From: Alphaproteobacteria bacterium
GTDB taxonomy: Bacteria; Pseudomonadota; Alphaproteobacteria; Micavibrionales; Micavibrionaceae
NCBI GenBank assembly: GCA_021776025.1
Contig: JAJFGR010000018.1
Span: 1 to 64,000 of the forward strand
Direction of reading: 5' to 3'
Length of the DNA: 64,000 nucleotides
The notes below the pieces were generated by a model. It was given only the letters and a program-made list of their open reading frames with translations. It was not told the DNA's origin and ran no database searches. The first letter of the stretch is position 1. The number at the start of each line of letters is the position of its first letter. A program made the position numbers and the translations under genes. Shown here one piece after another: positions 1 through 64,000 of the stretch.

Positions 1-141
1 CTTGTCGATTTTATCAACAGACTCACCAGCGCCGTACTTACCGGCAATCGCCGCCGTCAGCGTTGTCTTACCGTGGTCAACATGGCCAATTGTGCCGATG
101 TTTACGTGAGGTTTATTACGTACGAATTTTTCCTTAGACAT
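1..141 (-). CDS. tuf: Elongation factor Tu, N-terminal part (runs off the window)
   Basis: GTPase that carries aminoacyl-tRNA to the ribosome. Only the first 47 codons are present because the gene continues beyond the left edge. The translated start reads [20 protein letters not shown] and continues into [12 protein letters not shown], which contains the P-loop GHVDHGKT diagnostic of EF-Tu. The start is the ATG at 139-141. A tRNA-Gly(TCC) gene lies upstream on the same strand, as in the classical tRNA-tufB arrangement, with one 72-codon gene in between. Identification is secure; I cannot see whether the rest of the gene is intact. Confidence 0.97.
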
Positions 142-249
142 ATCTTTTGTCCTTATATTTGCGTTAGTCGGTTTAAACAGCTTCGCGTTTTTAGCCATTG
201 GTAAACACATTACGCGCAAACCACCACGAATTCCAATGCAAGACGCTAG

Positions 250-283
250 AAAACCCGCTGAAAAAAGTCAACGGGTTTTTTCT
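250..283 (-). terminator. Rho-independent terminator between the 72-residue gene and tuf
   Basis: An 8-bp stem AAAACCCG / CGGGTTTT (250-257 with 272-279) has a further TGA/TCA pairing inside its loop. It is flanked by T-rich sequence in both directions. It lies just downstream of the stop of the minus-strand gene at 311-529, so it probably ends that transcript. The T-run is in fact better on the plus strand, so it may work both ways. Confidence 0.55.
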
Positions 284-310
284 TTTTAATAGTTTACTAA
301 AATAATAAAT

Positions 311-529
311 TTAGAATGTAAGACCAAGATTTTGTATCGTACGCATCTGCTGTTCATTTAAATCGTTATTTACATGGAGCACAATAGCCTTAGGACTATG
401 TCTGTCATGTTTAACAGCCCGCACATTATGTTCTGACCCAGTATCAGCCACTCTAGCCACCTCTTCACGCAGTTTTGTATTTAGTGGGCCCCCATTGTGC
501 CTTTTTATTAGTAGTTGTTTCATACTCAA
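311..529 (-). CDS. Small hypothetical protein, 72 residues
   Basis: I do not recognise this protein. It is short, basic and soluble-looking, with no signal peptide or membrane segment, and begins MSMKQLLIKRHNGGPL. A GGGAG ribosome-binding site lies about 8 nt before the ATG, and a terminator hairpin follows the stop. Both support a real gene. It is inserted between tRNA-Gly(TCC) and tuf, a place that is usually gene-free or holds another tRNA in proteobacteria. Function unknown. Confidence 0.55.
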   Translation of the reverse strand: MSMKQLLIKRHNGGPLNTKLREEVARVADTGSEHNVRAVKHDRHSPKAIVLHVNNDLNEQQMRTIQNLGLTF

Positions 530-686
530 TATCTCCCATCATTAAAAAGCTATAAAATATATATATTTGGTAACTAATTATGCTTATATTAGAGTTTCAC
601 AAGGATTTCAAGAGAATTGTTTCGGAAAATGGTTGTGCGGCATAATAAAGTTACGCTAACTGAGGGCGAGAGCTGTGGAAAATTGC

Positions 687-760
687 TGGAGCGGGCGACC
701 GGGATCGAACCGGCATAACTAGCTTGGAAGGCTAGTGTTCTACCATTGAACTACGCCCGC
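687..760 (-). tRNA. tRNA-Gly (anticodon TCC), CCA encoded
   Basis: The reverse complement folds as a cloverleaf. The acceptor stem GCGGGCG / CGCCCGC is perfect. The anticodon stem CTAGC / GCTAG encloses the loop CTTCCAA with anticodon TCC, and the T-loop is TTCGATC. The discriminator T is followed by an encoded CCA at 687-689. It reads toward tuf, matching glyT of the E. coli tufB operon. Confidence 0.97.
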
Positions 761-796
761 GCTCTTGGGATAGACCCCTAATTAACCTTATCCGAT

Positions 797-1498
797 TTAA
801 TAAGCAAGAAATTCGAAGTCTTTTTCGGCAAAATAATCGATCAGCGCACAGACTTCATCGAAAATGTCAGGTTGATCATGCAGCAGCAAAACATGGGCGT
901 GCTCGTGGGTTTTTAGGCCTTCATCGCTGTTTATGCGACTTTTTAGGTCATCCATTGTTTTAAGAGGCTGGTGGCCACGATGTTTATCATTGAGCATCCA
1001 ATCCCGCGCGGTGAACGTGTAGAGGCAATCTGCGGCATCAGATCGATATTCAGGTGGCATATTGTTAAACGGCTGCGTGCAGCCTTGGTCTTTCAGATAT
1101 TGCTGGAGGATACTGGTTTTGTTGTTTTCGCCCACGCTGGCGGCATCTATCTGTTCGATCTTTTTGCCATCCCCGCGATCAATATACGGAAAGCGATAAT
1201 ATTTGCCGGGACGGGCGATCTCACAACGCGCATAGGCAGCCTCAATAAGATGTTCACAAAGTTCAAAATCATCGCACCATTCTTGGGGCTCCATTTCGCC
1301 AGCGGGTTTATGTGCAAAACTATGATTGCCAATGACAAGGCCTTTCCCAATTGCGCGTTCTATGGCCTTCGGATTTTCTTGCAGATGAACCCCGCGAACA
1401 AATAGTAGTGCAGGAATTTTTCGATCTGCCAAAAAATCAACAAGATCGTCGGTGCGCTCAGACGGGCTGTCATCAATTGTCAGATAGGCTTTAGGCAT
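797..1498 (-). CDS. Polysaccharide deacetylase family (NodB fold) protein
   Basis: Probable metal-dependent deacetylase of N- or O-acetylated sugars in a polysaccharide; the substrate is not predictable. All five NodB motifs are visible in order in the 233 residues: TIDDSPSE near residue 7 (metal Asp), HSFAH near 59 (two metal His), RFPY near 102, ARDWMLND in the second half, and LLLHD near the C terminus. No signal peptide is apparent, which is unusual for enzymes acting on wall or capsule, so it may be cytoplasmic or exported by another route. Its ATG overlaps the end of glk by 8 nt, so the two are translationally coupled. Confidence 0.85.
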   Translation of the reverse strand: MPKAYLTIDDSPSERTDDLVDFLADRKIPALLFVRGVHLQENPKAIERAIGKGLVIGNHSFAHKPAGEMEPQEWCDDFELCEHLIEAAYARCEIARPGKYYRFPYIDRGDGKKIEQIDAASVGENNKTSILQQYLKDQGCTQPFNNMPPEYRSDAADCLYTFTARDWMLNDKHRGHQPLKTMDDLKSRINSDEGLKTHEHAHVLLLHDQPDIFDEVCALIDYFAEKDFEFLAY

Positions 1499-2423
1499 TG
1501 AGAAGCCCTTTAAGCGCGGGATAAGGATAGGTGATGTGATAGATTGGTGTGGCCTTCAGGTCGTGGGTTACGGACCCTACGCTTTCCACACAGAACCATT
1601 TTTCAAACAGCTCAAAATCAAATTGATTAACTTCGATTAAACGCTCCAGCACCCCGCCGGTTAGATACAAACCGCCATAAGCGTGGCCGGTGATCACGGC
1701 GGTGGCCGCAAACAGACCAAAAAACTCATGAAATAGCCGCAGGGCTTCTTGCACCTGTGGATCCTGCGTTTCCTTCAACATGGCTTCGGGCGTATCAGCG
1801 CGGCGAATTTTGCCGCTGATCAAACATTGGGCTGCATAGATATTATAAAGTCCCGGGCCGCTGACAAAATTTTCGAAAACTGGAATGGTTTGGTCTGTTT
1901 TTAAACGCTGAGCCGTTTGCACAATCATAAACTGTTCATCAGTTAGCGTTGCAACAGGCATGTGGCCGCCATGGGTTTTTTGAACATGTGGCGGGTCGCC
2001 ATCATGCAAATACCCAAGCCCTAGGCCTGTGCCGGGACCGAGCAGGCATTTATTTTTTGAAGCGCCGCTCGCGTCTTTTAGCGTTTCAACATCTTCGGCT
2101 GCTAAATTCGTTAGAGCCCAAACTCCGGCTTCGAAGTCATTCAAAATAATTTCGATTGTCCAGCCTGCTTGGTTGAGCCCCGCGGGATCAATGATCCATT
2201 TGTTTTGATTTACAAATTTCCAAACCCCGGCATCTTCGTAGCCGGCCGTGGCGATCCGCAATGAACCTGAAGTTTCCAAGCCCTGCTCTTCACAATATTG
2301 GCCTAGAGCCGTTTCAAGGCTTTCAAAATCTTCCACTTTGTACTTAGCAATATGATCTGGAGCGCCTGCCTCTGCTGATGCAAAGCGCACAAATGTCCCG
2401 CCGATGTCTGCAAGAATGCTCAT
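1491..2423 (-). CDS. glk: Glucokinase
   Basis: ATP-dependent phosphorylation of glucose to glucose 6-phosphate in the cytoplasm. The N terminus MSILADIGGTFVRFA carries the phosphate-binding DIGGT motif. A central GPGTGLGLGYL and the later LTGGVLERL segment fit the bacterial Glk (COG0837) type rather than ROK kinases. The frame opens slightly earlier with TTG at 2439-2441. The ATG at 2421-2423 is preferred because it is preceded by a G-rich Shine-Dalgarno and starts directly at the conserved domain. About 310 residues is the normal length. Confidence 0.88.
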   Translation of the reverse strand: MSILADIGGTFVRFASAEAGAPDHIAKYKVEDFESLETALGQYCEEQGLETSGSLRIATAGYEDAGVWKFVNQNKWIIDPAGLNQAGWTIEIILNDFEAGVWALTNLAAEDVETLKDASGASKNKCLLGPGTGLGLGYLHDGDPPHVQKTHGGHMPVATLTDEQFMIVQTAQRLKTDQTIPVFENFVSGPGLYNIYAAQCLISGKIRRADTPEAMLKETQDPQVQEALRLFHEFFGLFAATAVITGHAYGGLYLTGGVLERLIEVNQFDFELFEKWFCVESVGSVTHDLKATPIYHITYPYPALKGLLNA

Positions 2424-2479
2424 AAGACCATCATGCCCCAAGCATTTATGTTTGGAAATCTGTTTTTAAAGACGCCGTC

Positions 2480-2809
2480 TTATTGAAGAGAATATGTAAG
2501 AGTCTTATCAGACATGTCTATCTGGTATGTTACATCTTTCAGATCGAAAAGTTCTTCCGCTGAATCTGCTGCGTGTTTTGGTTTTTCATATGACGCGCTC
2601 ACTGTTTCATGGCTTTGTGCTATTTCGAGCCTTTCCAAAAAGCCGCAACACCGTAAATCAAGCTCACAGGCCTGCGCAACTGTCGGGCCACAACTCACAA
2701 GCCTTACGCTAATGGGGAGCGTTGCCTCAGCAGCGTAGACAGGGAATGCGCCTGATACGGCCAAAACCAGAATGAAATGGAAGCGCAGCTCTTTGAATGT
2801 AATTCTCAT
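2480..2809 (-). CDS. Small exported hypothetical protein
   Basis: A 109-residue protein that I do not recognise. The N terminus has a basic region (MRITFKELRFH), a hydrophobic stretch FILVLAVSGAFPVYA and an AxA-type cleavage site (VYAAEA), a convincing Sec signal peptide. The mature part of about 80 residues has several cysteines (SCG, CELDLRCCGF) that could form disulfides in the periplasm. It lies upstream of glk on the same strand with a short gap, so it may share its transcript. Function unknown. Confidence 0.6.
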   Translation of the reverse strand: MRITFKELRFHFILVLAVSGAFPVYAAEATLPISVRLVSCGPTVAQACELDLRCCGFLERLEIAQSHETVSASYEKPKHAADSAEELFDLKDVTYQIDMSDKTLTYSLQ

Positions 2810-3066
2810 ATCAACATAAAGCTCAGCCTCGCGGGCCGCACGCTTTACCTCAAAATTCGTTTAATGAATACCCTTTCAATACGTCAGGTATCGTAAAGAT
2901 GCAAACCTTATTTTTTTGACATTAAAATTTTTTAATCTATGTAACTCAAAACATATTCAGTGCGAATGCGTTTTTGATGAAACAAACATCGGCCCTAGTG
3001 CAGCGTTTTTACGGGCTTGTTGTTTGTTCTTTCCTCTCCGTGCTTTTTAAAGGCACAAAAAGTAAG
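2810..3066 (+). other. Gene-free gap, possible small RNA region
   Basis: No convincing ORF is present. On the plus strand a TTGACA lies at 2916-2921, but the -10 region 16-17 nt downstream (TATGTA/ATGTAA) is weak. The region ends at a strong plus-strand terminator (3067-3103), although no plus-strand gene lies upstream anywhere in the window. This is compatible with a short RNA of roughly 150 nt, or the terminator may simply serve the minus-strand gene at 3121-3312. A small GTGC...GCAC hairpin sits near 3039-3056. Confidence 0.2.
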
Positions 3067-3103
3067 AAGACCTCCTTTGGGTAAACCAAGGGAGGTCTTT
3101 TTT
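3067..3103 (+). terminator. Strong bidirectional intrinsic terminator
   Basis: A 14-bp stem with one G-U pair (3067-3080 with 3086-3099) and a 5-nt loop is followed by a run of T on the plus strand (3098-3103). On the minus strand it lies about 20 nt past the stop of the DUF5679-like gene and is followed by TTCTTACTTTTT, so it probably ends that transcript too. Confidence 0.75.
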
Positions 3104-3120
3104 AATTCTGCTTAAAAAGC

Positions 3121-3312
3121 TTAGTAGGCTTTTTTAACGCCGTCAGCGACAGCTTTTTCAGCGTTGTCTTTTGACATGATAGCGCAAAGCGTCGTGCTAC
3201 ATTTCGGGCAAGCGCCCTTGGCCATAAAGCCGCCTTTTTTTGTTTGATGAATGGCCGGGTCGTTCATTTCAACGCCCTTTTCCTTACATTTCACACAATA
3301 TGCTGTAATCAT
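3121..3312 (-). CDS. Small zinc-ribbon protein, DUF5679-like
   Basis: A 63-residue protein with two CxxC knuckles: YCVKCKEKG near residue 5 and GACPKCSTTLC near residue 33. They are arranged as a single zinc ribbon. The segment between them (MNDPAIHQTKKGGFMAKG) resembles the DUF5679 family of tiny ribbon proteins. The role is unknown; the fold suggests nucleic-acid or protein binding. A clear SD (AAGGAG) precedes the ATG and a strong terminator follows the stop, so it looks monocistronic. Confidence 0.75.
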   Translation of the reverse strand: MITAYCVKCKEKGVEMNDPAIHQTKKGGFMAKGACPKCSTTLCAIMSKDNAEKAVADGVKKAY

Positions 3313-3435
3313 TTTTAACTCCTTAGTGTTGGGAAGAATCTCATAATTTTGTTCACTATAGCATCTTTTCCTTATGTGTTCACTGTATTCGCAAGTTTAT
3401 CCGCAAGCCTGTGAATATCAGTAATAAGTAAAATA

Positions 3436-3517
3436 GAGAGAGACAGAATTCGAACCTGCGCACACATACGCGGGCGGAGTTACAATCTGCTGCCTTTAAC
3501 CACTCGACCACCCCACC
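3436..3517 (-). tRNA. tRNA-Tyr (anticodon GTA), degenerate-looking, no encoded CCA
   Basis: The D-arm, the anticodon loop TTGTAAC with anticodon GTA, a class II long variable arm and the T-loop TTCGAAT are all recognisable. Pairing is poor, however. The acceptor strands GGTGGGG and CTCTCTC give one T-C mismatch and three G-U pairs. The anticodon stem has an A-C mismatch and the T-stem closes with G-U. CCA is not encoded, whereas both Gly tRNAs in the window encode it. Its place, divergent from rlmB and upstream of tRNA-Gly(TCC) and tuf, is the usual tRNA-Tyr site. It is either functional with weak stems or a decaying copy. Confidence 0.7.
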
Positions 3518-3600
3518 ACAGACGTATTCGCACGTGGTAAAGCCTAGCCCGCAGAAAAAAGACTTTCGCCCCCCGTGCCAAGGCTGTAACCTGCCCAGCG

Positions 3601-4428
3601 ATGAAAAAACATAAAACCAAACACAATAAAAACGCGTCCAAAAGGCCGGAGCAGAAACCGCGCCCAGACAAACAGCACAGCTCTGAAAGAAGAGCCGCAC
3701 AGGCAAATCTCTATGGTTTTCACGCTGTGCGTGAAGCATGGCTCAATGAAGAACGGCAGATTAATACATTTTATTGCACGCAAAATGCGCTGGAAGGGTT
3801 TGAAGAAACCCTTGGCGAAGCCTTGCAAAAGGGGCTGGTCCGCCCACAAGCCACGATCCTTGATAAAGCGCAGCTCGATAAAACTTTGCCGCAAGGCTCT
3901 GTGCATCAGGGCTTGGCGCTGGTAACTTCGGGCGCGCCGGAAATGGATTTAGAAGATATTCTTATCCGTGAACGCAGCAAAGAAAGCAGTCTTATCGTTA
4001 TTCTTGATCAGGTCACCGATCCGCATAATGTGGGGGCTATCTTGCGCAGTGTCTGCGCGTTTGGAGCGGGCGGCGTTATCATGCAAAAAAAGCATGCGCC
4101 GGAGCTTAATGGTGTTCTCGCCAAGACCGCCTGTGGGGCGATTGAGCATGTTCCTGTAGCCTATGAAACCAATCTCTCGCGCTCAATCGAGACGCTACAG
4201 AAACACGGATACTTCGTTTACGGACTTGATGAGCGCGGTGAAGATATTGCACAGGCGAACACAAGTGGAAAATCGGTTTTGGTTTTGGGCGCCGAAGGAC
4301 CGGGGTTAAGGCGCCTTGTAAAAGACCATTGCGATAGCCTGCTCCGGCTTCCTATGCACGGCTCGATGCCCAGTATAAATGTCTCAAATGCTGCAGCTGT
4401 TGCACTCTATGCATTTTCCAAAGGTTAA
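3601..4428 (+). CDS. rlmB: 23S rRNA (guanosine-2'-O-)-methyltransferase RlmB, TrmH/SpoU family
   Basis: S-adenosylmethionine-dependent methylation of the ribose of a 23S rRNA guanosine. The N-terminal 35 residues are a lysine-rich tail. A SpoU substrate-binding domain follows (LYGFHAVREAWLN), then the knotted SPOUT domain with motif 1 DQVTDPHNVGAILRS, motif 2 LVLGAEGPGLRRLV and motif 3 RLPMHGSMPSINVSNAAAVAL. All are well conserved and the 275-residue length is normal. It is divergently placed from the tRNA-Tyr gene. The regular start is the ATG at 3601. Confidence 0.92.
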   Translation: MKKHKTKHNKNASKRPEQKPRPDKQHSSERRAAQANLYGFHAVREAWLNEERQINTFYCTQNALEGFEETLGEALQKGLVRPQATILDKAQLDKTLPQGSVHQGLALVTSGAPEMDLEDILIRERSKESSLIVILDQVTDPHNVGAILRSVCAFGAGGVIMQKKHAPELNGVLAKTACGAIEHVPVAYETNLSRSIETLQKHGYFVYGLDERGEDIAQANTSGKSVLVLGAEGPGLRRLVKDHCDSLLRLPMHGSMPSINVSNAAAVALYAFSKG

Positions 4429-4566
4429 GCTCAACTTAATTTTCCAAACAATTTATCTAAAATTGAAGATTTATTAACTTTTTGCACGTTAGACTTAAAG
4501 TATAAGGGAAAAATTCCCATAAAGATAAGCCGGATAAACGGCGCACAAAATAGAGGGTTGTGACAC

Positions 4567-4995
4567 ATGGAGCTAACAAGCTACCAGCACGGATTAATGC
4601 GTTGTGACGATACGCGCTTTGGATTCAAGATTATCGTATTTTGTCATGGGATTACCGAGGACAGGCCTTTTTATGCCTTTGTCGCGGTTGAGCCGCAAAA
4701 TTTTGAATATTTTGAAAATCATTACATAGAAGATTGTTATTCGGACTTTTTCGCATTTGGTAAAGAACTTCTACGTGGATGGGGGGAAACCCCTCCTCAT
4801 GACATTATTCAGCACATAAGTTTTAAACACGGCATCGAATTTGGTGTAGACCCGGCCTATATTCTGCACCTGGCTGGTATTACGCTGCAAACAGAAGAAA
4901 GTGCTCAAAAACCCTCAACTCCTTTCCTAGACTCCCTGAGCTTCGAACATCAAGAAGAATACCCTGAGAAACCTGCAGAGGCCCTTAGCTCTTAA
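4567..4995 (+). CDS. Hypothetical protein, 142 residues
   Basis: I do not recognise this protein. It is acidic and rich in aromatic residues (PFYAFVAVEPQNFEYFENHY), with no signal peptide or membrane helix. The last 35 residues are low-complexity and Ser/Glu/Pro-rich, probably disordered. A GAGGG motif 12 nt upstream can serve as SD. A terminator hairpin follows about 50 nt after the stop, so it seems to be a single-gene transcription unit. Function unknown. Confidence 0.6.
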   Translation: MELTSYQHGLMRCDDTRFGFKIIVFCHGITEDRPFYAFVAVEPQNFEYFENHYIEDCYSDFFAFGKELLRGWGETPPHDIIQHISFKHGIEFGVDPAYILHLAGITLQTEESAQKPSTPFLDSLSFEHQEEYPEKPAEALSS

Positions 4996-5042
4996 TCCCT
5001 GTTTATATTAGAGCCAAGGGTTGGTTTCACCCTCACTCCCCA

Positions 5043-5083
5043 CCCCGCGCAAGTCGACCTGGACACGTGCGGGGCCTTTTTTT
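5043..5083 (+). terminator. Intrinsic terminator after the 142-residue gene
   Basis: CCCCGCGC (5043-5050) pairs with GTGCGGGG (5067-5074) in an 8-bp stem including one G-U. The 3' arm is followed by CC and seven T. The stem closes a 16-nt loop. Confidence 0.7.
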
Positions 5084-5121
5084 GTTTAAGGCTTGCTTGA
5101 TCTCTAGACTTCCGCATTTCT

Positions 5122-7965
5122 ATGCGCCATCCTCTTTTGATGATTCAAACAGCAGAAGCATCTAATTCCGAGCCACAGGATGGCGAGCTTTATCTTGTCG
5201 ATGGGTCCGGGTTTATATTCCGGGCTTATTTTGCCATGGCTTATTCGGGGCGCGGTGGAATGACAAACCCGGACGGTGTTCCTGTTTCGGCCGTGTTCGG
5301 CTACACGCAGATGCTGCTGAAGCTGCTGAAAGATTATCATGCGCCGTATTTAGCGGTGATTTTTGATCCTAAAGGCGGGTCTTTCCGCAATGATTTGTTC
5401 CCAGACTATAAAGCCAACCGCGATGCGCCGCCTGATGATCTTATCCCACAATTCCCCTTAGTGCGCGATGCCACGCGGGCGTTTGATATTCTAGCGATTG
5501 AGCTGGCGGGTTATGAGGCGGATGATTTGATCGCCGCCTATACAAAGCGTGCGCTCGAAAAAGGCAAGAAGGTTGTGATTGTTTCGTCTGATAAAGATTT
5601 GATGCAGCTCGTCCAGCCCGGCGTACGCATGCTGGATCCGATGAAGAATAAATGGATTGGCCCGGACGAGGTGATGGAAAAATTTGGCGTGCCGCCGGAG
5701 AAGGTCATCGATGTGCAAGCGCTTGCCGGTGACAGCACCGATAATATTCCCGGCGTTCCCGGCATTGGCGTTAAGACAGCGGCTGAGCTTATCAACACTT
5801 ATGGTGATCTGGAGTCCCTGCTTGCCCGCGCGGAAGAAATTAAACAGCCCAAGCGCCGCGAAAAATTGATTGAGCATGCCGAAGATGCGCGCATGTCTGA
5901 AAAATTGGTGACGCTTGACCAAGATGCGCCGCTACCTGTCGCGATTGAAGAGCTGAAAACGCACGACCCTGACAAGCCCGCTTTGATGGCGTTTTTGGAA
6001 GAGCATGCGTTTAATTCGATTATTAAACGATTGGGCGGCGCGCCCGTTGCTACGCCGCAAAAAGCAGCAGCCCCGGCGCCTGATACGGAAGAGCCAGACT
6101 GGCCTGCACCATCCGAAAATAAATACACACTCATCAATGATGAAAAGATCTTACAAGAATGGATCAATGCGGCTTACGCGGCGGGGGAAGTTTGCATTGA
6201 TACGGAGACAACATCGCTGACTCCTGCAAAAGCGCAGCTTGTTGGTATTTCGCTGACATCGGAGATTGGTAAAGCTGCGTATATTCCTTTGGGGCATGTC
6301 GCGGCGCAAGCTGATTTGCTTGGCGAGTCTCAAGGTTCCGATATCCCACAATTGCCGATGGATAAGGCGCTGTCTATGCTCAAACCCTTACTGGAAGATC
6401 CGAGCGTGATGAAAATAGCTCATAACATGAAATATGACTGGCAGCTTTTTGCCAAGCACGGCATTCATGTTCACCCTTGCGATGACACGCTTTTGATTTC
6501 CTACGTTCTTGATGGTTCAAGCCATAAGCATTCAATGGATGCGCTGTCCACGCACTATTTCGATCACGCTCCTATTCCGTTCAAAGACGTTGCTGGAACA
6601 GGAAAAGCACAAGTCACGTTCGATAAAGTCGATATTGAGAAGGCGCTCGATTACGCAGCCGAGGATGCGGAAATTACGCTGCGGCTTTATAAGCTTCTCA
6701 AGCCACGCCTCATTCAGGAGAAAATGGTCAGCGTCTATGAAAATATTGAACGCCCGCTTATCCCCGTGATTGCACAGATGGAGCTGGAAGGCATTAAAGT
6801 TGATCCGACCATCTTGAAAAGCATGAGTACAGATTTTGGCAAACGTATTGCTGATCTTGAAGGTGAAATTCATAAGCTTGCCGGGACGCAATTTAATATC
6901 GGCAGCCCTAAACAGATTGGTGAAATATTGTTTGACCAGATGGGGCTGGACAGCGGCAAGAAGACCAAAACAGGTCAACATTCCACCGATGTGAAAACGC
7001 TCGAAACCTTAGCGATGCAAGGCCATGAGATTGTACAGAAAATTCTCGACTGGCGCGGGTTGTCGAAATTGAAATCAACTTATACCGATGCATTGCAGGA
7101 AGAAATTAACCCGGAAACTGCGCGGGTGCATACGTCTTATCACATGACGGGAACGTCAACGGGGCGGCTCGCTTCGAGCGATCCAAACTTGCAGAATATT
7201 CCGATCCGCACGGAAGATGGCCGTAAAATCCGCGAGGCCTTTATCGCCGAGAAGGGTCACACATTACTGTCCGTTGATTACTCGCAAGTCGAGCTGCGCC
7301 TGTCTGCGGAAATAGCCGGCGTTACTGCATTGAAACAGGCCTTTAAGGATAATGTTGATATTCATACCCTTACCGCCTCTCAGGTTTTCGATGTGCCCGT
7401 TGAGGACGTTTCACCAGAGATCCGCCGCCAAGCCAAGGCGGTGAATTTCGGCATTATCTATGGCATATCCGGTTGGGGGCTTGCCAAGCAATTGGGCTGT
7501 GACCCTGCCGATGCCAGTGATTTTATTAAGCGCTATCTGGCCCGCTTTCCCGAAATTAAAGATTACATGGAGGAGAAAAAAGATGAGGCGCGGGAACATG
7601 GCTATGTGAAAACACTCTATGGCCGAAAATGTTTTACGCCCAACATTAATGCGAAAATCCAGGCCCAGCGCGGTGGATCGGAGCGTGCCGCCATTAACGC
7701 ACCGCTTCAGGGCACGGCGGCAGACATCATGAAAATTGCCATGGCGAAAATGCCAAAAGCACTCAACGATAATGGACTTCATGCCAAAATGTTGCTGCAA
7801 GTGCATGACGAACTGATCTTTGAAGTCCCAGAAAACGAACTGGACAAAACAGCGGAACTCGTCAAAGATGTGATGGAAAGCGCTTATAAAATCATGAGTG
7901 TCAATATCTCCGTTCCCCTGGAAGCTGAAGCTGGCAACGGGAAATCTTGGGCAGAAGCTCATTAA
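5122..7965 (+). CDS. polA: DNA polymerase I
   Basis: Repair and Okazaki-fragment polymerase. Three domains are visible in 947 residues. The 5'-3' exonuclease domain spans about 20-310 (LVDGSGFIFRAYF, YEADDLIAAY, GDSTDNIPGVPGIG). The 3'-5' proofreading domain spans about 340-530 and keeps its metal Asp and Glu in IDTETTSL, plus AHNMKYDWQ and YAAEDAEITL, so proofreading should be active. The polymerase domain follows (DYSQVELRLSAEIAG, RRQAKAVNFGIIYG, LQVHDELIFEVP). An ATG at 5140 is an alternative start that would trim six residues. Confidence 0.97.
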   Translation: MRHPLLMIQTAEASNSEPQDGELYLVDGSGFIFRAYFAMAYSGRGGMTNPDGVPVSAVFGYTQMLLKLLKDYHAPYLAVIFDPKGGSFRNDLFPDYKANRDAPPDDLIPQFPLVRDATRAFDILAIELAGYEADDLIAAYTKRALEKGKKVVIVSSDKDLMQLVQPGVRMLDPMKNKWIGPDEVMEKFGVPPEKVIDVQALAGDSTDNIPGVPGIGVKTAAELINTYGDLESLLARAEEIKQPKRREKLIEHAEDARMSEKLVTLDQDAPLPVAIEELKTHDPDKPALMAFLEEHAFNSIIKRLGGAPVATPQKAAAPAPDTEEPDWPAPSENKYTLINDEKILQEWINAAYAAGEVCIDTETTSLTPAKAQLVGISLTSEIGKAAYIPLGHVAAQADLLGESQGSDIPQLPMDKALSMLKPLLEDPSVMKIAHNMKYDWQLFAKHGIHVHPCDDTLLISYVLDGSSHKHSMDALSTHYFDHAPIPFKDVAGTGKAQVTFDKVDIEKALDYAAEDAEITLRLYKLLKPRLIQEKMVSVYENIERPLIPVIAQMELEGIKVDPTILKSMSTDFGKRIADLEGEIHKLAGTQFNIGSPKQIGEILFDQMGLDSGKKTKTGQHSTDVKTLETLAMQGHEIVQKILDWRGLSKLKSTYTDALQEEINPETARVHTSYHMTGTSTGRLASSDPNLQNIPIRTEDGRKIREAFIAEKGHTLLSVDYSQVELRLSAEIAGVTALKQAFKDNVDIHTLTASQVFDVPVEDVSPEIRRQAKAVNFGIIYGISGWGLAKQLGCDPADASDFIKRYLARFPEIKDYMEEKKDEAREHGYVKTLYGRKCFTPNINAKIQAQRGGSERAAINAPLQGTAADIMKIAMAKMPKALNDNGLHAKMLLQVHDELIFEVPENELDKTAELVKDVMESAYKIMSVNISVPLEAEAGNGKSWAEAH

Positions 7966-7994
7966 AAATCCGCGCTAAGGATCGAATAAGACCA

Positions 7995-8762
7995 ATGGCA
8001 AAACCCATTCAAATTCTCGCTGGTGAAAGCCAATATATTCAAGGACTGTTTTCACGGCCCGATGAGGAGGCGCTTGATAGAGCAGACCAATTCCTCATTA
8101 TCATGGTGCACGGTTTTCCGGGTAATAAAGATACGCATGAAAATGTTTTTCAAAGCTTAGAGGATGTGGCCGCCGCTAAAAATTATCATAGTTTTCGTTT
8201 TGATTTCCGGGGCTGCGGCGAAAGTGATGGCCGTGAAGAAGACTTTACGCTCGATAGCGCTTCTGAGGATTTGCGAAATGTTATAGATTGGGCGAAAGAC
8301 CAAGGCTACAAACGCTTTGTTTTTGTTTGTGAGGGCCTCGGCGTTCCCATCACGTTTATGAATGCGCCAGAACAAACATTATGCTTCATAACTTTATGGC
8401 CGATGCTGGATATGAAGCGCATAGCTGTAAAGAACTTCAAGTCTGATGACATTGAGAAAGAATGGAAGAAGGCCGGTTATGCGATTCTAAACGAACACCG
8501 GATTGGTATATCTTTTATCGAACAGCTGCAGGAAGCCGAAATTACGGGCGCGGTTAAGGATCTGAATAAACCTATACTTGTGATGCATGGGGCACAGGAC
8601 GAGGTTTCGCCGATTGATCAGCTGGATATTATCCGGGCGCACGCCAATGCTAGGCGCGTGGAGATTACCAGCTTTCAAGATGGAACCCATGGTCTGCCGC
8701 AGCTAAACCACCGTAAAACCATGTTTTACCATATTCTGCAATTTATCGAAAAATATACCTGA
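7995..8762 (+). CDS. Alpha/beta-hydrolase-fold protein lacking the serine nucleophile
   Basis: The 255 residues carry the fold markers of a serine hydrolase: the oxyanion-side HGFPGNKDTHENVF, FDFRGCGESDG, the acid-loop segment MHGAQDEVSP and the late His in DGTHGLP. Where the nucleophile elbow GxSxG should stand the sequence reads FVCEGLGVP, with Gly in the place of Ser. It may therefore be a non-catalytic relative or use another residue. The ATG at 7995 is chosen over an upstream frame opening at 7947 inside polA. It follows polA closely and is probably cotranscribed. Confidence 0.75.
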   Translation: MAKPIQILAGESQYIQGLFSRPDEEALDRADQFLIIMVHGFPGNKDTHENVFQSLEDVAAAKNYHSFRFDFRGCGESDGREEDFTLDSASEDLRNVIDWAKDQGYKRFVFVCEGLGVPITFMNAPEQTLCFITLWPMLDMKRIAVKNFKSDDIEKEWKKAGYAILNEHRIGISFIEQLQEAEITGAVKDLNKPILVMHGAQDEVSPIDQLDIIRAHANARRVEITSFQDGTHGLPQLNHRKTMFYHILQFIEKYT

Positions 8763-8829
8763 TAATTAAAAAGCGTCAAACGGTTGACGGCCCGCAAAGC
8801 AAAACAACGTTTTATTTGCTTCTAAAAAT

Positions 8830-8856
8830 ACGAACAACGCCAAGGCGTTGCTTCGT
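8830..8856. repeat. Imperfect inverted repeat (hairpin) downstream of the hydrolase-like gene
   Basis: ACGAACAACGCC and GGCGTTGCTTCGT form an 11-bp hairpin with a small bulge and a 2-nt loop. A second, shorter perfect hairpin (CGTCAA / TTGACG, 8774-8789) lies just upstream. Neither has a T-run. They sit between the hydrolase-like gene and the rpmI promoter and may act in Rho-dependent or processing-type 3'-end formation. Confidence 0.4.
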
Positions 8857-8887
8857 GTCGCGGGCTCTTTAGATGTGCATTTTATGC

Positions 8888-8917
8888 TTGCATTTACGCC
8901 TATATTGGCGCTATAAA
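8888..8917 (+). promoter_or_regulatory. Likely promoter of rpmI-rplT
   Basis: TTGCAT at 8888-8893 and TATAAA at 8912-8917 are separated by 18 nt, close to the housekeeping sigma pattern. This leaves a leader of about 70 nt before rpmI. Inferred by eye only. Confidence 0.45.
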
Positions 8918-8993
8918 CCCGCATACGAACAGATGGTCTGGCGAGTACGGCTGCCTCGGTCATCAAATAACAACCCTTTTTAGGAGACAGCAA

Positions 8994-9251
8994 ATGCCGA
9001 AAATGAAGACCAAATCTGGTGCCAAGAAGCGATTCCGCGTCACCAGTAGTGGCAAAGTTAAGGTCAAACAGGCCAAAATGCGCCACATGCAAATGAATAA
9101 ACCAAAATCCATGAAACGTAAGGCCAAAAGCGGTAAAACATTATGTGCTGCTGATGAACGCAAAGTATTGCGTAATTTTCTGCCTTATCTTCGTAAGAAA
9201 AAGAAGACAGCCGCTGAAAAAGCTGCTGCAAAATCAGGAGGAGCTAAGTAA
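8994..9251 (+). CDS. rpmI: 50S ribosomal protein L35
   Basis: Small basic protein of the large subunit. The N terminus [16 protein letters not shown] is the L35 signature and [14 protein letters not shown] follows. At 85 residues it is about 20 longer than usual. The extra part is a Lys/Ala-rich tail ([16 protein letters not shown]). The SD is AGGAGA. The stop codon shares a base with the rplT start (TAATG), giving translational coupling. No infC gene lies upstream, unlike the common infC-rpmI-rplT order. Confidence 0.97.
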
Positions 9252-9646
9252 TGGCACGCGTTAAAGGAGGCCCTCGCGCCCATGCGAGACACAGAAAAGT
9301 TATCAAAGCCGCCAAAGGTTACTACGGCCGCCGGAAAAGTTGTTTCCGCACCGCAGTACAGGCTGTTGAGAAAGCAGGTCAATATGCTTATCGCGACCGC
9401 CGCGTCAAGAAACGTGAATTCCGCAAATTGTGGGTTCAGCGTATCAATGCGGCTGCCCGTTTACATGACATGACATACTCAACGCTTATTCACGGCTTGA
9501 AACTGGCTGGTATTGAATTGGACCGTAAATCTCTATCAGAGATTGCGATTCACGACGAGAAAGGCTTTGCAGCTATTGCTAAGCAAGCCCAAGCGGCCCT
9601 GGCGAAAGCGCCAATCCACGCACCGGTTGAGAAAGCTGCTGCGTAA
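9251..9646 (+). CDS. rplT: 50S ribosomal protein L20
   Basis: rRNA-binding large-subunit protein essential for early assembly. The N terminus [18 protein letters not shown] and the following [17 protein letters not shown] are typical. The C-terminal 15 residues are an Ala-rich extension ([14 protein letters not shown]). It starts at the ATG overlapping the rpmI stop, and a terminator follows within 25 nt. Confidence 0.97.
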
Positions 9647-9667
9647 GGCTTTAAGCATATCGAATTC

Positions 9668-9697
9668 AAAAGGCCCCTCTTCGGATGGGCCTTTTTT
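9668..9697 (+). terminator. Terminator of the rpmI-rplT operon
   Basis: AAAAGGCCC (9668-9676) pairs with GGGCCTTTT (9687-9695) around the loop CTCTTCGGAT, and the T-run extends to 9697. Confidence 0.85.
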
Positions 9698-9733
9698 GTT
9701 GCAGTAAGGACCCCTTATGTGGCATGAATTATT

Positions 9734-10462
9734 ATGTTAAAAATAACACCCGCAATCAGCAAAGCCATCATCGGCCCCTTTAATACAACCGTTGGTCAGG
9801 AGGCTTACATAGAATTTCAGGCCCAAGGCGCTGCGAATGTGACTTTCTTGTTAGACCCTCACACTGAACAGTATCTCCAGGGCCTTATTACCACATGCGC
9901 TAACAAAGAGCAGGTTGTGACGGCTCTTCATAGTGAAAAACCCTATATTAAAAAATATTTGAACGATAAATATAAAAACGACGACAGCCCTGATGATCTT
10001 TTTAATTTTAGTGTTGAGCGCGTGAGCGTAGGAGAAAAATTAAACACTCTTCAAAATGATGAAGTTATTGCCGGTCCGTATGAAGCAGAGGTTTCGCATT
10101 CACATCCCGGGACTATGGGCGTTGATTACACACCGCATGTGCATATATCTCAAATTTCGTTTCGTTTAAAATCACTTGGCGACGAAGCTATTAACGTTAG
10201 TGAGGAAGCTTCTGAAGCGCTTCATGAAAGCTTGCGTGAGATTTTATCGCGCAACTTTCTCTGCACCAGTATGGAAGCAATAGGCCAAAATCTTTTTGCT
10301 CATATTGATGAAAAAGTAACAACGCTTAAACAAGACGGCACATTCTCTGATGATTTCCAATTACAAGCTGTTGAAGTTAAAGCGCCGTATAAAGGCGATT
10401 ATGATCACCCTAACACGCCAGTTATTTTTATCACCGAACGTGCACCTGATATTGCCGCCTAG
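9734..10462 (+). CDS. Hypothetical protein, 242 residues
   Basis: I do not recognise this protein. It is soluble and acidic, with no signal peptide. A His-containing stretch (SHSHPGTMGVDYTPHVHISQ, about residues 121-140) stands out and could bind metal, but I cannot link it to a family. It starts about 40 nt after the rplT terminator, so it probably has its own promoter. Codon use is more AT-rich than the ribosomal genes beside it. Function unknown. Confidence 0.6.
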   Translation: MLKITPAISKAIIGPFNTTVGQEAYIEFQAQGAANVTFLLDPHTEQYLQGLITTCANKEQVVTALHSEKPYIKKYLNDKYKNDDSPDDLFNFSVERVSVGEKLNTLQNDEVIAGPYEAEVSHSHPGTMGVDYTPHVHISQISFRLKSLGDEAINVSEEASEALHESLREILSRNFLCTSMEAIGQNLFAHIDEKVTTLKQDGTFSDDFQLQAVEVKAPYKGDYDHPNTPVIFITERAPDIAA

Positions 10463-10494
10463 TTTTTTACGCGTGCGTCTCTATACTCCTGAAC

Positions 10495-11169
10495 ATGAAA
10501 AAACTCTCCAAAAAACTATGGGTCTTTGACTGGAACGGTACGATATTGGCTGACACAGTGCCGAGCTGGAAAGCGGGCAATGTATGTCTGGAGTTTTACG
10601 GGGCAAAGCCGATTAGCCTGAAGGAGCACCGGGAGACCTTTATTTTCCCAATCCTGCCGTTTTATGAGATCCACGGGGTGAGCGCAGAAACGGTTCTGGA
10701 GCGCCGGGATGAAGGCAATGAAGTCTTCCAAAGCCATTATGAACGCTATGCCGCGAATACCCGCACGCGCCACGGTGCCCGTGCACTGTTGGAGCATTTA
10801 AAATTGCAAAATGCAGAGTGCATTATCCTGTCGAATTATCAGACCGATAAAATTGAAGGCCATTTAAAACGCCTTAAGCTCGATCATTATTTCAAATATG
10901 TGTCCGCCCATGATTGCGGCGGTACAACCATCCTGCAAAGCACCACGAAGGTTTTACGGCTCAAAGATTACATGGAAACTTATGGGCATGCGCCGGAAGA
11001 CACCGTGATTATTGGTGATACAATGGAAGAGCCGGAGATCGCCCGCGCGCTGGGCATCACCTCCATCGGCATTACAGATGGCTATATTTCGCGTAAGCGC
11101 TTAGTTGAAGCTATGCCAAAGTACATTGTCACCCGGCTGGATAAAATTAAATTTCTTATCGGAGGGTAA
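10495..11169 (+). CDS. HAD-superfamily phosphatase
   Basis: Cytoplasmic phosphate-ester hydrolase of the haloacid dehalogenase superfamily. Motif I is WVFDWNGTIL. The nucleophilic Asp is present, but the +2 residue is Asn instead of the more common Asp, a variant seen in some HAD groups. Motif II is IILSNYQ, and motif IV is VIIGDTMEEPEIARALG. A helical cap lies between motifs I and II. The substrate cannot be told. The last 69 nt overlap the convergent PIN-domain gene. Confidence 0.8.
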   Translation: MKKLSKKLWVFDWNGTILADTVPSWKAGNVCLEFYGAKPISLKEHRETFIFPILPFYEIHGVSAETVLERRDEGNEVFQSHYERYAANTRTRHGARALLEHLKLQNAECIILSNYQTDKIEGHLKRLKLDHYFKYVSAHDCGGTTILQSTTKVLRLKDYMETYGHAPEDTVIIGDTMEEPEIARALGITSIGITDGYISRKRLVEAMPKYIVTRLDKIKFLIGG

Positions 11170-11676
11170 CGACACGATCTGCGCCTTAAGACCCGGCATA
11201 TTCGGCGGAATAAATATCGCCTCTTCTCTGAGCACCGGCCCGGCAGCGTGAGAAAATTGGAAAAATGCATCATCAGGATAAATAAATTCCTGCGGCTTGA
11301 GCGTTATCGTTTCGCCATAGTTTGGAATGTCTAAAACATCTTTATCACCCGAAATCAGGTAATTTGCACCAACGGCATGCGAAAGGGCGAACAGCATATT
11401 GTCTTTAGGATCACGACAAAGATCGACACAGCCCCGCACATCCCAAAGTTGGGAAACGTCCTTGATGCTCTGCAATAGATCTATGCGTTCTTCCAGGGGT
11501 TTAATATGATCAAACTTTTTATCCAGAAATATCCTAGCTAATTCCCTCAAAGTATCAGGACTCTGAAAAATTGTGTGTTTAGTATGAGCGAAGCGTAACG
11601 TTCTCTCTACAGCCCGGCTTTGAAAGATTGCTGCACTTACATAGACATTCGTGTCAATAACCAGCCTACTCATCAT
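11101..11676 (-). CDS. PIN-domain ribonuclease, putative toxin
   Basis: Probable Mg-dependent endoribonuclease toxin of the COG1569 type. Acidic catalytic residues are visible in MSRLVIDTNVYVS, LRELARIF and CRDPKDNMLFAL, with LISGDKDVL completing the quartet. The domain ends near residue 140 at the usual TLKPQEFIYP. About 50 further residues form an extension that overlaps the convergent HAD gene. The ATG lies inside the last codons of the upstream acidic gene (ATGATGAGTAG), as is typical of toxin-antitoxin pairs. The ATG at 11671-11673 is an alternative. Confidence 0.75.
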   Translation of the reverse strand: MMSRLVIDTNVYVSAAIFQSRAVERTLRFAHTKHTIFQSPDTLRELARIFLDKKFDHIKPLEERIDLLQSIKDVSQLWDVRGCVDLCRDPKDNMLFALSHAVGANYLISGDKDVLDIPNYGETITLKPQEFIYPDDAFFQFSHAAGPVLREEAIFIPPNMPGLKAQIVSLPSDKKFNFIQPGDNVLWHSFN

Positions 11677-11983
11677 CGTCTTCCAGAATTTTTTGAACAA
11701 CTTTGTCTAAGAATTCATCTCTTTGTGCTTTTTCTTTTTTTTCCGTTTCGGATAGACGGCCTTCTTTGGTTTTTATGCGCTCTTCTTTAAGTTCAGCGAA
11801 CAGATCTTCAAGATCTTGCTCCGTAAAACCGCTGCGCTGCGCTGCCTCCGCAAAATCGTCAAATTTGCCGAAAAGCGCGTCAACTTTCTTAAGCCGCGCC
11901 TCTTCTATAAGGTCGGAATCTTTGTTCTCAAGTTTATTGTCGAAGCGCCTTTTAAGCACCTTATCGTTCTTATTTTCTACCAT
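11666..11983 (-). CDS. Charged small protein, probable antitoxin of the PIN toxin
   Basis: A 105-residue, very charged, largely helical protein (LIEEARLKKVDALFGKFDD; LEDLFAELKEERIK) ending in the acidic KILEDDDE. No DNA-binding motif is recognised. The assignment rests on context: it is directly upstream of and overlapping the PIN gene on the same strand, a standard antitoxin-toxin order. It could also be an unrelated coiled-coil protein. Confidence 0.55.
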   Translation of the reverse strand: MVENKNDKVLKRRFDNKLENKDSDLIEEARLKKVDALFGKFDDFAEAAQRSGFTEQDLEDLFAELKEERIKTKEGRLSETEKKEKAQRDEFLDKVVQKILEDDDE

Positions 11984-12075
11984 TTCGCTATCCTTTGTTG
12001 CAATTTTTTACCATAAATACAAAACCTTGTCAAAAACGCTTGGTCTGCTTGGATCATAGTGCTAATAAAACATTC

Positions 12076-13173
12076 ATGACTGATATCAATGCTTTAAAAA
12101 CTGAACTGACAAGTGAAATTGAGGGTGCTGGCGATTTGCAGACCCTTGATGAAGTGCGCGTGGCCGTGCTGGGTAAAAAGGGTAGGATTACGGCGCTCAT
12201 GAAAACGCTTGGCAGTATGGACCCGGAAGAGCGCAAAACAACGGGCGCGGCGCTTAACGCGCTTAAAGATGAGATTGCCGATTTGATCAAATCTCAAGAG
12301 CGCGCGCTTAAAAAACAAGACATGGATCAGCGCCTGAGCACTGAAGGCGAAGACATTACTCTTTCCGCCCGGCAAGCGCCCCACGGTAAAATTCATCCGA
12401 TTTCACAAACGATGGAAGAGATGGTGGGTATTTTCGGCTCTATGGGTTTTACGGTTGCAGAAGGCCCGGATATTGAAGATGACTTTCACAATTTCACAGC
12501 GCTGAACTTTTCGCCCGGTCACCCGGCGCGCGAAATGCAGGACACATTCTTTCTGCCTGAAGATGACGGCGAAGAAGGCGAATACGCTAAAAAGCTTTTG
12601 CGCACCCACACCTCGAGCGTGCAGATCCGCCACATGGAAAGCGGCGAGCCGCCGTATAAAATTGTGTGCTTTGGCCGCACTTACCGCTCAGATTACGACA
12701 TGACGCACACACCGATGTTCCACCAGATGGAGGGGCTATTCATTGATAAAGATGTGAATATGGGCCATCTCAAAGGCTGCCTGACGGATTTTGTCCGGGC
12801 GTATTTTAAGCTTGATGATCTGCCGGTGCGTTTCCGTCCATCATTCTTCCCGTTTGTTGAACCGGGCGCGGAAGTTGATATTGGTTACACTAAAAAGCCA
12901 GATGGCGGAATCAAGCTTGGCAAAGCGCCGGACGGGCAAGAGCAGCAATGGATGGAGGTTCTGGGCGCCGGGATGGTGCATCCGAACGTGCTAAAAAATT
13001 GCGGCGTTGACCCGGATGAATATCAAGGCTTTGCTTTCGGTATGGGGATTGAACGCCTGACGATGCTGAAATACGGCATTCCGGATTTACGGACATTTTT
13101 CGAATGTGATACGCGCTGGCTCGAGCATTACGGTTTTGATCCGCTGGATCGTCCAAACACAACAACACGCTAA
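12076..13173 (+). CDS. pheS: Phenylalanyl-tRNA synthetase alpha subunit
   Basis: Catalytic subunit that activates Phe and charges tRNA-Phe as an alpha2-beta2 enzyme. The N-terminal coiled coil (about 1-85) is followed by the class II core: HPISQTMEEMVGIFGSMGF, FHNFTALNFSPGHPAR, motif 2 near KIVCFGRTYRSD, MFHQMEGLFID and motif 3 GFAFGMGIERLTML. The frame extends upstream to 11995. The ATG at 12076 is preferred because it gives the normal N terminus (MTDINALKTELTSE) and length of 365 residues. Confidence 0.96.
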   Translation: MTDINALKTELTSEIEGAGDLQTLDEVRVAVLGKKGRITALMKTLGSMDPEERKTTGAALNALKDEIADLIKSQERALKKQDMDQRLSTEGEDITLSARQAPHGKIHPISQTMEEMVGIFGSMGFTVAEGPDIEDDFHNFTALNFSPGHPAREMQDTFFLPEDDGEEGEYAKKLLRTHTSSVQIRHMESGEPPYKIVCFGRTYRSDYDMTHTPMFHQMEGLFIDKDVNMGHLKGCLTDFVRAYFKLDDLPVRFRPSFFPFVEPGAEVDIGYTKKPDGGIKLGKAPDGQEQQWMEVLGAGMVHPNVLKNCGVDPDEYQGFAFGMGIERLTMLKYGIPDLRTFFECDTRWLEHYGFDPLDRPNTTTR

Positions 13174-13185
13174 AAGGCCTTTCAT

Positions 13186-13623
13186 ATGGCTGTAAAAATC
13201 CGTCCGATTGAGAATAGAGATTTCCCCGATTGGTTACCGCTTTGGGATGGTAATAATCTTGGCACGCGGGATGAAGAAGTGACATCTGAAACCTGGTCAC
13301 GCCTTACTGACCAAGACTTTTCTGTACACGGATTGGTAGCCGAGAGTGATGGAAAGCTGGTGGGCTTGGTTCATTATATTGTGCATCCAACAACGGGCAG
13401 TTTGAAAGATGTATGTTACATGCAGGATGTCTATGTGGAGCCTTCTGAGCGCCGCAACGGAATTGCAAAAAAGCTGCTGAGAGAATTGGCTATAATTGGC
13501 CAAAAAGATAAAAAGTGGGCCCGCATTTACTGGCTGGCGGAAGCTGATAATGAGGCTGCACAAAAACTTTATGAAACGGTTGGTGTGAAGCTCAATTTTA
13601 CGCTACATATGATGGCTTTATAG
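13186..13623 (+). CDS. GNAT-family N-acetyltransferase between pheS and pheT
   Basis: Acetyl-CoA-dependent acetyltransferase with unknown acceptor. The 145 residues contain the acetyl-CoA loop in EPSERRNGIAKKLLRELA (R/Q-x-x-G-x-A form), preceded by the beta-4 strand VCYMQDVYVEP and followed by IYWLAEADNEAAQKLYETVG. The gene sits 12 nt after pheS and 18 nt before pheT, so all three are surely cotranscribed. Whether it has a role linked to the synthetase is open. Confidence 0.82.
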   Translation: MAVKIRPIENRDFPDWLPLWDGNNLGTRDEEVTSETWSRLTDQDFSVHGLVAESDGKLVGLVHYIVHPTTGSLKDVCYMQDVYVEPSERRNGIAKKLLRELAIIGQKDKKWARIYWLAEADNEAAQKLYETVGVKLNFTLHMMAL

Positions 13624-13641
13624 AACTATGGATATAAAATA

Positions 13642-16032
13642 ATGAAATTCACGCTGAGCTGGCTTAAGCGCCATTTGGACACGGATGCATCTCTTAAGGA
13701 GATTTCGGACACTTTGACCGCGATTGGGCTCGAAGTTGAAGAAATTACCGATCAGGGACGCGATTTTGCGCCTTTTACGGTGGCGAAGGTCGAAAAAGCT
13801 GAAAAGCATCCAGATGCGGATAAGCTGCGCGTTTGCACGGTGAAAACAGCCGATCATGGAACGGTGCAGGTTGTTTGTGGCGCGCCGAATGCGAAAACCG
13901 GGATGAAAGCGATTTTTGCTCCCGATGGATCGTATATTCCCGGGCTTGATGTCACATTAAAAGCCACCAAAATTCGCGGTGTCGAGAGCAACGGCATGCT
14001 GGTTTCTGAAAAAGAGATGTGCCTGTCGGATGAGCATAACGGCATTATCGAGCTGGATGATAAATACGAGATTGGTACGCCGATGGCGGAAGTCTTTGGG
14101 CTCGATGATCCGGTGATTGAAATTGCGCTTACCCCCAACCGTGCAGATTGCGCCGGGATTTACGGGATTGCGCGGGATTTAGCGGCGGCCGGTTTAGGAA
14201 CATTGAAACCTCTGGATATTAAACCGGTTAAAAGCGCGCGGGAATTCCCAGCGAAGATAACAATTGATGATAAAGATGGCTGCCCGATGTTTGTTGGGCG
14301 CTACGTTAAGGGCGTGAAGAACGGGCCGTCCCCGGAATGGTTGCAGAAACAATTAAAGGCTATCGGCCTTCGCCCGATTTCGGCGTTGGTGGATATTACG
14401 AATTTCATCACGATGGATCAGGCGCGGCCGCTGCATGCTTATGATGCGAAAAAGCTGCAAGGTGATGTCCGTGTTGGCACATCGAAGGGCGGAGAAGAGC
14501 TCGAAGCGCTGAATGATAAGACCTATGAGCTGGTGGAAGGCGCGGTGACGATTAATGATGACAGCGGGGTTATCGGTCTTGGCGGCGTTGTTGGCGGAGC
14601 ATCGACAGGCTGCGATGAGAATACCGAGAATGTTTTGTTGGAAGCGGCGTATTTTGCGCCTGAACGCATTGCGCGCACTGGCCGTGACCAAGGCGTAGAG
14701 AGTGATGCGCGATATCGTTTCGAGCGCGGCGCCGATCCGGAATTTGTGGTGGCCGGTATGGAATTATTTACAAATATGGTGCTAGAAATTTGCGGCGGTG
14801 AAGCCAGTGAGGTTTTTGTCGCTGGAGGCGTGCCTGAATGGAAACGCACAATCGAATATGACCCTGCTTATTGCAAACAGTTGATCGGCATAGATGTGCC
14901 TAAAGATCGCCAAATAGAGATTCTGAAATCCCTCGGTTTTGAAGTGAAGGCTTCCAAAATTACGCCGCCATCATGGCGCGGGGATGTTTTTGGCAAGGCG
15001 GATATTACGGAAGAAATTGCGCGGATTGTTGGGTTTGATAAGATCCCAGCTTTGTCAGTTGAAGGCCCGGTTATTCCGACGCCAGCGGATACAATTTTGG
15101 GCAGCGCGATGCGCAAAGCGCGTGCGGCACTGGCGGCGCGGGGCCTGCATGAATGTGTGACATGGTCTTTCCTTGCTAAGGATCAGGCGCAGGCCTTTGG
15201 TGCAAACGATAACCAGATCGCGGCGCTGACATTGCAGAATCCGATTTCATCCGAGATGGATGTGATGCGCCCGAGCATTTTACCGAATTTAATTGAAGCA
15301 GCAGAGCGGAATGAGGCGCGCGGGTTTGCGGGCGCGGCGCTTTGTGAAGTTGGGCCCGTTTATGGCGGGGTGAAACCGGATGACCAGCGAATAGTGGCGG
15401 CGGGCATTCGCAGCGGATCAAACGCGGCGCGGCATTGGGCGGATGAAAACGCGGCCCGCAGCGTTGATCTTTATGACGCGAAGGCTGATGCGATTGCGGC
15501 GCTGGAAGCGTGCGGCGCGCCGGGCGCGAATGCGCAGATTTCAGCGGATGCGCCGGAATATTATCATCCGGGCAGATCGGGCGTTTTGCGCTTGGGCAAA
15601 AATGTGCTGGCGACATTTGGTGAAATTCACCCCAGCATTTTGGATGAGATGGGGATTAAGTTCCCGGTCGTGGGATTTGAAATCATGCTCGATAACATTC
15701 CACAGGCAAAAAAGAAGGGCACGGAAAAATCTATGCTGAAGCTAGAGCCGCTGCAGCCTTTGACCCGCGATTTTGCATTTCTGGTTGATGAGAATGTGAG
15801 CGCGAATGATTTGCTCCGCGCCGCAACAGCCGCGGATAAAGCGCTGATTACCGATGCGTCGATCTTTGATATTTATCAGGGTAAAGGCGTGGAAGATGGC
15901 GAAAAATCTGTTGCGCTGTCGATTACCATTCAGCCGAAAGGCGAGAGCCTGACCGATAAAGACCTTGAAGCTTTGAGCGAAAAAGTCACGACCCTAGTGA
16001 TGGAAAAGACCGGCGGAGTTTTGCGGGGTTAA
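13642..16032 (+). CDS. pheT: Phenylalanyl-tRNA synthetase beta subunit
   Basis: Structural, editing and tRNA-binding subunit of PheRS. In the 796 residues one sees the N-terminal B1 part (MKFTLSWLKRHLDTDASL), the EMAP-like tRNA-binding domain about 40-150 (VAKVEKAEKHPDADKLRVCT), the B3/B4 editing domain (LVDITNFITMDQARPLHAYD), the B5 region, the catalytic-like B6/B7 part, and the C-terminal anticodon-binding FDX-ACB domain (LEPLQPLTRDFAFLVDE). The stop codon interlocks with that of the convergent gene in TTAA. Confidence 0.97.
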   Translation: MKFTLSWLKRHLDTDASLKEISDTLTAIGLEVEEITDQGRDFAPFTVAKVEKAEKHPDADKLRVCTVKTADHGTVQVVCGAPNAKTGMKAIFAPDGSYIPGLDVTLKATKIRGVESNGMLVSEKEMCLSDEHNGIIELDDKYEIGTPMAEVFGLDDPVIEIALTPNRADCAGIYGIARDLAAAGLGTLKPLDIKPVKSAREFPAKITIDDKDGCPMFVGRYVKGVKNGPSPEWLQKQLKAIGLRPISALVDITNFITMDQARPLHAYDAKKLQGDVRVGTSKGGEELEALNDKTYELVEGAVTINDDSGVIGLGGVVGGASTGCDENTENVLLEAAYFAPERIARTGRDQGVESDARYRFERGADPEFVVAGMELFTNMVLEICGGEASEVFVAGGVPEWKRTIEYDPAYCKQLIGIDVPKDRQIEILKSLGFEVKASKITPPSWRGDVFGKADITEEIARIVGFDKIPALSVEGPVIPTPADTILGSAMRKARAALAARGLHECVTWSFLAKDQAQAFGANDNQIAALTLQNPISSEMDVMRPSILPNLIEAAERNEARGFAGAALCEVGPVYGGVKPDDQRIVAAGIRSGSNAARHWADENAARSVDLYDAKADAIAALEACGAPGANAQISADAPEYYHPGRSGVLRLGKNVLATFGEIHPSILDEMGIKFPVVGFEIMLDNIPQAKKKGTEKSMLKLEPLQPLTRDFAFLVDENVSANDLLRAATAADKALITDASIFDIYQGKGVEDGEKSVALSITIQPKGESLTDKDLEALSEKVTTLVMEKTGGVLRG

Positions 16033-16343
16033 TCCTCTGGTTCTAGATAAGGTGCATCGCCGCTTTTCTGTTTTTCTTTTTGTAAAACTAGTTTGAATTT
16101 AAAATACAAATACAAACCAACCTGCCCTAATAACAAGATGGCAACAAAAATAACTGTGTAATTTAGAGGAAAGTCGAACTGTATACTGCCGAAAACAGCT
16201 CCAGCCAATAGGACTAAGGTATAAATTGTAAAAAATAAATCAAGAAGAGCATCACCAATCGCCCGTAAGATCATGGGCAAGCATATAATTATACCGCCAA
16301 ACAAAATGCCAAGAACAATTAAACCGAGAATTATTGTACTCAT
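16029..16343 (-). CDS. Small integral membrane protein
   Basis: A 104-residue protein that I do not recognise. Three hydrophobic segments are visible at about residues 4-26, 36-54 and 62-84 (LNYTVIFVAILLLGQVGLYL), followed by a short charged cytoplasmic-looking tail. It lies 13 nt downstream of the acyl-CoA ligase gene on the same strand and is probably cotranscribed. Its stop codon shares TTAA with pheT. Confidence 0.65.
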   Translation of the reverse strand: MSTIILGLIVLGILFGGIIICLPMILRAIGDALLDLFFTIYTLVLLAGAVFGSIQFDFPLNYTVIFVAILLLGQVGLYLYFKFKLVLQKEKQKSGDAPYLEPED

Positions 16344-16356
16344 ATTTTAGCTCCTT

Positions 16357-18078
16357 CTATGCTTTCTCACCCAACTCCTCAGCCACAATATCTTTACGGC
16401 TGAGTTTACCGATCATGGTTTTGGGGAGGGGCTGGGTGCGGAATTCAATCTGCTTTGGCATTTCGATTTTTGAGATTTTTGTGCCGAGGAAATCTTTGAG
16501 CTCATCGGCGGTCATCTCGCGGCCTTCTTTCATTTTCACCCACGCTTTGACAATTTCACCGCGTTTTTTATCGGGCAGGCCGGCGACGATGCATTCCTCG
16601 ACATTCGGATGTTTATAGATGGCTTCCTCAACATGGCGGGGATAGACGTTATATCCGTTGGTGATGATGAGGTCTTTGATGCGATCGACAATATAGCCGT
16701 AGCCGTTTGTATCCATATAAGCTACATCGCCGGTATGGAGGCGCATGCCTTTGCCATCGCCGGGATCTTTGAGCACTCCGGCGGTTTCTTCGGGGCGTTT
16801 GTAATAGCCCTTCATCACTTGCGGCCCGCGGATGCAGACCTCACCGCGCTCACCGAGCGGCATGGGGGTTGTTTTATCATCGCGGTCGATGATTTCTATG
16901 ATGGTTTGGGGCAGCGGCAGGCCGATGGAGCCGGCGATATTTTCGCCAAAGGGTGGATTGACGGTGGCGACAGGTGAGGTTTCGGTGAGGCCATACCCTT
17001 CCACAACGGTGCAGCCGGTTTTGGCTTTGAATTTCTTTTTGACCTCGACAGGGAGCGGCGCGCCGCCGGAGATACAAAAATCGAGTGATGAGAGATCATA
17101 GTTTTTGAGCTTGGGGTGATTGTTGATGGCGCTATAGATTGCGGGGACGGCGGGCATATATTGCGGTTTCTTTTTTTGGATGAGGTTTAGGGCGTCACCC
17201 AGATCAAAACGCGGAATGGTGACGATCTGCATGCCGGCGACCACAGCCATGTTGAGGCATACCGTCATGGCGAAGACATGGAAGAACGGCAGGACAGCGA
17301 GCATTTTTTCTTCGCCGCCATTTATGTCCGGGTTGGGTTCGGGGAAGTTGGCGTAGGCCTGGACCGCGTTGGCGTAGATGTTCATATGGGTGAGCATTGC
17401 GCCTTTGGGTACGCCGGTTGTGCCGCCGGTATATTGGAGGACGGCGATGTCTTCTATGGGGTCGATCTCTACGGGGGCGACTTTTCCGTCATTATTCATG
17501 AGGTCGGACAGCCATGTGATACTGCCCGGGTGCTTGGCATCGGTGACTTTGGCGATGTCTTTGCGCTTTATGAGCGGGAAGAGGATGTTTTTGGGGAAGG
17601 GTAGCATGTCTGTGAATTTGCCGATGATGAGTTTTTTCAGGCGGGTGCCGGAGAGCATGTTATCCATTTTGTCGTAGAGCATGGCGAGGTCGAGAAGGAC
17701 CATGATGTCGGTTTCGCTGTCTTCAATTTGATGGACAAGCTCATCATGGACATAAAGCGGGTTATAATTGACCACGGTGGCGCCGGTTTTGAGAATGCCG
17801 TAATAGGCGATGAGGGAAAGCGGACAATTGGGTAGGAACAGGCCGACTTTTGTGTCTTTGCCGACATCCATAGCCTGAAGCCCAGCGGCAAAACGATTTA
17901 CGGCTGTATGTAATTCGGCCCAATCATAGGTTTTCCCCATAAAATCAAAGGCGGAAATATCGGGCTTTTTTTGAGCTGTTTCGTCGAAAATTTCCGTCAT
18001 CAAGCGCGGCGGGATCTCCATATGCCAATCAGGCTTTGGCGGATAGGTGTTTAACCAAGGATAATCAGATGTGCTCAT
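16357..18078 (-). CDS. fadD: Long-chain fatty-acid-CoA ligase (AMP-forming)
   Basis: Activates fatty acids to acyl-CoA via an acyl-adenylate. ANL-superfamily motifs are present: the P-loop-like YTGGTTGVPKGAML, VVEGYGLTETSPVA, LHTGDVAYMD, and the hinge and C-terminal lysine region ITNGYNVYPRHVEE ... PKTMIGKLSRKD. The frame opens at 18099, but the ATG at 18076-18078 (MSTSDYPWL) gives the better N terminus. The first residues (PPRLMTEIFDETAQKKPD) match long-chain ligases. Exact chain-length preference is not readable. Confidence 0.88.
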   Translation of the reverse strand: MSTSDYPWLNTYPPKPDWHMEIPPRLMTEIFDETAQKKPDISAFDFMGKTYDWAELHTAVNRFAAGLQAMDVGKDTKVGLFLPNCPLSLIAYYGILKTGATVVNYNPLYVHDELVHQIEDSETDIMVLLDLAMLYDKMDNMLSGTRLKKLIIGKFTDMLPFPKNILFPLIKRKDIAKVTDAKHPGSITWLSDLMNNDGKVAPVEIDPIEDIAVLQYTGGTTGVPKGAMLTHMNIYANAVQAYANFPEPNPDINGGEEKMLAVLPFFHVFAMTVCLNMAVVAGMQIVTIPRFDLGDALNLIQKKKPQYMPAVPAIYSAINNHPKLKNYDLSSLDFCISGGAPLPVEVKKKFKAKTGCTVVEGYGLTETSPVATVNPPFGENIAGSIGLPLPQTIIEIIDRDDKTTPMPLGERGEVCIRGPQVMKGYYKRPEETAGVLKDPGDGKGMRLHTGDVAYMDTNGYGYIVDRIKDLIITNGYNVYPRHVEEAIYKHPNVEECIVAGLPDKKRGEIVKAWVKMKEGREMTADELKDFLGTKISKIEMPKQIEFRTQPLPKTMIGKLSRKDIVAEELGEKA

Positions 18079-18320
18079 TAGGACCCGCTTCTTAGGCAAT
18101 AGAATAACATTTAACGCATTCTTTTTATATTTTACAGCTTTTCACAATTTCTTTCCAAACATATTGGAGGGTATGTGTGACTTTTAGCACACACTACGGT
18201 TGTATTGCATATTGTATTAACAATCCTCTAGATTTTTTGGGAAAGATATTGCACAATTGTACTTGGTTTATTCGTAAATCATCTGCTTGTCATTATTTTG
18301 TGTAAGAGGGATTCTTAATC

Positions 18321-18830
18321 TTGCCTGCCTCCCCAAGTCAGCCTCAGTCAGAGGCGGAACTCAAACCCGTTAAAATGCTTCTGAAATGGTTTAATGGAAC
18401 CAAAGGCTTTGGTTTTGTTGTGCCCGAAGATGAAAGCTATGATGCGTTTGTCCATATAACCACGCTACAAGAAGCGGGGCTGCACGCTCTTGGCGAAGGT
18501 GCGGTGCTGATGTGCACCGTTTACGACGGCCCGAAAGGCAAGCAGGTCAAAGATGTCCTAGAAGTGATTGCGCCGGGCAGCGTGAATTTAATGCCTGAAG
18601 AAGTTGGCGAAGACGGCACGTTTTCATTAGGCGGCTTGGTAAAATGGTATAAGCCGGAAAAAGGGTTTGGCTTTATTATCCCCGATGACGGGATGAAAGA
18701 TGTTTTCATTCATAAAACCCTGCTTGATAAGCTGGAGATTGAAGAGCTTGAGGCCGGGCAGCGGGTTAAAGTGACGCTAAAAGTCGTTGATAAGGGCCGC
18801 GAAGCGGTGGATATTGAAGTTATTCGATAG
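18321..18830 (+). CDS. Cold-shock protein with two tandem CSD domains
   Basis: Single-stranded nucleic-acid-binding RNA chaperone. Two cold-shock domains are visible: residues about 20-85 ([26 protein letters not shown]) and about 100-168 ([26 protein letters not shown]). Two-domain forms of about 170 residues are typical of Alphaproteobacteria. The start is TTG at 18321, preceded by AAGAGGG about 10 nt upstream. No ATG precedes the domain in frame. The AT-rich 240-nt gap upstream should hold its promoter and that of the divergent ligase gene. Confidence 0.9.
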
Positions 18831-18839
18831 GCGATGTTT

Positions 18840-19304
18840 TCAGAGATTATTATGCCTAACATGTATGTAAGTAATGCTGGCGCGCTTTTTGTTTTTTGGT
18901 GGCTCTTCAGAAACGCGGTTACCCACGAATTCAACATAAGCTTTAGGATTTCTGAGCTTAATGCTTAACATATAGATATCATTTTCTATTTTCTGATAAT
19001 CTGTAAAAAATTGTTCGCCTTCAGGAAGACGCCTGTTTGCCGCTATAACATAGTGTAGATCATCGGGCGGCGCAGTACGAATAGATTGCAGCACATCTTC
19101 AACCTTTACACTTTCTGCTGTTCCTGAAACACGTGCCCAAGGCTTTATGAGAGCGCCTTCTATTTGATTCTCTTGTGTTAGTGTAAGAGACTCTATGTAT
19201 CCTAAAATTTCTTCTCTTGTGCGTTTAACTGGCCCCGGAAGAATCCCGTCAGGCATTTCAGGACTGCCTACTTCGGCAAATTTTATCATATATTGACTAA
19301 GCAT
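18840..19304 (-). CDS. Hypothetical protein, 154 residues
   Basis: I do not recognise this protein. It appears soluble, with a helical middle (TREEILGYIESLTLTQENQI) and a basic C terminus. No catalytic motif is visible. It is convergent with the cold-shock gene across a 9-nt gap and lies upstream of nothing on its own strand, so it is probably monocistronic. An internal ATG five codons in (residue 6) is an alternative start. Confidence 0.5.
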   Translation of the reverse strand: MLSQYMIKFAEVGSPEMPDGILPGPVKRTREEILGYIESLTLTQENQIEGALIKPWARVSGTAESVKVEDVLQSIRTAPPDDLHYVIAANRRLPEGEQFFTDYQKIENDIYMLSIKLRNPKAYVEFVGNRVSEEPPKNKKRASITYIHVRHNNL

Positions 19305-19382
19305 GCGTCTTTATAGTCGCCTGAATTTATTATGTAAGCGTTTTTTGGGGGATATTAAGCCAGTTTTTTTAGATAATGCACC

Positions 19383-19871
19383 TTATTTAGCGATAGCTTT
19401 TTTCGCCGCGGATAATTCTTCTTTGGTGACTTCTGCGGCTTCGGCCTCTTCGGCTTTCAAGATGCGGTTACGAGTTGCGGCTTGATACGCGACTTTGGCG
19501 TGCTCTGAACAATATGGCAGACCGACCAAGCTATTGTCTCCACAAAAACCAAAACTCTCTTCCTGTGGGTCGCCCAGCGGCCAACGGCATTGATGCGCTT
19601 TGAGTGACATAAGAGGAAGGCCTTTGCGGTTATCTTGCAGAGGCGCTTTTTGAATTTTTCGTTCCGGTGGTGGAACCATTTGTGTTTTTGCGGGGGCCGG
19701 TTTTTTATTTTGCTGAATAGGCGAAACGCGGTTTGAGAGTTTAAGGCGGTGAGCCTTACCAATGACTGCGTTACGTGTTACGCCACCAAGCTCTTTAGCA
19801 ATTTCTGCGGCGGTTTTTCCTTCCGTCCAAAGCTTAGTTAGCAATTCAACACGTTCGTCAGTCCAGCTCAT
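19383..19871 (-). CDS. gcrA: GcrA cell-cycle regulator
   Basis: Alphaproteobacterial sigma70-associated transcription factor that activates promoters carrying CcrM-methylated GANTC sites. The N-terminal helix-turn-helix MSWTDERVELLTKLWTEG and AAEIAKELGGVTRNAVIGKA is essentially diagnostic. A Lys/Pro-rich linker follows, then the conserved C-terminal domain with CRWPLGDP and FCGDNSLVGLPYCSEH. The ATG at 19869-19871 is used; the frame opens five codons earlier. It is downstream of era but on its own, with a gap of about 160 nt. Confidence 0.95.
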   Translation of the reverse strand: MSWTDERVELLTKLWTEGKTAAEIAKELGGVTRNAVIGKAHRLKLSNRVSPIQQNKKPAPAKTQMVPPPERKIQKAPLQDNRKGLPLMSLKAHQCRWPLGDPQEESFGFCGDNSLVGLPYCSEHAKVAYQAATRNRILKAEEAEAAEVTKEELSAAKKAIAK

Positions 19872-20030
19872 ACTTTTCTCTCCCACTTGCGCACACAGCA
19901 GCTAAGCCATTGATGTACAATGTAAAAACAGTTATTAATGTCTCAAGAACCTGCAGTCTATCAGCAGTGAATCGTCCGCGTCAATTTTCACAGCTCAAAA
20001 AAATGTGTTATCCACATTAGAAACATTTTT

Positions 20031-20951
20031 TTATTCAAGTAAACCCATTAAACGTAAATTTTCGTTCTTTTCTGCCCAATTTTCTTGGACCTTGACGAAA
20101 AGTTTAAGGTGGATGCGCGCATCAAAAAGTTTTTCTAACTCTTCGCGCGCTTCCTGCCCAATCTGTTTAATGCGGCTGCCACCTTTGCCAAGCACGATGG
20201 CTTTTTGGCTATCGCGTTCAACAATAACAACCTGATCAATTTTGATGCTGCCATTATCAAATTGTTCCCAATCCTCGGTATGGACCATGGCCGCATAAGG
20301 AAGTTCCTGATGGAGCTGGTTGAAAATTTTCTCGCGGGTGATTTCGGCGGCCATCAAGCGCATTGGCATATCGGTGATTTGATCTTCGTCGAACAGCCAC
20401 GGGCCAACGGTCAAATTTGCGGCGAGATGTTCCAGTAAAGTTTGAGTGCCATGACCTTTAAGAGCGGAGATCATAAAGGTGGCTTCATAAGAGAACGCGT
20501 CGTTGAAGCTGGCGGCAAGAGCGAGAAGCTCCTCTTTTTTCACCTTGTCGGTTTTATTGAGGGCAAGAAGAACAGGTTTATTTTTTGGCAGTTTTTCTAT
20601 GAGCGCTTTGTTTTTATTCAAGGGGTTTTTCATTGATACATCAACAAGATGGATCGCAAACTCGCTATCCTCCAACGCATCAAAGGCCGCGCCGACCATG
20701 GCTTTTTCCATGATTCTGGAGCCACCGGCATCAAAAATGCCGGGCGTATCGATCAAGATAATTTGGGCGTTATTATGCAAGGCAATGCCAAGGATGCGGT
20801 TACGGGTTGTATGAGTTTTTGGCGAAACGATGGAGACTTTTGAGCCGACGAGGAGATTGATCAGTGTCGACTTTCCAGCGTTGGGGAGACCGACAACGCT
20901 CACAAAGCCGCAAGTGGTCTTTTCATCATTTTCATTATTGCCCGTGCTCAT
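20031..20951 (-). CDS. era: GTPase Era
   Basis: GTP-binding protein that helps 16S rRNA maturation and 30S assembly. The G1 motif is GLPNAGKSTLINLLVG, G3 is DTPGIF and G4 is LNKTDK. A C-terminal KH RNA-binding domain (IVLGKGGSRIKQIGQEAREE) follows. At 306 residues it has normal length. Its ATG overlaps the end of rnc by 4 nt, so the two are coupled. recO, which often follows era, is not present here. Confidence 0.97.
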   Translation of the reverse strand: MSTGNNENDEKTTCGFVSVVGLPNAGKSTLINLLVGSKVSIVSPKTHTTRNRILGIALHNNAQIILIDTPGIFDAGGSRIMEKAMVGAAFDALEDSEFAIHLVDVSMKNPLNKNKALIEKLPKNKPVLLALNKTDKVKKEELLALAASFNDAFSYEATFMISALKGHGTQTLLEHLAANLTVGPWLFDEDQITDMPMRLMAAEITREKIFNQLHQELPYAAMVHTEDWEQFDNGSIKIDQVVIVERDSQKAIVLGKGGSRIKQIGQEAREELEKLFDARIHLKLFVKVQENWAEKNENLRLMGLLE

Positions 20952-21631
20952 AAGCCTATGACTTTCTGGTTGGCTTTGATGAATTCGCAGGCGGCTTCTT
21001 TTTCGGCTTGCTGGCGGGATTTGCCTTGGGCGGTGACAGGATCATAGCCTTCAACGCTGAGTTCAATCTCAAAGACAGGGGCGTGGTCGGGACCGCTTTG
21101 AGAGGTGATTTTATATGCTGGGAGAGGCAAACCCAAAGCTTGTGCCCATTCCTGAATTTTGGTTTTGGGATGTTGGGGCGGCTCTTTCATCACATCAAGT
21201 TTATCCTGCCACAACCCATGAATAAGGTTCTGGCATTTTTGAAAACCGCCATCGAGATACAGCGCGCCGATAAGGGATTCAAAAACATCGGCCAAGATAT
21301 GTTCGTTTTGCGCGCCGCCCGCCTGGGCTTCGCCATCGGAAAGATCGATATGGGCACCGAGATCCATTTCAACGGCAATTCCGGCGAGGAAGGAGCCTTG
21401 AACGAGTGCGGCGAGGCGTTTGGCCATATCCCCTTCCGCTTCATCGGGAAAACGCTGATATAAAAGCTCGGCAATGACAAGACCAAGCACGCGATCACCG
21501 AGAAATTCAAGGCGTTCATAATTGTACTCGACTGCCGCGCTGGAGTGCGTGAGCGCAGTTTTTAACAATTTGGGATCATTAAATTTGTGCCCAATGCGAT
21601 CTTCGAGAGCTTGAGAGGCTTGAGCCGGCAT
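20948..21631 (-). CDS. rnc: Ribonuclease III
   Basis: Double-strand-specific RNase that processes rRNA and mRNA. The RNase III signature ERLEFLGDRVLGLVIAE is complete. The second acidic residues stand in ILADVFESLIGALYLDGG. The C-terminal dsRNA-binding domain (about 155-227) ends AEKEAACEFIKAN. It is part of the acpS-lepB-rnc-era run with 2-nt to 10-nt gaps or overlaps. Confidence 0.96.
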   Translation of the reverse strand: MPAQASQALEDRIGHKFNDPKLLKTALTHSSAAVEYNYERLEFLGDRVLGLVIAELLYQRFPDEAEGDMAKRLAALVQGSFLAGIAVEMDLGAHIDLSDGEAQAGGAQNEHILADVFESLIGALYLDGGFQKCQNLIHGLWQDKLDVMKEPPQHPKTKIQEWAQALGLPLPAYKITSQSGPDHAPVFEIELSVEGYDPVTAQGKSRQQAEKEAACEFIKANQKVIGL

Positions 21632-21633
21632 TG

Positions 21634-22542
21634 TTACTGCGCCCCAGCGCTTATGTCTTGAGAGCTTGTTTTGCCATTTTTTGGGCGCACCGGATCGATG
21701 TCATTAAAGAAACGCTCATAACGCAATGTCCATGGCCATTTCCAGATCTCAAAAATATTGGCGGTGCCATTTGTCGAGAAGAACAGGAAGTCGGCGCGGC
21801 CAACTATATTTTCGTAAGGGACAAAACCGACAGCGTTTTTAACGCGGCTATCCTGCGAATTATCACGGTTATCGCCCATCATAAAGTAATGCCCTTCGGG
21901 GACCGTATATAGGGCTGTATTATCGAGCATTTCGCTGTCGCCCTCTTCATAAATTTCATGGATAATGCCGCCGGGCAGCGTTTCAATATAATGATACATA
22001 GGCGTACCTTCGCCGCGGGGGCCGGTATCTTGTTTTACGCCCACAGATTCACGCGGCACCATTTCGTCATTAATATAAAGACGACCATTGCGGATCTGCA
22101 CCGTTTCCCCGGGCAGTGCTACAAGACGCTTAATATAATCAATGCGCGGGTTGGTTGGAAGCTTAAAGACAATGACATCGCCACGCTGTGGCTGCTCATC
22201 CCAGACGCGTCCCTCTAAAGGCGCGAGACCAAAGGGAAAGGAATAGCGGCTATAGCCATAAGCTGGCTTGTTTACAAAGAGATAGTCGCCGACAAGAAGG
22301 GTTGGTTTCATGGAACCGGAAGGGATATTAAAAGGTTCGAAGAAAAAGGTGCGGATCAGTACGGCCAGAAAGACGGCAATCAGCGCCGTTTTGGAGAACT
22401 CAGCGAGTTCTTCTTTGGCGGTCAGCGGCGCTTCTGATAAGGATCGCATCCCAGGGTCCGCACGCAGCTTATCTTTTACTTCTTCCATTTTTTCACTCAT
22501 ATCAGGGTCCATACTCACAGCTTTTATAGGATTGACCAGCAT
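21634..22542 (-). CDS. lepB: Signal peptidase I
   Basis: Inner-membrane serine-lysine protease that removes Sec and Tat signal peptides. The catalytic Ser lies in FNIPSGSMKPTLLVGDYL and the catalytic Lys in YIKRLVALPGETVQ. GHYFMMGDNRDNSQDSR is the box E motif. A single membrane segment (about 51-70, LIAVFLAVLIRTFFFEPF) follows a long charged cytoplasmic N terminus of about 45 residues. An internal ATG at residue 9 or 12 is possible as an alternative start. Confidence 0.95.
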   Translation of the reverse strand: MLVNPIKAVSMDPDMSEKMEEVKDKLRADPGMRSLSEAPLTAKEELAEFSKTALIAVFLAVLIRTFFFEPFNIPSGSMKPTLLVGDYLFVNKPAYGYSRYSFPFGLAPLEGRVWDEQPQRGDVIVFKLPTNPRIDYIKRLVALPGETVQIRNGRLYINDEMVPRESVGVKQDTGPRGEGTPMYHYIETLPGGIIHEIYEEGDSEMLDNTALYTVPEGHYFMMGDNRDNSQDSRVKNAVGFVPYENIVGRADFLFFSTNGTANIFEIWKWPWTLRYERFFNDIDPVRPKNGKTSSQDISAGAQ

Positions 22543-22552
22543 AAGGCCAGAT

Positions 22553-22963
22553 TTAATCTTTTACCCGCGCTTCTATTATAATTTCAGCTTTTGCCAGCGG
22601 TGGCTCATCCGCTAAACTCAAATGAATGAAGGCTTCGTGCCCTTGTGGGGTTATGGCGTTGAGACGCTTTAGAGCGCTGCCTGAAAGCTCGAGAGACGGC
22701 GCGCCGTTATCTGCAGTGATAACACCGATTTCTTTCATGAGGATACCGCCGGAAAATCCCGTACCCATTGCCTTGGCCATGGCTTCTTTAGCGGCAAAGC
22801 GCTTGGCATATGTTGCCATATGCGTTCCCCCGGGGCGGCGTGCTTCGGCCTTTTGACGCTCGATATCAGTAAAACAGCGTTCAATAAAGCGCTGCTCAAA
22901 ACGGCTCATCACTTTTTCAATGCGGCGGATATCAACCAGATCACTGCCTATTCCTAATATCAT
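22553..22963 (-). CDS. acpS: Holo-[acyl-carrier-protein] synthase
   Basis: Transfers 4'-phosphopantetheine from CoA to the ACP serine; the ACP of this organism is encoded at 50179. The N terminus MILGIGSDLVDIRRIE has the metal-binding Asp, and FAAKEAMAKAMGTG holds the conserved Lys/Glu. The ATG at 22961-22963 is chosen over an upstream frame opening that would overlap the DUF2062 gene. 136 residues is the usual size. In many relatives pdxJ precedes acpS; it is missing here. Confidence 0.94.
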   Translation of the reverse strand: MILGIGSDLVDIRRIEKVMSRFEQRFIERCFTDIERQKAEARRPGGTHMATYAKRFAAKEAMAKAMGTGFSGGILMKEIGVITADNGAPSLELSGSALKRLNAITPQGHEAFIHLSLADEPPLAKAEIIIEARVKD

Positions 22964-22967
22964 TCTT

Positions 22968-23552
22968 TTAATCCTGCTGGCCGGTGACTTCACGGGCTAT
23001 GCGGTGCAGTCGTTGCTCCCGCGCTCTACGGCGGGCACGTTTTGCACCGCTGACAAGTTTATAGAACAGCATGTAGCTTAACGGAACCGAAAAAATCATG
23101 ATCAGGTAGCCGCCGACAAACCACGGTGCGAATATACGAAACGGCTCGTTCTTTATTAAATCCCAAATCACAGATATTGTTGCCTCATCTGGCGGTGTTA
23201 CAGAGGCGGGCAAACCGAAAAGTTCAAAGATAAACGCGCCGAGGCTGATGCCCGCCCACCAGATAAAAGGAAATGTCCAGGGGTTGCCGGCAAAGGTTCC
23301 GACCAACGAGGCGAGAAAATTTGCGCGCAATAAATAGGCCAAGACACCGGCTTGAATAAAATGCGTTCCCAAAAACGGTGTGAAGGAAATGCCAACCCCA
23401 ATGGCAAGGCCGAGCGCTATTTTTTGTGAGCTGTCAGATAGCCGGACAATGCGGTGTTTGGTGTACACACAGGCACGAATCCAGCCCATGGACGGCCAAA
23501 AAAGTTCTCTTATATTCTGCAAAATTGAGCGCGGTTGGCGGCGTTTAAACAT
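22968..23552 (-). CDS. DUF2062 membrane protein
   Basis: A 194-residue membrane protein with the DUF2062 pattern. It has a basic N terminus (MFKRRQPRSILQNIRELFWP), then ALGLAIGVGISFTPFLGTHF, a second hydrophobic pair around the conserved GNPWTFPFIWWAGISLG, and a final membrane segment near 155-175 followed by an Arg-rich tail. The function of the family is not established. It is the first gene of the run into acpS-lepB-rnc-era. Confidence 0.85.
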   Translation of the reverse strand: MFKRRQPRSILQNIRELFWPSMGWIRACVYTKHRIVRLSDSSQKIALGLAIGVGISFTPFLGTHFIQAGVLAYLLRANFLASLVGTFAGNPWTFPFIWWAGISLGAFIFELFGLPASVTPPDEATISVIWDLIKNEPFRIFAPWFVGGYLIMIFSVPLSYMLFYKLVSGAKRARRRAREQRLHRIAREVTGQQD

Positions 23553-23657
23553 AAAATGAAACCATTAAGTGATAGTGTTTACACTTTAGTTATAGCATTC
23601 TATTTTGAATAGGGAATGCTCAGCAACAAGAACACCACAGGAAAAGGTAGCGTCGCA

Positions 23658-24173
23658 ATGAATATTCGAGATCACATCCGCATTGTTCCGGATTTCCCGA
23701 AGCCGGGGATCAATTTTTATGATATTGCAACCTTGCTTGCAAACCCGGCGGCGTGGCGGGAAGCTATTACGCAGATGCAAAGACTAGCCGAGAGTTATCA
23801 GCCGGATATGCTGATGGGGATTGAAAGCCGCGGGTTTTTGGTGGCGGCCCCTTTGGCCTATGAGATGGGGTGCGGGTTTGGCATGGTGCGAAAATCTGGA
23901 AAGCTTCCCGGGCAGATCTTGTCACAAAAATACGCGCTGGAATATGGCGAAGATGTCATTGAAATTCAGCCGGACCTTATCCCCGCGGGCGCAAAAATTG
24001 TGTTGGTTGATGATTTACTGGCCACTGGCGGAACGATGGCGGCAGCAGAGGAGCTGCTGCACAAGACAGGAGCGCATGTTGTGGCGAACATTTGTTTGGT
24101 TGAGCTGGAGGGTTTAAAAGGGCGCGACAAACTTAGCGCACCGTTTGAAGCTATTTTGAAGTGTCCGGCTTAG
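23658..24173 (+). CDS. apt: Adenine phosphoribosyltransferase
   Basis: Purine salvage enzyme converting adenine and PRPP to AMP. The N terminus MNIRDHIRIVPDFPKPGINF is typical. GIESRGFLVAAPLAYEMGCG is followed by the PRPP loop LVDDLLATGGTMAAAEEL. The ATG at 23658 is used; the frame opens earlier at 23616. At 171 residues it has normal length. It is a lone plus-strand gene inside a minus-strand block, and its 3' end overlaps the antiporter gene by 23 nt. Confidence 0.94.
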   Translation: MNIRDHIRIVPDFPKPGINFYDIATLLANPAAWREAITQMQRLAESYQPDMLMGIESRGFLVAAPLAYEMGCGFGMVRKSGKLPGQILSQKYALEYGEDVIEIQPDLIPAGAKIVLVDDLLATGGTMAAAEELLHKTGAHVVANICLVELEGLKGRDKLSAPFEAILKCPA

Positions 24174-25992
24174 GCTTGGATGAGACTGCCCCCTCCTCTG
24201 CTTCCACCTTTTCAAATAAGATCAGCACATCCTCCTCTTCAAAATTCTCTAACGTTTTTGGTGTGCGCAGATCAAGCCGTCCTTTTGGTGAAATGTGACC
24301 AATGACTTTGACTTGCTCTTCTTCTATATTTTTTAACAGCGCGTCAAAATTTTTCTGCTGGCCCACGCGCGTTGCACGAAAACGCCAGCCTTGCATAAAC
24401 TCGCCAGAAATGTCCCAAAAATCCATTTCAGGACGGCCGAATGTGCGCCCGCGAATGGTGTGGGCAATCTGGCGGCGCTCATGTTCGTCTTCTTCGTGGG
24501 GCAGAAACTGATAGACGTTATCGCGCCCATATTCATGGATGAACATATTGCAGACCAAAGCGTTATAAGCGGGGTTGTTGCTGAGCGCAAGAATGGCATT
24601 ATACCGCGCCAGTTCGAGATGGTATTCGGTTTCTTCAGATAAAATTTCTCCGTAATAAACGGGAATATCAGAGAGCCGCGCCCCGCGCAGGGCATGCCAA
24701 TTTTTATCAGCAATCATCACATCAACTTCACGGCTTTTTAGCGTTTTAGCAAACTGAAGTGCCCATTCGGACGCGCCGACAATAATGAGGCTGTCTTTGC
24801 CGGCATAAGCCAAACCCAGTTTTTTACCGAAAGGTTTGGCGGTCAGACCGTGGGCAAAGACGGTAAAAAGGACAATGGCAAAAGCGAGCGCTAGAATTTG
24901 CTGACCATCTTGATATCCTATTGCCACAAGAGACGGCCCCAATACACCAGCCACCGCAGCGCACACTATCCCGCGCGGGGCGATCCAGCCCATGAGCACA
25001 ATTTCTTTCCAGTCCATTTTGGTGCCAAGGCTGGAGGCAAACATGGTGATTGGGCGGATGACAAAAAGTAGCAAAGCAATAAAGGTAAAGCCGCGCCAAT
25101 CAATGGAAAATAGAATGGCCGGATCGATTTTGGCGGTGAGCAGGATAAACACACTGGAGACCAGCATAATAGAAATGGTTTCCTTAAATTTTTTGAGTTC
25201 CTCGATAGAGGTTATACCCATATTGGCAAGCGCGACACCCAGAATGGTGACGCCGATAAGACCAAAATCGTGCTGGATTGAGTTACAGATTACGAAATAA
25301 ATCAGCACCGATGAGAGCAAAAATGTCGGTTTTAGATATTCAGGAATAGCGTCGTGATTGAACAACCAGGAAATGGCATAAGCAAACATGGTGCCGAAGA
25401 AGATGATCATGACGATGGCCAGAATTGTACCGGTGAAAAAGCCGCTGAGATTCATATTTTCAACCGCGTTCAGGCGGAAAAATTCATAGCATAAAATGGC
25501 CAAAACCGCGCCGATGGGGTCATTAATTATACCTTCCCATTTGAGAATGGAGGCCGGGCGTTCCTTTAAATGCGCATTTTTAAGCAGCGGCATGATGACC
25601 GTTGGCCCGGTGACAATTAGAAGCGCACCAAAGGTGCACGCCACAGGAAGACTAAGGCCGGCGACATAATGCAGAGCAAAGGTGGTAAGAAACCACGCTA
25701 AGGGGCCGCCAACAATAATAACTTGGCGGATGGAAGCACGAGCCTGGCGAATTTCTTTGAAATTAAGATTGAGCGCGCCTTCGAAAAGAATAATGCCGAC
25801 AGCCAGAGAAATGATGGGTTGAAGCAAGTCACCCAAGAGTATTTCAGGCTGGACAACACTCAGGACCGGACCGGCCAGAAAACCGCCCATGAGCAGGAAA
25901 ACAATGGCCGGGGTTTTAAACTTCCAGCCCAGCCATTGCGCGAGAATAGAGAAAAATGCAATCCATGAGATTTGGGCGAGAATATCGCTCAT
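24151..25992 (-). CDS. Cation:proton antiporter (CPA family) with a C-terminal nucleotide-binding domain
   Basis: Inner-membrane Na+/H+ or K+/H+ antiporter. About twelve hydrophobic segments occupy residues 1-390. The ion-site segment VTGPTVIMPLLKNAHLKERP and GIINDPIGAVLAILCYE fit NhaP-type CPA1 members. A Rossmann-like domain follows (SLIIVGASEWALQFAKTL) and a TrkA-C-like end (KVIGHISPKGRLDLRTPKTL), suggesting regulation by a nucleotide. The ATG at 25990-25992 (MSDILAQISW) is preferred over the frame opening at 26061, which would overlap rsh. Confidence 0.88.
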   Translation of the reverse strand: MSDILAQISWIAFFSILAQWLGWKFKTPAIVFLLMGGFLAGPVLSVVQPEILLGDLLQPIISLAVGIILFEGALNLNFKEIRQARASIRQVIIVGGPLAWFLTTFALHYVAGLSLPVACTFGALLIVTGPTVIMPLLKNAHLKERPASILKWEGIINDPIGAVLAILCYEFFRLNAVENMNLSGFFTGTILAIVMIIFFGTMFAYAISWLFNHDAIPEYLKPTFLLSSVLIYFVICNSIQHDFGLIGVTILGVALANMGITSIEELKKFKETISIMLVSSVFILLTAKIDPAILFSIDWRGFTFIALLLFVIRPITMFASSLGTKMDWKEIVLMGWIAPRGIVCAAVAGVLGPSLVAIGYQDGQQILALAFAIVLFTVFAHGLTAKPFGKKLGLAYAGKDSLIIVGASEWALQFAKTLKSREVDVMIADKNWHALRGARLSDIPVYYGEILSEETEYHLELARYNAILALSNNPAYNALVCNMFIHEYGRDNVYQFLPHEEDEHERRQIAHTIRGRTFGRPEMDFWDISGEFMQGWRFRATRVGQQKNFDALLKNIEEEQVKVIGHISPKGRLDLRTPKTLENFEEEDVLILFEKVEAEEGAVSSKPKPDTSK

Positions 25993-25996
25993 GTCG

Positions 25997-28156
25997 TTAT
26001 TGGCCTTTCGAGCGTTCGACGCTGGAAATAATCGGCGTGGCGCGCAAGGCGGCGATGACATTGTTCAAATGTTTGGTGTCGTTCACATATATATCGACGA
26101 GAATTTCCCAAAAATCAATTGAGCGGTTGGTGATTTTTAAATTGGTGATGTTGCCGCCATTGGCCGCAATGACGGTTGAAAGCGTACCCAGCGCGCCAGG
26201 TTCATTCTGGAAGGTCAGGTTGATCCGCCCTACATGAGCTTCAGGAGAATCCGGTCCTTCGCCCCAGGACACATCGAGCCAGCGCTCCGGTGTATCGGCA
26301 AAACTCTCCAAGGTTTCACAATCAATGGTGTGAATGGTGACGCCTTTACCTGTCGTGACAATGCCGACAATGCGGTCACCGGGCAGCGGGTGGCAGCAGC
26401 GGGCAAAATGCACCGCCATGCCAGGAATGAGTCCTTTGATCGGCATGGGCGCGTCACTGCCGCTTAAAGACTGGACCATAACCGCTTGATCCATATCTGC
26501 GGAGGGGCGCTTTGCTACTTGCGTTTTATGTGCGGGGAAGATGGCTTTGAACACATCGCGGGCTACCAGTATGCCAGAGCCGATGCGCGCGTAAACATCA
26601 TCATTTTCATCAGCTTTGAATTTTTTCAAAACGCCGGTGAGCGCTTTTTCCGTGAAATCATAACCTTCCTGACGAAAAATTTTCTGGAGCATCGCCTTGC
26701 CCAGCGTGGCGTATTCAGCGCGCTGCTGGATACGAATAAATTTACGGATATGAGAACGGGCCTTCCCGGTGACAACAAAACGTTCCCATGTCGGGGAAGG
26801 CTGCTGGGTTTTCGATGTGATAATATCGACTTGGTCTCCGTTGACCAATCTGGTGTTCAAAGGCGCAATGCGGCCATTAATTTTAGCGCCGACGCAACGA
26901 TCGCCGATATCGGAATGAATGGCGTAGGCAAAATCGATAGGGGTTGCGCCGGAGGGCAACTCAATCAAATCGCCTTTTGGGCTAAAAGCGAAAACATGCT
27001 CCTGAAACAGCTCGAGTTTGGTATTTTCCCAGAAGTCTTCGGGTTGTTGTTCCTGTTCAAGAATTTCGAGAAGTTCACGCAGCCAGCGATATTTAGTTAC
27101 ATCCTTGAGCGAGGGTATATCGCCGCCCTTATACGCCCAATGCGCCGCGACCCCCATATCGGCCTGATAATGCATTTCATCGGTGCGGATCTGGATCTCG
27201 ATGCGTTGACGGGCCGGGCCCATGACGGTGGTATGGATAGAGCGGTAGCCGTTGGGTTTTGGCGTTGATATATAATCTTTAAACCGGCCAGGAACGCTGG
27301 GGTAGCGGCTATGGATAAGACCGAGCGTTGCATAGCATTGATCCATTGAATCGACCACAATGCGAAACGCCATGATGTCGGAAAGTTGTTCAAACGCGAC
27401 GTTTTTACGCTGCATTTTTTTCCAGATGGAATAGCCAGTTTTTTCACGGCCATTGATTTCTGCATTAATTCTCGCACCTTTGAGCAGCTTTTGCAGCTCA
27501 TTTATAATCTGTTCGACGACATCGATGCCCTCTGCGCGCAGAAACGTCAGGCGTTTGGTGATGCTTTCACGCGCTTCCGGGTTAAGAATGGAGAAGGCTA
27601 AGTCTTCGAGCTCACCCTTAATTTTATGCACGCCGATGCGCTCGGCTAGCGGGACGTAGATCTCTAAGGTTTCCAGTGCTATGCGGCGCTGCTTTTCAGG
27701 GTTTTTGTGGCCACCAATAGTCCGCATATTGTGCAGACGGTCGGCAAGCTTTACCAAGAGCACGCGAATATCTTCGGACATTGCAAGCAAGAGCTTGCGG
27801 AAGTTTTCGGCTTGTTTGCCTTCTACTGTCTTACTTTCAATTCGGGTCAGTTTGCTGACACCATCGACGAGATCCGCAACCTCTTTACCGAATTTCTTTT
27901 CGAGTTCGTCATAGGTTGCATCGGTGTCTTCAAGGGTATCGTGCAGGATGGCCGTGACGATAGAGCCTAGATCCATCTTCATTTCCGCCAAGATTCCCGC
28001 AACCGCAACTGGGTGGGTATAATACGGCTCACCAGAAGAGCGCGTTTGGCCTTCATGCATAGTTTTTGCGTAGGCAATCGCGTCTTCAACCACTTTGGGT
28101 TCAAAGTCGGGATTATAATCTTTGATTTGATCTATCAGGCCAAAGTTATCGCTCAT
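25997..28156 (-). CDS. rsh: Bifunctional (p)ppGpp synthetase/hydrolase (RelA/SpoT homologue)
   Basis: Makes and degrades the stringent-response alarmone. Domains in order: HD hydrolase (YYTHPVAVAGILAEMKMD, LHDTLEDTDATYDEL), synthetase (FKDYISTPKPNGYRSIHTTV), TGS (FAFSPKGDLIELPSG), a helical/zinc-finger region with ARCCHPLPGD, and a C-terminal ACT domain. Both catalytic halves look intact. The ATG at 28154-28156 is preferred to TTG two codons upstream. It follows rpoZ, the common alphaproteobacterial order, with a terminator hairpin between them. Confidence 0.95.
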   Translation of the reverse strand: MSDNFGLIDQIKDYNPDFEPKVVEDAIAYAKTMHEGQTRSSGEPYYTHPVAVAGILAEMKMDLGSIVTAILHDTLEDTDATYDELEKKFGKEVADLVDGVSKLTRIESKTVEGKQAENFRKLLLAMSEDIRVLLVKLADRLHNMRTIGGHKNPEKQRRIALETLEIYVPLAERIGVHKIKGELEDLAFSILNPEARESITKRLTFLRAEGIDVVEQIINELQKLLKGARINAEINGREKTGYSIWKKMQRKNVAFEQLSDIMAFRIVVDSMDQCYATLGLIHSRYPSVPGRFKDYISTPKPNGYRSIHTTVMGPARQRIEIQIRTDEMHYQADMGVAAHWAYKGGDIPSLKDVTKYRWLRELLEILEQEQQPEDFWENTKLELFQEHVFAFSPKGDLIELPSGATPIDFAYAIHSDIGDRCVGAKINGRIAPLNTRLVNGDQVDIITSKTQQPSPTWERFVVTGKARSHIRKFIRIQQRAEYATLGKAMLQKIFRQEGYDFTEKALTGVLKKFKADENDDVYARIGSGILVARDVFKAIFPAHKTQVAKRPSADMDQAVMVQSLSGSDAPMPIKGLIPGMAVHFARCCHPLPGDRIVGIVTTGKGVTIHTIDCETLESFADTPERWLDVSWGEGPDSPEAHVGRINLTFQNEPGALGTLSTVIAANGGNITNLKITNRSIDFWEILVDIYVNDTKHLNNVIAALRATPIISSVERSKGQ

Positions 28157-28215
28157 AGGCAAAAGGTAGCATGATTAGGCTTAAAAATCATGAACAGAAT
28201 GCTTTGCTGAGAAAA

Positions 28216-28243
28216 TCAAAAAAGGCCGGAAAACCCGGCCTTT
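28216..28243 (-). terminator. Terminator after rpoZ
   Basis: AAAGGCCGG (28221-28229) pairs with CCGGCCTTT (28235-28243) around a short loop. On the minus strand the stem is followed by a run of T (28216-28221). It separates rpoZ from rsh, so rsh needs readthrough or its own promoter. Confidence 0.8.
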
Positions 28244-28264
28244 GCTTATAAATATGAGGTCTAT

Positions 28265-28663
28265 TTACTCTTCGGCAGGCTTGCCGCCAGCCATATCCTC
28301 GAGAGATGGTTCTTTATCATCAGCAACTTCTTCATCGCTGTAAATGCCTGTGGCGGCATCATCAGGCTTACCAGCCATTGTGCCCCATTCTTCCTCGCCA
28401 TCCATCAAATCAATGGATTCTTCTTCCTCTTCATAAGCAACCATGCGCTGATGAGAGCGAATGAGCTCTTCTTTCAAATTCTCTATTTCGACAGTTTCGC
28501 CGGCTATTTCGCGCAAGGCGATAACCGGGTTTTTGTCGTTGTTGCGCTCAATCGTGAGGGGCGCTCCAGAGCCAATTTTGCGCGCTCTTTGCGCAGCAAC
28601 CATTACAAGCTCAAAACGGTTTAAAACCTTATCAATACAATCTTCAACGGTAACGCGGGCCAT
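28265..28663 (-). CDS. rpoZ: RNA polymerase omega subunit
   Basis: Smallest core RNA polymerase subunit, assists beta' folding. The N terminus [20 protein letters not shown] and [20 protein letters not shown] are diagnostic. The protein has 132 residues with a long acidic C-terminal tail, as in other Alphaproteobacteria. An SD precedes the ATG, and a terminator follows. Confidence 0.96.
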
Positions 28664-28735
28664 CTCATCGTCCTTAATTTAAAAAATGAATACTGCTTAT
28701 AGGCATTTTGGCACAGATATGCAAGTGTAAGTGCC

Positions 28736-29374
28736 ATGGAATCTATAGCCCCTGCCCCAAATTGCGCTTTATGCCCGCGTTTAGTGGCGTTTCGTGAGAA
28801 AAACTCCCGTAAATTTCCGGATAAATTTAATGCCCCTGTACCGAGTTTTGGGCCTTTAGACGCTGAAATCCTGATTGTCGGCCTCGCGCCGGGTTTAAAA
28901 GGGGCGAATTTTAGCGGGCGGCCCTTTACAGGCGATTATGCCGGAGATTTGCTTTATGCCACCCTTTTAAAGTTTGGCTTGGCCAAAGGGACATATGCCA
29001 AGCATAAGGACGACGGGCTGAGCCTCGTGAATTGCCGGATTACCAATGCCGTGAAATGTGTGCCGCCGGAGAATAAACCGACGACAGATGAAGAAGCAAC
29101 CTGCAGACCTTTTCTGATTGATGAGATAGCGGCCATGCCAAATTTGCAGGCCATTCTTTCACTTGGGCTCATATCGCATAAGGCTGTGCTGAAAACTTTT
29201 GATTTGAAGCAAAGCGCATTTAAGTTCGCACATGGGGCAGAACACGCGCTCAACGATCAGATTAAGCTTATCGATTCTTACCATTGCTCACGTTACAACA
29301 CGCAAACGCGGCGCCTGAGTACGCCGATGTTCGAAGAGATTTTTGAGAAAATTACAGCAAAGATAGTATGTTAG
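28736..29374 (+). CDS. Uracil-DNA glycosylase, family 5 (UDGb)-like
   Basis: DNA-repair glycosylase with an iron-sulfur cluster. The N-terminal CALCPRL begins the Cys set, and VKCVPPENKPTTDEEATC supplies further Cys. Motif 1 is VGLAPGLKGANFSGRPFTGD, the family 5 form. The C-terminal motif reads YHCSRYNTQTRRLS, where relatives usually have HPS at the start; here a Cys replaces the Pro. 212 residues is normal. The last codon interlocks with the stop of the convergent broken gene. Confidence 0.85.
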   Translation: MESIAPAPNCALCPRLVAFREKNSRKFPDKFNAPVPSFGPLDAEILIVGLAPGLKGANFSGRPFTGDYAGDLLYATLLKFGLAKGTYAKHKDDGLSLVNCRITNAVKCVPPENKPTTDEEATCRPFLIDEIAAMPNLQAILSLGLISHKAVLKTFDLKQSAFKFAHGAEHALNDQIKLIDSYHCSRYNTQTRRLSTPMFEEIFEKITAKIVC

Positions 29375-30295
29375 TTTCCAAAATCGTGAGTATATTTGAG
29401 TAAAGCTTGAAAAGTAGACTCATAGCTTCCGTGAAGCCCACTACGAACACCGCCCTTCATCGTAGCCCCAAGAAAATGATCTTTTCTTTCATAAAGTTTC
29501 GCCTCAAAACCGATTTCTGCTCCATGAACATCCGGCCCAAGGAAACCTTTGACAGGGTTTTTAGCTGCAAAAATTTAGAAAAGCATTTTAATACTTTCTA
29601 TTTGGGTGGGGACCACAGCCCTAAAAAAACCATAGGCATACGGTCCTGTATTGTCATGATCGCCCTCGAGGTTTTTTGCACCTCCCCCCTCAGCAAAAGC
29701 AAGCAGGGCTGTGCCCCCTTCCAGCGTATGCTTCCAAAAAACGTGACCAAGAGTAAGTGGTTTGTGCTTTCGTCTCTTTTCCTGACGGCAAATGCATGAA
29801 GTTAAACCCATACCCAAACTCTCCTTTCGGCAAATCATGCGAGGTCCTCGCATCAAAGCGAACGGAAAATGTATCAGAGCCCCCAACCAAATTTTCAGTC
29901 GGGGTTGGCTTATCATTCTGACCAATAACATTGCGTAAAAACTCTGGCGCAACTTTAAGAAAATCTACCTCAAAAATCGTTTTGCCGCCTTCTTTGCAAT
30001 TCAGTCGATGTTTTATGCCAGCGCCCATAAGGCTCTGCACAATCAGATTCTGAAACGTCTGGATATCTTCTGCCGCTCCCGGCGTTGAAAATTCATAAAA
30101 TGCTAATTCCCATGCTCTCGAGGGAGAATAATTTTCCGGCTCTAACAATCCGCCGCTTAAATCCGTACAGCTTTTATTGATGCCCTCTAATGTTAGCCTT
30201 AATTCTCGAGGCATCAGACCAAGCCTCTTCTGAAACATTGTCCGCTTTTCCTCAGGTATGGCATCAAAGGCTGCCCTGAAAGTTATAGATTCCAA
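29371..30295 (-). pseudogene. Broken gene of unknown function (frameshift plus in-frame stop)
   Basis: An intact first part of 201 codons (30295-29690, MESITFRAAFDAIPEEKRT...) loses its frame near 29770. In the neighbouring frame plausible protein sequence resumes (HTLEGGTALLAFAEGG, DHDNTGPYAYGFFRAV), reaches a TAA at 29575-29577, and then continues in the same frame to a stop at 29371 (HGAEIGFEAKLYERKDH, ATMKGGVRSGLHG). The total would be about 305 codons. I recognise no family. The final stop interlocks with the udg stop, consistent with a formerly normal gene end. Confidence 0.65.
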
Positions 30296-30423
30296 AAGCG
30301 CATTGGGGCCGTACGAATGAGGGGATTAAAAATCATCTGTGCTTACTCAATGCGTTGAAAGGCAGCACATTAAGTAACATATAAAGTTATGTCAATGATA
30401 TTTTCGTAACACCTGCACAAGCC

Positions 30424-32007
30424 CTAAGGTGCGAGCGCATCACTCGCCGTTTGCGGGTTGAGGCTCTCGCGTTTGAGCAACAGTTTATTCAGCGCGTGAA
30501 TATAAGCACGCGCGGAGGCCACAAGCGTATCGGAATCGGCGCCTTGGCCGTTAACGGTTTTTCCGCCCTCCTCCAAGCGCACCGTGACCTCGGCCTGTGC
30601 ATCTGTGCCGCCTGTTACCGCATGCACCTGATAAAGCTGCAGCCGGGCACCCTCATGCGGGACAATCTCACGAATGGCTTTGAAGATTGCATCGACAGGG
30701 CCGTTGCCTTCGACCTTGGTGCATTTTTCCTCACCGTCTATTTCAAGGCAAAGCTCAGCTGTTTGCGGCCCGGTAGTGCCGGCAACAATTTGCAATGATA
30801 CGAAACGGACAGTTTCATTTTCTCTGATAACTTCGTCTTCGACCAGCGCTATAATGTCGTCTTCAAAAATTTCTTTTTTCTTATCAGCGAGGTTTTTAAA
30901 GCGGGCAAAGGCATCTTGGAATGCGTTTTTGCCAAGATCAAAACCGAGTTCTTGAAGTTTGTTTTTAAAAGCGGCGCGGCCCGAATGTTTGGCGAGCACC
31001 AGTTTGGATTCATTGAGGCCCACGCTTTCAGGTGTCATTATTTCATAGGTTTGGGCGTGTTTAAGCACCCCATCCTGATGAATGCCGCTGGCATGGGCGA
31101 AGGCATTGGCGCCGACGATGGCTTTGTTCGGCTGGACCGAAAACCCGGTGATTGTCGAAAGCGTGCGAGAGATTTTGACGATTTTCGTCGTATCAATATT
31201 ATGCGTGTAGGGCAGATTATCGGAGCGGGTGCGCAGGGTCATGGCGATTTCTTCCAGTGCGGCGTTGCCTGCGCGCTCGCCAATGCCGTTGATGGTGCAT
31301 TCAATTTGGCGTGCGCCGTTTTGCACGCCAGAGAGTGAGTTTGCGACAGCCAGCCCCAGATCATTGTGGCAGTGGGTGGAGATGATCGCTTGATCTATAT
31401 TGGGGACACGGGCGAACAGCATGGCGATCTGCGCGCCATATTCGCTTGGCACGGAATAGCCGACCGTATCGGGGATATTGATCGTGCACGCGCCGGCTTT
31501 AATGGCGGCTTCGACGCATTGGCAGAGGAAATCATCTTCGGTGCGGGTTGCGTCCATTGCGGACCATTCAACATCGTCAGTAAAATTGCGGGAAAAAGAG
31601 ACGCTTTCAACTACGGCGTTCAAGACCTCTTCGGGGGGCATTTGAAGCTGATAGCGCATATGGATCGGGCTGGTGCCTATGAAGGTGTGAATGCGGCGGC
31701 TGGCGGCGGGCTTAATAGCCTGTCCGCTAGCTTCGATGTCGGATTTTTTAGCGCGGGATAGGCCGCAGACTGTGGCGTTTTTTACGATCTTTGCGATTTC
31801 ATTGACCGCCTCAAAATCACCCGGAGAGGCCACGGGAAAGCCGGCCTCAATGACATCGACGCCCAAATCATCGAGCATCATCGCCATTTTCAGCTTTTCT
31901 TCCAAATTCATGGAACAGCCCGGTGATTGTTCACCATCGCGGAGCGTCGTATCAAAAATGATGATACGGTTTGAGTCTTTTTGAACTTTATCGAAAGCAC
32001 GGGTCAT
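30424..32007 (-). CDS. leuA: 2-isopropylmalate synthase
   Basis: First committed step of leucine biosynthesis: acetyl-CoA plus 2-oxoisovalerate. The N-terminal catalytic barrel has IIIFDTTLRDGEQSPG and the metal-binding STHCHNDLGLAVANSL. The C-terminal regulatory (leucine-sensing) domain follows from about residue 390 (VRFVSLQIVAGTTGPQTAEL). 527 residues is usual for the long bacterial form. A structured leader and a coupled upstream ORF precede it. No other leu genes are nearby. Confidence 0.95.
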   Translation of the reverse strand: MTRAFDKVQKDSNRIIIFDTTLRDGEQSPGCSMNLEEKLKMAMMLDDLGVDVIEAGFPVASPGDFEAVNEIAKIVKNATVCGLSRAKKSDIEASGQAIKPAASRRIHTFIGTSPIHMRYQLQMPPEEVLNAVVESVSFSRNFTDDVEWSAMDATRTEDDFLCQCVEAAIKAGACTINIPDTVGYSVPSEYGAQIAMLFARVPNIDQAIISTHCHNDLGLAVANSLSGVQNGARQIECTINGIGERAGNAALEEIAMTLRTRSDNLPYTHNIDTTKIVKISRTLSTITGFSVQPNKAIVGANAFAHASGIHQDGVLKHAQTYEIMTPESVGLNESKLVLAKHSGRAAFKNKLQELGFDLGKNAFQDAFARFKNLADKKKEIFEDDIIALVEDEVIRENETVRFVSLQIVAGTTGPQTAELCLEIDGEEKCTKVEGNGPVDAIFKAIREIVPHEGARLQLYQVHAVTGGTDAQAEVTVRLEEGGKTVNGQGADSDTLVASARAYIHALNKLLLKRESLNPQTASDALAP

Positions 32008-32020
32008 GTGCGAATACTCC

Positions 32021-32095
32021 TTAAACTTGCGCTTCTTTGTAATGCGCCTTGATTATTTTATCAATGTTTGGATTTTTCCCCTGAAGCGTAGGCAT
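32021..32095 (-). CDS. 24-codon upstream ORF in the leuA leader
   Basis: The ATG lies in the inner stem of the leader hairpin. The peptide begins MPTLQGKNPNIDKI and ends HYKEAQV. Its TAA is the first part of the sequence TAAGGAG, which is the leuA Shine-Dalgarno, and the leuA ATG follows 13 nt after the ORF. This suggests translational coupling. It has only one Leu, so it is not a classical leucine attenuation peptide. It may be a genuine small protein or a translated leader. Confidence 0.4.
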   Translation of the reverse strand: MPTLQGKNPNIDKIIKAHYKEAQV

Positions 32096-32123
32096 ATCAA
32101 ATGCCTCATGCGCCGCTCAGGGG
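32078..32123 (-). promoter_or_regulatory. Structured leader element upstream of leuA
   Basis: Read on the minus strand, CCCCTGAGCG pairs with CGCTTCAGGGG (10 bp with one bulge; 32114-32123 with 32078-32088). It encloses a second hairpin GGCAT / ATGCC (32091-32105). No T-run follows, so it is not an intrinsic terminator in this direction. Position and the ORFs it overlaps suggest control of translation or RNA stability. Confidence 0.45.
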
Positions 32124-32186
32124 CGTATAAGGAGGAGGTCTAGCAAGAGTGTGTTTGTTGCTTTCATGGTTATCGTTCTACGCATT

Positions 32187-32504
32187 TCAAACGTTAGTGT
32201 CAATATATGGGCCTTCAGGGACCCTTTCAATAGTTGCCCCACCGCCTTTCTTCAGTTTATAAGTAATCTGTTCGCCGGCACGTGGATCGACAAATTTTTT
32301 CTTAAGTTTTTCAGGTGCAGGGTTTGCAGATGTTTTGTATGCCCCACCATCGCCGCTCAAGCCCTGCTGTCGAGACGATAACCTGCGGGGCTCCTCTTTA
32401 TTATTAGCACTGGATTCATACGTTTCAGAAACGGGGGGCACGAGGTACCAAAACGATGGGGGTTCGTAGGTAAACAGTCTATATTCTGTATTATATGTAA
32501 CCAT
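32187..32504 (-). CDS. Hypothetical protein, 105 residues
   Basis: I do not recognise this protein. The N terminus is rich in aromatic residues (EYRLFTYEPPSFWYLVPPV). The middle is polar and Gly/Ser-rich (LSSRQQGLSGDGGAYKTS), probably disordered, and the end is basic. There is no signal peptide. It lies between the Trm112-like gene and leuA on the same strand. Moderate confidence that it is expressed. Confidence 0.4.
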   Translation of the reverse strand: MVTYNTEYRLFTYEPPSFWYLVPPVSETYESSANNKEEPRRLSSRQQGLSGDGGAYKTSANPAPEKLKKKFVDPRAGEQITYKLKKGGGATIERVPEGPYIDTNV

Positions 32505-32528
32505 AACAAGTTTCTATATTATGTTAAA

Positions 32529-32708
32529 TTATTTGTCAAGCTCCCGGGCTTCATCAACTAACATGATGGGGATGCCATCGCGAATTGGATAAGCCAGTTT
32601 TGCCTGCTTTGAGATTAGCTCCTGCGCCTCTTTATCATAGTGCAAGGTGCTTTTGGTCAGGGGGCAGACCAGTATTTCCAGCAATTTAGAGTCAACTTGG
32701 GTGCTCAT
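32529..32708 (-). CDS. Trm112 family protein
   Basis: A 59-residue zinc-binding-type domain. [20 protein letters not shown] contains the usual [11 protein letters not shown] start. The protein continues to the conserved [20 protein letters not shown] end. Relatives such as YcaR in E. coli and Trm112 in eukaryotes act as small partners of methyltransferases. Only the first Cys (VCP) is visible, so zinc binding may be lost as in many bacterial members. The stop codon is TAA at 32529-32531. It is the last of a four-gene run with the Lon-N, thioredoxin and YbaK genes. Confidence 0.88.
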
Positions 32709-32732
32709 TTTTAAATTTCTCTCTCGTAAATT

Positions 32733-33401
32733 TCAATGACAGTTTCCAGGCAGCGGCGCTTTACCGGAGGTTACGGCGATTTCCAGCATGCTCATAAACA
32801 TTTGCGCGCGGGTTTTACAGCATGGCGCCTCTAATAAGGCTTGTTTTTCCTGATGCTCAAACGGGCAGATCATCGATAAGCAGGTGATCAGTTTGCCATC
32901 GGGCGCATCATCGACCGCCTGCCAGCTGCAATCCATTTCATGCTGGACGAAATAATCCTTAAGCAAGGTTTTAAGTTTCTCTCGATCTAAACCGAGGCAG
33001 CTAAATGCTCTTGAATCGGTTTCATAAGGGGTCCAATCTGATTTTACCGTGCGGTAAAGTTTGTCGGTGGAGAGCTCTTGGGCAATGTTAAAACGATAGA
33101 TGCCCGCAAGTGTAATAAGGTAACGGCCATCTGGGGTTTCACTGAATTCTATAATTTTTCCGGCGCAACCGGTTTTTTCGAGAGCCGGCGTTTCGTCTTG
33201 GGTTTGATCGATGTGCGGCAAGATCATGCCAATCATGCGATTGCTCGCAAGCGCATCTTCTATCATCTGCAGATAGCGAGGTTCAAAGATATTCAGCGGC
33301 AATTGTCCGGAGGGGAGGAGGAACGCGCTGGCGAGTGGAAACACTGCCAGGTTTTCGGGCAGGTCCTTAAAATCTGGTGCGAAGGGGTTTTGCTGTTCCA
33401 T
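32733..33401 (-). CDS. LON substrate-binding-domain protein without protease part
   Basis: A 222-residue stand-alone PUA-like Lon N-terminal domain. It opens with LPENLAVFPLASAFLLPSGQ and LPLNIFEPRYLQMIEDALAS, which match that domain, and ends with a helical segment. There is no ATPase or protease domain. Stand-alone LON proteins of this size are common beside Trm112 in Alphaproteobacteria; their job is not known. Confidence 0.85.
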   Translation of the reverse strand: MEQQNPFAPDFKDLPENLAVFPLASAFLLPSGQLPLNIFEPRYLQMIEDALASNRMIGMILPHIDQTQDETPALEKTGCAGKIIEFSETPDGRYLITLAGIYRFNIAQELSTDKLYRTVKSDWTPYETDSRAFSCLGLDREKLKTLLKDYFVQHEMDCSWQAVDDAPDGKLITCLSMICPFEHQEKQALLEAPCCKTRAQMFMSMLEIAVTSGKAPLPGNCH

Positions 33402-33426
33402 AATATTTTAATATAGCCCGCCAAGT

Positions 33427-34362
33427 TTAAGAAAAAAGGAGCGCCGAGAGCTTTTTACGCCCGGCGATGGTCAGCGGATCGCTATGGCCGAGGGCTTCAA
33501 AAAACCGCAGCAAATTTTTTCGCGCTTCCTGATCATTCCATTCGCGATCTTGCGTGATCGCAGAAAGTAGAGTTTCTATGGCTTGGTCTTTTTGTCCGGA
33601 TGAAAACTGAACTTCGGCAAGAGCGCATTTCGCTTCCATGTCTTTTGGATTTTGTGCGGCCTTCTTCTCCAGCTTTTTGAGCTGATCGGATGATGGCGCA
33701 TTCTGGGCAAGTTCTAAAGCTGTGCGCGCAGCGGCGAATTTTGGATCTTTAGAAATTTCTTCTGTTGCACCTTCTATAATCGCGGCGGCTTGGTCGACTT
33801 GTCCAGCAGCGATGAAGGTACGGACAAGACCGACGAAGGCTTCAACGTTTTTATCATCCTGCTGCAAAATCTGCATAAAGGCGCCTTGCGCCATTTGCAG
33901 ATCATTTTCCGCTAAAGCTACTGCGCCGGCTTTAAGCGCTTCGGGAATATCGATCGCGCCGGGCTGACCAGCTTTTGCAGCCTGCACGAGCTTATCGATA
34001 AACTCTTTAATCTGGCTTTCAGGAATTACGCCCTGAAACGCATCAACAGGACGCCCACCAAGGAAAGCAAAGACAGAGGGCACAGATTGTACGCGCAGGG
34101 CTTGGGCCAGTTCCGGGTTGTCGTCAAGGTTGACTTTTGCCAGAAGGACGTCGCCGCCAGCCGCATTCACCGCGGCCTCCAGCAGCGGCATGAGCTGTTT
34201 ACATGGGCCGCACCATGGTGCCCAAAAATCAACAATGACGGGCTTTTCCATTGAAGCTGCAATAACGCTCGTTTCAAAATCCGCGGCCGTCACATCAAAG
34301 ATGGTCGTACCCGGCGTAGGGGTTTGCGTTTCTGTGGCTTGTGGCTCTGGTCCAAACATCAA
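33427..34362 (-). CDS. Thioredoxin-TPR fusion (CnoX/YbbN-like)
   Basis: The N-terminal thioredoxin domain (about 20-130) has VIVDFWAPWCGPCKQLMP with an intact CGPC pair. The C-terminal half is a set of tetratricopeptide helices (QGAFMQILQQDDKNVEAFVG, and QNPKDMEAKCALAEVQF). This is the layout of the CnoX/YbbN chaperone-oxidoreductase that protects folding clients. The intact CxxC suggests redox activity, as in alphaproteobacterial members. 311 residues. Confidence 0.88.
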   Translation of the reverse strand: MMFGPEPQATETQTPTPGTTIFDVTAADFETSVIAASMEKPVIVDFWAPWCGPCKQLMPLLEAAVNAAGGDVLLAKVNLDDNPELAQALRVQSVPSVFAFLGGRPVDAFQGVIPESQIKEFIDKLVQAAKAGQPGAIDIPEALKAGAVALAENDLQMAQGAFMQILQQDDKNVEAFVGLVRTFIAAGQVDQAAAIIEGATEEISKDPKFAAARTALELAQNAPSSDQLKKLEKKAAQNPKDMEAKCALAEVQFSSGQKDQAIETLLSAITQDREWNDQEARKNLLRFFEALGHSDPLTIAGRKKLSALLFS

Positions 34363-34404
34363 ATTTATCCTTAAAGAGTGTCCCTTCTATGTAAGGGTTT
34401 TTAG

Positions 34405-34929
34405 CTACAAATCAAGGATTATGGGTTGATGGCCGGTATAGGCTAAAAATTTGAGCAGATCCTCCGGCGTAATTCCAATCGTCATTGTATTATCCAGCGG
34501 ATGGTAATTGATGACCTCACCTTTCATCATTGCGGCATCCAGAACCACTTGCACCTGATGGTCCTTATCGTTGATGAGCGTAAAGGGACAAACAGAGCCT
34601 TGGCGGATGCCTAGAAACTGCCAAAGGCGATCACCCGAACCAAATGAAAGACGCCCGCAATCGATTAATTCTGAGAGCTTTTTTAAATCCACTTCTGTTT
34701 CATTTGCAGCCACAATAAGGAAGTTTTTCTTCTTTTTATCCCGAAGATAGAGATTGCGGCAATGAATGCCGGGGATGTCGGCATTGATGGAGGAGCTTTC
34801 TCCGACAGTAAACACCGCTTGATGTTCATGAATTTTATAAGCAATATCAAGCTCTTGCAATAAGTTTAAAAGCGTTTGAGGAGTGGTTGGCAAGGCCGGT
34901 AATTCTTGCTCTTCAGCAGGCTCAGACAT
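34405..34929 (-). CDS. YbaK/ProX-type aminoacyl-tRNA editing domain protein
   Basis: A 174-residue stand-alone trans-editing domain similar to PrdX/ProXp-ala, which hydrolyses mischarged tRNA-Pro. Visible segments are LLQELDIAYKIHEHQAVFTV, then NLYLRDKKKKNFLIVAANE, a Lys-containing catalytic region, and QGSVCPFTLINDKDHQVQVV. Specificity (Ala-tRNA-Pro or another) cannot be read. It is first in a minus-strand run with the thioredoxin and LON genes. Confidence 0.85.
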   Translation of the reverse strand: MSEPAEEQELPALPTTPQTLLNLLQELDIAYKIHEHQAVFTVGESSSINADIPGIHCRNLYLRDKKKKNFLIVAANETEVDLKKLSELIDCGRLSFGSGDRLWQFLGIRQGSVCPFTLINDKDHQVQVVLDAAMMKGEVINYHPLDNTMTIGITPEDLLKFLAYTGHQPIILDL

Positions 34930-35061
34930 CGGTTATTTCCTTAAAATAGATAAAATTTTAATCAAATTATTTTCAATAATAAGTGATTTCTTAAGATTTC
35001 GTCCCTATTATAAAGGGCAATAACAAGAATAAAAAGTGTGTGAATAGGGGCAGTAAAGATT

Positions 35062-35442
35062 ATGAGTACAACAGATAGTTTTTCATCTGAAAAATTAGCC
35101 ACAATGAATCAAATCCTTCAAGCGCAAGGCGTGGATTTGGGTGTGCGAGCATTCGAGGCTCCGCAGTTTGCATCTGTACGCGATGGCTTTCCACCAAAAA
35201 CAGACAATATAGCGGTTCTGGATCCGGAAACGCATAGAATTGAAGTTTTAAAAGGCAATGTTCCTGATGCGGAGAGAATTCATCATGTTGCTTTGGATGT
35301 GCTAGTTCAAAAATTTGGACCACAGCAAACTCCAACGGCAGAAATGCGTGGAGAGTTTTCAAATAGCGCTGCTGCTCCGCAGAACGATACGAACTTAGCC
35401 GCGTTATTTAATAACACACCGACGGGAGGGTATACGGGATGA
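35062..35442 (+). CDS. Hypothetical protein, first of an overlapping pair
   Basis: A 126-residue protein that I do not recognise. It is polar, without signal peptide or membrane segment. The last 30 residues are Asn/Ala/Thr-rich (NSAAAPQNDTNLAALF) and probably flexible. Its stop overlaps the next ATG by 4 nt, so the two proteins are made together and may interact. It is divergent from the YbaK-like gene across a gap of about 130 nt. Confidence 0.55.
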   Translation: MSTTDSFSSEKLATMNQILQAQGVDLGVRAFEAPQFASVRDGFPPKTDNIAVLDPETHRIEVLKGNVPDAERIHHVALDVLVQKFGPQQTPTAEMRGEFSNSAAAPQNDTNLAALFNNTPTGGYTG

Positions 35443-35723
35443 ATATTGAGCTCGGCATCCTAAATGATGGGCGCATTACTATGGTCTCGGACAGGCCATT
35501 TCCCGATATTGTACGCCGGGTTGAGTATTATCGTGATCAGCGGCTTTTCCAGCTTGTTTATAACGATGATGAACTTGAGGACCAGCTTATGGAGTGTGAA
35601 ATTCCTGAAAGTATGGTTTATCCTGTTGAAAAAAGCCCGAGTGTTATTGTTATGACGATTGTAAAGGGTTTGGACCCTTTAGGTTATAAAGCCCCGCTGA
35701 TCAAGGTTGGTGAGCTTTATTAA
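35439..35723 (+). CDS. Hypothetical protein, second of an overlapping pair
   Basis: A 94-residue protein that I do not recognise. It is acidic (LVYNDDELEDQLMECEIPES), with a beta-rich predicted look and no export signal. It starts within the last codons of the preceding gene (ATGA). A tRNA-Gly(GCC) gene follows on the same strand after 60 nt. Function unknown. Confidence 0.55.
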   Translation: MNIELGILNDGRITMVSDRPFPDIVRRVEYYRDQRLFQLVYNDDELEDQLMECEIPESMVYPVEKSPSVIVMTIVKGLDPLGYKAPLIKVGELY

Positions 35724-35783
35724 TTTTTGGGCTTGCTTTCCACGCTCAGTTCTCTATAAATTCTCAATCTACTGCCAATTAAC

Positions 35784-35858
35784 GCGAGTGTAGCTCAGGG
35801 GTAGAGCGAGACGTTGCCAACGTCTAGGTCGAGAGTTCGAATCTCTTCACTCGCTCCA
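35784..35858 (+). tRNA. tRNA-Gly (anticodon GCC), CCA encoded
   Basis: The acceptor stem GCGAGTG / CACTCGC is perfect. The anticodon stem AGACG / CGTCT encloses the loop TTGCCAA with anticodon GCC, and the T-arm has GAGAG TTCGAAT CTCTT. The discriminator T is followed by encoded CCA at 35856-35858. Confidence 0.97.
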
Positions 35859-35869
35859 TTGGACTTTAT

Positions 35870-36442
35870 TTATTTTTCCGGTTCATCAGGAATTTTGCAT
35901 TCTTCAGAAATTTCACACATATTCATTCGTTCAATACAGACTTGTGATTTGATAATGGGGCGCTGGTTTTTTTCATCCCACACATGATGCGCTGTCGCGT
36001 CACAGCGGACATATGTTTTCGTGTCTGCGGTTTCATCCTCTATGTTCAGCACATAATGAACATCAGCTTGCGTGCCATCGCCTTTGATATCAATATTGCG
36101 AACTTCAATCTGATAGGATTTGAAATTATCAATACCAATATCTTTATATATTTTTTTAAGCTCTTCTTTATCGAGAGTTCCATCATAGACGGGTTCAGCC
36201 TCTACTCCTCGGTAAGACACAGTTTTATGTTTAAAATCATCTGCCCAAATCTCATCAAGATATAAAAGCCACTGATCAAGCTCATCAAACCCTTCCTCCA
36301 AAGACCTGTTCATGGTTTGCATACGATCATAGAAGCTTGCCAAATTTTCTTTGGTGAGCTTTGTGTCTTCGGCGCGCGCTTGAAATGAAAAACTGATAAC
36401 AACAGCGCATAAAAGCCTAATAAAGGCCGCCGGTCCCCACAT
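35870..36442 (-). CDS. Exported hypothetical protein with a SnoaL/NTF2-like look
   Basis: The preferred start at 36442 gives 190 residues. The signal peptide MWGPAAFIRLLCAVVISFSF has a likely cleavage after ARA. The mature part has the general shape of a nuclear-transport-factor-2-like fold (NRSLEEGFDELDQWLLYLDE, then YRGVEAEPVYDGTLDKEELK), but no catalytic motif, so this is a guess. Four Cys near the C terminus could form disulfides. The start overlaps the end of mrcA by 26 nt. An ATG at 36469 is an alternative. Confidence 0.6.
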   Translation of the reverse strand: MWGPAAFIRLLCAVVISFSFQARAEDTKLTKENLASFYDRMQTMNRSLEEGFDELDQWLLYLDEIWADDFKHKTVSYRGVEAEPVYDGTLDKEELKKIYKDIGIDNFKSYQIEVRNIDIKGDGTQADVHYVLNIEDETADTKTYVRCDATAHHVWDEKNQRPIIKSQVCIERMNMCEISEECKIPDEPEK

Positions 36443-39002
36443 TGGTTTCAGGTTGTCGCTGCTCTTCATATTGTGGCTCGCCTGTTGGTTGCGGGTTTGG
36501 CCGGGGCAGACCGATTGAATCATAAATCTGATCCAGTGGTCCGCTGCGTGGAAGCGGGCTTTGGTCATATTGATAATTATCGCCGACATAATCATCTGTG
36601 TAATCGTAATATGCGGCGCTGTTGGTGACCAGATTAATGCCTGTACCATCGAGAATATACATGTCCTCGGTCGGTTCGGTGCCAATGGTGAAGGCTTCCC
36701 AGATGACTTTTTCATCACCGAGTTGCGCGCGGGCGCCGGTGGAAGCATTGATCTGCACATTGCGGATGCCGTTGGGAATGCGGAACGGCAGAATAGGTTC
36801 ATCTTTCAGCGCTTCTTTCATGAAACTTTTGAAGGCGGGTAGCGCAACAGAGGAGCCGGTTTCGCGTTTACCGAGTGAGCGCGGTTCATCAAAGCCAATA
36901 AAGACGCCGACGACCAGATCGGGCGAAAAGCCGATAAACCACGTATCTTTGGATTCATTGGTGGTGCCGGTTTTACCGGCTAGGGGGCGGCCAAGTTCTT
37001 TGAGACGCACACCAGTGCCGCGCTTGACAACCCCTTCCATGATAGAGACTAATTGATAGGCATGGCGTTCGTCGACAAGTTGCTCGCGGATATCTGGCGG
37101 TTCCGGCGCGTCTTGGCTACCCCAGCGGATGAGCGAACCGCAATTCCGGCATTCACGTTCATCGTGGCGGAAGATGGTTTGCCCGCGCCGATCCTGAATA
37201 CGGTCAATGAAAGAAGGGGTGATTTTTTTGCCGCCATTGACGATTTCGCCATAACCGCTAACCATTTTAACGAGCGTGCTTTCTCCAGCGCCAAGCGCGT
37301 TGGCAAGCAAGGGCGGCATGTTTTCATCTACACCGAAGTTTTTGGAAATTTCAATAATTTTTTCCATGCCGAGATAATCGGCGAGGCGCACGGTCATAAG
37401 GTTTCGCGATTTTTCAACGCCGACGCGGATGGGGGTGGGGCCATAATATTCATTCGAATAGTTGGTGGGTGACCAGAAATTTCCCGGGCGATCTTCAATC
37501 ACAAACGGTGCATCGAGGACCAGCGTGGCGGGGGTAAAGCCGTTTTCCAGCGCGGCCATATAGACGAAAGGTTTGAAGGCTGAACCGGGCTGGCGCTGTG
37601 CCTGCGTGGCGCGGTTAAATTCAGAAATGCCGTATTTCCAACCACCCTGCATAGCTAAAACGCGGCCTGTGTGAGGGTCCATGGCCATAATTGAGCCCTG
37701 AACTTCGGGGATCTGCTCGAGCTTATAATTACTCTTTTGGCCTTCGGCCAGAGAAACCGCGATGATGTCCCCCTTTGACAGGACTTGGCCTGTTGAGGTG
37801 ATTTCAGGGCCGCGCGCATAGCCTTCATTCAAAGATTTGCGGGCCCATTTCAGACCATCGAGCGGGATATAGCCTTTTTCACCATTTTCTAAACCTATCT
37901 CGGCGCGGGCGCTTCCAGCGTCCAGCACAATGGCGACCGACCAATCATTCAAAACCCCTAACGGTTTTTTGAATTCGCGGAATTTGTCTTTCCATTCGGC
38001 GGTTGTTGTAAAGGTGTTAAGTGGACCGCGGTAACCATGGCGATGATCGTAAGCCATCAAGGCTTCGCGAAGAGCGTCTTCGGCGATAGATTGCAGCGTT
38101 GGATCAACCGTGGTTCTAACGGCCAGACCGCCCTGATACAGGCTTTCTTCGCCATAACGCGCGCCGAGCTGTCGGCGCACTTCTTCGGCAAAATACGGGG
38201 CATTCACAATGCGCGATTCATCGCGGTCGATCGTTTCAAGCGGGGCAAGTTTAGCGAGCTCCGCCTGCCCTTCGGTGATATAGCCGTCTTCTTGCATGCG
38301 GCCAATAACCCAATTGCGCCGGGAAATGGCGGCATCGCGTTTTTTAACAGGATGATAATTATTCGGCGCTTTCGGTAGGGCGGCGAGATAGGCCACCTCC
38401 GCAATTGAAAGCTCATCAAGCGATTTGTTGAAATATTGAAGCGCGGCGGCGGCAACGCCATAAGCCCGCGCGCCGAGATAAATTTCGTTCAGATAAAGCT
38501 CGAGGAGTTTATCTTTGGTTAATGCCCGCTCCATGCGGTTAGCGAGAATAGCTTCTTTAATTTTGCGTTCATAGGACACTTCATTGGTGAGCAGGAAGTT
38601 TTTGGCAACCTGCTGGGTAATTGTTGAGGCACCGATGAGGCGACGTCCCTGCCCGATGTTTTTAAAATTAGTGAGCGCGGCGCGGGCAATGGCAAAAAAA
38701 TCAACGCCTTCATGCGTGTAAAAATTTTTATCTTCGGCGGCAATGAAAGCATGCTTAGCCATATCGGGCATTTTTTCAATCGGCATGAAGACGCGCTTTT
38801 CCTGCGCAAATTCGGCCATGAGGCGACCATCACCGGCATAAATGCGTGTGACGATAGGCGGTTGGTAGGTTTTAAGCTGTTTATATTCCGGCAGGTCAGA
38901 ACCGTAATAATTCAGCGTATAGACAATGATAGCGACGCAGACAAGAAGCCCGAGGAACCCGAGGGAAAATAGTCCTAAAAATCCGTACCAGAGATATTTC
39001 AT
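36417..39002 (-). CDS. mrcA: Penicillin-binding protein 1A
   Basis: Bifunctional peptidoglycan glycosyltransferase and transpeptidase of the inner membrane. One N-terminal membrane helix (about 6-30) is followed by the GT51 domain (FIAAEDKNFYTHEGVDFFAI, GASTITQQVAKNFLL). An OB-like insertion comes next, then the transpeptidase with SxxK in QPGSAFKPFVY, SxN in VEKSRNLMTVRL and KTG in AGKTGTTNESKD. All catalytic motifs are intact. The C terminus is a Pro/Gln-rich tail. 861 residues is usual. It follows mlaE-mlaF on the same strand. Confidence 0.96.
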   Translation of the reverse strand: MKYLWYGFLGLFSLGFLGLLVCVAIIVYTLNYYGSDLPEYKQLKTYQPPIVTRIYAGDGRLMAEFAQEKRVFMPIEKMPDMAKHAFIAAEDKNFYTHEGVDFFAIARAALTNFKNIGQGRRLIGASTITQQVAKNFLLTNEVSYERKIKEAILANRMERALTKDKLLELYLNEIYLGARAYGVAAAALQYFNKSLDELSIAEVAYLAALPKAPNNYHPVKKRDAAISRRNWVIGRMQEDGYITEGQAELAKLAPLETIDRDESRIVNAPYFAEEVRRQLGARYGEESLYQGGLAVRTTVDPTLQSIAEDALREALMAYDHRHGYRGPLNTFTTTAEWKDKFREFKKPLGVLNDWSVAIVLDAGSARAEIGLENGEKGYIPLDGLKWARKSLNEGYARGPEITSTGQVLSKGDIIAVSLAEGQKSNYKLEQIPEVQGSIMAMDPHTGRVLAMQGGWKYGISEFNRATQAQRQPGSAFKPFVYMAALENGFTPATLVLDAPFVIEDRPGNFWSPTNYSNEYYGPTPIRVGVEKSRNLMTVRLADYLGMEKIIEISKNFGVDENMPPLLANALGAGESTLVKMVSGYGEIVNGGKKITPSFIDRIQDRRGQTIFRHDERECRNCGSLIRWGSQDAPEPPDIREQLVDERHAYQLVSIMEGVVKRGTGVRLKELGRPLAGKTGTTNESKDTWFIGFSPDLVVGVFIGFDEPRSLGKRETGSSVALPAFKSFMKEALKDEPILPFRIPNGIRNVQINASTGARAQLGDEKVIWEAFTIGTEPTEDMYILDGTGINLVTNSAAYYDYTDDYVGDNYQYDQSPLPRSGPLDQIYDSIGLPRPNPQPTGEPQYEEQRQPETNVGTGGLY

Positions 39003-39014
39003 GTGCTCAGCCCA

Positions 39015-39791
39015 CTAGGCCACGCGTCTTGTGATCGGACCTTCAGCGCGGCCATGAATAAATTGTTCAACATACTCATTGCCAGAATTATCGAGTTCCT
39101 CAACCGGTCCGGTCCAGACGATTTTACCGTCATGAATCATCGCAACATAATCGGCAATGGTGCGCACAGAGCCCATATCATGGGTGATTGAAAGGCCCGT
39201 GGCGCCGATTTCGCGAACCTGCTCAACAATCAGCTTATTAATGACATCGGCCATGATGGGGTCAAGGCCCGTTGTTGGTTCATCAAAGAAGATGATTTCC
39301 GGGGAAGCGGCCACGGCGCGCGCCAAGCCTACGCGTTTTTGCATGCCGCCGGAAAGTTCGGCCGGGTGCAGATTGGCAACGTCTTCACGCAAACCCACAG
39401 CTTTGATTTTTTTAATGGCAATCTCGCGGGCCTCAACCCGGTCCATGCTGCGCCCCTGAATCAGGCCAAAAGCCACATTCTCCCAGATTTTAAGGGAATC
39501 AAACAGCGCGCCGCCCTGAAACAGCATGCCGAATTTGCGCATCAGCTCATCACGATCCTGCGGCGATAAGCCAACGATCTCATTCCCGTCAATTTTGATT
39601 GATCCTGCATCAGGATCCAGCAGCCCCAAAATACATTTGAGCATGACGGACTTTCCCGTTCCGGAGCCGCCAATAATCACCATTGATTTGCCTTCAGGGA
39701 CTACAAGATCGACGCCATTGAGCACATGATTATTGCCAAATGATTTTTTGATACCGGAAAGTTCAATTTTAGGTGCGGCTTGCTTACTCAT
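39015..39791 (-). CDS. mlaF: Mla-type lipid transport ABC ATPase
   Basis: Cytoplasmic ATPase of the outer-membrane lipid-asymmetry transporter. Walker A is IGGSGTGKSVMLKCILGL, the signature is LSGGMQKRVGLARAVA, and Walker B is IIFFDEPTTGLDP, with SITHDM as switch His. The GMQKRV signature variant is characteristic of MlaF/Ttg2A. It overlaps mlaE by 4 nt. No mlaD, mlaC or mlaB gene follows. Confidence 0.92.
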   Translation of the reverse strand: MSKQAAPKIELSGIKKSFGNNHVLNGVDLVVPEGKSMVIIGGSGTGKSVMLKCILGLLDPDAGSIKIDGNEIVGLSPQDRDELMRKFGMLFQGGALFDSLKIWENVAFGLIQGRSMDRVEAREIAIKKIKAVGLREDVANLHPAELSGGMQKRVGLARAVAASPEIIFFDEPTTGLDPIMADVINKLIVEQVREIGATGLSITHDMGSVRTIADYVAMIHDGKIVWTGPVEELDNSGNEYVEQFIHGRAEGPITRRVA

Positions 39792-40603
39792 GAGAAGAAC
39801 ACCTGCGTCAGGAGATAGTTAAAGATCAGAATGAGGATCGAAGAAGATACAACAGCGTTGGTTGTGGCCGCGCCAACGCCTTGCGCACCGCGGCCAGAAT
39901 TAAAGCCGTGGTAACAGCCCATCATCGCAACGATGAAACCAAACACGCCAGCTTTGATCAGGCCGGAAATTACATCCATATTTTCCACGACATCCCAGGT
40001 TTGCGAAAGGTAGCTGCCCGGTGAAAAACCAAGATTATAAATCGAAACGATATAACCGCCATAAACACCAATGATATCGCCAATAAACACAAGAATAGGC
40101 AGTGTTAGCGTGGCGGCAATCAGGCGCGGCGCGATAAGATATTTAAACGGATTGACGGAAAGCGTGGTGAGCGCATCAATTTGTTCGGTCACGCGCATGG
40201 TGCCGATTTCGGCGGCGATCGAAGCCCCGACACGGCCTGCAACCATAAGGCCGGCCAGAACAGGCGCAAGTTCGCGCGTTACAGACAAAACGACGACGCC
40301 TGCAACAGCGCTTTCCGCATTAAAACGGGTGAAGCCTGTATAGCTTTGCAGCGCGAGCACCATGCCGGTAAACAGAGCGGTCATGCCAACAACTGGCAGG
40401 GAGTAGTAGCCGATATCAACCAATTGACGCCAAAGCTGGGCCGGAAAAAAGGGGGGCGTAAAGCTGTGGTAAATGGCGCGGCCAATGAAGAAGAAGAGCT
40501 GCCCGGCCTTTTGAAAGAAGGATAAGAGCGCATGACCAACGCCGTGGCAGAGCTTTAAGACCGGATTGTGTAAATTTTCGATATCTTTAGTGTGTGCGTC
40601 CAT
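39788..40603 (-). CDS. mlaE: Mla-type ABC permease
   Basis: Integral membrane permease (DUF140/MlaE family). It has an N-terminal amphipathic part (about 1-45), then five or six hydrophobic segments. GRVGASIAAEIGTMRVTEQI and DALTTLSVNPFKYLIAPRL are the family hallmarks. The C-terminal SSSILILIFNYLLTQVFF ends at the membrane. It is the first gene of the mlaE-mlaF-mrcA run. Confidence 0.93.
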   Translation of the reverse strand: MDAHTKDIENLHNPVLKLCHGVGHALLSFFQKAGQLFFFIGRAIYHSFTPPFFPAQLWRQLVDIGYYSLPVVGMTALFTGMVLALQSYTGFTRFNAESAVAGVVVLSVTRELAPVLAGLMVAGRVGASIAAEIGTMRVTEQIDALTTLSVNPFKYLIAPRLIAATLTLPILVFIGDIIGVYGGYIVSIYNLGFSPGSYLSQTWDVVENMDVISGLIKAGVFGFIVAMMGCYHGFNSGRGAQGVGAATTNAVVSSSILILIFNYLLTQVFFS

Positions 40604-40628
40604 GGATTAAATCTATATTCTTTCAAAA

Positions 40629-41348
40629 ATGAACACTAAAACATTGCGGAATTCACGTCCAGCGAGAAAGCATGTAAGCCCTATGAAAGCTCTGCAAAAA
40701 ATTGATCCAGATGATCTGATAGATATGAGCCCTTTGGTCGATCAGGGGCTCACGCGGATCGAACTGGCCTATGCACAAGATGATAATTTGTTATTTGATG
40801 AGCGGATTTACCGCGTAGATGCGCGGCTTTGGCTGCATAAAAATTTGGCTGGTATTGTTAAAATTGCTGCTGAAACCCTGCTGAAGCAAGATTTAAGGCT
40901 GGTGCTTTATGACGGTTTGCGCACAACCGATGCACAAGACCGCATGTTGGGGACAAAGGCCGTAAAGGATAACCCGCAGTGGCTGGAAGAGCCACGGCTG
41001 CTTTCCCCACCGGGCGCAGGGGCGCACCCACGGGGAATGGCGATTGATTGCAGCCTTGAGACACTAGAGGGGAATTTGCTGGAGATGGGCACGGCGTTTG
41101 ATTTTTTAGCTGAAAACTCAACACCAGAGCATAACCTAGCGCACAGAAAACACCCTTATCACCCAAAGCCTATTATTTATAATCGTAAAATACTAGATAT
41201 CGTCATGCAGAATGCTGCCCAAGAGATTGGCACTGCGCTTCTCCCATTACCGCAGGAATGGTGGGATTTTCGGTTGCCGCCTGAGATTTACGAAATGTAT
41301 GAACCGCTCAGCGATACGGATTTACCACCAACGATGCGGATGGTTTAG
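40629..41348 (+). CDS. VanX/DdpX-like D-Ala-D-Ala dipeptidase family protein (M15D)
   Basis: Family members split D-Ala-D-Ala dipeptide with a zinc ion. The metal-site motif GAHPRGMAIDCSL keeps the His and the Asp seven residues later. The third motif reads PQEWWDFRLP: the catalytic Glu is kept, but the zinc-ligand His of the usual EWWH is Asp here. The enzyme may still bind metal through Asp, or may have changed activity. An ATG at 40683 is an alternative start. No export signal is clear. It is convergent with alr, interlocked at TTAG. Confidence 0.8.
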   Translation: MNTKTLRNSRPARKHVSPMKALQKIDPDDLIDMSPLVDQGLTRIELAYAQDDNLLFDERIYRVDARLWLHKNLAGIVKIAAETLLKQDLRLVLYDGLRTTDAQDRMLGTKAVKDNPQWLEEPRLLSPPGAGAHPRGMAIDCSLETLEGNLLEMGTAFDFLAENSTPEHNLAHRKHPYHPKPIIYNRKILDIVMQNAAQEIGTALLPLPQEWWDFRLPPEIYEMYEPLSDTDLPPTMRMV

Positions 41349-42421
41349 TTTTTGTACACGCGATTGTAACGACGGCCGAGCGAGGTGAGAATTTCATAAC
41401 CGATTGTGCCGCAGGCCACTGCGAGATCACCAGCGCTTTGATTGGGGCCAATCACTTTCAGCATATCGCCGGGCGCGGGCAGTTCATTTTCCGGCACAGC
41501 GGATAAATCGACAATGGTGAGATCCATAGAGACGATCCCACGGACCGGGCATTTATAATCTTTCCAATACAGCGCGCCCTTATTTGAAAGCGCTCGTATA
41601 AATCCATCGGCGTAGCCCATGGAAACGGTAGCAAGCTTACAATTTTTTTCGAAACGGTGCGTTGCGCCATAGCCGCAGGTTTCGCCGCCCCGCGCTTCTC
41701 TAATTTGGAGAATTTCAATCTCTAATGTGACAGCGGGCTGCATCGGGTTTTTGGTTTCAGGAGTTGGGTTCAAGCCATAAAGTGACATTCCGGGACGAAC
41801 CATATCGAAATGATAATTGGGAGAGCGGAAAATTCCCGACGAGTTCGCCAAAGATTTTGGCAGGTTCGGGAATGTTTCCGCTGCGGCCTTAAAGGTTTCA
41901 TATTGCGCTTCATTCATCGCATGGTGTTTTTCGTCAGCGCAGGCTAAATGGCTCATCACATATTGCACATCGATGCCATCAAGTTTTTCTGAAGCTTTAA
42001 CTAAATCCTGTTTTTCCAAACCCAGCCGGTTCATGCCGGTATCAATATGGATGATCGCGGGAAGAGCTTGATCGCTTTTAGAAGCAAACGCGGCATAATT
42101 TTCAATTTCCCCTATAGAATTTAGAATGGGCGTGATTTTCTCTGCTGTATAAAGATCACTATTTTCAGGATCAAAACCCCCAAGCATATAGATAGTGGGG
42201 TTTTCGCCAATAATGGAGCGCAGTTCCAACCCTTCCGGCAGCGTGGCGATCAAGAATTTATCAGCTCCAGCGTTCTGTAAAGCCGCCGCCACAGGGGCAA
42301 TGCCGCAGCCATAGGCATTGGCCTTCACAACGGCGGAAACCGTGCAATCTGAGCCCGTTATGCTCTGAATTTGTTGGTAATTTGCGGTAATGGCGTTTAA
42401 ATCGACCGTTATAGTTCCCAT
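41345..42421 (-). CDS. alr: Alanine racemase
   Basis: PLP enzyme interconverting L- and D-alanine for peptidoglycan. The PLP lysine is in VSAVVKANAYGCGIAPVAAA and the catalytic Tyr region lies around VRGIVSMDLTIVDLS. MVRPGMSLYGLNP and TVSMGYADGFIRA are well conserved. 358 residues is normal. It is tail-to-tail with the VanX-like gene, so the two D-Ala genes face each other. Confidence 0.94.
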   Translation of the reverse strand: MGTITVDLNAITANYQQIQSITGSDCTVSAVVKANAYGCGIAPVAAALQNAGADKFLIATLPEGLELRSIIGENPTIYMLGGFDPENSDLYTAEKITPILNSIGEIENYAAFASKSDQALPAIIHIDTGMNRLGLEKQDLVKASEKLDGIDVQYVMSHLACADEKHHAMNEAQYETFKAAAETFPNLPKSLANSSGIFRSPNYHFDMVRPGMSLYGLNPTPETKNPMQPAVTLEIEILQIREARGGETCGYGATHRFEKNCKLATVSMGYADGFIRALSNKGALYWKDYKCPVRGIVSMDLTIVDLSAVPENELPAPGDMLKVIGPNQSAGDLAVACGTIGYEILTSLGRRYNRVYKN

Positions 42422-42561
42422 AATGTTTATTGAATTCCAATTGCTTAAGAGGTTTTAACGCTTTGTTTACCGTATATCCCGTAACATATAGCCAATAATA
42501 AAAATTAAAAAATGAATTAAAGCGGTAAATTTTAAAAAACTAAAAAAACGAGGGTGTAACA

Positions 42562-43806
42562 ATGGCTATATCATTTAGCTCTAACAGTGAATATGGTTTC
42601 ACATTTGATTATCCGGCAGACTTAAAAGGTAAAAGTATTGTGGATAAGGTTGACCATATTCGCAAAAATGCCACAGAAATCAAAGAAGATTTAACCGCCG
42701 CACTTGTCGGCCCAGACGGCACCATGACTGCCGATGCAATTGCAAACTTAGAAGCCAAGATTAACAGCAACGTGGTTTGGGCCGAGCAAAAGCAACGCCC
42801 TGACATAATACGCGTAAACAAAATCGCACGTGAAATTGTCACTGAACAACGTGAGGCGCTGGATGCAAGAGCGGAAGCGGCAATAGAAAATTTCAGTGAT
42901 CTTGAAGTATATCCTTTTATCGGAGTCGAGCCGGATCCGGAAAATGTCCTTGGCATTACTGTTACAGACTTAAACACACCCGAAGCCACTACGGCCTATA
43001 TTGACACCAACCGTGAGTATCTCACCGCAGAAATTACGAAAATTGTTGAGGAGCACATCGCGCCTAGAGACATGGATACAACCCATAAAATCATTTATGA
43101 AAACTTGAACAGGGCCCACCTCGATGTGGGTGTCGATGGAAAAATGCTAGATACAGCCACATTTGAATTAAACAAAATTGCCATGAATGTCGTGCTTGAC
43201 CAACATGAAGCCTTGGCTGTAAAGACTGCAGGCCTCGTGACCGCGGTATCACTGGATTCTAAAATCAAGATTGCAGCCCCAAACACTGATGATCCCGTTC
43301 GCATGATCCAGCGTTTTGCGTTATTTGCACAAAAAGGTGAAAATGTTGAGCTGGCTGGAGGGAAAATCAGCGCCATTGACGGTTTACCGGGGAGGGACAC
43401 AGCCTGGAGCATGACCAAAATGCTGAACATGAACTATGACGAATTAAGGGATCTTGGCCCTGCCGAAAACGCGGCTAAGATGTTAAGTTATAAAATGGAA
43501 ATCGACCCGGCCTTCCGCAAAAATGTTCTGGATGGCTTAAAAGAGCATCTGAATACAGACCATGTCAATGACGTGGCTGCGTTTCTGAAAAATCAGGGCG
43601 TTCCCGCTGAACTGGTTGAGAGTAATCTGGCCAAGGCTTTCACGGCTTACGATGCGCATTTGAACACACCAACTCAGGTTGCTGAGGGTAAATTACAGAA
43701 AACGTTTAATAGCCCTCGGGAGGATCAAGCAACGACTGCCCAGAAAACTCCTGATAATCCAGAAGGCGTAGTCGTGGCCGCACTTAAGGGCCCATTTGAT
43801 AGCTGA
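42562..43806 (+). CDS. Hypothetical protein, 414 residues
   Basis: I do not recognise this protein. It is soluble and mostly helical (DTNREYLTAEITKIVEEHIA; DELRDLGPAENAAKMLSYKM), without signal peptide or membrane segments. The last 50 residues are polar and Gln/Thr-rich, probably disordered. An SD (GAGGGTGT) precedes the ATG by about 8 nt. It is convergent with dnaB across 5 nt and divergent from alr. Composition is more AT-rich than dnaB beside it, as is often the case for lineage-specific genes. Confidence 0.6.
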   Translation: MAISFSSNSEYGFTFDYPADLKGKSIVDKVDHIRKNATEIKEDLTAALVGPDGTMTADAIANLEAKINSNVVWAEQKQRPDIIRVNKIAREIVTEQREALDARAEAAIENFSDLEVYPFIGVEPDPENVLGITVTDLNTPEATTAYIDTNREYLTAEITKIVEEHIAPRDMDTTHKIIYENLNRAHLDVGVDGKMLDTATFELNKIAMNVVLDQHEALAVKTAGLVTAVSLDSKIKIAAPNTDDPVRMIQRFALFAQKGENVELAGGKISAIDGLPGRDTAWSMTKMLNMNYDELRDLGPAENAAKMLSYKMEIDPAFRKNVLDGLKEHLNTDHVNDVAAFLKNQGVPAELVESNLAKAFTAYDAHLNTPTQVAEGKLQKTFNSPREDQATTAQKTPDNPEGVVVAALKGPFDS

Positions 43807-43811
43807 TAAGC

Positions 43812-45320
43812 CTAATCCTCTCCGAAACCACCGGAATAGCTTGCGTGGTTGGGATCGAGGTCTGAGAATTTGGTCAGGTTCGGATTAAAGAACAGTTTCA
43901 CGGTCCCGATGGGGCCGTGTCTTTGTTTGGCGACGATGCATTCGCCGATATTATGCGCGCGCTCCATGCTTTCCTGCCATTTCATATGTTTTTCGGTGCC
44001 CGGTTCGGGTTCGGTGCGGGAGAGATAATATTCCTCGCGGTAAACAAACATCACGACGTCTGAGTCTTGCTCAATCGACCCGGATTCACGCAGGTCGGAA
44101 AGCTGCGGGCGTTTATCTTCACGTTGCTCCACGGCACGCGAAAGCTGGGACAATGCAACGACAGGGATTTCGAGTTCTTTAGCGATGGCTTTGAGCCCTT
44201 GGGTAATTTCGGATACTTCCTGCACACGGTTTTCCTGGCCCCGTTTCGAGCCATTGCCGCGCAGAAGCTGGAGATAGTCAATGATGAGCATATCGAGACC
44301 GTGCTGGCGTTTAAGGCGACGGGCGCGCGTGCGCACAGCGCCAATGGATAGCGCCGGGGTATCATCAATATAAAGCGGGACTTGTGACATTTTTTGTGAG
44401 GCCTCAACAAAGGCGCGGAAATCATCTTGCTTGATGTTGCCTTTGCGGATAGCGTCGCCGGAAATTCCGGATTGCTCAGAAAGTATCCGCGATGCAAGCT
44501 GCTCAGCCGCCATCTCAAGGGAGAAAAAGGCCACGCGGCCACCTTCTTTGCCGCCGCTTTCAGCATAGGCTTTAGCGGCGTTAAACGCCCAGTTCACTGC
44601 CAGCGCGGTTTTTCCCATTGAGGGTCGTCCAGCAAGGATAAGAAGATCGGAGTTTTGAAAGCCGCCGAGTTTTTTATCAACATCGACATGCCCGGAAGTG
44701 ACGCCCGTGACATTGCCATCAGACTGGTACGCTTTTTCTGCATGTTCAATCGCGGTGAGCACAGAATCGCGCAAGGTTATAAACCCGCCCTTAACATCGC
44801 CGGTTTCGGCCAATTCAAACAGGCGCGATTCAGCCTGTTCGATTGTTTGGAGCGCATCGTTTTCTAAAGAGTGATCGAATGACTCATTCACCACATCTTC
44901 ACCCAGCGTAATGAGCTGACGGCGTAAATGCAGCTCATACACCGTTTGGGTATAGTCTTTGACATTGACGACGCTGATCACATTGGCGGCGAGATCGGCG
45001 AGATACGCGGCGCCGCCGACATCCTTGAGATCTTCATCTTGCTCGAAATAATTTTTGAGCGTGACAGGAGAGGCATTTTGTCCGCGATCAATGAGGGTTA
45101 AAATCGTTTCAAAAATACGTTGATGGGCGGGCATGAAGAAATGCTCAGGCTTGAGAAAGTCGCTCATTTTTTCAACTGCGCGGTTGTCGACCAGCAAAGC
45201 GCCAAGTAGCCCCTGCTCCGCATCGATATTATGCGGCAGAATTCTATAATTAGGCGCACCTTCAGCGCCGACAGTTTTTAAGCCCTCTTCGGGCGCTTTG
45301 AATGCGAGATCTTGAACCAT
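43812..45320 (-). CDS. dnaB: Replicative DNA helicase
   Basis: Hexameric 5'-3' helicase at the replication fork. The N-terminal collar domain (about 25-130, PHNIDAEQGLLGALLVDN) and linker lead to the RecA-like core. Walker A is LAGRPSMGKTALAVNWAF, Walker B-like is MLIIDYLQLL, and SQLSRAVEQREDKRPQLSDL is the arginine-finger region. No intein. 502 residues is normal. It follows rplI, as in many bacteria, separated by a terminator. Confidence 0.97.
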   Translation of the reverse strand: MVQDLAFKAPEEGLKTVGAEGAPNYRILPHNIDAEQGLLGALLVDNRAVEKMSDFLKPEHFFMPAHQRIFETILTLIDRGQNASPVTLKNYFEQDEDLKDVGGAAYLADLAANVISVVNVKDYTQTVYELHLRRQLITLGEDVVNESFDHSLENDALQTIEQAESRLFELAETGDVKGGFITLRDSVLTAIEHAEKAYQSDGNVTGVTSGHVDVDKKLGGFQNSDLLILAGRPSMGKTALAVNWAFNAAKAYAESGGKEGGRVAFFSLEMAAEQLASRILSEQSGISGDAIRKGNIKQDDFRAFVEASQKMSQVPLYIDDTPALSIGAVRTRARRLKRQHGLDMLIIDYLQLLRGNGSKRGQENRVQEVSEITQGLKAIAKELEIPVVALSQLSRAVEQREDKRPQLSDLRESGSIEQDSDVVMFVYREEYYLSRTEPEPGTEKHMKWQESMERAHNIGECIVAKQRHGPIGTVKLFFNPNLTKFSDLDPNHASYSGGFGED

Positions 45321-45395
45321 GGAAAGAGTATAAGTATGAACGTCACATAATCATATCTTCATATGATCATAGCCTTGTGAATAACGGGGGTAAAT

Positions 45396-45424
45396 AAAAA
45401 GGCCCGCATAAAGCAGGCCTTTTT
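45396..45424 (-). terminator. Terminator between rplI and dnaB
   Basis: AAAAAGGCC (45396-45404) pairs with GGCCTTTTT (45416-45424), with an inner GC/GC pairing in the loop. A T-run is present on both strands. It lies about 20 nt past the rplI stop. Confidence 0.8.
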
Positions 45425-45443
45425 GAATTCGGTATGAGAAGAA

Positions 45444-46247
45444 TTACTCTTCAGTTTTTTCTTCTTCAGCTTCTGCAACGACTTCTTCAGGTGCCTCTTC
45501 AGCATCGCCTTCCATGGCAGCGGCTTCAGCTTCATCAGCTGCGGCTTTTGCAGCATCTTTTTCAGCTTTTTTCGCAGCTTTTTCTTCAGCCTTAACAGCG
45601 TCTTCAGCAGCTTTTTCTCCGGCTTCAACCTGACGTTCTTTTTCAGCTTCCAAAGCGCCTTCTTCCAGAACATCTGCAAGAGCGTCTTCATCAGGTGCGT
45701 CTGCTGTTGCTTCTGCCTTATCTTCAGCTTCTTCCTGCTGCGTAGCATCGGCCACAAGAGCTTTACCAGTCTTGGCTTGCGTTTCAGCTTCTTCAACCGA
45801 GCGCGCAACGTTGATGGTAATTTCCGCTGTTACTTCAGGGTGAAGAACTACATTGATTGGGAACAGGCCAATCAGCTTGTAGTTCTGGTTCAGCTTCACA
45901 GCAGAGCGATTAATTTTTTCGCCTGTTGCTTCGTTTAAGCCTTCCGCAATATCGCGAGAAGTTACAGAACCGAAAAGCTGTCCGGCTTCAGATGCCTGAC
46001 GAATGAGGGCAACTTTCGTACCTTCGATTTTCTTCGCCAGTTTTTCAGCAATTGCTTTTTGCTTATCATTTTCACCTTCCAGATGTTTTTTCTGGGCTTC
46101 AAAATAAGCAACATTCTCTTTGCTGGCACGCAGAGCTTTTTTCTCCGGCAACAAATAATTGCGTGCGTAGCCAGGCTTTACGGCAACAACATCGCCCATA
46201 CCGCCAAGCTTTTCAACACGCTCGAGTAAGATTACCTGTGTAGCCAT
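45444..46247 (-). CDS. rplI: 50S ribosomal protein L9 with a long Glu/Ala/Lys-rich tail
   Basis: Ribosome stalk-base protein. The N domain VILLERVEKLGGMGDVVAVK and PGYARNYLLPEKKAL match L9. The connecting helix and C domain (GQLFGSVTSRDIAEGL) follow to about residue 155. A further 110 residues form a low-complexity Ala/Glu/Lys tail (KAAEDAVKAEEKAAKKAEKD) ending in EEKTEE. The whole is 267 residues against about 150 in most bacteria. Last gene of rpsF-rpsR-rplI. Confidence 0.95.
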   Translation of the reverse strand: MATQVILLERVEKLGGMGDVVAVKPGYARNYLLPEKKALRASKENVAYFEAQKKHLEGENDKQKAIAEKLAKKIEGTKVALIRQASEAGQLFGSVTSRDIAEGLNEATGEKINRSAVKLNQNYKLIGLFPINVVLHPEVTAEITINVARSVEEAETQAKTGKALVADATQQEEAEDKAEATADAPDEDALADVLEEGALEAEKERQVEAGEKAAEDAVKAEEKAAKKAEKDAAKAAADEAEAAAMEGDAEEAPEEVVAEAEEEKTEE

Positions 46248-46250
46248 GTC

Positions 46251-46547
46251 TTAGTACTCCTTACGAGGTGGACGTGATGATTGATGGCGCGGCTCAAACT
46301 CTGTTTGCACATAAGACATCAGGCCCATGAAACGCGCATGTTTGATGGCCTTGGCCAACTCACGTTGTTTCTTTTGTGATACGGCTGTTATGCGGCTTGG
46401 GATAATTTTCCCGCGCTCTGAAATATAACGGCCCAGCGTTCTGGTATCTTTCCAGTCAATTGCCGGCGCATTTGGACCTGTAAAAGGACAGGTTTTTTTG
46501 CGGCGGAAGAATGGACGCTTTACTGTAGGTACATCGGCTGCGGACAT
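46251..46547 (-). CDS. rpsR: 30S ribosomal protein S18
   Basis: Small-subunit protein that pairs with S6. The core [20 protein letters not shown], then [20 protein letters not shown] and [11 protein letters not shown], is typical. The N terminus carries [11 protein letters not shown]. It has 98 residues. The start of rpsR shares a base with the rpsF stop (TAATG). Confidence 0.97.
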
Positions 46548-46945
46548 TATGCGGCCTCCTTCTTATCTGTTTTATCTGTTTTATCTGTTTTGTCTGTTTT
46601 GTCATCATTATTGCTATCGCGACTAGGGACTTTTGCCATGATGGATGGGCCTTCTGTGGCGGCATCAAGACGAAGAGACAGTGAACGCATCACATCTTCA
46701 TCAATGCGCATCAGGCGCTCAAGTTCAATAACGGCTGTGCCGGGGGCTTCAAATTCAACAAGTGTGTAGTGTGCCTTACGGGCTTTGTTGATTTTGTAAG
46801 CCAGCGTGCGCAGGCCCCATTGCTCTGATTTAAGGGTTTTTCCACCTTGGTCAGTGATGACCTTGGTGTATTTGTCTGTCAGGTCCTTGACTTGACCTTC
46901 AGTAAGGTCTTGCCGTGACATGAACACGGTTTCGTAGATTGGCAT
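46547..46945 (-). CDS. rpsF: 30S ribosomal protein S6 with KTD-repeat tail
   Basis: Small-subunit protein that binds S18. The S6 fold is seen in [19 protein letters not shown] and [20 protein letters not shown]. The C terminus after the core has four tandem Lys-Thr-Asp units encoded by a 9-bp repeat, then KKEAA. The terminator-like hairpin and a smaller one precede the gene, so transcription of the rpsF operon may be controlled there. Confidence 0.96.
46563..46607 (-). repeat. 9-bp tandem repeat coding for Lys-Thr-Asp units in S6
   Basis: On the plus strand the unit TTATCTGTT or TTGTCTGTT is repeated four to five times. It codes for [12 protein letters not shown] at the C terminus of S6. Repeats of this type can vary in copy number between strains. 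Confidence 0.85.
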
Positions 46946-46995
46946 CGTTGTCTCCTCTTGGGTTTGTTATGCCTCGCTTTATCAAAAGCGACCAT

Positions 46996-47026
46996 AAAAA
47001 AGCTGGCTTAAACCATTTAAACCAGC
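46996..47026 (-). terminator. Terminator or attenuator upstream of rpsF
   Basis: GCTGG plus TTTAA pairs with TTAAG-CCAGC around a short loop (47002-47026, one mismatch). On the minus strand it is followed by six T (46996-47001). It lies about 50 nt after the stop of the 108-residue gene and about 50 nt before rpsF, so it may end that gene or attenuate the rpsF operon. A second small hairpin (CGCTTT/AAAGCG, 46975-46990) follows. Confidence 0.65.
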
Positions 47027-47072
47027 GAGGTTATGAATTGAGGCGGACTATAAGCCCTGAGAAGCCCTAAAA

Positions 47073-47399
47073 TCAAGAATTTTCTTTATAAACCTTATCG
47101 AGAGCGTAAGGCATTGTTTTTTCTAAATTTTGATTGGCGTTATTGGCCATATAATTGGCGATAAATGAAGCCCAACAGCCTTCAGGGTCCTTAGCACGGC
47201 TTTTTTGCTGCCCTTTGCGGATCATTTGGCGCAATTCTCTGTCTGTCAGATCAGGGTTAGAAAGCAAGCTTTTAAACTCCGAAAGGCGCATTGAAACAAA
47301 AGAGGCATAATCTGAATTCATGCCGCCTGCGCAGCTTTCAAAGGCATCATTTGTTTCTTCAAGTAAGTTTTTAATACGGCGGTGAACGTTTTGTGTCAT
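47073..47399 (-). CDS. Hypothetical protein, 108 residues
   Basis: I do not recognise this protein. It is helical and polar (NVHRRIKNLLEETNDAFESC; RELRQMIRKGQQKSRAKDP), without signal peptide or membrane segment. A strong SD (AAGGAG) precedes the ATG by 6-7 nt, and the terminator at 46996-47026 follows. It is upstream of the rpsF operon and divergent from fabD. Probably a real small gene, function unknown. Confidence 0.6.
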   Translation of the reverse strand: MTQNVHRRIKNLLEETNDAFESCAGGMNSDYASFVSMRLSEFKSLLSNPDLTDRELRQMIRKGQQKSRAKDPEGCWASFIANYMANNANQNLEKTMPYALDKVYKENS

Positions 47400-47569
47400 G
47401 CTTTCTCCTTCCCCCTTCTAAGTGTATTCATTTAAGTGTGTTCATTCTTTTTTTATTTTTTATACCTGCGGTAAAATGAAAATTTCGTGGTTGAAAAATG
47501 TTTTTCAGCCCTATACGAAAGACTCAAGCTTATGTGAGCAGGCCTTACAAGATGGCATAGCTGCATAAA

Positions 47570-47625
47570 AAATGCAAATTTTGTGCAAAGCTTCTATTGT
47601 ACAAAGCGATATAAAATTTGCATTT
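47570..47625. promoter_or_regulatory. 13-bp perfect inverted repeat upstream of fabD
   Basis: AAATGCAAATTTT (47570-47582) and AAAATTTGCATTT (47613-47625) are exact inverted copies, separated by 30 nt. Between them lie GTGCAAAGC (47583) and GTACAAAGC (47599), two near-identical direct copies 16 nt apart. The core TGCAAA thus occurs twice as TGCAAA, once as TACAAA and once inverted as TTTGCA. This looks like a regulator-binding region or a cruciform, about 70 nt before the fabD start. Confidence 0.6.
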
Positions 47626-47690
47626 AAGTCTAGTTAAGTGGAATTTTATGTCGCTAATATAGACGTTAAAACAACCTATTGGAGTATTTA

Positions 47691-48638
47691 ATGACGCGTG
47701 CATTCATCTTCCCAGGACAAGGTTCACAGGCTGTAGGTATGGGGCAAGATTTGTATGCAGCCTTTGCAGAAGCGCGCGATGTTTTTGAAGAAATTGACGA
47801 ATCGCTTGGGCAAAATCTATCAAAATTGATGTTTGAAGGGCCAGAAGAAGAGCTTAACCTGACCGAGAATACGCAACCTGCGCTGATGGCGGTTTCGATG
47901 GCGGTCGTTCAGGTGCTGAAAAAGCAGGGTGGAATTGACCTACCGGCGGCCGTACGATTTGTTGCAGGGCATTCTTTAGGCGAATACTCGGCGCTGACAG
48001 CTGCGGAGAGCTTTACGATTGCTGACAGCGCACGATTGCTGAAACTCCGCGGTCAGGCGATGCAGCGGGCTGTGCCTGTGGGCATGGGTTCCATGGCCGC
48101 GATTTTGGGATTGTCGTTTGAAGAGGTTGAGCAAATTACAGCAAATGCGGCAGGCGATGAGATTTGTACAGCGGCCAATGATAACTCCGTGGGACAAGTT
48201 GTCGTGTCCGGTCATAAAGAGGCGGTTGCGCGCGCAGTTGAAATTGCCGCAGAGCGTGGGGCAAAGCGGGCAGTGATCCTGCCCGTTAGCGCGCCGTTTC
48301 ATTGTGAGTTGATGGCTCCGGCTGCAGCAGAAATGCAAGAAGCTTTGGCGGGCGCCGATATCAAGGCGCCGATTGTTCCGCTGGTTGCGAATGTGACGGC
48401 TGAGGCCACCAGCGATCCCGATGAAATTCGCAAGCTGCTCGTGACCCAAGTTACCGGCATGGTGCGCTGGCGTGAAAGCGTGCTTTGGATGAAAGAGCAA
48501 GGCGTCAGTGAGATGGTTGAGCTGGGCGCAGGTAAAGTGCTTTGCGGTTTGGCCCGGCGCATTGATCGTGATATAGAATGCACAAATGCGGGCACGCCCG
48601 AAGAGCTTGAAGAGCTCATAACGAAACTAAAAGGATAA
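47691..48638 (+). CDS. fabD: Malonyl-CoA:ACP transacylase
   Basis: Loads malonyl groups onto ACP for fatty-acid synthesis. TRAFIFPGQGSQAVGMGQDL and the catalytic Ser in VAGHSLGEYSALTAAESF are diagnostic, as is the His region APFHCELMAPAAAEMQ. The ATG at 47691 is used, with the SD GGAG at 47681. The frame opens at 47679. First gene of the fab cluster, 316 residues. A putative regulatory inverted repeat is just upstream. Confidence 0.97.
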   Translation: MTRAFIFPGQGSQAVGMGQDLYAAFAEARDVFEEIDESLGQNLSKLMFEGPEEELNLTENTQPALMAVSMAVVQVLKKQGGIDLPAAVRFVAGHSLGEYSALTAAESFTIADSARLLKLRGQAMQRAVPVGMGSMAAILGLSFEEVEQITANAAGDEICTAANDNSVGQVVVSGHKEAVARAVEIAAERGAKRAVILPVSAPFHCELMAPAAAEMQEALAGADIKAPIVPLVANVTAEATSDPDEIRKLLVTQVTGMVRWRESVLWMKEQGVSEMVELGAGKVLCGLARRIDRDIECTNAGTPEELEELITKLKG

Positions 48639-48645
48639 TTCGAGA

Positions 48646-49383
48646 ATGTTTAATCTTATAGGAAAAACAGCTTTAGTCACCGGCGCGACAGGTGGCATTG
48701 GCGGCGCGATTGCAAAAGCTCTCCACGGTGCAGGTGCGCATGTTGGTATATCAGGGCGGAATGAAGAGAAGCTCGCGGCGCTAGCTGGAGAGCTTGGCGA
48801 TCGCGTTTCTGTTCTCCCTGCTGATCTTTCACAAGAGGATGCGATTGCCAAGCTTGTCAGCGCGGCGACGGGCGCGATGGGGCAGATTGATATATTGGTG
48901 AACAATGCGGGTCTCACCCGCGACGGACTTTCGATGCGGATGAGTGACGAAGACTGGCAGACCGTTATTGATGTGAATATGACCGCCACGTTCAAGCTAG
49001 CCAAGGCTGTGCAGCGCGGGATGATGAAACGCCGCACGGGCCGCATTATAAACATTGCCTCCATTGTTGGCGTGACGGGTAATCCGGGGCAGTGTAATTA
49101 TGTGGCGTCCAAAGCCGGGATGATTGGCTGGTCGAAAGCGATGGCGGCGGAAATTGCCTCACGCGGCATTACTGTGAATTGCATTGCGCCAGGCTTTATT
49201 GCCACGGCGATGACGGATGCTCTAACGGACGAGCAGAAAGAAAAAATCAACTCCACCATTCCAGCGGGGAAAATGGGCGCGTCTGAAGATATCGCTGCTG
49301 CTGCTGCTTATCTGGCGAGCGATGAGGCGGGATACATCACCGGCCAGACCATTCACGTGAATGGCGGCATGGCCATGATCTAG
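48646..49383 (+). CDS. fabG: 3-oxoacyl-ACP reductase
   Basis: NADPH-dependent reduction step of fatty-acid elongation, short-chain dehydrogenase fold. The nucleotide motif [16 protein letters not shown], the NNAG motif, the catalytic Ser in [10 protein letters not shown] and the YVASKAG Tyr-Lys pair are all present. 245 residues is normal. It starts 8 nt after fabD. Confidence 0.97.
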
Positions 49384-49384
49384 C

Positions 49385-50050
49385 ATGCATCAGCTTATTA
49401 TCTTTGATTGCGACGGGACGCTGGTGGACAGCGAATATCTTTATAATTCCATTACATCTGAACTGTTAGGCGAGCTGGGTTATGATAACTATACGCCGGA
49501 GCTTTGCATGGAGCTGTTCACCGGGCAGAGTTGGTCGACGATTCGTATGACCCTTGAAGAGCGGCATGGCGAGCCTATGCCAGATGACATTATCGAGCGC
49601 TATATCCGCATTGCGAATGAAAAGATGGATCATGATTTTGATGCCACACCGCATGCGAATGACGTGCTGCATAAGCTTAGCGCGGAGCGGCAGATTTGCG
49701 TTGGGTCAAACGGCGAACGCAATAATGTGATTAAAAGCCTTGAGGTCACAGGGCTGCTCCATCATTTCGACGAGGACAGAATTTTCACAAAAAAACAAGT
49801 TGAACGGCCAAAGCCTGCGCCGGATTTGTTCCTGTTTGCCTGCGAGCAGATGCAGGTGGAGCCGGCCAATACGCTTGTCGTTGAAGACAGCCCTGCGGGG
49901 GTTGAAGCCGCGCGGGCTGCAGGCATTCATACGTTGGGCTTCATCGGGACAGCCCATAACAAGGAAAACCAAGCCGCCGCGCTTAAAAATGCGGGCGCGG
50001 ATGCGATTATCGAGACGCTTATCCACATTGAGGAGCACCTCAAAACCTAA
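49385..50050 (+). CDS. HAD-superfamily phosphatase, beta-phosphoglucomutase-like
   Basis: A phosphatase or sugar-phosphate mutase of HAD subfamily IA. Motif I is [18 protein letters not shown], motif II is [12 protein letters not shown], Lys in [12 protein letters not shown], and motif IV is [17 protein letters not shown] helical cap follows motif I. It is inserted between fabG and acpP with only 1 nt after fabG, so it is cotranscribed with the fab genes. Substrate unknown. 221 residues. Confidence 0.85.
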
Positions 50051-50178
50051 AAAACATTTGGAATTTCATAGCGTTATGCTAATCAGACAAAATGTCTTGC
50101 AATCAGAGTGCGGGCTGGTAAAGTTCGTGGCTGGTAAGAATAAGTAAACTTAATGAAACAAAAAGATAAGGAATTACG

Positions 50179-50418
50179 ATGAGTGACATTGCTGATCGCG
50201 TTAAAAAAATTGTAGTAGAGCACCTAGGCGTTGACGCCGATAAGGTTGCTGAAGGCGCGAGTTTTATTGATGATCTGGGAGCAGACTCGCTTGATACTGT
50301 TGAGCTGGTTATGGCTTTTGAAGAGGAATTCAGCGTTGAAATTCCTGATGATGCTGCCGAGAAAATCCAGACTGTCGGTGATGCTGTTAACTTCATCAAA
50401 GAAAACGCTGCTGAATAA
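50179..50418 (+). CDS. acpP: Acyl carrier protein
   Basis: Carrier of growing acyl chains. 79 acidic residues. The Ser that receives phosphopantetheine from AcpS is in [20 protein letters not shown]. The end [14 protein letters not shown] is typical. A long gap of 128 nt before it suggests its own promoter, as is common for acpP. Confidence 0.98.
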
Positions 50419-50468
50419 GACGCTGCGAAGCGCTTGAAGTCAGCTTTTTCGAGACTATTTTATAATTT

Positions 50469-50490
50469 CAGCCGCCCATATGAGCGGCTG
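50469..50490 (+). terminator. Hairpin after acpP
   Basis: CAGCCGC (50469-50475) pairs exactly with GCGGCTG (50484-50490) around an 8-nt loop. It is followed by TCTTTA, a weak T-stretch. It may be a partial terminator that sets acpP above fabF. A second small hairpin AATAGG/CCTATT lies at 50560-50574. Confidence 0.5.
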
Positions 50491-50616
50491 TCTTTACATC
50501 TAAAGGATTAAAACCTTTCGTCGGTTGATTTATCTTTTCAGCAGGCGCAAACGACGACGAATAGGAAACCTATTTCAGAAGTGCCGCAACGCACTAAAAA
50601 GGTAAAGGAAACGACG

Positions 50617-51888
50617 ATGAGACGAGTTGTTGTAACAGGTATGGGGATGGTGTCGCCGCTAGGCGTTGGCGTAGATCATAACTGGGCAGAAATTACGAAT
50701 GGCAAAAGCGGCATTCGCAAGATCGAGCATTTCGATGTGTCCGATATTACCTCGCAAATTGCCGGGATCATTCCAAAGAGCGAGGATGAAAACCCTGCTG
50801 ATGGCGCTTTTAATCCTAATTTATTTATAGAACCGAAAGAGCAGCGCAAATCCGATGTCTTCATTATCTATGGCATGGCCGCAGCCGCAGAAGCGCTTGA
50901 AGATGCGGGCTGGAAACCGAGCGATGAGGAATCTCTGAACCGTACAGGCGTTTTGATCGGCTCGGGAATTGGCGGGCTGGATGAGATTTATAAAACCTCG
51001 ACAATTTTGAATGAGCGCGGGCCGCGGAGAATTTCTCCGTTTTTTGTTCCCGCTGCTTTGATTAATTTAACCTCGGGGCATGTCTCTATCAAATACGGAT
51101 TTCGCGGGCCTAATCACTCTGTGGTTACGGCGTGCGCCTCTGGTACACATGCGATTGGCGATGCGGCGCGATTGATTGCGTGGGATGACGCCGATGTGAT
51201 GATTGCGGGCGGCGCGGAAGGCGCGGTGTGCCGTTTGGGCGTGGCCGGATTTGCCGCGGCTCGCGCGCTTTCGACCGGCTATAACGATGCGCCCGAAAAC
51301 GCTTCACGTCCATGGGATGAAGGTCGCGATGGTTTTGTGATTGGTGAAGGCGCAGGAATTGTAGTTCTCGAAGAATATGAACATGCCAAAAAACGCGGGG
51401 CGAAAATCTACGGTGAAGTGATTGGATATGGCTTATCTGGCGATGCGCATCACATTACCTCCCCGGCTGAGGATGGCAATGGCGGATATCGCGCGATGGA
51501 AGCGGCGCTGAAACGCGCGCAATTAAACCCGGAAGATATTAATTATATCAACGCGCACGGCACATCGACCCAAGTTGGGGACGGCATTGAGTTTGGCGCG
51601 GTGAAGCGACTGTTTGCGAATGCTTTGGACAGTGTTTCGATGTCATCCACTAAATCGGCAATTGGGCATTTGCTCGGCGCTGCCGGGGCGGTGGAAGCAA
51701 TTTACGCGCTCAAAGCCGTTGAGACCGGCGTCTTGCCACCAACGCTGAACCTTGAAAATCCATCGGAGAATTGCACGGGCATGGATCTTGTTCCAAAGGT
51801 CGCGAAAGAGAAAAAAGTTGAGACTGTGCTGTCGAATAGCTTCGGTTTTGGCGGCACCAACGCTTCCCTTATCATGAAAGCCGTTTAA
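50617..51888 (+). CDS. fabF: 3-oxoacyl-ACP synthase II
   Basis: Condensing enzyme. The catalytic Cys is in VTACASGTHAIGDAARLI and the two His are in NAHGTSTQVGDGIE and SAIGHLLGAAGAVEA. The ATG at 50617 is used (MRRVVVTGMGMVSPLG). The GTG at 50581 opens the frame earlier but has no conserved sequence. 423 residues is normal. Confidence 0.96.
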   Translation: MRRVVVTGMGMVSPLGVGVDHNWAEITNGKSGIRKIEHFDVSDITSQIAGIIPKSEDENPADGAFNPNLFIEPKEQRKSDVFIIYGMAAAAEALEDAGWKPSDEESLNRTGVLIGSGIGGLDEIYKTSTILNERGPRRISPFFVPAALINLTSGHVSIKYGFRGPNHSVVTACASGTHAIGDAARLIAWDDADVMIAGGAEGAVCRLGVAGFAAARALSTGYNDAPENASRPWDEGRDGFVIGEGAGIVVLEEYEHAKKRGAKIYGEVIGYGLSGDAHHITSPAEDGNGGYRAMEAALKRAQLNPEDINYINAHGTSTQVGDGIEFGAVKRLFANALDSVSMSSTKSAIGHLLGAAGAVEAIYALKAVETGVLPPTLNLENPSENCTGMDLVPKVAKEKKVETVLSNSFGFGGTNASLIMKAV

Positions 51889-51891
51889 ACC

Positions 51892-52971
51892 ATGAGCGAC
51901 AAACAGGCGAAAACAGGAATGAAGTTCGTTCTTGGTTTTTTTGTTTATGGTTTTACGACGTTTGTTGTTTTTCTTGCGCTTGGGTTTTGGTGGGCCGCCG
52001 GGCAGTTTACGGCTAGCGGACCGCTACAAGAAGCCAAACTCATCAATATTGAACGCGGTAGCGGTTTAAACGGTATTGCGACGCAGCTTCAAGCTGAAAA
52101 AGCAATTGAGAGTTCCAATATTTTTGTTTTTGGGACACGTATTTTGGGCGCGCAAGGCGATTTAAAAGCCGGAGAATATGAGCTGCTGCCCAGCATGAGC
52201 GCACGCGATATTATGGCGCTTTTGCGTGATGGTAAGACCGTGGCGCGGCGCTTTACCATTCGTGAGGGGCTCACCAGTTTTGAGGTTGTTCGGCATTTGC
52301 AAACGCTCGAAGGGTTGTCCGGTGATGTTTCCACCGTTCCGCCAGAAGGTGCTCTCCTTCCCAACACTTATGATTTTCAATTGAATGAAGATCGCACGGC
52401 GATCCTTGCGCGGTTGGAAACAGAGATGGAAAAAGTCGTGCTGCCTGCCTGCTTGATATTGCTTGAAAGAATAGCAGGCTCAACACTTAAAGATATGCTG
52501 AATATGGAATGCTCGACAGCGCCGGAGCCGCTTAAAACCGTGCGTGATGTTTTGACGCTGGCTTCGATTGTTGAAAAGGAAACAGGTGTAGGGTTGGAGC
52601 GCCGCAAAGTTGCGGGTGTGTTTATTAATCGCCTGCGCAAAGGTATCGCGCTGCAGACTGATCCGACTGTGATTTATGCGATCACCAAGGGCAAGCATAA
52701 GAATGATGGGAAAGGCCCGCTCGGGCGGCGTTTATTGAGAAAAGATTTAGAGATCGACAGCCCGTATAACACGTATAAAAATGCGGGGCTGCCCCCGGGG
52801 CCGATCGCCAACCCAGGAAAAGCTTCCATAGAAGCCGTTTTAAATCCGGAAGATCATGATTACATTTTCTTCGTTGCCGATGGCACGGGCGGGCATGCGT
52901 TCGCCAAGACACTGAAAGAGCATAATGCGAATGTTGCGAAGTGGCGGAAGATACGACGGGCGCAGAAATAA
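51892..52971 (+). CDS. mltG: Endolytic murein transglycosylase MltG
   Basis: Membrane-bound YceG-family enzyme that cleaves nascent glycan strands and helps end their polymerization. One membrane helix (about 10-40, FVLGFFVYGFTTFVVFLALG). A LysM-like part with IERGSGLNGIATQLQ follows, then the catalytic domain with Glu in LASIVEKETGV and FINRLRKGIALQTDPTVIYA. SPYNTYKNAGLPPGPIANPG completes the family pattern. It follows fabF by 3 nt, the usual alphaproteobacterial order. Confidence 0.95.
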   Translation: MSDKQAKTGMKFVLGFFVYGFTTFVVFLALGFWWAAGQFTASGPLQEAKLINIERGSGLNGIATQLQAEKAIESSNIFVFGTRILGAQGDLKAGEYELLPSMSARDIMALLRDGKTVARRFTIREGLTSFEVVRHLQTLEGLSGDVSTVPPEGALLPNTYDFQLNEDRTAILARLETEMEKVVLPACLILLERIAGSTLKDMLNMECSTAPEPLKTVRDVLTLASIVEKETGVGLERRKVAGVFINRLRKGIALQTDPTVIYAITKGKHKNDGKGPLGRRLLRKDLEIDSPYNTYKNAGLPPGPIANPGKASIEAVLNPEDHDYIFFVADGTGGHAFAKTLKEHNANVAKWRKIRRAQK

Positions 52972-52973
52972 AC

Positions 52974-53630
52974 ATGTGTGCGTTCGCTCCTATCACCCTT
53001 CCTTTCACCAGCAATCATAACGCGCCGGAGGGCGATGATAATTCCGATCAATATCCCGAAAGTCTTCCGCGTTATTTCCTTGAACATTACACGCAGAAAG
53101 GCGCAAATATTTTTGACCCGTTTTTGGGGTATGGGACAACGGCTTTTGCTGCCGAAGATATGGGCCGCGTTCCTTACGGCGTTGAAGCCGATGGAGAGCG
53201 GTTTGAATGGGCGGCCGGTCAGCTCGCGCATTGGCAGAATATTCGTCATGGCGATGCGGCGGATGCGGCCTCCCTTCATTTTCCGCCCATGGATTTTTGC
53301 ATGACATCACCGCCTTTTATGCCGCGTGGTGAGGATTGGAATCCGCTATATGGCGGTGATCCTGAGTTTGCCGGATATGATTGTTATTTAGAGCGCATGG
53401 GTTTTATTTTTGTGCAGGTGGCAAAGCTGATGAAGAAAGACGCGAGCGTTGTTGTTCATGTCGATGACGTTGGCAATGTTGGTGGAGAGACATTTACACC
53501 GCTTGTTCAGGATATGAAGACCGCTCTTTCGAAATCGTTCAGTTTTGAAGCTGAAACAACTATTCACTGGGAAGATGCAAAGCCGGATTATCCGCAAACG
53601 CAGTGTTTGGTTTTCAAGAATAATCTTTAA
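52974..53630 (+). CDS. Amino-methyltransferase of the DNA N4/N6 methylase family
   Basis: A 218-residue protein with the motif order I then IV. NIFDPFLGYGTTAFAAEDMG is the SAM-binding segment (FxGxG form), GVEADGERFEWA binds the ribose, and DFCMTSPPFMPRGEDWN is the catalytic S/N-PP-F/Y motif. Short length and absence of an obvious target-recognition domain make it differ from usual restriction-type enzymes. Target (DNA, or RNA) unknown. The ATG at 52974 is chosen; it follows mltG by 2 nt. No restriction gene is nearby. Confidence 0.8.
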   Translation: MCAFAPITLPFTSNHNAPEGDDNSDQYPESLPRYFLEHYTQKGANIFDPFLGYGTTAFAAEDMGRVPYGVEADGERFEWAAGQLAHWQNIRHGDAADAASLHFPPMDFCMTSPPFMPRGEDWNPLYGGDPEFAGYDCYLERMGFIFVQVAKLMKKDASVVVHVDDVGNVGGETFTPLVQDMKTALSKSFSFEAETTIHWEDAKPDYPQTQCLVFKNNL

Positions 53631-54232
53631 TCATCGTCAGTTTTTTTCGGTGGTGTGGTGTTGCCGGTACCACGAATAGCGCTGCCTCCACCGCCTCCTC
53701 CGCCTAAACCCGGGGCGCTTGGGCCGGGGCCGGATGGCGCAGCTTTCGGCGCGACTTCCATTTGATGACGACGGGCCAGATGCGGGGCGAATTGCAAGGC
53801 GGATGGCACAGCATCACCGAGGATACAGCCCATGGCGCTTTCATCACCAAGATCTTCGCGGTGGACGGGCTGGCCGAACACGGTTGATTTCACGAAATAG
53901 CCAAAGGCCTCTAAGGGCTGCGCTGGCTGGACCACAGATTTAAACGCTTCGCCGCGGTAAGGATCATCGAGAAACATAAAAGGCACTTGATAGGCCTGAG
54001 CGATATTGCCATCTTTCACCGCGCCGATGTGAATTTGCGGGGACATATCGAGCGTAGCGTTAAATTCCGCCTCAACCGGGATGTTGAGTTCGAGGAAATC
54101 CATATCGACATATTCAAGTGTCATTAGCCCGCTCGTTGTGTCAAAAACCACGCCGGCGACTTTTTGCACCAGATTTTCGCTGGAAATAAGGCCAGCTTCG
54201 CCGCCGGCTGTAAAAAGAAGATCGATATTCAT
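53627..54232 (-). CDS. Hypothetical protein with Gly/Pro-rich tail
   Basis: I do not recognise this protein. About 145 residues of structured sequence (LEYVDMDFLELNIPVEAEFN, PFMFLDDPYRGEAFKSVVQP) are followed by a low-complexity tail containing seven consecutive Gly and ending in KKTDDD. No signal peptide. An ATG four codons earlier (54244) lies too close to the SD AAGGG, so 54232 is preferred. It interlocks its stop with the methylase gene. Confidence 0.55.
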   Translation of the reverse strand: MNIDLLFTAGGEAGLISSENLVQKVAGVVFDTTSGLMTLEYVDMDFLELNIPVEAEFNATLDMSPQIHIGAVKDGNIAQAYQVPFMFLDDPYRGEAFKSVVQPAQPLEAFGYFVKSTVFGQPVHREDLGDESAMGCILGDAVPSALQFAPHLARRHQMEVAPKAAPSGPGPSAPGLGGGGGGGSAIRGTGNTTPPKKTDDD

Positions 54233-54306
54233 GAAAGCATTCACCCTTAAAGTGCTTTATAGTTTATTTTATCAGATATCACTCTTAGTAAGAAATATAG
54301 TTTTAT

Positions 54307-56229
54307 ATGTGCGGAATAACAGGTTTTTACACAAATACGGCCAAGCGGACACGCGCGGAGCTGCATGTCATTGGCAAAAATATGGCCGATACGCTGCGCA
54401 CCCGCGGCCTCGATAGCGGTGATTTATGGCAGGATCCTGACCTGCCGCTGGTTTTGGCACATCGGCGGCTGTCTATTATTGATCTGAGCGCCGATGGTGC
54501 GCAGCCGATGAGCAGCGCCAGTGAGCGCTATATGCTCATCTATAACGGTGAGATTTATAATTACCTGACCATCAAGAAAGATCTGGAGAAAAAAGGTGTC
54601 ACGTTTAAGGGGCGCAGTGATACCGAAGTGATGCTAGGCGCGATTGAGCAATGGGGGCTTAACCGGGCGCTGCAAAAACTGAACGGCATGTTTGCGATTG
54701 TTCTGTGGGACCGCAAAACCGGGGAGCTGCATTTTATTCGTGATCGGCTGGGTAAGAAGCCGCTCTATATTGGCTGGGCGGGCAAGACCCTTGTATTTGG
54801 ATCAGAGCTCAAAGCCCTGCGCGCGCATCCTGATTTTACGCCGCAAATTAACCCGAAGGCGATGGGCGGGTTTATGAGCCTTGGATATGTTGAAGCGCCT
54901 TTTTCGATTTATCAAGATGTATGGCAATTGCCCGCTGGACATCGTTTAACGCTTGATCTGGCAGGGCTGAAGACGGATGAAAATTTAGCGGCGGGCATGA
55001 AACCGTATTGGAGCGCGGCGGACAAGCTTGAGGATGCGAAAGCGCACCCAAGCAAAAAATCTGAAAGCGAGATTATTAATGAGTTTGAAGATCTGCTGAC
55101 GCTGTGCGTTTCCGATCGTCTGGTTTCTGATGTGCCGCTTGGTGCGTTTTTATCAGGCGGCGTTGATAGCTCGGCTGTTGTTGCGCTGATGCAGAAAATA
55201 AATTCGCAAGCCATTAAAACTTACTCCATAGGTTTTGAAGATGCGGGTTATAATGAAGCGCCATATGCGCGCGCTATCGCCGATCATCTGGGCACCGATC
55301 ATCATGAACATATTTGTACAGTCGAAGATGCGCTGGACGTTATTCCAAAACTGCCCGACATGTATGACGAACCGTTTGCCGATATTTCGGCGATCCCGAC
55401 ATATCTGGTCAGCCGCTTTGCGCGCGAAGGCGTTACGGTGGCGCTATCCGGGGATGGCGGCGATGAGATGCTGGGCGGGTATAACCGCCATGTTCAGGGG
55501 CCGAATATATGGCGCAAAATGCGCATGATGCCGCGCGTTGTGCGCTCTGGTCTTTCACAAGTTATTCAGCGGATGCCGGTTAATCAGCTTGATGGCTTAA
55601 GCCGTAAACATCCGCAGCTTGGCGCAGGCCTGCATAAAGCCGCAAGTATTTTATCGCTCGACACGCAGGAAGAAATTTATAAGCGCCTAATTGGTAAATG
55701 GGTGGAGCCGCCGATTGCATCGGGAGAGGCCTTCGAGAAAAATCTCGACCTGCCGAAAGCTGAGTTATCATTCGCCGAGAGTATGATGTTTTGGGACAGC
55801 GTGGGGTATCTGCCGAATGACATTCTGACCAAAGTTGACCGCGCATCGATGGCGGTGAGTTTAGAAGCGCGTGCGCCTCTCCTTGATAAGCGCCTTTATG
55901 AATATGTGTGGAGCCTGCCGGAAGATATGAAGATTAGAAATGGTCAGGGGAAATATTTACTGCGGCAGATTTTGAAGCGCCATGTGCCGGAGAAACTGTT
56001 TGAGCGGCCTAAACAGGGCTTTAACATGCCCGTTGGAGATTGGCTGCGCGGGCCTTTAAAAGATTGGGCGGAAGATTTGCTTGATGAAAAGACACTGAAG
56101 GATCAAGGCCTGCTGAATAGCGCTATGATCCGCAAAACATGGCAAGCACATAGCGACGGGCAAGGCAACCACGCAGAGCGCCTTTGGAGCGTTTTGATGT
56201 TTCAAGCTTGGCAAAAGCGGTGGATGTAA
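54307..56229 (+). CDS. asnB: Asparagine synthase (glutamine-hydrolysing) family amidotransferase
   Basis: Residues MCGITGFYTNT give the N-terminal catalytic Cys of the class II glutaminase domain; RLSIIDLSADGAQPM and IYNGEIYNY follow. The synthase domain from about 240 has the PP-loop LSGGVDSSAVVALMQ and AVSLEARAPLLDKRLYEYV. At 640 residues it is the long form often found in surface-polysaccharide clusters, where it amidates sugar acids. The genes that follow on the same strand support that. It may also supply asparagine. The stop overlaps the next ATG (TAATG). Confidence 0.9.
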   Translation: MCGITGFYTNTAKRTRAELHVIGKNMADTLRTRGLDSGDLWQDPDLPLVLAHRRLSIIDLSADGAQPMSSASERYMLIYNGEIYNYLTIKKDLEKKGVTFKGRSDTEVMLGAIEQWGLNRALQKLNGMFAIVLWDRKTGELHFIRDRLGKKPLYIGWAGKTLVFGSELKALRAHPDFTPQINPKAMGGFMSLGYVEAPFSIYQDVWQLPAGHRLTLDLAGLKTDENLAAGMKPYWSAADKLEDAKAHPSKKSESEIINEFEDLLTLCVSDRLVSDVPLGAFLSGGVDSSAVVALMQKINSQAIKTYSIGFEDAGYNEAPYARAIADHLGTDHHEHICTVEDALDVIPKLPDMYDEPFADISAIPTYLVSRFAREGVTVALSGDGGDEMLGGYNRHVQGPNIWRKMRMMPRVVRSGLSQVIQRMPVNQLDGLSRKHPQLGAGLHKAASILSLDTQEEIYKRLIGKWVEPPIASGEAFEKNLDLPKAELSFAESMMFWDSVGYLPNDILTKVDRASMAVSLEARAPLLDKRLYEYVWSLPEDMKIRNGQGKYLLRQILKRHVPEKLFERPKQGFNMPVGDWLRGPLKDWAEDLLDEKTLKDQGLLNSAMIRKTWQAHSDGQGNHAERLWSVLMFQAWQKRWM

Positions 56230-56963
56230 TGGAAATTTATCTTTATCTCGCCCTCACTTCGTTTGCCGCTTTTTATCTGAAAGGGATAACGGGCACAGGC
56301 ACAACGACAATGATTGTTGCTCTCGGATCATTTTACCTAGAACCCAAAATTACGATTATTCTAGCCTCCTTCATCAATATTTTTGGCGGGTTGGCTATGT
56401 TGAATATTGATCCTGTACAACTAGCAAAAAAATACTGGATTCCCATTACAATCATGATGGTTGTTGGTTCAGTTTTTGGCGCGATTTCTCTTAAAGTTAT
56501 AGATCCAAAGATCTTTAAAACTGTACTGGGCACCGCTTTCCTTTTAGCTTCGCTTTCTTTCTTTTTGGCGAAGAAAACCTCAAATGAAAAAAATAATATC
56601 TCGCCTCAATTAGCATCACCCCTTGATTACATTTTCGGATGGATTGCTGGTTTTTGCGGTGGTTTTGTAGGCGTAAACGCCCCACCTCTTGTGTACCACT
56701 ACGGTAAAGCTCTAAATAAAAACCAACTCAGACGACTTTTAATCATTATCTTTATTCCCTCTGCAATTGCCCAAACCTTAACCTTTGCTTACACGGGGCT
56801 ACTGACCAAGCAAATTGCGCTTTACGGTCTGACAATGTTACCTTTTATGGCCGTAGGCATTCATTTTGGTAATAAAGTTCATTTTAAGATTTCAGAAAAA
56901 TGGTTTAGACGTATTCTTGGAATTTTCTTGGTGTTCGTATCGTTGAAATTATTGCTGACGTGA
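56229..56963 (+). CDS. TauE/SafE-family membrane permease
   Basis: An integral membrane protein of 244 residues with about seven to eight hydrophobic segments. The conserved GITGTGTTTMIVALGSFYLE and GWIAGFCGGFVGVNAPPLV repeats match the TauE/SafE (sulfite/sulfoacetate exporter) family. Transported substrate unknown. The start overlaps the asnB stop. Codon use is clearly more AT-rich than asnB and the following genes, which may reflect transfer or a membrane-protein bias. Confidence 0.85.
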   Translation: MEIYLYLALTSFAAFYLKGITGTGTTTMIVALGSFYLEPKITIILASFINIFGGLAMLNIDPVQLAKKYWIPITIMMVVGSVFGAISLKVIDPKIFKTVLGTAFLLASLSFFLAKKTSNEKNNISPQLASPLDYIFGWIAGFCGGFVGVNAPPLVYHYGKALNKNQLRRLLIIIFIPSAIAQTLTFAYTGLLTKQIALYGLTMLPFMAVGIHFGNKVHFKISEKWFRRILGIFLVFVSLKLLLT

Positions 56964-56973
56964 AAGACGAAAG

Positions 56974-57954
56974 ATGAAAATAGCGATTACAGGTGGAGCA
57001 GGATTTATAGGCACGCAGCTAGCGGGTTTGCTGAAGGCTGACGGGCATGAGCTCGCGTTGATTGATCTCAAAAAATCGGAGGCATTTCCGGATGACTCTA
57101 TACTCGCCGATGTCACTAATCGCGACGCTATGGTGGCGGCGATGGACGGCGCGGAGGCGATTTATCATCTGGCCGCAGAGCACCGTGATGATGTTTCACC
57201 AGCTACGCTTTATACGGACGTGAATGTGGGCGGCGGAGAAAATGTGATTGCCGCTGCGAAAGCAAACGGCATCAACAAAATTATTTTTACCAGCTCGGTG
57301 GCGGTGTATCCGCTGGTTCCGGCTGATCCAAAAAATGGATCGAATGAAAATCATAGCCCTGCCCCGTTTAATGATTATGGCCGTTCAAAACTAGAGAGTG
57401 AAAAAACTTTTGATGCGTGGGCCGCGGAAGATGAAAAAAATACATTGGTGACCATTCGCCTTGTTGCGACATTTGGGCCGGGCAACCGAGGAAACATTTA
57501 TACGCTGATGAACCAGATAGCGAGTGGGAAATTTATGATGATTGGCGATGGGTCGAACCGCAAATCAATTGCCTATGTCGGCAATGTTGCGGCGTTTCTA
57601 CATCATGCCTTGAAGCTGAAACCCGGCTCTCACCTTTATAATTACGCGGATAAACCAGATTTAGATATGCGCGATTTTGTAACCTCAATTCGCGAGGCAT
57701 TGGGCAATAAAGGTGCGGGACTGCAGATGCCTTATGCCGTTGGTTTATTGGGCGGCAGCGTGTTTGATGTGGCGGCGAAATTGACAGGCAAAAAATTTCC
57801 AATCAGCATGATCCGCATTAAAAAATTCTGCGCTGATACGATTGTGAACGCCGACAAACTTCAAGAAACAGGATTTAAAGCACCCTCCTCTTTACATGAC
57901 GGTTTAAGCGAAATGATCAAGTGCGAATTTCAAACGGCGAAAAAGGCTGCATAG
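56974..57954 (+). CDS. NAD-dependent sugar-nucleotide epimerase/dehydratase
   Basis: Extended short-chain dehydrogenase. The N terminus MKIAITGGAGFIGTQLAGLL is the NAD motif, IIFTSSVAVYPL carries the catalytic Ser, and NDYGRSKLESEKTF holds the Tyr and Lys. 326 residues. Probable role in making a sugar nucleotide for a surface glycan. Zero nucleotides separate it from the glycosyltransferase gene. Confidence 0.85.
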   Translation: MKIAITGGAGFIGTQLAGLLKADGHELALIDLKKSEAFPDDSILADVTNRDAMVAAMDGAEAIYHLAAEHRDDVSPATLYTDVNVGGGENVIAAAKANGINKIIFTSSVAVYPLVPADPKNGSNENHSPAPFNDYGRSKLESEKTFDAWAAEDEKNTLVTIRLVATFGPGNRGNIYTLMNQIASGKFMMIGDGSNRKSIAYVGNVAAFLHHALKLKPGSHLYNYADKPDLDMRDFVTSIREALGNKGAGLQMPYAVGLLGGSVFDVAAKLTGKKFPISMIRIKKFCADTIVNADKLQETGFKAPSSLHDGLSEMIKCEFQTAKKAA

Positions 57955-59070
57955 ATGGCGCAACAGAAACTTCTTTTTGTAATTAATCACATTGACTGGT
58001 TTTGGTCACACCGCTTGCCGCTTGCCAAAAGCGCGCAGATGGAAGGGTTAGATGTTCACGTTGCTGTTTCGGGCGCAAATAATGATCCGAATTTAAAGCC
58101 ACAACATTTTACGGGCCATGAATTACCAGATTCAAATGGCGGCGCATCGCTGCTTAAAATTATCTGGGCCATTCACAAGATTATTAAGACTGAAAAGCCT
58201 GATATTGTGCATGCAATTACGCTGAAATATGCGTTCCTCGCTGGTCTGGCCGCGCGATTCCATAAAGATGTGAAAATCGTGCATACGCTGGCTGGGCTGG
58301 GCTATTTGTTCTCGAGTGAAGGCGTTAAACCGCAGATTTTGCGCATTCTGATTGGGCCGTTTTTGAAGCTCGCGCTCAAACATAAACGCGCGCAGCTTAT
58401 CTTTCAAAACCCCGATGATATGGCGCTGATGATCCGGCGCGGTTTTGCCGAAGCAGAGCACTCTACGCTTATTCGTGGATCTGGCGTTGATCTCAAGGAA
58501 TTTCCTTTTACCGATTTACCGGATGATGAAACGCCCATCGTGTTGATGCCGACGCGTCTTGTGCATGAAAAAGGCATTGCGGTGTTTATTGAAGCGGCGA
58601 ATATTCTTACGCACAGCGCGGTAAAGGCGCGGTTTCAAATTGCCGGAGGCGTTACAGCGAACAACCCCAGCGCGATTTCAAAAGAAGAAATGGATGGCAT
58701 TATCGCCGGAACGAACGTGGAATGGCTGGGTAAGGTTTCCGACATGCCGGCGCTATATAAATCGGCAACGCTGATTTGCTATCCATCCTATTACGGGGAA
58801 GGTGTGCCGAAGGTTTTATTGGAAGCGGCAGCCACCGGTCGACCGATTATCACCACCGACCATGCCGGTTGCCGTGAAGCGGTAAGTGATGGTGAGAGCG
58901 GCATTCTAGTGCCCATTAAAAATGCGGAAACCGTGGCCGATGCCATTCAAACATTATTAGAAGACCGCGCACGTTTGGTGGAAATGGGCCAACAAAGCCA
59001 TGAGTTGGCAGCCCGTGATTATGATGTCAGCAGCGTTGTTGAGCGGACGCTTAAGGTGTACCAGAAGTAA
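57955..59070 (+). CDS. Glycosyltransferase, GT4-like (group 1)
   Basis: Transfers a sugar from a nucleotide donor. The 371 residues show a GT-B fold: N domain FVINHIDWFWSHRLPLAKSA, HAITLKYAFLAGLAARF, and C domain VLMPTRLVHEKGIAVFIEAA. The donor-site E-x7-E is seen in GEGVPKVLLEAAATGRPII. The acceptor is probably a lipid-linked sugar. Last gene of the asnB cluster; its 3' end overlaps the DsbD-N-like gene by 20 nt. Confidence 0.9.
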   Translation: MAQQKLLFVINHIDWFWSHRLPLAKSAQMEGLDVHVAVSGANNDPNLKPQHFTGHELPDSNGGASLLKIIWAIHKIIKTEKPDIVHAITLKYAFLAGLAARFHKDVKIVHTLAGLGYLFSSEGVKPQILRILIGPFLKLALKHKRAQLIFQNPDDMALMIRRGFAEAEHSTLIRGSGVDLKEFPFTDLPDDETPIVLMPTRLVHEKGIAVFIEAANILTHSAVKARFQIAGGVTANNPSAISKEEMDGIIAGTNVEWLGKVSDMPALYKSATLICYPSYYGEGVPKVLLEAAATGRPIITTDHAGCREAVSDGESGILVPIKNAETVADAIQTLLEDRARLVEMGQQSHELAARDYDVSSVVERTLKVYQK

Positions 59071-59548
59071 TTCTTCGGCCCGGCTTAAGCGTTAAAGACA
59101 ATTCAACCTGATCAGGAATGCAAATCTCGTTGCACACCATAATTTGTAAACTTAGGTCGAGCGTTACATCTTCATCGGCATTTTTTGGCGTAATACCCAG
59201 CGGAAAATTCACCTGCCCTTCATAGGCATTCACATCAAACATATCCATTTCGCGTTTATGAATGGGTTCGGGCCATTTTATTTCTACGCCTGCAACATTG
59301 GTTGAATTTTCCCAGTTAAAACGAGGAGGCAGGCCTGCATCGCCGGGGTCTTCACCATAGGTATGCCAGCCTTTGTCCAGTTCCAACACAAACCCAGCCG
59401 TAGAATTTCCGCCGTCAGGAACGGCAGCTAAACGCGTACGGAAATGCTCGTTTTCTACCCATTCGCCATCACTCGCTATCCCTTTAGAAAGCAAGGTGAG
59501 CGCCGCAATTGCTACAACAAAGCAAGAAATTAGAATTTTTTTATACAT
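59051..59548 (-). CDS. Exported protein with DsbD N-terminal-like domain
   Basis: A 165-residue periplasmic protein. The N-terminal KKILISCFVVAIAALTLLSK is a signal peptide. The mature part has a beta-rich form with LDKGWHTYGEDPGDAGLPP, typical of the DsbD alpha/DsbC-corrector (PF11412) domain, and ends with the cysteine pair VCNEICIPDQ (CxxxC). In other bacteria this domain is part of DsbD/ScsB fusions; here it stands alone and may take electrons from a separate membrane partner. Confidence 0.8.
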   Translation of the reverse strand: MYKKILISCFVVAIAALTLLSKGIASDGEWVENEHFRTRLAAVPDGGNSTAGFVLELDKGWHTYGEDPGDAGLPPRFNWENSTNVAGVEIKWPEPIHKREMDMFDVNAYEGQVNFPLGITPKNADEDVTLDLSLQIMVCNEICIPDQVELSLTLKPGRRITSGTP

Positions 59549-59613
59549 AGAGCGCTCATTCGTTGTTAAACTGCCACACTATAAAGATAGCGCTTTAAAA
59601 CCGGGAAGCAAGA

Positions 59614-60195
59614 ATGAAAAATTCTGAGGCATCATATCTGAACGGCAAATTACTTCTTGCCATGCCAGCGATTGGCGACCAGCGTTTTCATCGCTCGGTC
59701 ATCTATGTATGCGCGCATGATGAAAACGGAGCCATGGGTCTTGTCATTAATTTTCCTGCGCCAGATTTAAAATTTTCAAAACTGCTGGATCAACTTGGCC
59801 TTTCATCAGATATTGAAATTGATGTGAAGGCTTTGGATTTACCGGTTTTGAATGGTGGGCCGGTTGAAGCTTCGCGCGGGTTTTTATTGCACTCGAACGA
59901 TTTTAAACAAGAGGACACGGTGCCGGTTGATGAAGATTTCAGCGTAACGGGCACGACGGATGCGCTTAAAGCGGTTGCTCAGGGCGACGGGCCGGAGAAG
60001 GCTCTGTTTATTCTGGGGTATGCTGGTTGGACGCCGGGGCAATTGGAGCAAGAGATACAGCAAAATGCGTGGCTGGTTGTTGATCCTGATCCGGCGCTAA
60101 TTTTCGAGAGTAAGGCCGAAGAAAAATGGGAGCGCGGAATGGATAAGCTTGGCCTTGATCCGTCAATGCTTTCGGCGGATATCGGGAGCGCTTAA
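59614..60195 (+). CDS. YqgE/AlgH family protein
   Basis: A 193-residue protein of the conserved YqgE/AlgH family. The N terminus LNGKLLLAMPAIGDQRFHRS, then VIYVCAHDENGAMGLVIN, and GGPVEASRGFLLHS with the late LGYAGWTPGQLEQEIQQNAW are all diagnostic. The biochemical role is not settled. Its stop interlocks with that of the convergent GNAT gene. Confidence 0.93.
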   Translation: MKNSEASYLNGKLLLAMPAIGDQRFHRSVIYVCAHDENGAMGLVINFPAPDLKFSKLLDQLGLSSDIEIDVKALDLPVLNGGPVEASRGFLLHSNDFKQEDTVPVDEDFSVTGTTDALKAVAQGDGPEKALFILGYAGWTPGQLEQEIQQNAWLVVDPDPALIFESKAEEKWERGMDKLGLDPSMLSADIGSA

Positions 60196-60785
60196 TATGT
60201 TTTTTGCCAGTCTTCAATCGGCAAACCAAAGAGTTCATGATCCTGCCACCTGCCATCAATTTGCAAATATTTCTCAGCGAGGCCTTCTTCTTTGAATCCG
60301 GCTTTCAGCAATGTTTTTTTACTGCGTGTATTATGCGCCAAGCAGGACGCATTGACGCGGTGAAGATTAAGGCCTTCAAAACAATATTGCAGCGTCATTC
60401 TTAAGGCCTCGGTCATATAACCTTGGCCTTCATGGCCCTGATCAAGCCAGTATCCGAGCGAGGCGTATTGCGCTGCGCCGCGGCAGATATTGTTGATATT
60501 CATGCCGCCGATAAGGCTGTTATCCTCATTTTTGAAAATCAAAAATGCATTGGCGAGCCCGAGATCCCATTCACGCGCCTGACGATGGGTGCGGCGCTCA
60601 AAAAGACCGTAGGTAAAGGCTTTTGCGGGCCAACGGGGATCAAAGGGCTGGATATGGTCTTGATTGGCTTCACGAACTTGCGCCCATGCTTGCCAATCTC
60701 CCAGCATGGGTGGACGCAGCGTAATGCGGAAACTGCGAAGATTTGTTTCAGGAAAAAGGCTTACCGATTTTAGCTTACCCCACAT
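60192..60785 (-). CDS. GNAT-family acetyltransferase (RimJ/RimL type)
   Basis: Acetyl-CoA-dependent N-acetyltransferase, 197 residues. LRPPMLGDWQAWAQVREANQ, LIGGMNINNICRG and YWLDQGHEGQGYMTEALRM (acetyl-CoA loop GxGYxTE) lead into VNASCLAHNTRSKKTLLKAG. The substrate may be a protein N terminus. It ends the run thrC-M16-GNAT. Confidence 0.88.
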   Translation of the reverse strand: MWGKLKSVSLFPETNLRSFRITLRPPMLGDWQAWAQVREANQDHIQPFDPRWPAKAFTYGLFERRTHRQAREWDLGLANAFLIFKNEDNSLIGGMNINNICRGAAQYASLGYWLDQGHEGQGYMTEALRMTLQYCFEGLNLHRVNASCLAHNTRSKKTLLKAGFKEEGLAEKYLQIDGRWQDHELFGLPIEDWQKTY

Positions 60786-60790
60786 CAGCT

Positions 60791-62053
60791 TTACGCCACC
60801 AATCGCTGTTCAATACTACCATACTCCTCAAGCTTGTCGAGTGGGCCGAGCGCGGCCAGCGTTGGGCGAGAGGCGAAAATTTGATCGGCCGCTCGTTTAA
60901 TTGCGGCTATATCGACATCGTCAATCCTCGTAATTAAAGATTCTAAATCAAAGGCTTGTCCGCGGAACAGCATATATTTTGCCTGTTGATCGGCGCGAGT
61001 CATCATCGATTCACGGCCCATCAGCATGCCGGCTTTGAGCTGTGATTTGGCGCGCAGCAATTCTTCCTCGGTGACGTCGCCGCCGACTTTTAAAACCTCA
61101 TCGCAGATGACTGGAACAATTTCATCGAGCTTTTCCGGACCCGTTCCGGCGTAAATGCCGAACTGCCCGTCATCTTGGTAACCGCTGTGGTAGGAGAAAA
61201 TTGAATAAACCAGCCCGCGTTTTTCACGCACCTCTTGAAACAGGCGCGAGGACATGCCGCTGCCCAAAATTGTTGAGAGCGTTTGGGCGGCGTAATAATC
61301 TTCGTCCAAACGTGCAATACCCTTAAACCCTAGAATAAAATGGCTTTGCTCAAGGTCTTTGACAAGGCGGGTGTCGCCGCCCTGATAGGCCGCGTCTTTA
61401 TAGAGGCAGGCTTTCGAAGCTGTCTGCCCGGCAAAAAGCTCTTCCACTTGCGCAACGAATTGATCGTGATCAACCGCGCCCGCGGCGGAGATAACCGTAT
61501 TGGCCGGTGTGTAGAACTGGTCAATATAGCCTTGGAGCGCGTTTTTGCTCATATTTTGAACATTATGGGCGCGGCCCAAAATTGGCGCGCCAAGAGCTTG
61601 TTCGGGATAAGCGGTTTCGGAAAAAATATCGAAGACCAGATCATCGGGCGTGTCATTACACATGCCGATTTCCTGTAAAATGACATCGCGTTCGCGTTCA
61701 ATTTCATCGCCCGGAAGCGTTGAATTGAGATACATGTCCGCCATGACATCAAGGCCAAGTCGTGCATCCTCAGCCAACAAATGAACGTGATAGCTGGTGA
61801 GCTCGCGGCTGGTATAAGCGTTCACGGAAGCCCCAACATTTTCTAGCTCTTCGGCGATTTGCAGGGCATTACGCTTTTCCGTGCCTTTAAACAGCATATG
61901 CTCAACCATATGCGCCACACCATTTTGCGGTAGGTTTTCATGGCGCGTGCCGACGCCAACCCAAATGCCGAGTGCCACAGAGTGCATCGAGGGCACGTGG
62001 TCGGTGATCACGCGCAGGCCATTGGGAAGTGTTGTTGTTTGGATGTTGCTCAT
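60791..62053 (-). CDS. M16-family zinc peptidase (processing-peptidase-like)
   Basis: Inverzincin peptidase of 420 residues. The HxxEH site is in GVAHMVEHMLFKGTEKR, and the third ligand Glu region is ELENVGASVNAYTSRELTSY. A C-terminal half (FILGFKGIARLDEDYYAAQT, then GMSSRLFQEVREKRGLVYSI) completes the two-domain half-clamshell. It is the alphaproteobacterial type related to the mitochondrial processing peptidase. The ATG shares a base with the thrC stop (TAATG). Confidence 0.94.
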   Translation of the reverse strand: MSNIQTTTLPNGLRVITDHVPSMHSVALGIWVGVGTRHENLPQNGVAHMVEHMLFKGTEKRNALQIAEELENVGASVNAYTSRELTSYHVHLLAEDARLGLDVMADMYLNSTLPGDEIERERDVILQEIGMCNDTPDDLVFDIFSETAYPEQALGAPILGRAHNVQNMSKNALQGYIDQFYTPANTVISAAGAVDHDQFVAQVEELFAGQTASKACLYKDAAYQGGDTRLVKDLEQSHFILGFKGIARLDEDYYAAQTLSTILGSGMSSRLFQEVREKRGLVYSIFSYHSGYQDDGQFGIYAGTGPEKLDEIVPVICDEVLKVGGDVTEEELLRAKSQLKAGMLMGRESMMTRADQQAKYMLFRGQAFDLESLITRIDDVDIAAIKRAADQIFASRPTLAALGPLDKLEEYGSIEQRLVA

Positions 62054-63489
62054 TATGCTGCGCTTTTCTTTGAAACATGGGAATGGGAGCGGACGAAATC
62101 CTGCACTTTCGCCAAGTCGTTCGGCAGTGGTGTAAGCAATTCAGGGCACTCCATTAAATCACCCAGACGTTCAGGCAATTGCGGACGGCGGCCAATGGCT
62201 TTTTCGACAGCATCAGGGAATTTGGCGGCGTGCGCACAGGCGAGAGTTACGACTGGAACGGATGGGTCACCTTGCATGCTCAGCGCCGCAGACAGGCCGA
62301 CAGCCGTGTGCGGGTCAATCACTTGCGCGGTTTCATCGTAACAGGATTTAATCATCGCCAATGTTTGTTCATCATCGCAGCGATGGGCGCGGAAATCTTT
62401 ACGGGCTTGATTCATCAGGGCATCGCTTAATTTAAATTTGCCGTTCTTTTTAAATTCGTTCATCAGCTCGGTCAGCTTCAGAGCATCGCGCCCGACAAGA
62501 TCAAACAGATAGCGCTCGAAATTGCTGGAGATCTGAATATCCATGGAGGGGCTTAGCGAGGCTTCAACACCGCTCATTTTCATTTCGCCAGTTTCGAAAA
62601 ATGTTGTGAGGATGTCGTTGCGATTTGAAGAGACCATCAGCGTTTCAATCGGTAGCCCCATTTGCCGGGCAACATGGGCGGCAAACACATTGCCGAAATT
62701 CCCGGTGGGAACGCTGAAAGATACTTTGCGGTGAGGCGCGCCAAGAGCGAGCGCAGTTGTGAAGTAATAGACAATCTGCGCCATAATGCGCGCCCAGTTG
62801 ATTGAATTAATGGCGGAGAGATTCATCTCGGCGCGAAACTTGGCATCGTTGAACATGGCTTTCACCAAAGCTTGGCAATCATCGAACGTGCCGTTGACGG
62901 CGATGTTGTAAACATTATCGGCCTTGACAGTTGTCATCTGCTTGCGCTGCACATCCGAAACGCGCCCGGCCGGATGCAGGATGAAAATGTCGACATTTTC
63001 ACAAGATTTGCAGCCTTCAATCGCGGCGGAGCCGGTATCTCCCGAAGTTGCACCCACGATGGTGACGCGTTCTTTGCGTTTTTCCAGCACATGATCGAAC
63101 AGTCGCCCGAGCAATTGCAGAGCAACATCTTTAAACGCCAAGGTTGGTCCGCGGTGGAGCTCCATCATCCAGACATTTGGCGAAAGCTGGCTGAGCGGCG
63201 TGACAGCGGCATGGTCAAAGACATCCCCGGCATAGGTTTCGTGGACAATTTTGGTAAAGGCTGCGTGGTCAATTGAGGTGCCGATGAACGGCAGCATAAT
63301 TTGCGCGGCGACATCGACATAGCTTTGCCCGGCCATGCGCTCCAGCGTTTTGGTGTCAAAGGTTGGCCAGCTTTCAGGCACATAAAGACCGCCATCAGGC
63401 GCCAGCCCTTCAAGCAGAACTTCTTCGAAGTTTTTTGGCCCGGTATCCTTGGATGTTCCGTGCCCTCTGGTGGAAATATAACGCGTCAT
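62053..63489 (-). CDS. thrC: Threonine synthase
   Basis: PLP enzyme converting O-phosphohomoserine to threonine. STRGHGTSKDTGPKNFEEVL is the characteristic N terminus. The PLP Lys is in RGPTLAFKDVALQLLGRLF, and TIVGATSGDTGSAAIEG binds the phosphate. The ATG at 63487-63489 gives 478 residues. The frame opens 12 codons earlier without conserved sequence. Confidence 0.95.
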   Translation of the reverse strand: MTRYISTRGHGTSKDTGPKNFEEVLLEGLAPDGGLYVPESWPTFDTKTLERMAGQSYVDVAAQIMLPFIGTSIDHAAFTKIVHETYAGDVFDHAAVTPLSQLSPNVWMMELHRGPTLAFKDVALQLLGRLFDHVLEKRKERVTIVGATSGDTGSAAIEGCKSCENVDIFILHPAGRVSDVQRKQMTTVKADNVYNIAVNGTFDDCQALVKAMFNDAKFRAEMNLSAINSINWARIMAQIVYYFTTALALGAPHRKVSFSVPTGNFGNVFAAHVARQMGLPIETLMVSSNRNDILTTFFETGEMKMSGVEASLSPSMDIQISSNFERYLFDLVGRDALKLTELMNEFKKNGKFKLSDALMNQARKDFRAHRCDDEQTLAMIKSCYDETAQVIDPHTAVGLSAALSMQGDPSVPVVTLACAHAAKFPDAVEKAIGRRPQLPERLGDLMECPELLTPLPNDLAKVQDFVRSHSHVSKKSAA

Positions 63490-63553
63490 AATAGCGGTTT
63501 TATGAGGTTTTAAGGGGGGTGTCAATGTATCACCATTACGCTATAATTTTGAG

Positions 63554-63913
63554 ATGGAATTTGTGAACCGCGATGGTGAAATGATTTTAATAAAAAGCAG
63601 CCCTGGTGAGCTTAAAAAGCTTGCTGCTATCCTGTGCGCTGTCAGGCAATTTGATGATCACCTTATTATGCTTCACCCGGAAGAGACGGATATTATCATT
63701 TCCAGATTTGAAAATTTTGATGAAGATCAAATCAGCATGCCTCTTCAGCTTGTTTCCGTTCTGTGTAGCGCGATTAATCTGGGCGCACTGGGCATGGGAG
63801 AAGAGCGTTTTAAGAAATACTGCCCTTTAAAAATTTCAAAGAATGAGCTGGAAGACCTTTATAAAAAACTCTCCGAAGTGCACAATTTAAGCGTGGAATC
63901 GGGCTCATTTTAG
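63554..63913 (+). CDS. Hypothetical protein, 119 residues
   Basis: I do not recognise this protein. It looks soluble, with helical segments (SPGELKKLAAILCAVRQF; SKNELEDLYKKLSEVHNL) and no signal peptide. It is divergent from thrC, with a gap of about 65 nt that must hold both promoters. A possible further gene starts 45 nt downstream. Confidence 0.55.
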   Translation: MEFVNRDGEMILIKSSPGELKKLAAILCAVRQFDDHLIMLHPEETDIIISRFENFDEDQISMPLQLVSVLCSAINLGALGMGEERFKKYCPLKISKNELEDLYKKLSEVHNLSVESGSF

Positions 63914-63958
63914 CGATTTTTTAACATCTACCTTTTATTATAGAGGCGGGTGTAAAAT

Positions 63959-64000
63959 ATGATTGAGCCTTCTAATCTAGACAAAACTATCGATAAAATG
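63959..64000 (+). CDS. Possible start of a further gene (cut by the window edge)
   Basis: An ATG at 63959 opens a frame reading MIEPSNLDKTIDKM to the window end. A GAGGCGGGTG purine-rich stretch lies about 8 nt upstream and can serve as SD. Only 14 codons are seen, so identification is impossible. Confidence 0.3.
   Translation, partial: MIEPSNLDKTIDKM

Follow-up and report, generated by a model that had tools for sequence, protein, structure and literature searches.

The tRNA-Tyr gene in the 64,000-nucleotide stretch of Micavibrionaceae DNA analysed here (the window) is very probably a pseudogene, situated at the ancestral site beside rlmB and relieved by an intact copy on another contig of the same genome. 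The gene is thus read as a fossil and not as a new kind of tRNA. In the following, G000 denotes the window's genome, C10 the window's contig, C5 the contig with the intact copy, g1 the window's genus and g46 another genus; the relatives in the public genome set include Micavibrio MAGs.

Structure and setting of the window gene

The window gene retains a GTA anticodon and a long variable arm, and its D arm, anticodon loop and T loop are undamaged. Its stems were examined by column alignment with 23 intact relatives. In the acceptor stem the third pair is mismatched (at T3) and the second, fourth and sixth are G-U; the anticodon stem has an A-C mismatch at the third of its five pairs, the T-stem carries G-U pairs at both ends, and the middle one of three pairs in the variable arm is G-U. 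The initial annotation had already described the acceptor defects, the A-C mismatch, the G-U closing pair of the T-stem and the lack of an encoded CCA, as well as four differences from an ideal CCCCACC partner strand, three of them C-to-T, and all of these were seen again; the second G-U pair of the T-stem and a change of the discriminator from A to T are additional. The span given in Table 1 exceeds the earlier one by 1 base because the discriminator position is counted in. It had also been proposed that the same weak stem, together with good expression, in close relatives would make the gene ordinary, yet the acceptor, anticodon, T and variable stems are fully paired in 23/23 aligned relatives.

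The discriminator is A in all 23 of these relatives, and A73-CCA occurs in 95 of the 96 tRNA-Tyr genes collected, the sole exception being the window copy. Every other tRNA of G000 that was inspected encodes its CCA. A73 is a tyrosine identity element in all three domains of life (PMC9976931).

The window copy reaches 31.2 bits with RF00005, barely over the gathering score, and 35 ordinary tRNAs of G000 reach 50.5-78.9 bits. A tRNA-Tyr model specific to the family gives it 69.2 bits, the C5 copy 109.2 and the canonical copies of 89 genomes 83-112; values near 69 bits fall in the range of 90-base class II tRNAs, which would be cross-matching tRNA-Ser and tRNA-Leu. The predicted fold of the window RNA (-20.6 kcal/mol, z +0.94) is no better than that of shuffled sequences and is not a cloverleaf, and intact tRNA-Tyr copies fold at -29.7 to -33.7 kcal/mol, 9-13 kcal/mol more stably.

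The setting of the gene is conserved. It lies 83 bases from a divergent gene which, from its SpoU/TrmH type, we take to be rlmB, and upstream of a gene that is presumably a glucokinase (glk). In the congener G006, which has an intact tRNA-Tyr, polA, a hypothetical gene, rlmB, tRNA-Tyr, glk, a deacetylase gene and tRNA-Gly(TCC) follow in the same order as in the window. The RlmB proteins of the relatives studied share only about 60-66 per cent identity with that of G000. The 104 genomes of the family contain 75 intact tRNA-Tyr genes that are divergent to rlmB and within 2 kb of it and 15 that lie elsewhere, some of the latter being counted so because contigs end. Judged by this distribution, the site beside rlmB is the family's ancestral tRNA-Tyr site, and the ancestral locus assumed at the outset is borne out by the synteny with rlmB, polA, glk and tRNA-Gly. 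The DUF5679 gene downstream of tRNA-Tyr was not found at this site in the relatives fetched. No relics at rlmB were found in the genomes with a relocated tRNA-Tyr in which they were sought (G040, G092, G096, G036, G060, G088).

The promoter-like block of the window gene is largely undamaged, with a -35 of TTGGCA vs TTGACA in the relatives at rlmB. The block common to tRNA-Tyr genes consists of TTGACA followed by approximately GCGAAAGTCTTTTTTCTGC, its -10 part being unlike TATAAT. At the far end of C10 (G000:C10:155000-172600, L115) the tetranucleotide profile deviates, with a correlation of about 0.65 with the window; this part perhaps consists of repeat-rich protein genes.

Table 1. Position of the features discussed, in the window (C10) or on the contig named
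Feature	Position	Strand	Basis or remark
tRNA-Gly(TCC), intact	687..760	(-)	ARAGORN; neighbour conserved in G006
Glucokinase-like gene	1491..2441	(-)	conserved neighbourhood, same order in G006
DUF5679 protein, downstream of tRNA-Tyr	3121..3312	(-)	PF18930, E 1.4e-10
3' flank ATTTTACTTATTACTGATATTCA	3412..3434	(-)	best match is the 3' flank of G097 (g46), 18/22; weak evidence alone
Degenerate tRNA-Tyr, anticodon GTA	3435..3517	(-)	ARAGORN and Rfam
Promoter-like block TTGGCACGGGGGGCGAAAGTCTTTTTTCTGC	3551..3581	(-)	ortholog of the promoters of tRNA-Tyr beside rlmB in relatives
rlmB-type 23S rRNA methyltransferase gene	3601..4428	(+)	divergent neighbour
Intact tRNA-Tyr(GTA), full stems, A73, CCA	G000:C5:1169-1254		DNA search and ARAGORN
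tRNA-fMet, full gene	G000:C20:7829-7905		
tRNA-fMet 3' pieces on C20	G000:C20:19121-19168, 20373-20418		pieces overall L151-L154
tRNA-fMet 3' pieces on C13	G000:C13:2067-2115, 8481-8531, 25051-25098		
tRNA-fMet 3' piece on C2	G000:C2:19294-19338		

The intact copy and the proposed course of decay

The assembly searched for tRNAs comprises 2.3 Mb in 24 contigs and is 99.98 per cent complete, with a reported contamination of 0.44 per cent. The search returned 35 tRNAs of at least 50.5 bits and four of about 30 bits, the window gene being among the four. The genome-wide count of tRNA-Tyr genes that had been called for is two, namely the window copy and the intact copy on C5, and G000 has one TyrRS, encoded at C13:97822-99051. 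C5 carries chromosomal housekeeping genes, including the sole thymidylate synthase of G000 and the only tRNA-Arg(CCG) detected there, and its tetranucleotide correlation with parts of the window (0.96) equals that among the window parts themselves; by gene content and composition, it is a genuine part of the G000 genome. An ORF for a large serine recombinase (PF00239, PF07508, PF13408; G000:C5:51863-53448, L088:11864-13448) overlaps this tRNA-Arg(CCG) with its end, the tRNA probably being the attachment site.

The initial annotation had left two explanations standing, that a sole tRNA-Tyr tolerates or repairs its weak stems or that a second copy has taken over while this one decays. The second is supported by the C5 copy together with the conserved rlmB site and the fully paired relatives. 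What marks a pseudogene is found here, with an intact isoacceptor in the same genome, intact orthologues at the same site in relatives and a score far below that of functional copies; what marks a functional tRNA-Tyr, namely paired acceptor, anticodon and T stems and A73 with an encoded CCA, is lacking. The weak stems say nothing on the tolerance or repair of weak tRNAs.

In the proposed course of events, the C5 gene, with its own promoter, would supply tRNA-Tyr, and selection on the window copy would have been lifted. The latter would then have gathered mostly transitions, C-to-T and others, and undergone a short indel or slippage in the CT run at its 3' end, with the loss of A73, CCA and pairing in three stems. 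The C5 copy is presumably the one in use, and the window copy would not be charged. The window gene and its best match differ by 6 transitions and 2 transversions, as well as by gaps in the CT-rich 3' end whose placement is ambiguous. The G-U pairs of the acceptor stem are the automatic result of C-to-T changes opposite G and are thus no sign of selection for pairing.

The damage is unevenly distributed, altering 0/28 invariant columns at positions 1-45 vs 8/20 later (Fisher p 0.005 without the CCA). That selection has kept the 5' half intact was considered and is not pressed, because the 3' damage may represent one slippage event plus transitions. The undamaged 5' half and anticodon loop and the largely undamaged promoter imply either that decay is recent or that a transcript is possibly still made.

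Possible mosaic composition and competing explanations

The two tRNA-Tyr genes of G000 hardly resemble the products of a simple duplication. The best matches of the sequence upstream of the C5 copy are in g46 (G097 40, G096 28, G092 25), with g1 at 16 or less, and those of the sequence upstream of the C10 copy are G012, G005, G016 and G002 (39-32), with g46 at 16 or less; the C10 upstream region thus resembles the window genus and near genera. For the tRNA body and 3' flank of C10, the best eight matches are all from g46, and the anticodon and variable arms of the C5 copy are nearest to those of G002, G004 and G016. The motif GCGTATG occurs, among 96 tRNA-Tyr genes, only in the C10 copy and five g46 genes. 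In a tree of the bodies, supports are 59-85 for the grouping of C10 with g46 and 78 for that of C5 with G002 and G016. These patterns are suggestive of a native-type promoter joined to a g46-like body in the window copy, and of the converse in the C5 copy.

One possible origin, proposed tentatively and rated as somewhat unlikely, is that the resident tRNA-Tyr recombined with an acquired gene of g46 type and that a crossover within their first ~27 bases, which are identical, gave rise to both copies. The window hybrid, with native promoter and 5' strand and a foreign body, may then have carried a T3-T80 mismatch in its acceptor stem from the outset and so have become the copy to decay; the mismatch predicted at its birth is at position 3, the position of today's mismatch. 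The upstream regions, the g46-like body and 3' flank of C10, the restricted motif and the body tree all favor such an event. In spite of this agreement, the sequences are short, the supports in the promoter tree are weak (23-46) and the match of the C10 3' flank is not significant by itself, being equalled in 37/300 shuffles. Moreover, a simple reciprocal crossover should swap the downstream flanks, yet C10 retains glk, deacetylase and tRNA-Gly as in G006. That a g46-like acquisition produced two hybrids, of which the one at rlmB is decaying and the one on C5 took over the function of an essential single-copy tRNA-Tyr, is accordingly put forward as a doubtful scenario. Recombination refines the pseudogene explanation and does not replace it.

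It is very unlikely that the window copy is a weak but working second tRNA-Tyr, or that it has another role, as a decoy or a source of tRNA fragments. Such a gene would be in keeping with the intact anticodon loop, D arm and T loop and with the largely undamaged promoter, and CCA can be added to a tRNA by nucleotidyltransferase, which could supply the missing end. A73 is gone, however, and the acceptor, anticodon and T stems are defective; the RNA shows no preference for the cloverleaf, the -35 is mutated, and the G-U pairs, being the expected outcome of C-to-T decay opposite G, do not testify to constraint. An artefact of assembly or binning, with a wrong 3' sequence on C10 or a C5 contig derived from another organism, is very unlikely too: the assembly is indeed fragmented, with contig starts lying 3.4 kb from the window copy and 1.2 kb from the C5 copy, yet the damage extends over the acceptor, anticodon and T stems and the variable arm, and C5 has single-copy genes and a matching composition in a genome of low reported contamination.

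Least likely of all is that the window copy is an att-site fragment of an integrative element comparable to the tRNA-fMet pieces of G000, for although elements adjoin tRNA-Tyr in relatives (e.g. the recombinase of G002), such fragments have lost the 5' half and still have the 3' end, CCA included, whereas the window copy is full length, has a promoter and is damaged at its 3' end; the retained 3' part with CCA, the missing 5' part and the linked recombinase expected of a fragment are not found in it, and a pattern search of G000 gave no second tRNA-Tyr 3' piece apart from the C5 gene.

Several observations on integration and on broken tRNA loci were made alongside. The six tRNA-fMet 3' pieces, which extend from the anticodon region to CCA, measure 45-51 bases and lie on three contigs of G000 (Table 1), look like the result of repeated integration of elements at tRNA-fMet. 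Beside tRNA-Tyr, G002 has a large serine recombinase with DUF2924 (L098:8988-10900, by profile hits) and G092 an integrase-like ORF (L156:7927-9141), and in G096 the 3' end of a serine-recombinase-like ORF (L162:8224-9804) overlaps the tRNA, the latter two being assigned by eye; in relatives, tRNA-Tyr seems to act as a hotspot for integration. At rlmB, the tRNA-Tyr of G066 stops after about base 57 (L132:2400-2343), and in that of G102 (L128:2950-2538) approximately 360 N separate the 5' 32 bases from the 3' end; neither assembly yielded an intact tRNA-Tyr. The gap in G102 suggested at first that a group I intron might be present or the tRNA split, which was rejected given that the gap consists of N; Rfam detected no intron in the loci scanned, L128 included. 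Contigs end inside tRNA-Tyr or 0-120 bases 3' of it in G084, G056, G112, G111, G054, G016 and G042, more commonly than expected, perhaps owing to variable integrated elements. A plasmid search returned only Azospirillum tRNA matches.

Comparison with known systems and significance

The closest known counterpart is the canonical tRNA-Tyr (type II, GUA) beside rlmB in Micavibrio-like Alphaproteobacteria. The window copy shares with it the position, orientation and promoter block as well as the D arm, anticodon loop, T loop and long variable arm, and differs in its broken acceptor, anticodon and T stems, replaced A73 and absent CCA. Low-scoring, non-canonical tRNAs of prokaryotes have been described mostly as partial copies derived from element integration or CRISPR (PMC9897764). 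The window copy resembles them in its low score, its acceptor defects and its automated prediction as a tRNA, but is full length and has a promoter. Extra tRNA copies are gained by duplication or transfer (PMC7661048, PMC4041420), and here likewise the presence of two genes for one tRNA renders one of them dispensable; unlike in those cases of turnover of the tRNA set, the old copy has been caught part-way through decay at an ancestral site that can be mapped. The window tRNA-Tyr thus clearly exemplifies a known process, and its possible hybrid origin is the one unusual aspect.

As a caution, in the output of tRNA finders the dead gene passes for an ordinary tRNA-Tyr. A single-copy essential tRNA gene can relocate only via a two-copy stage, and G000 displays this stage with both participants readable, the intact newcomer and the decaying gene at the ancestral site. 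If the hybrid origin is true, this genome would also show an essential tRNA gene being swapped through intragenic recombination, caught midway.
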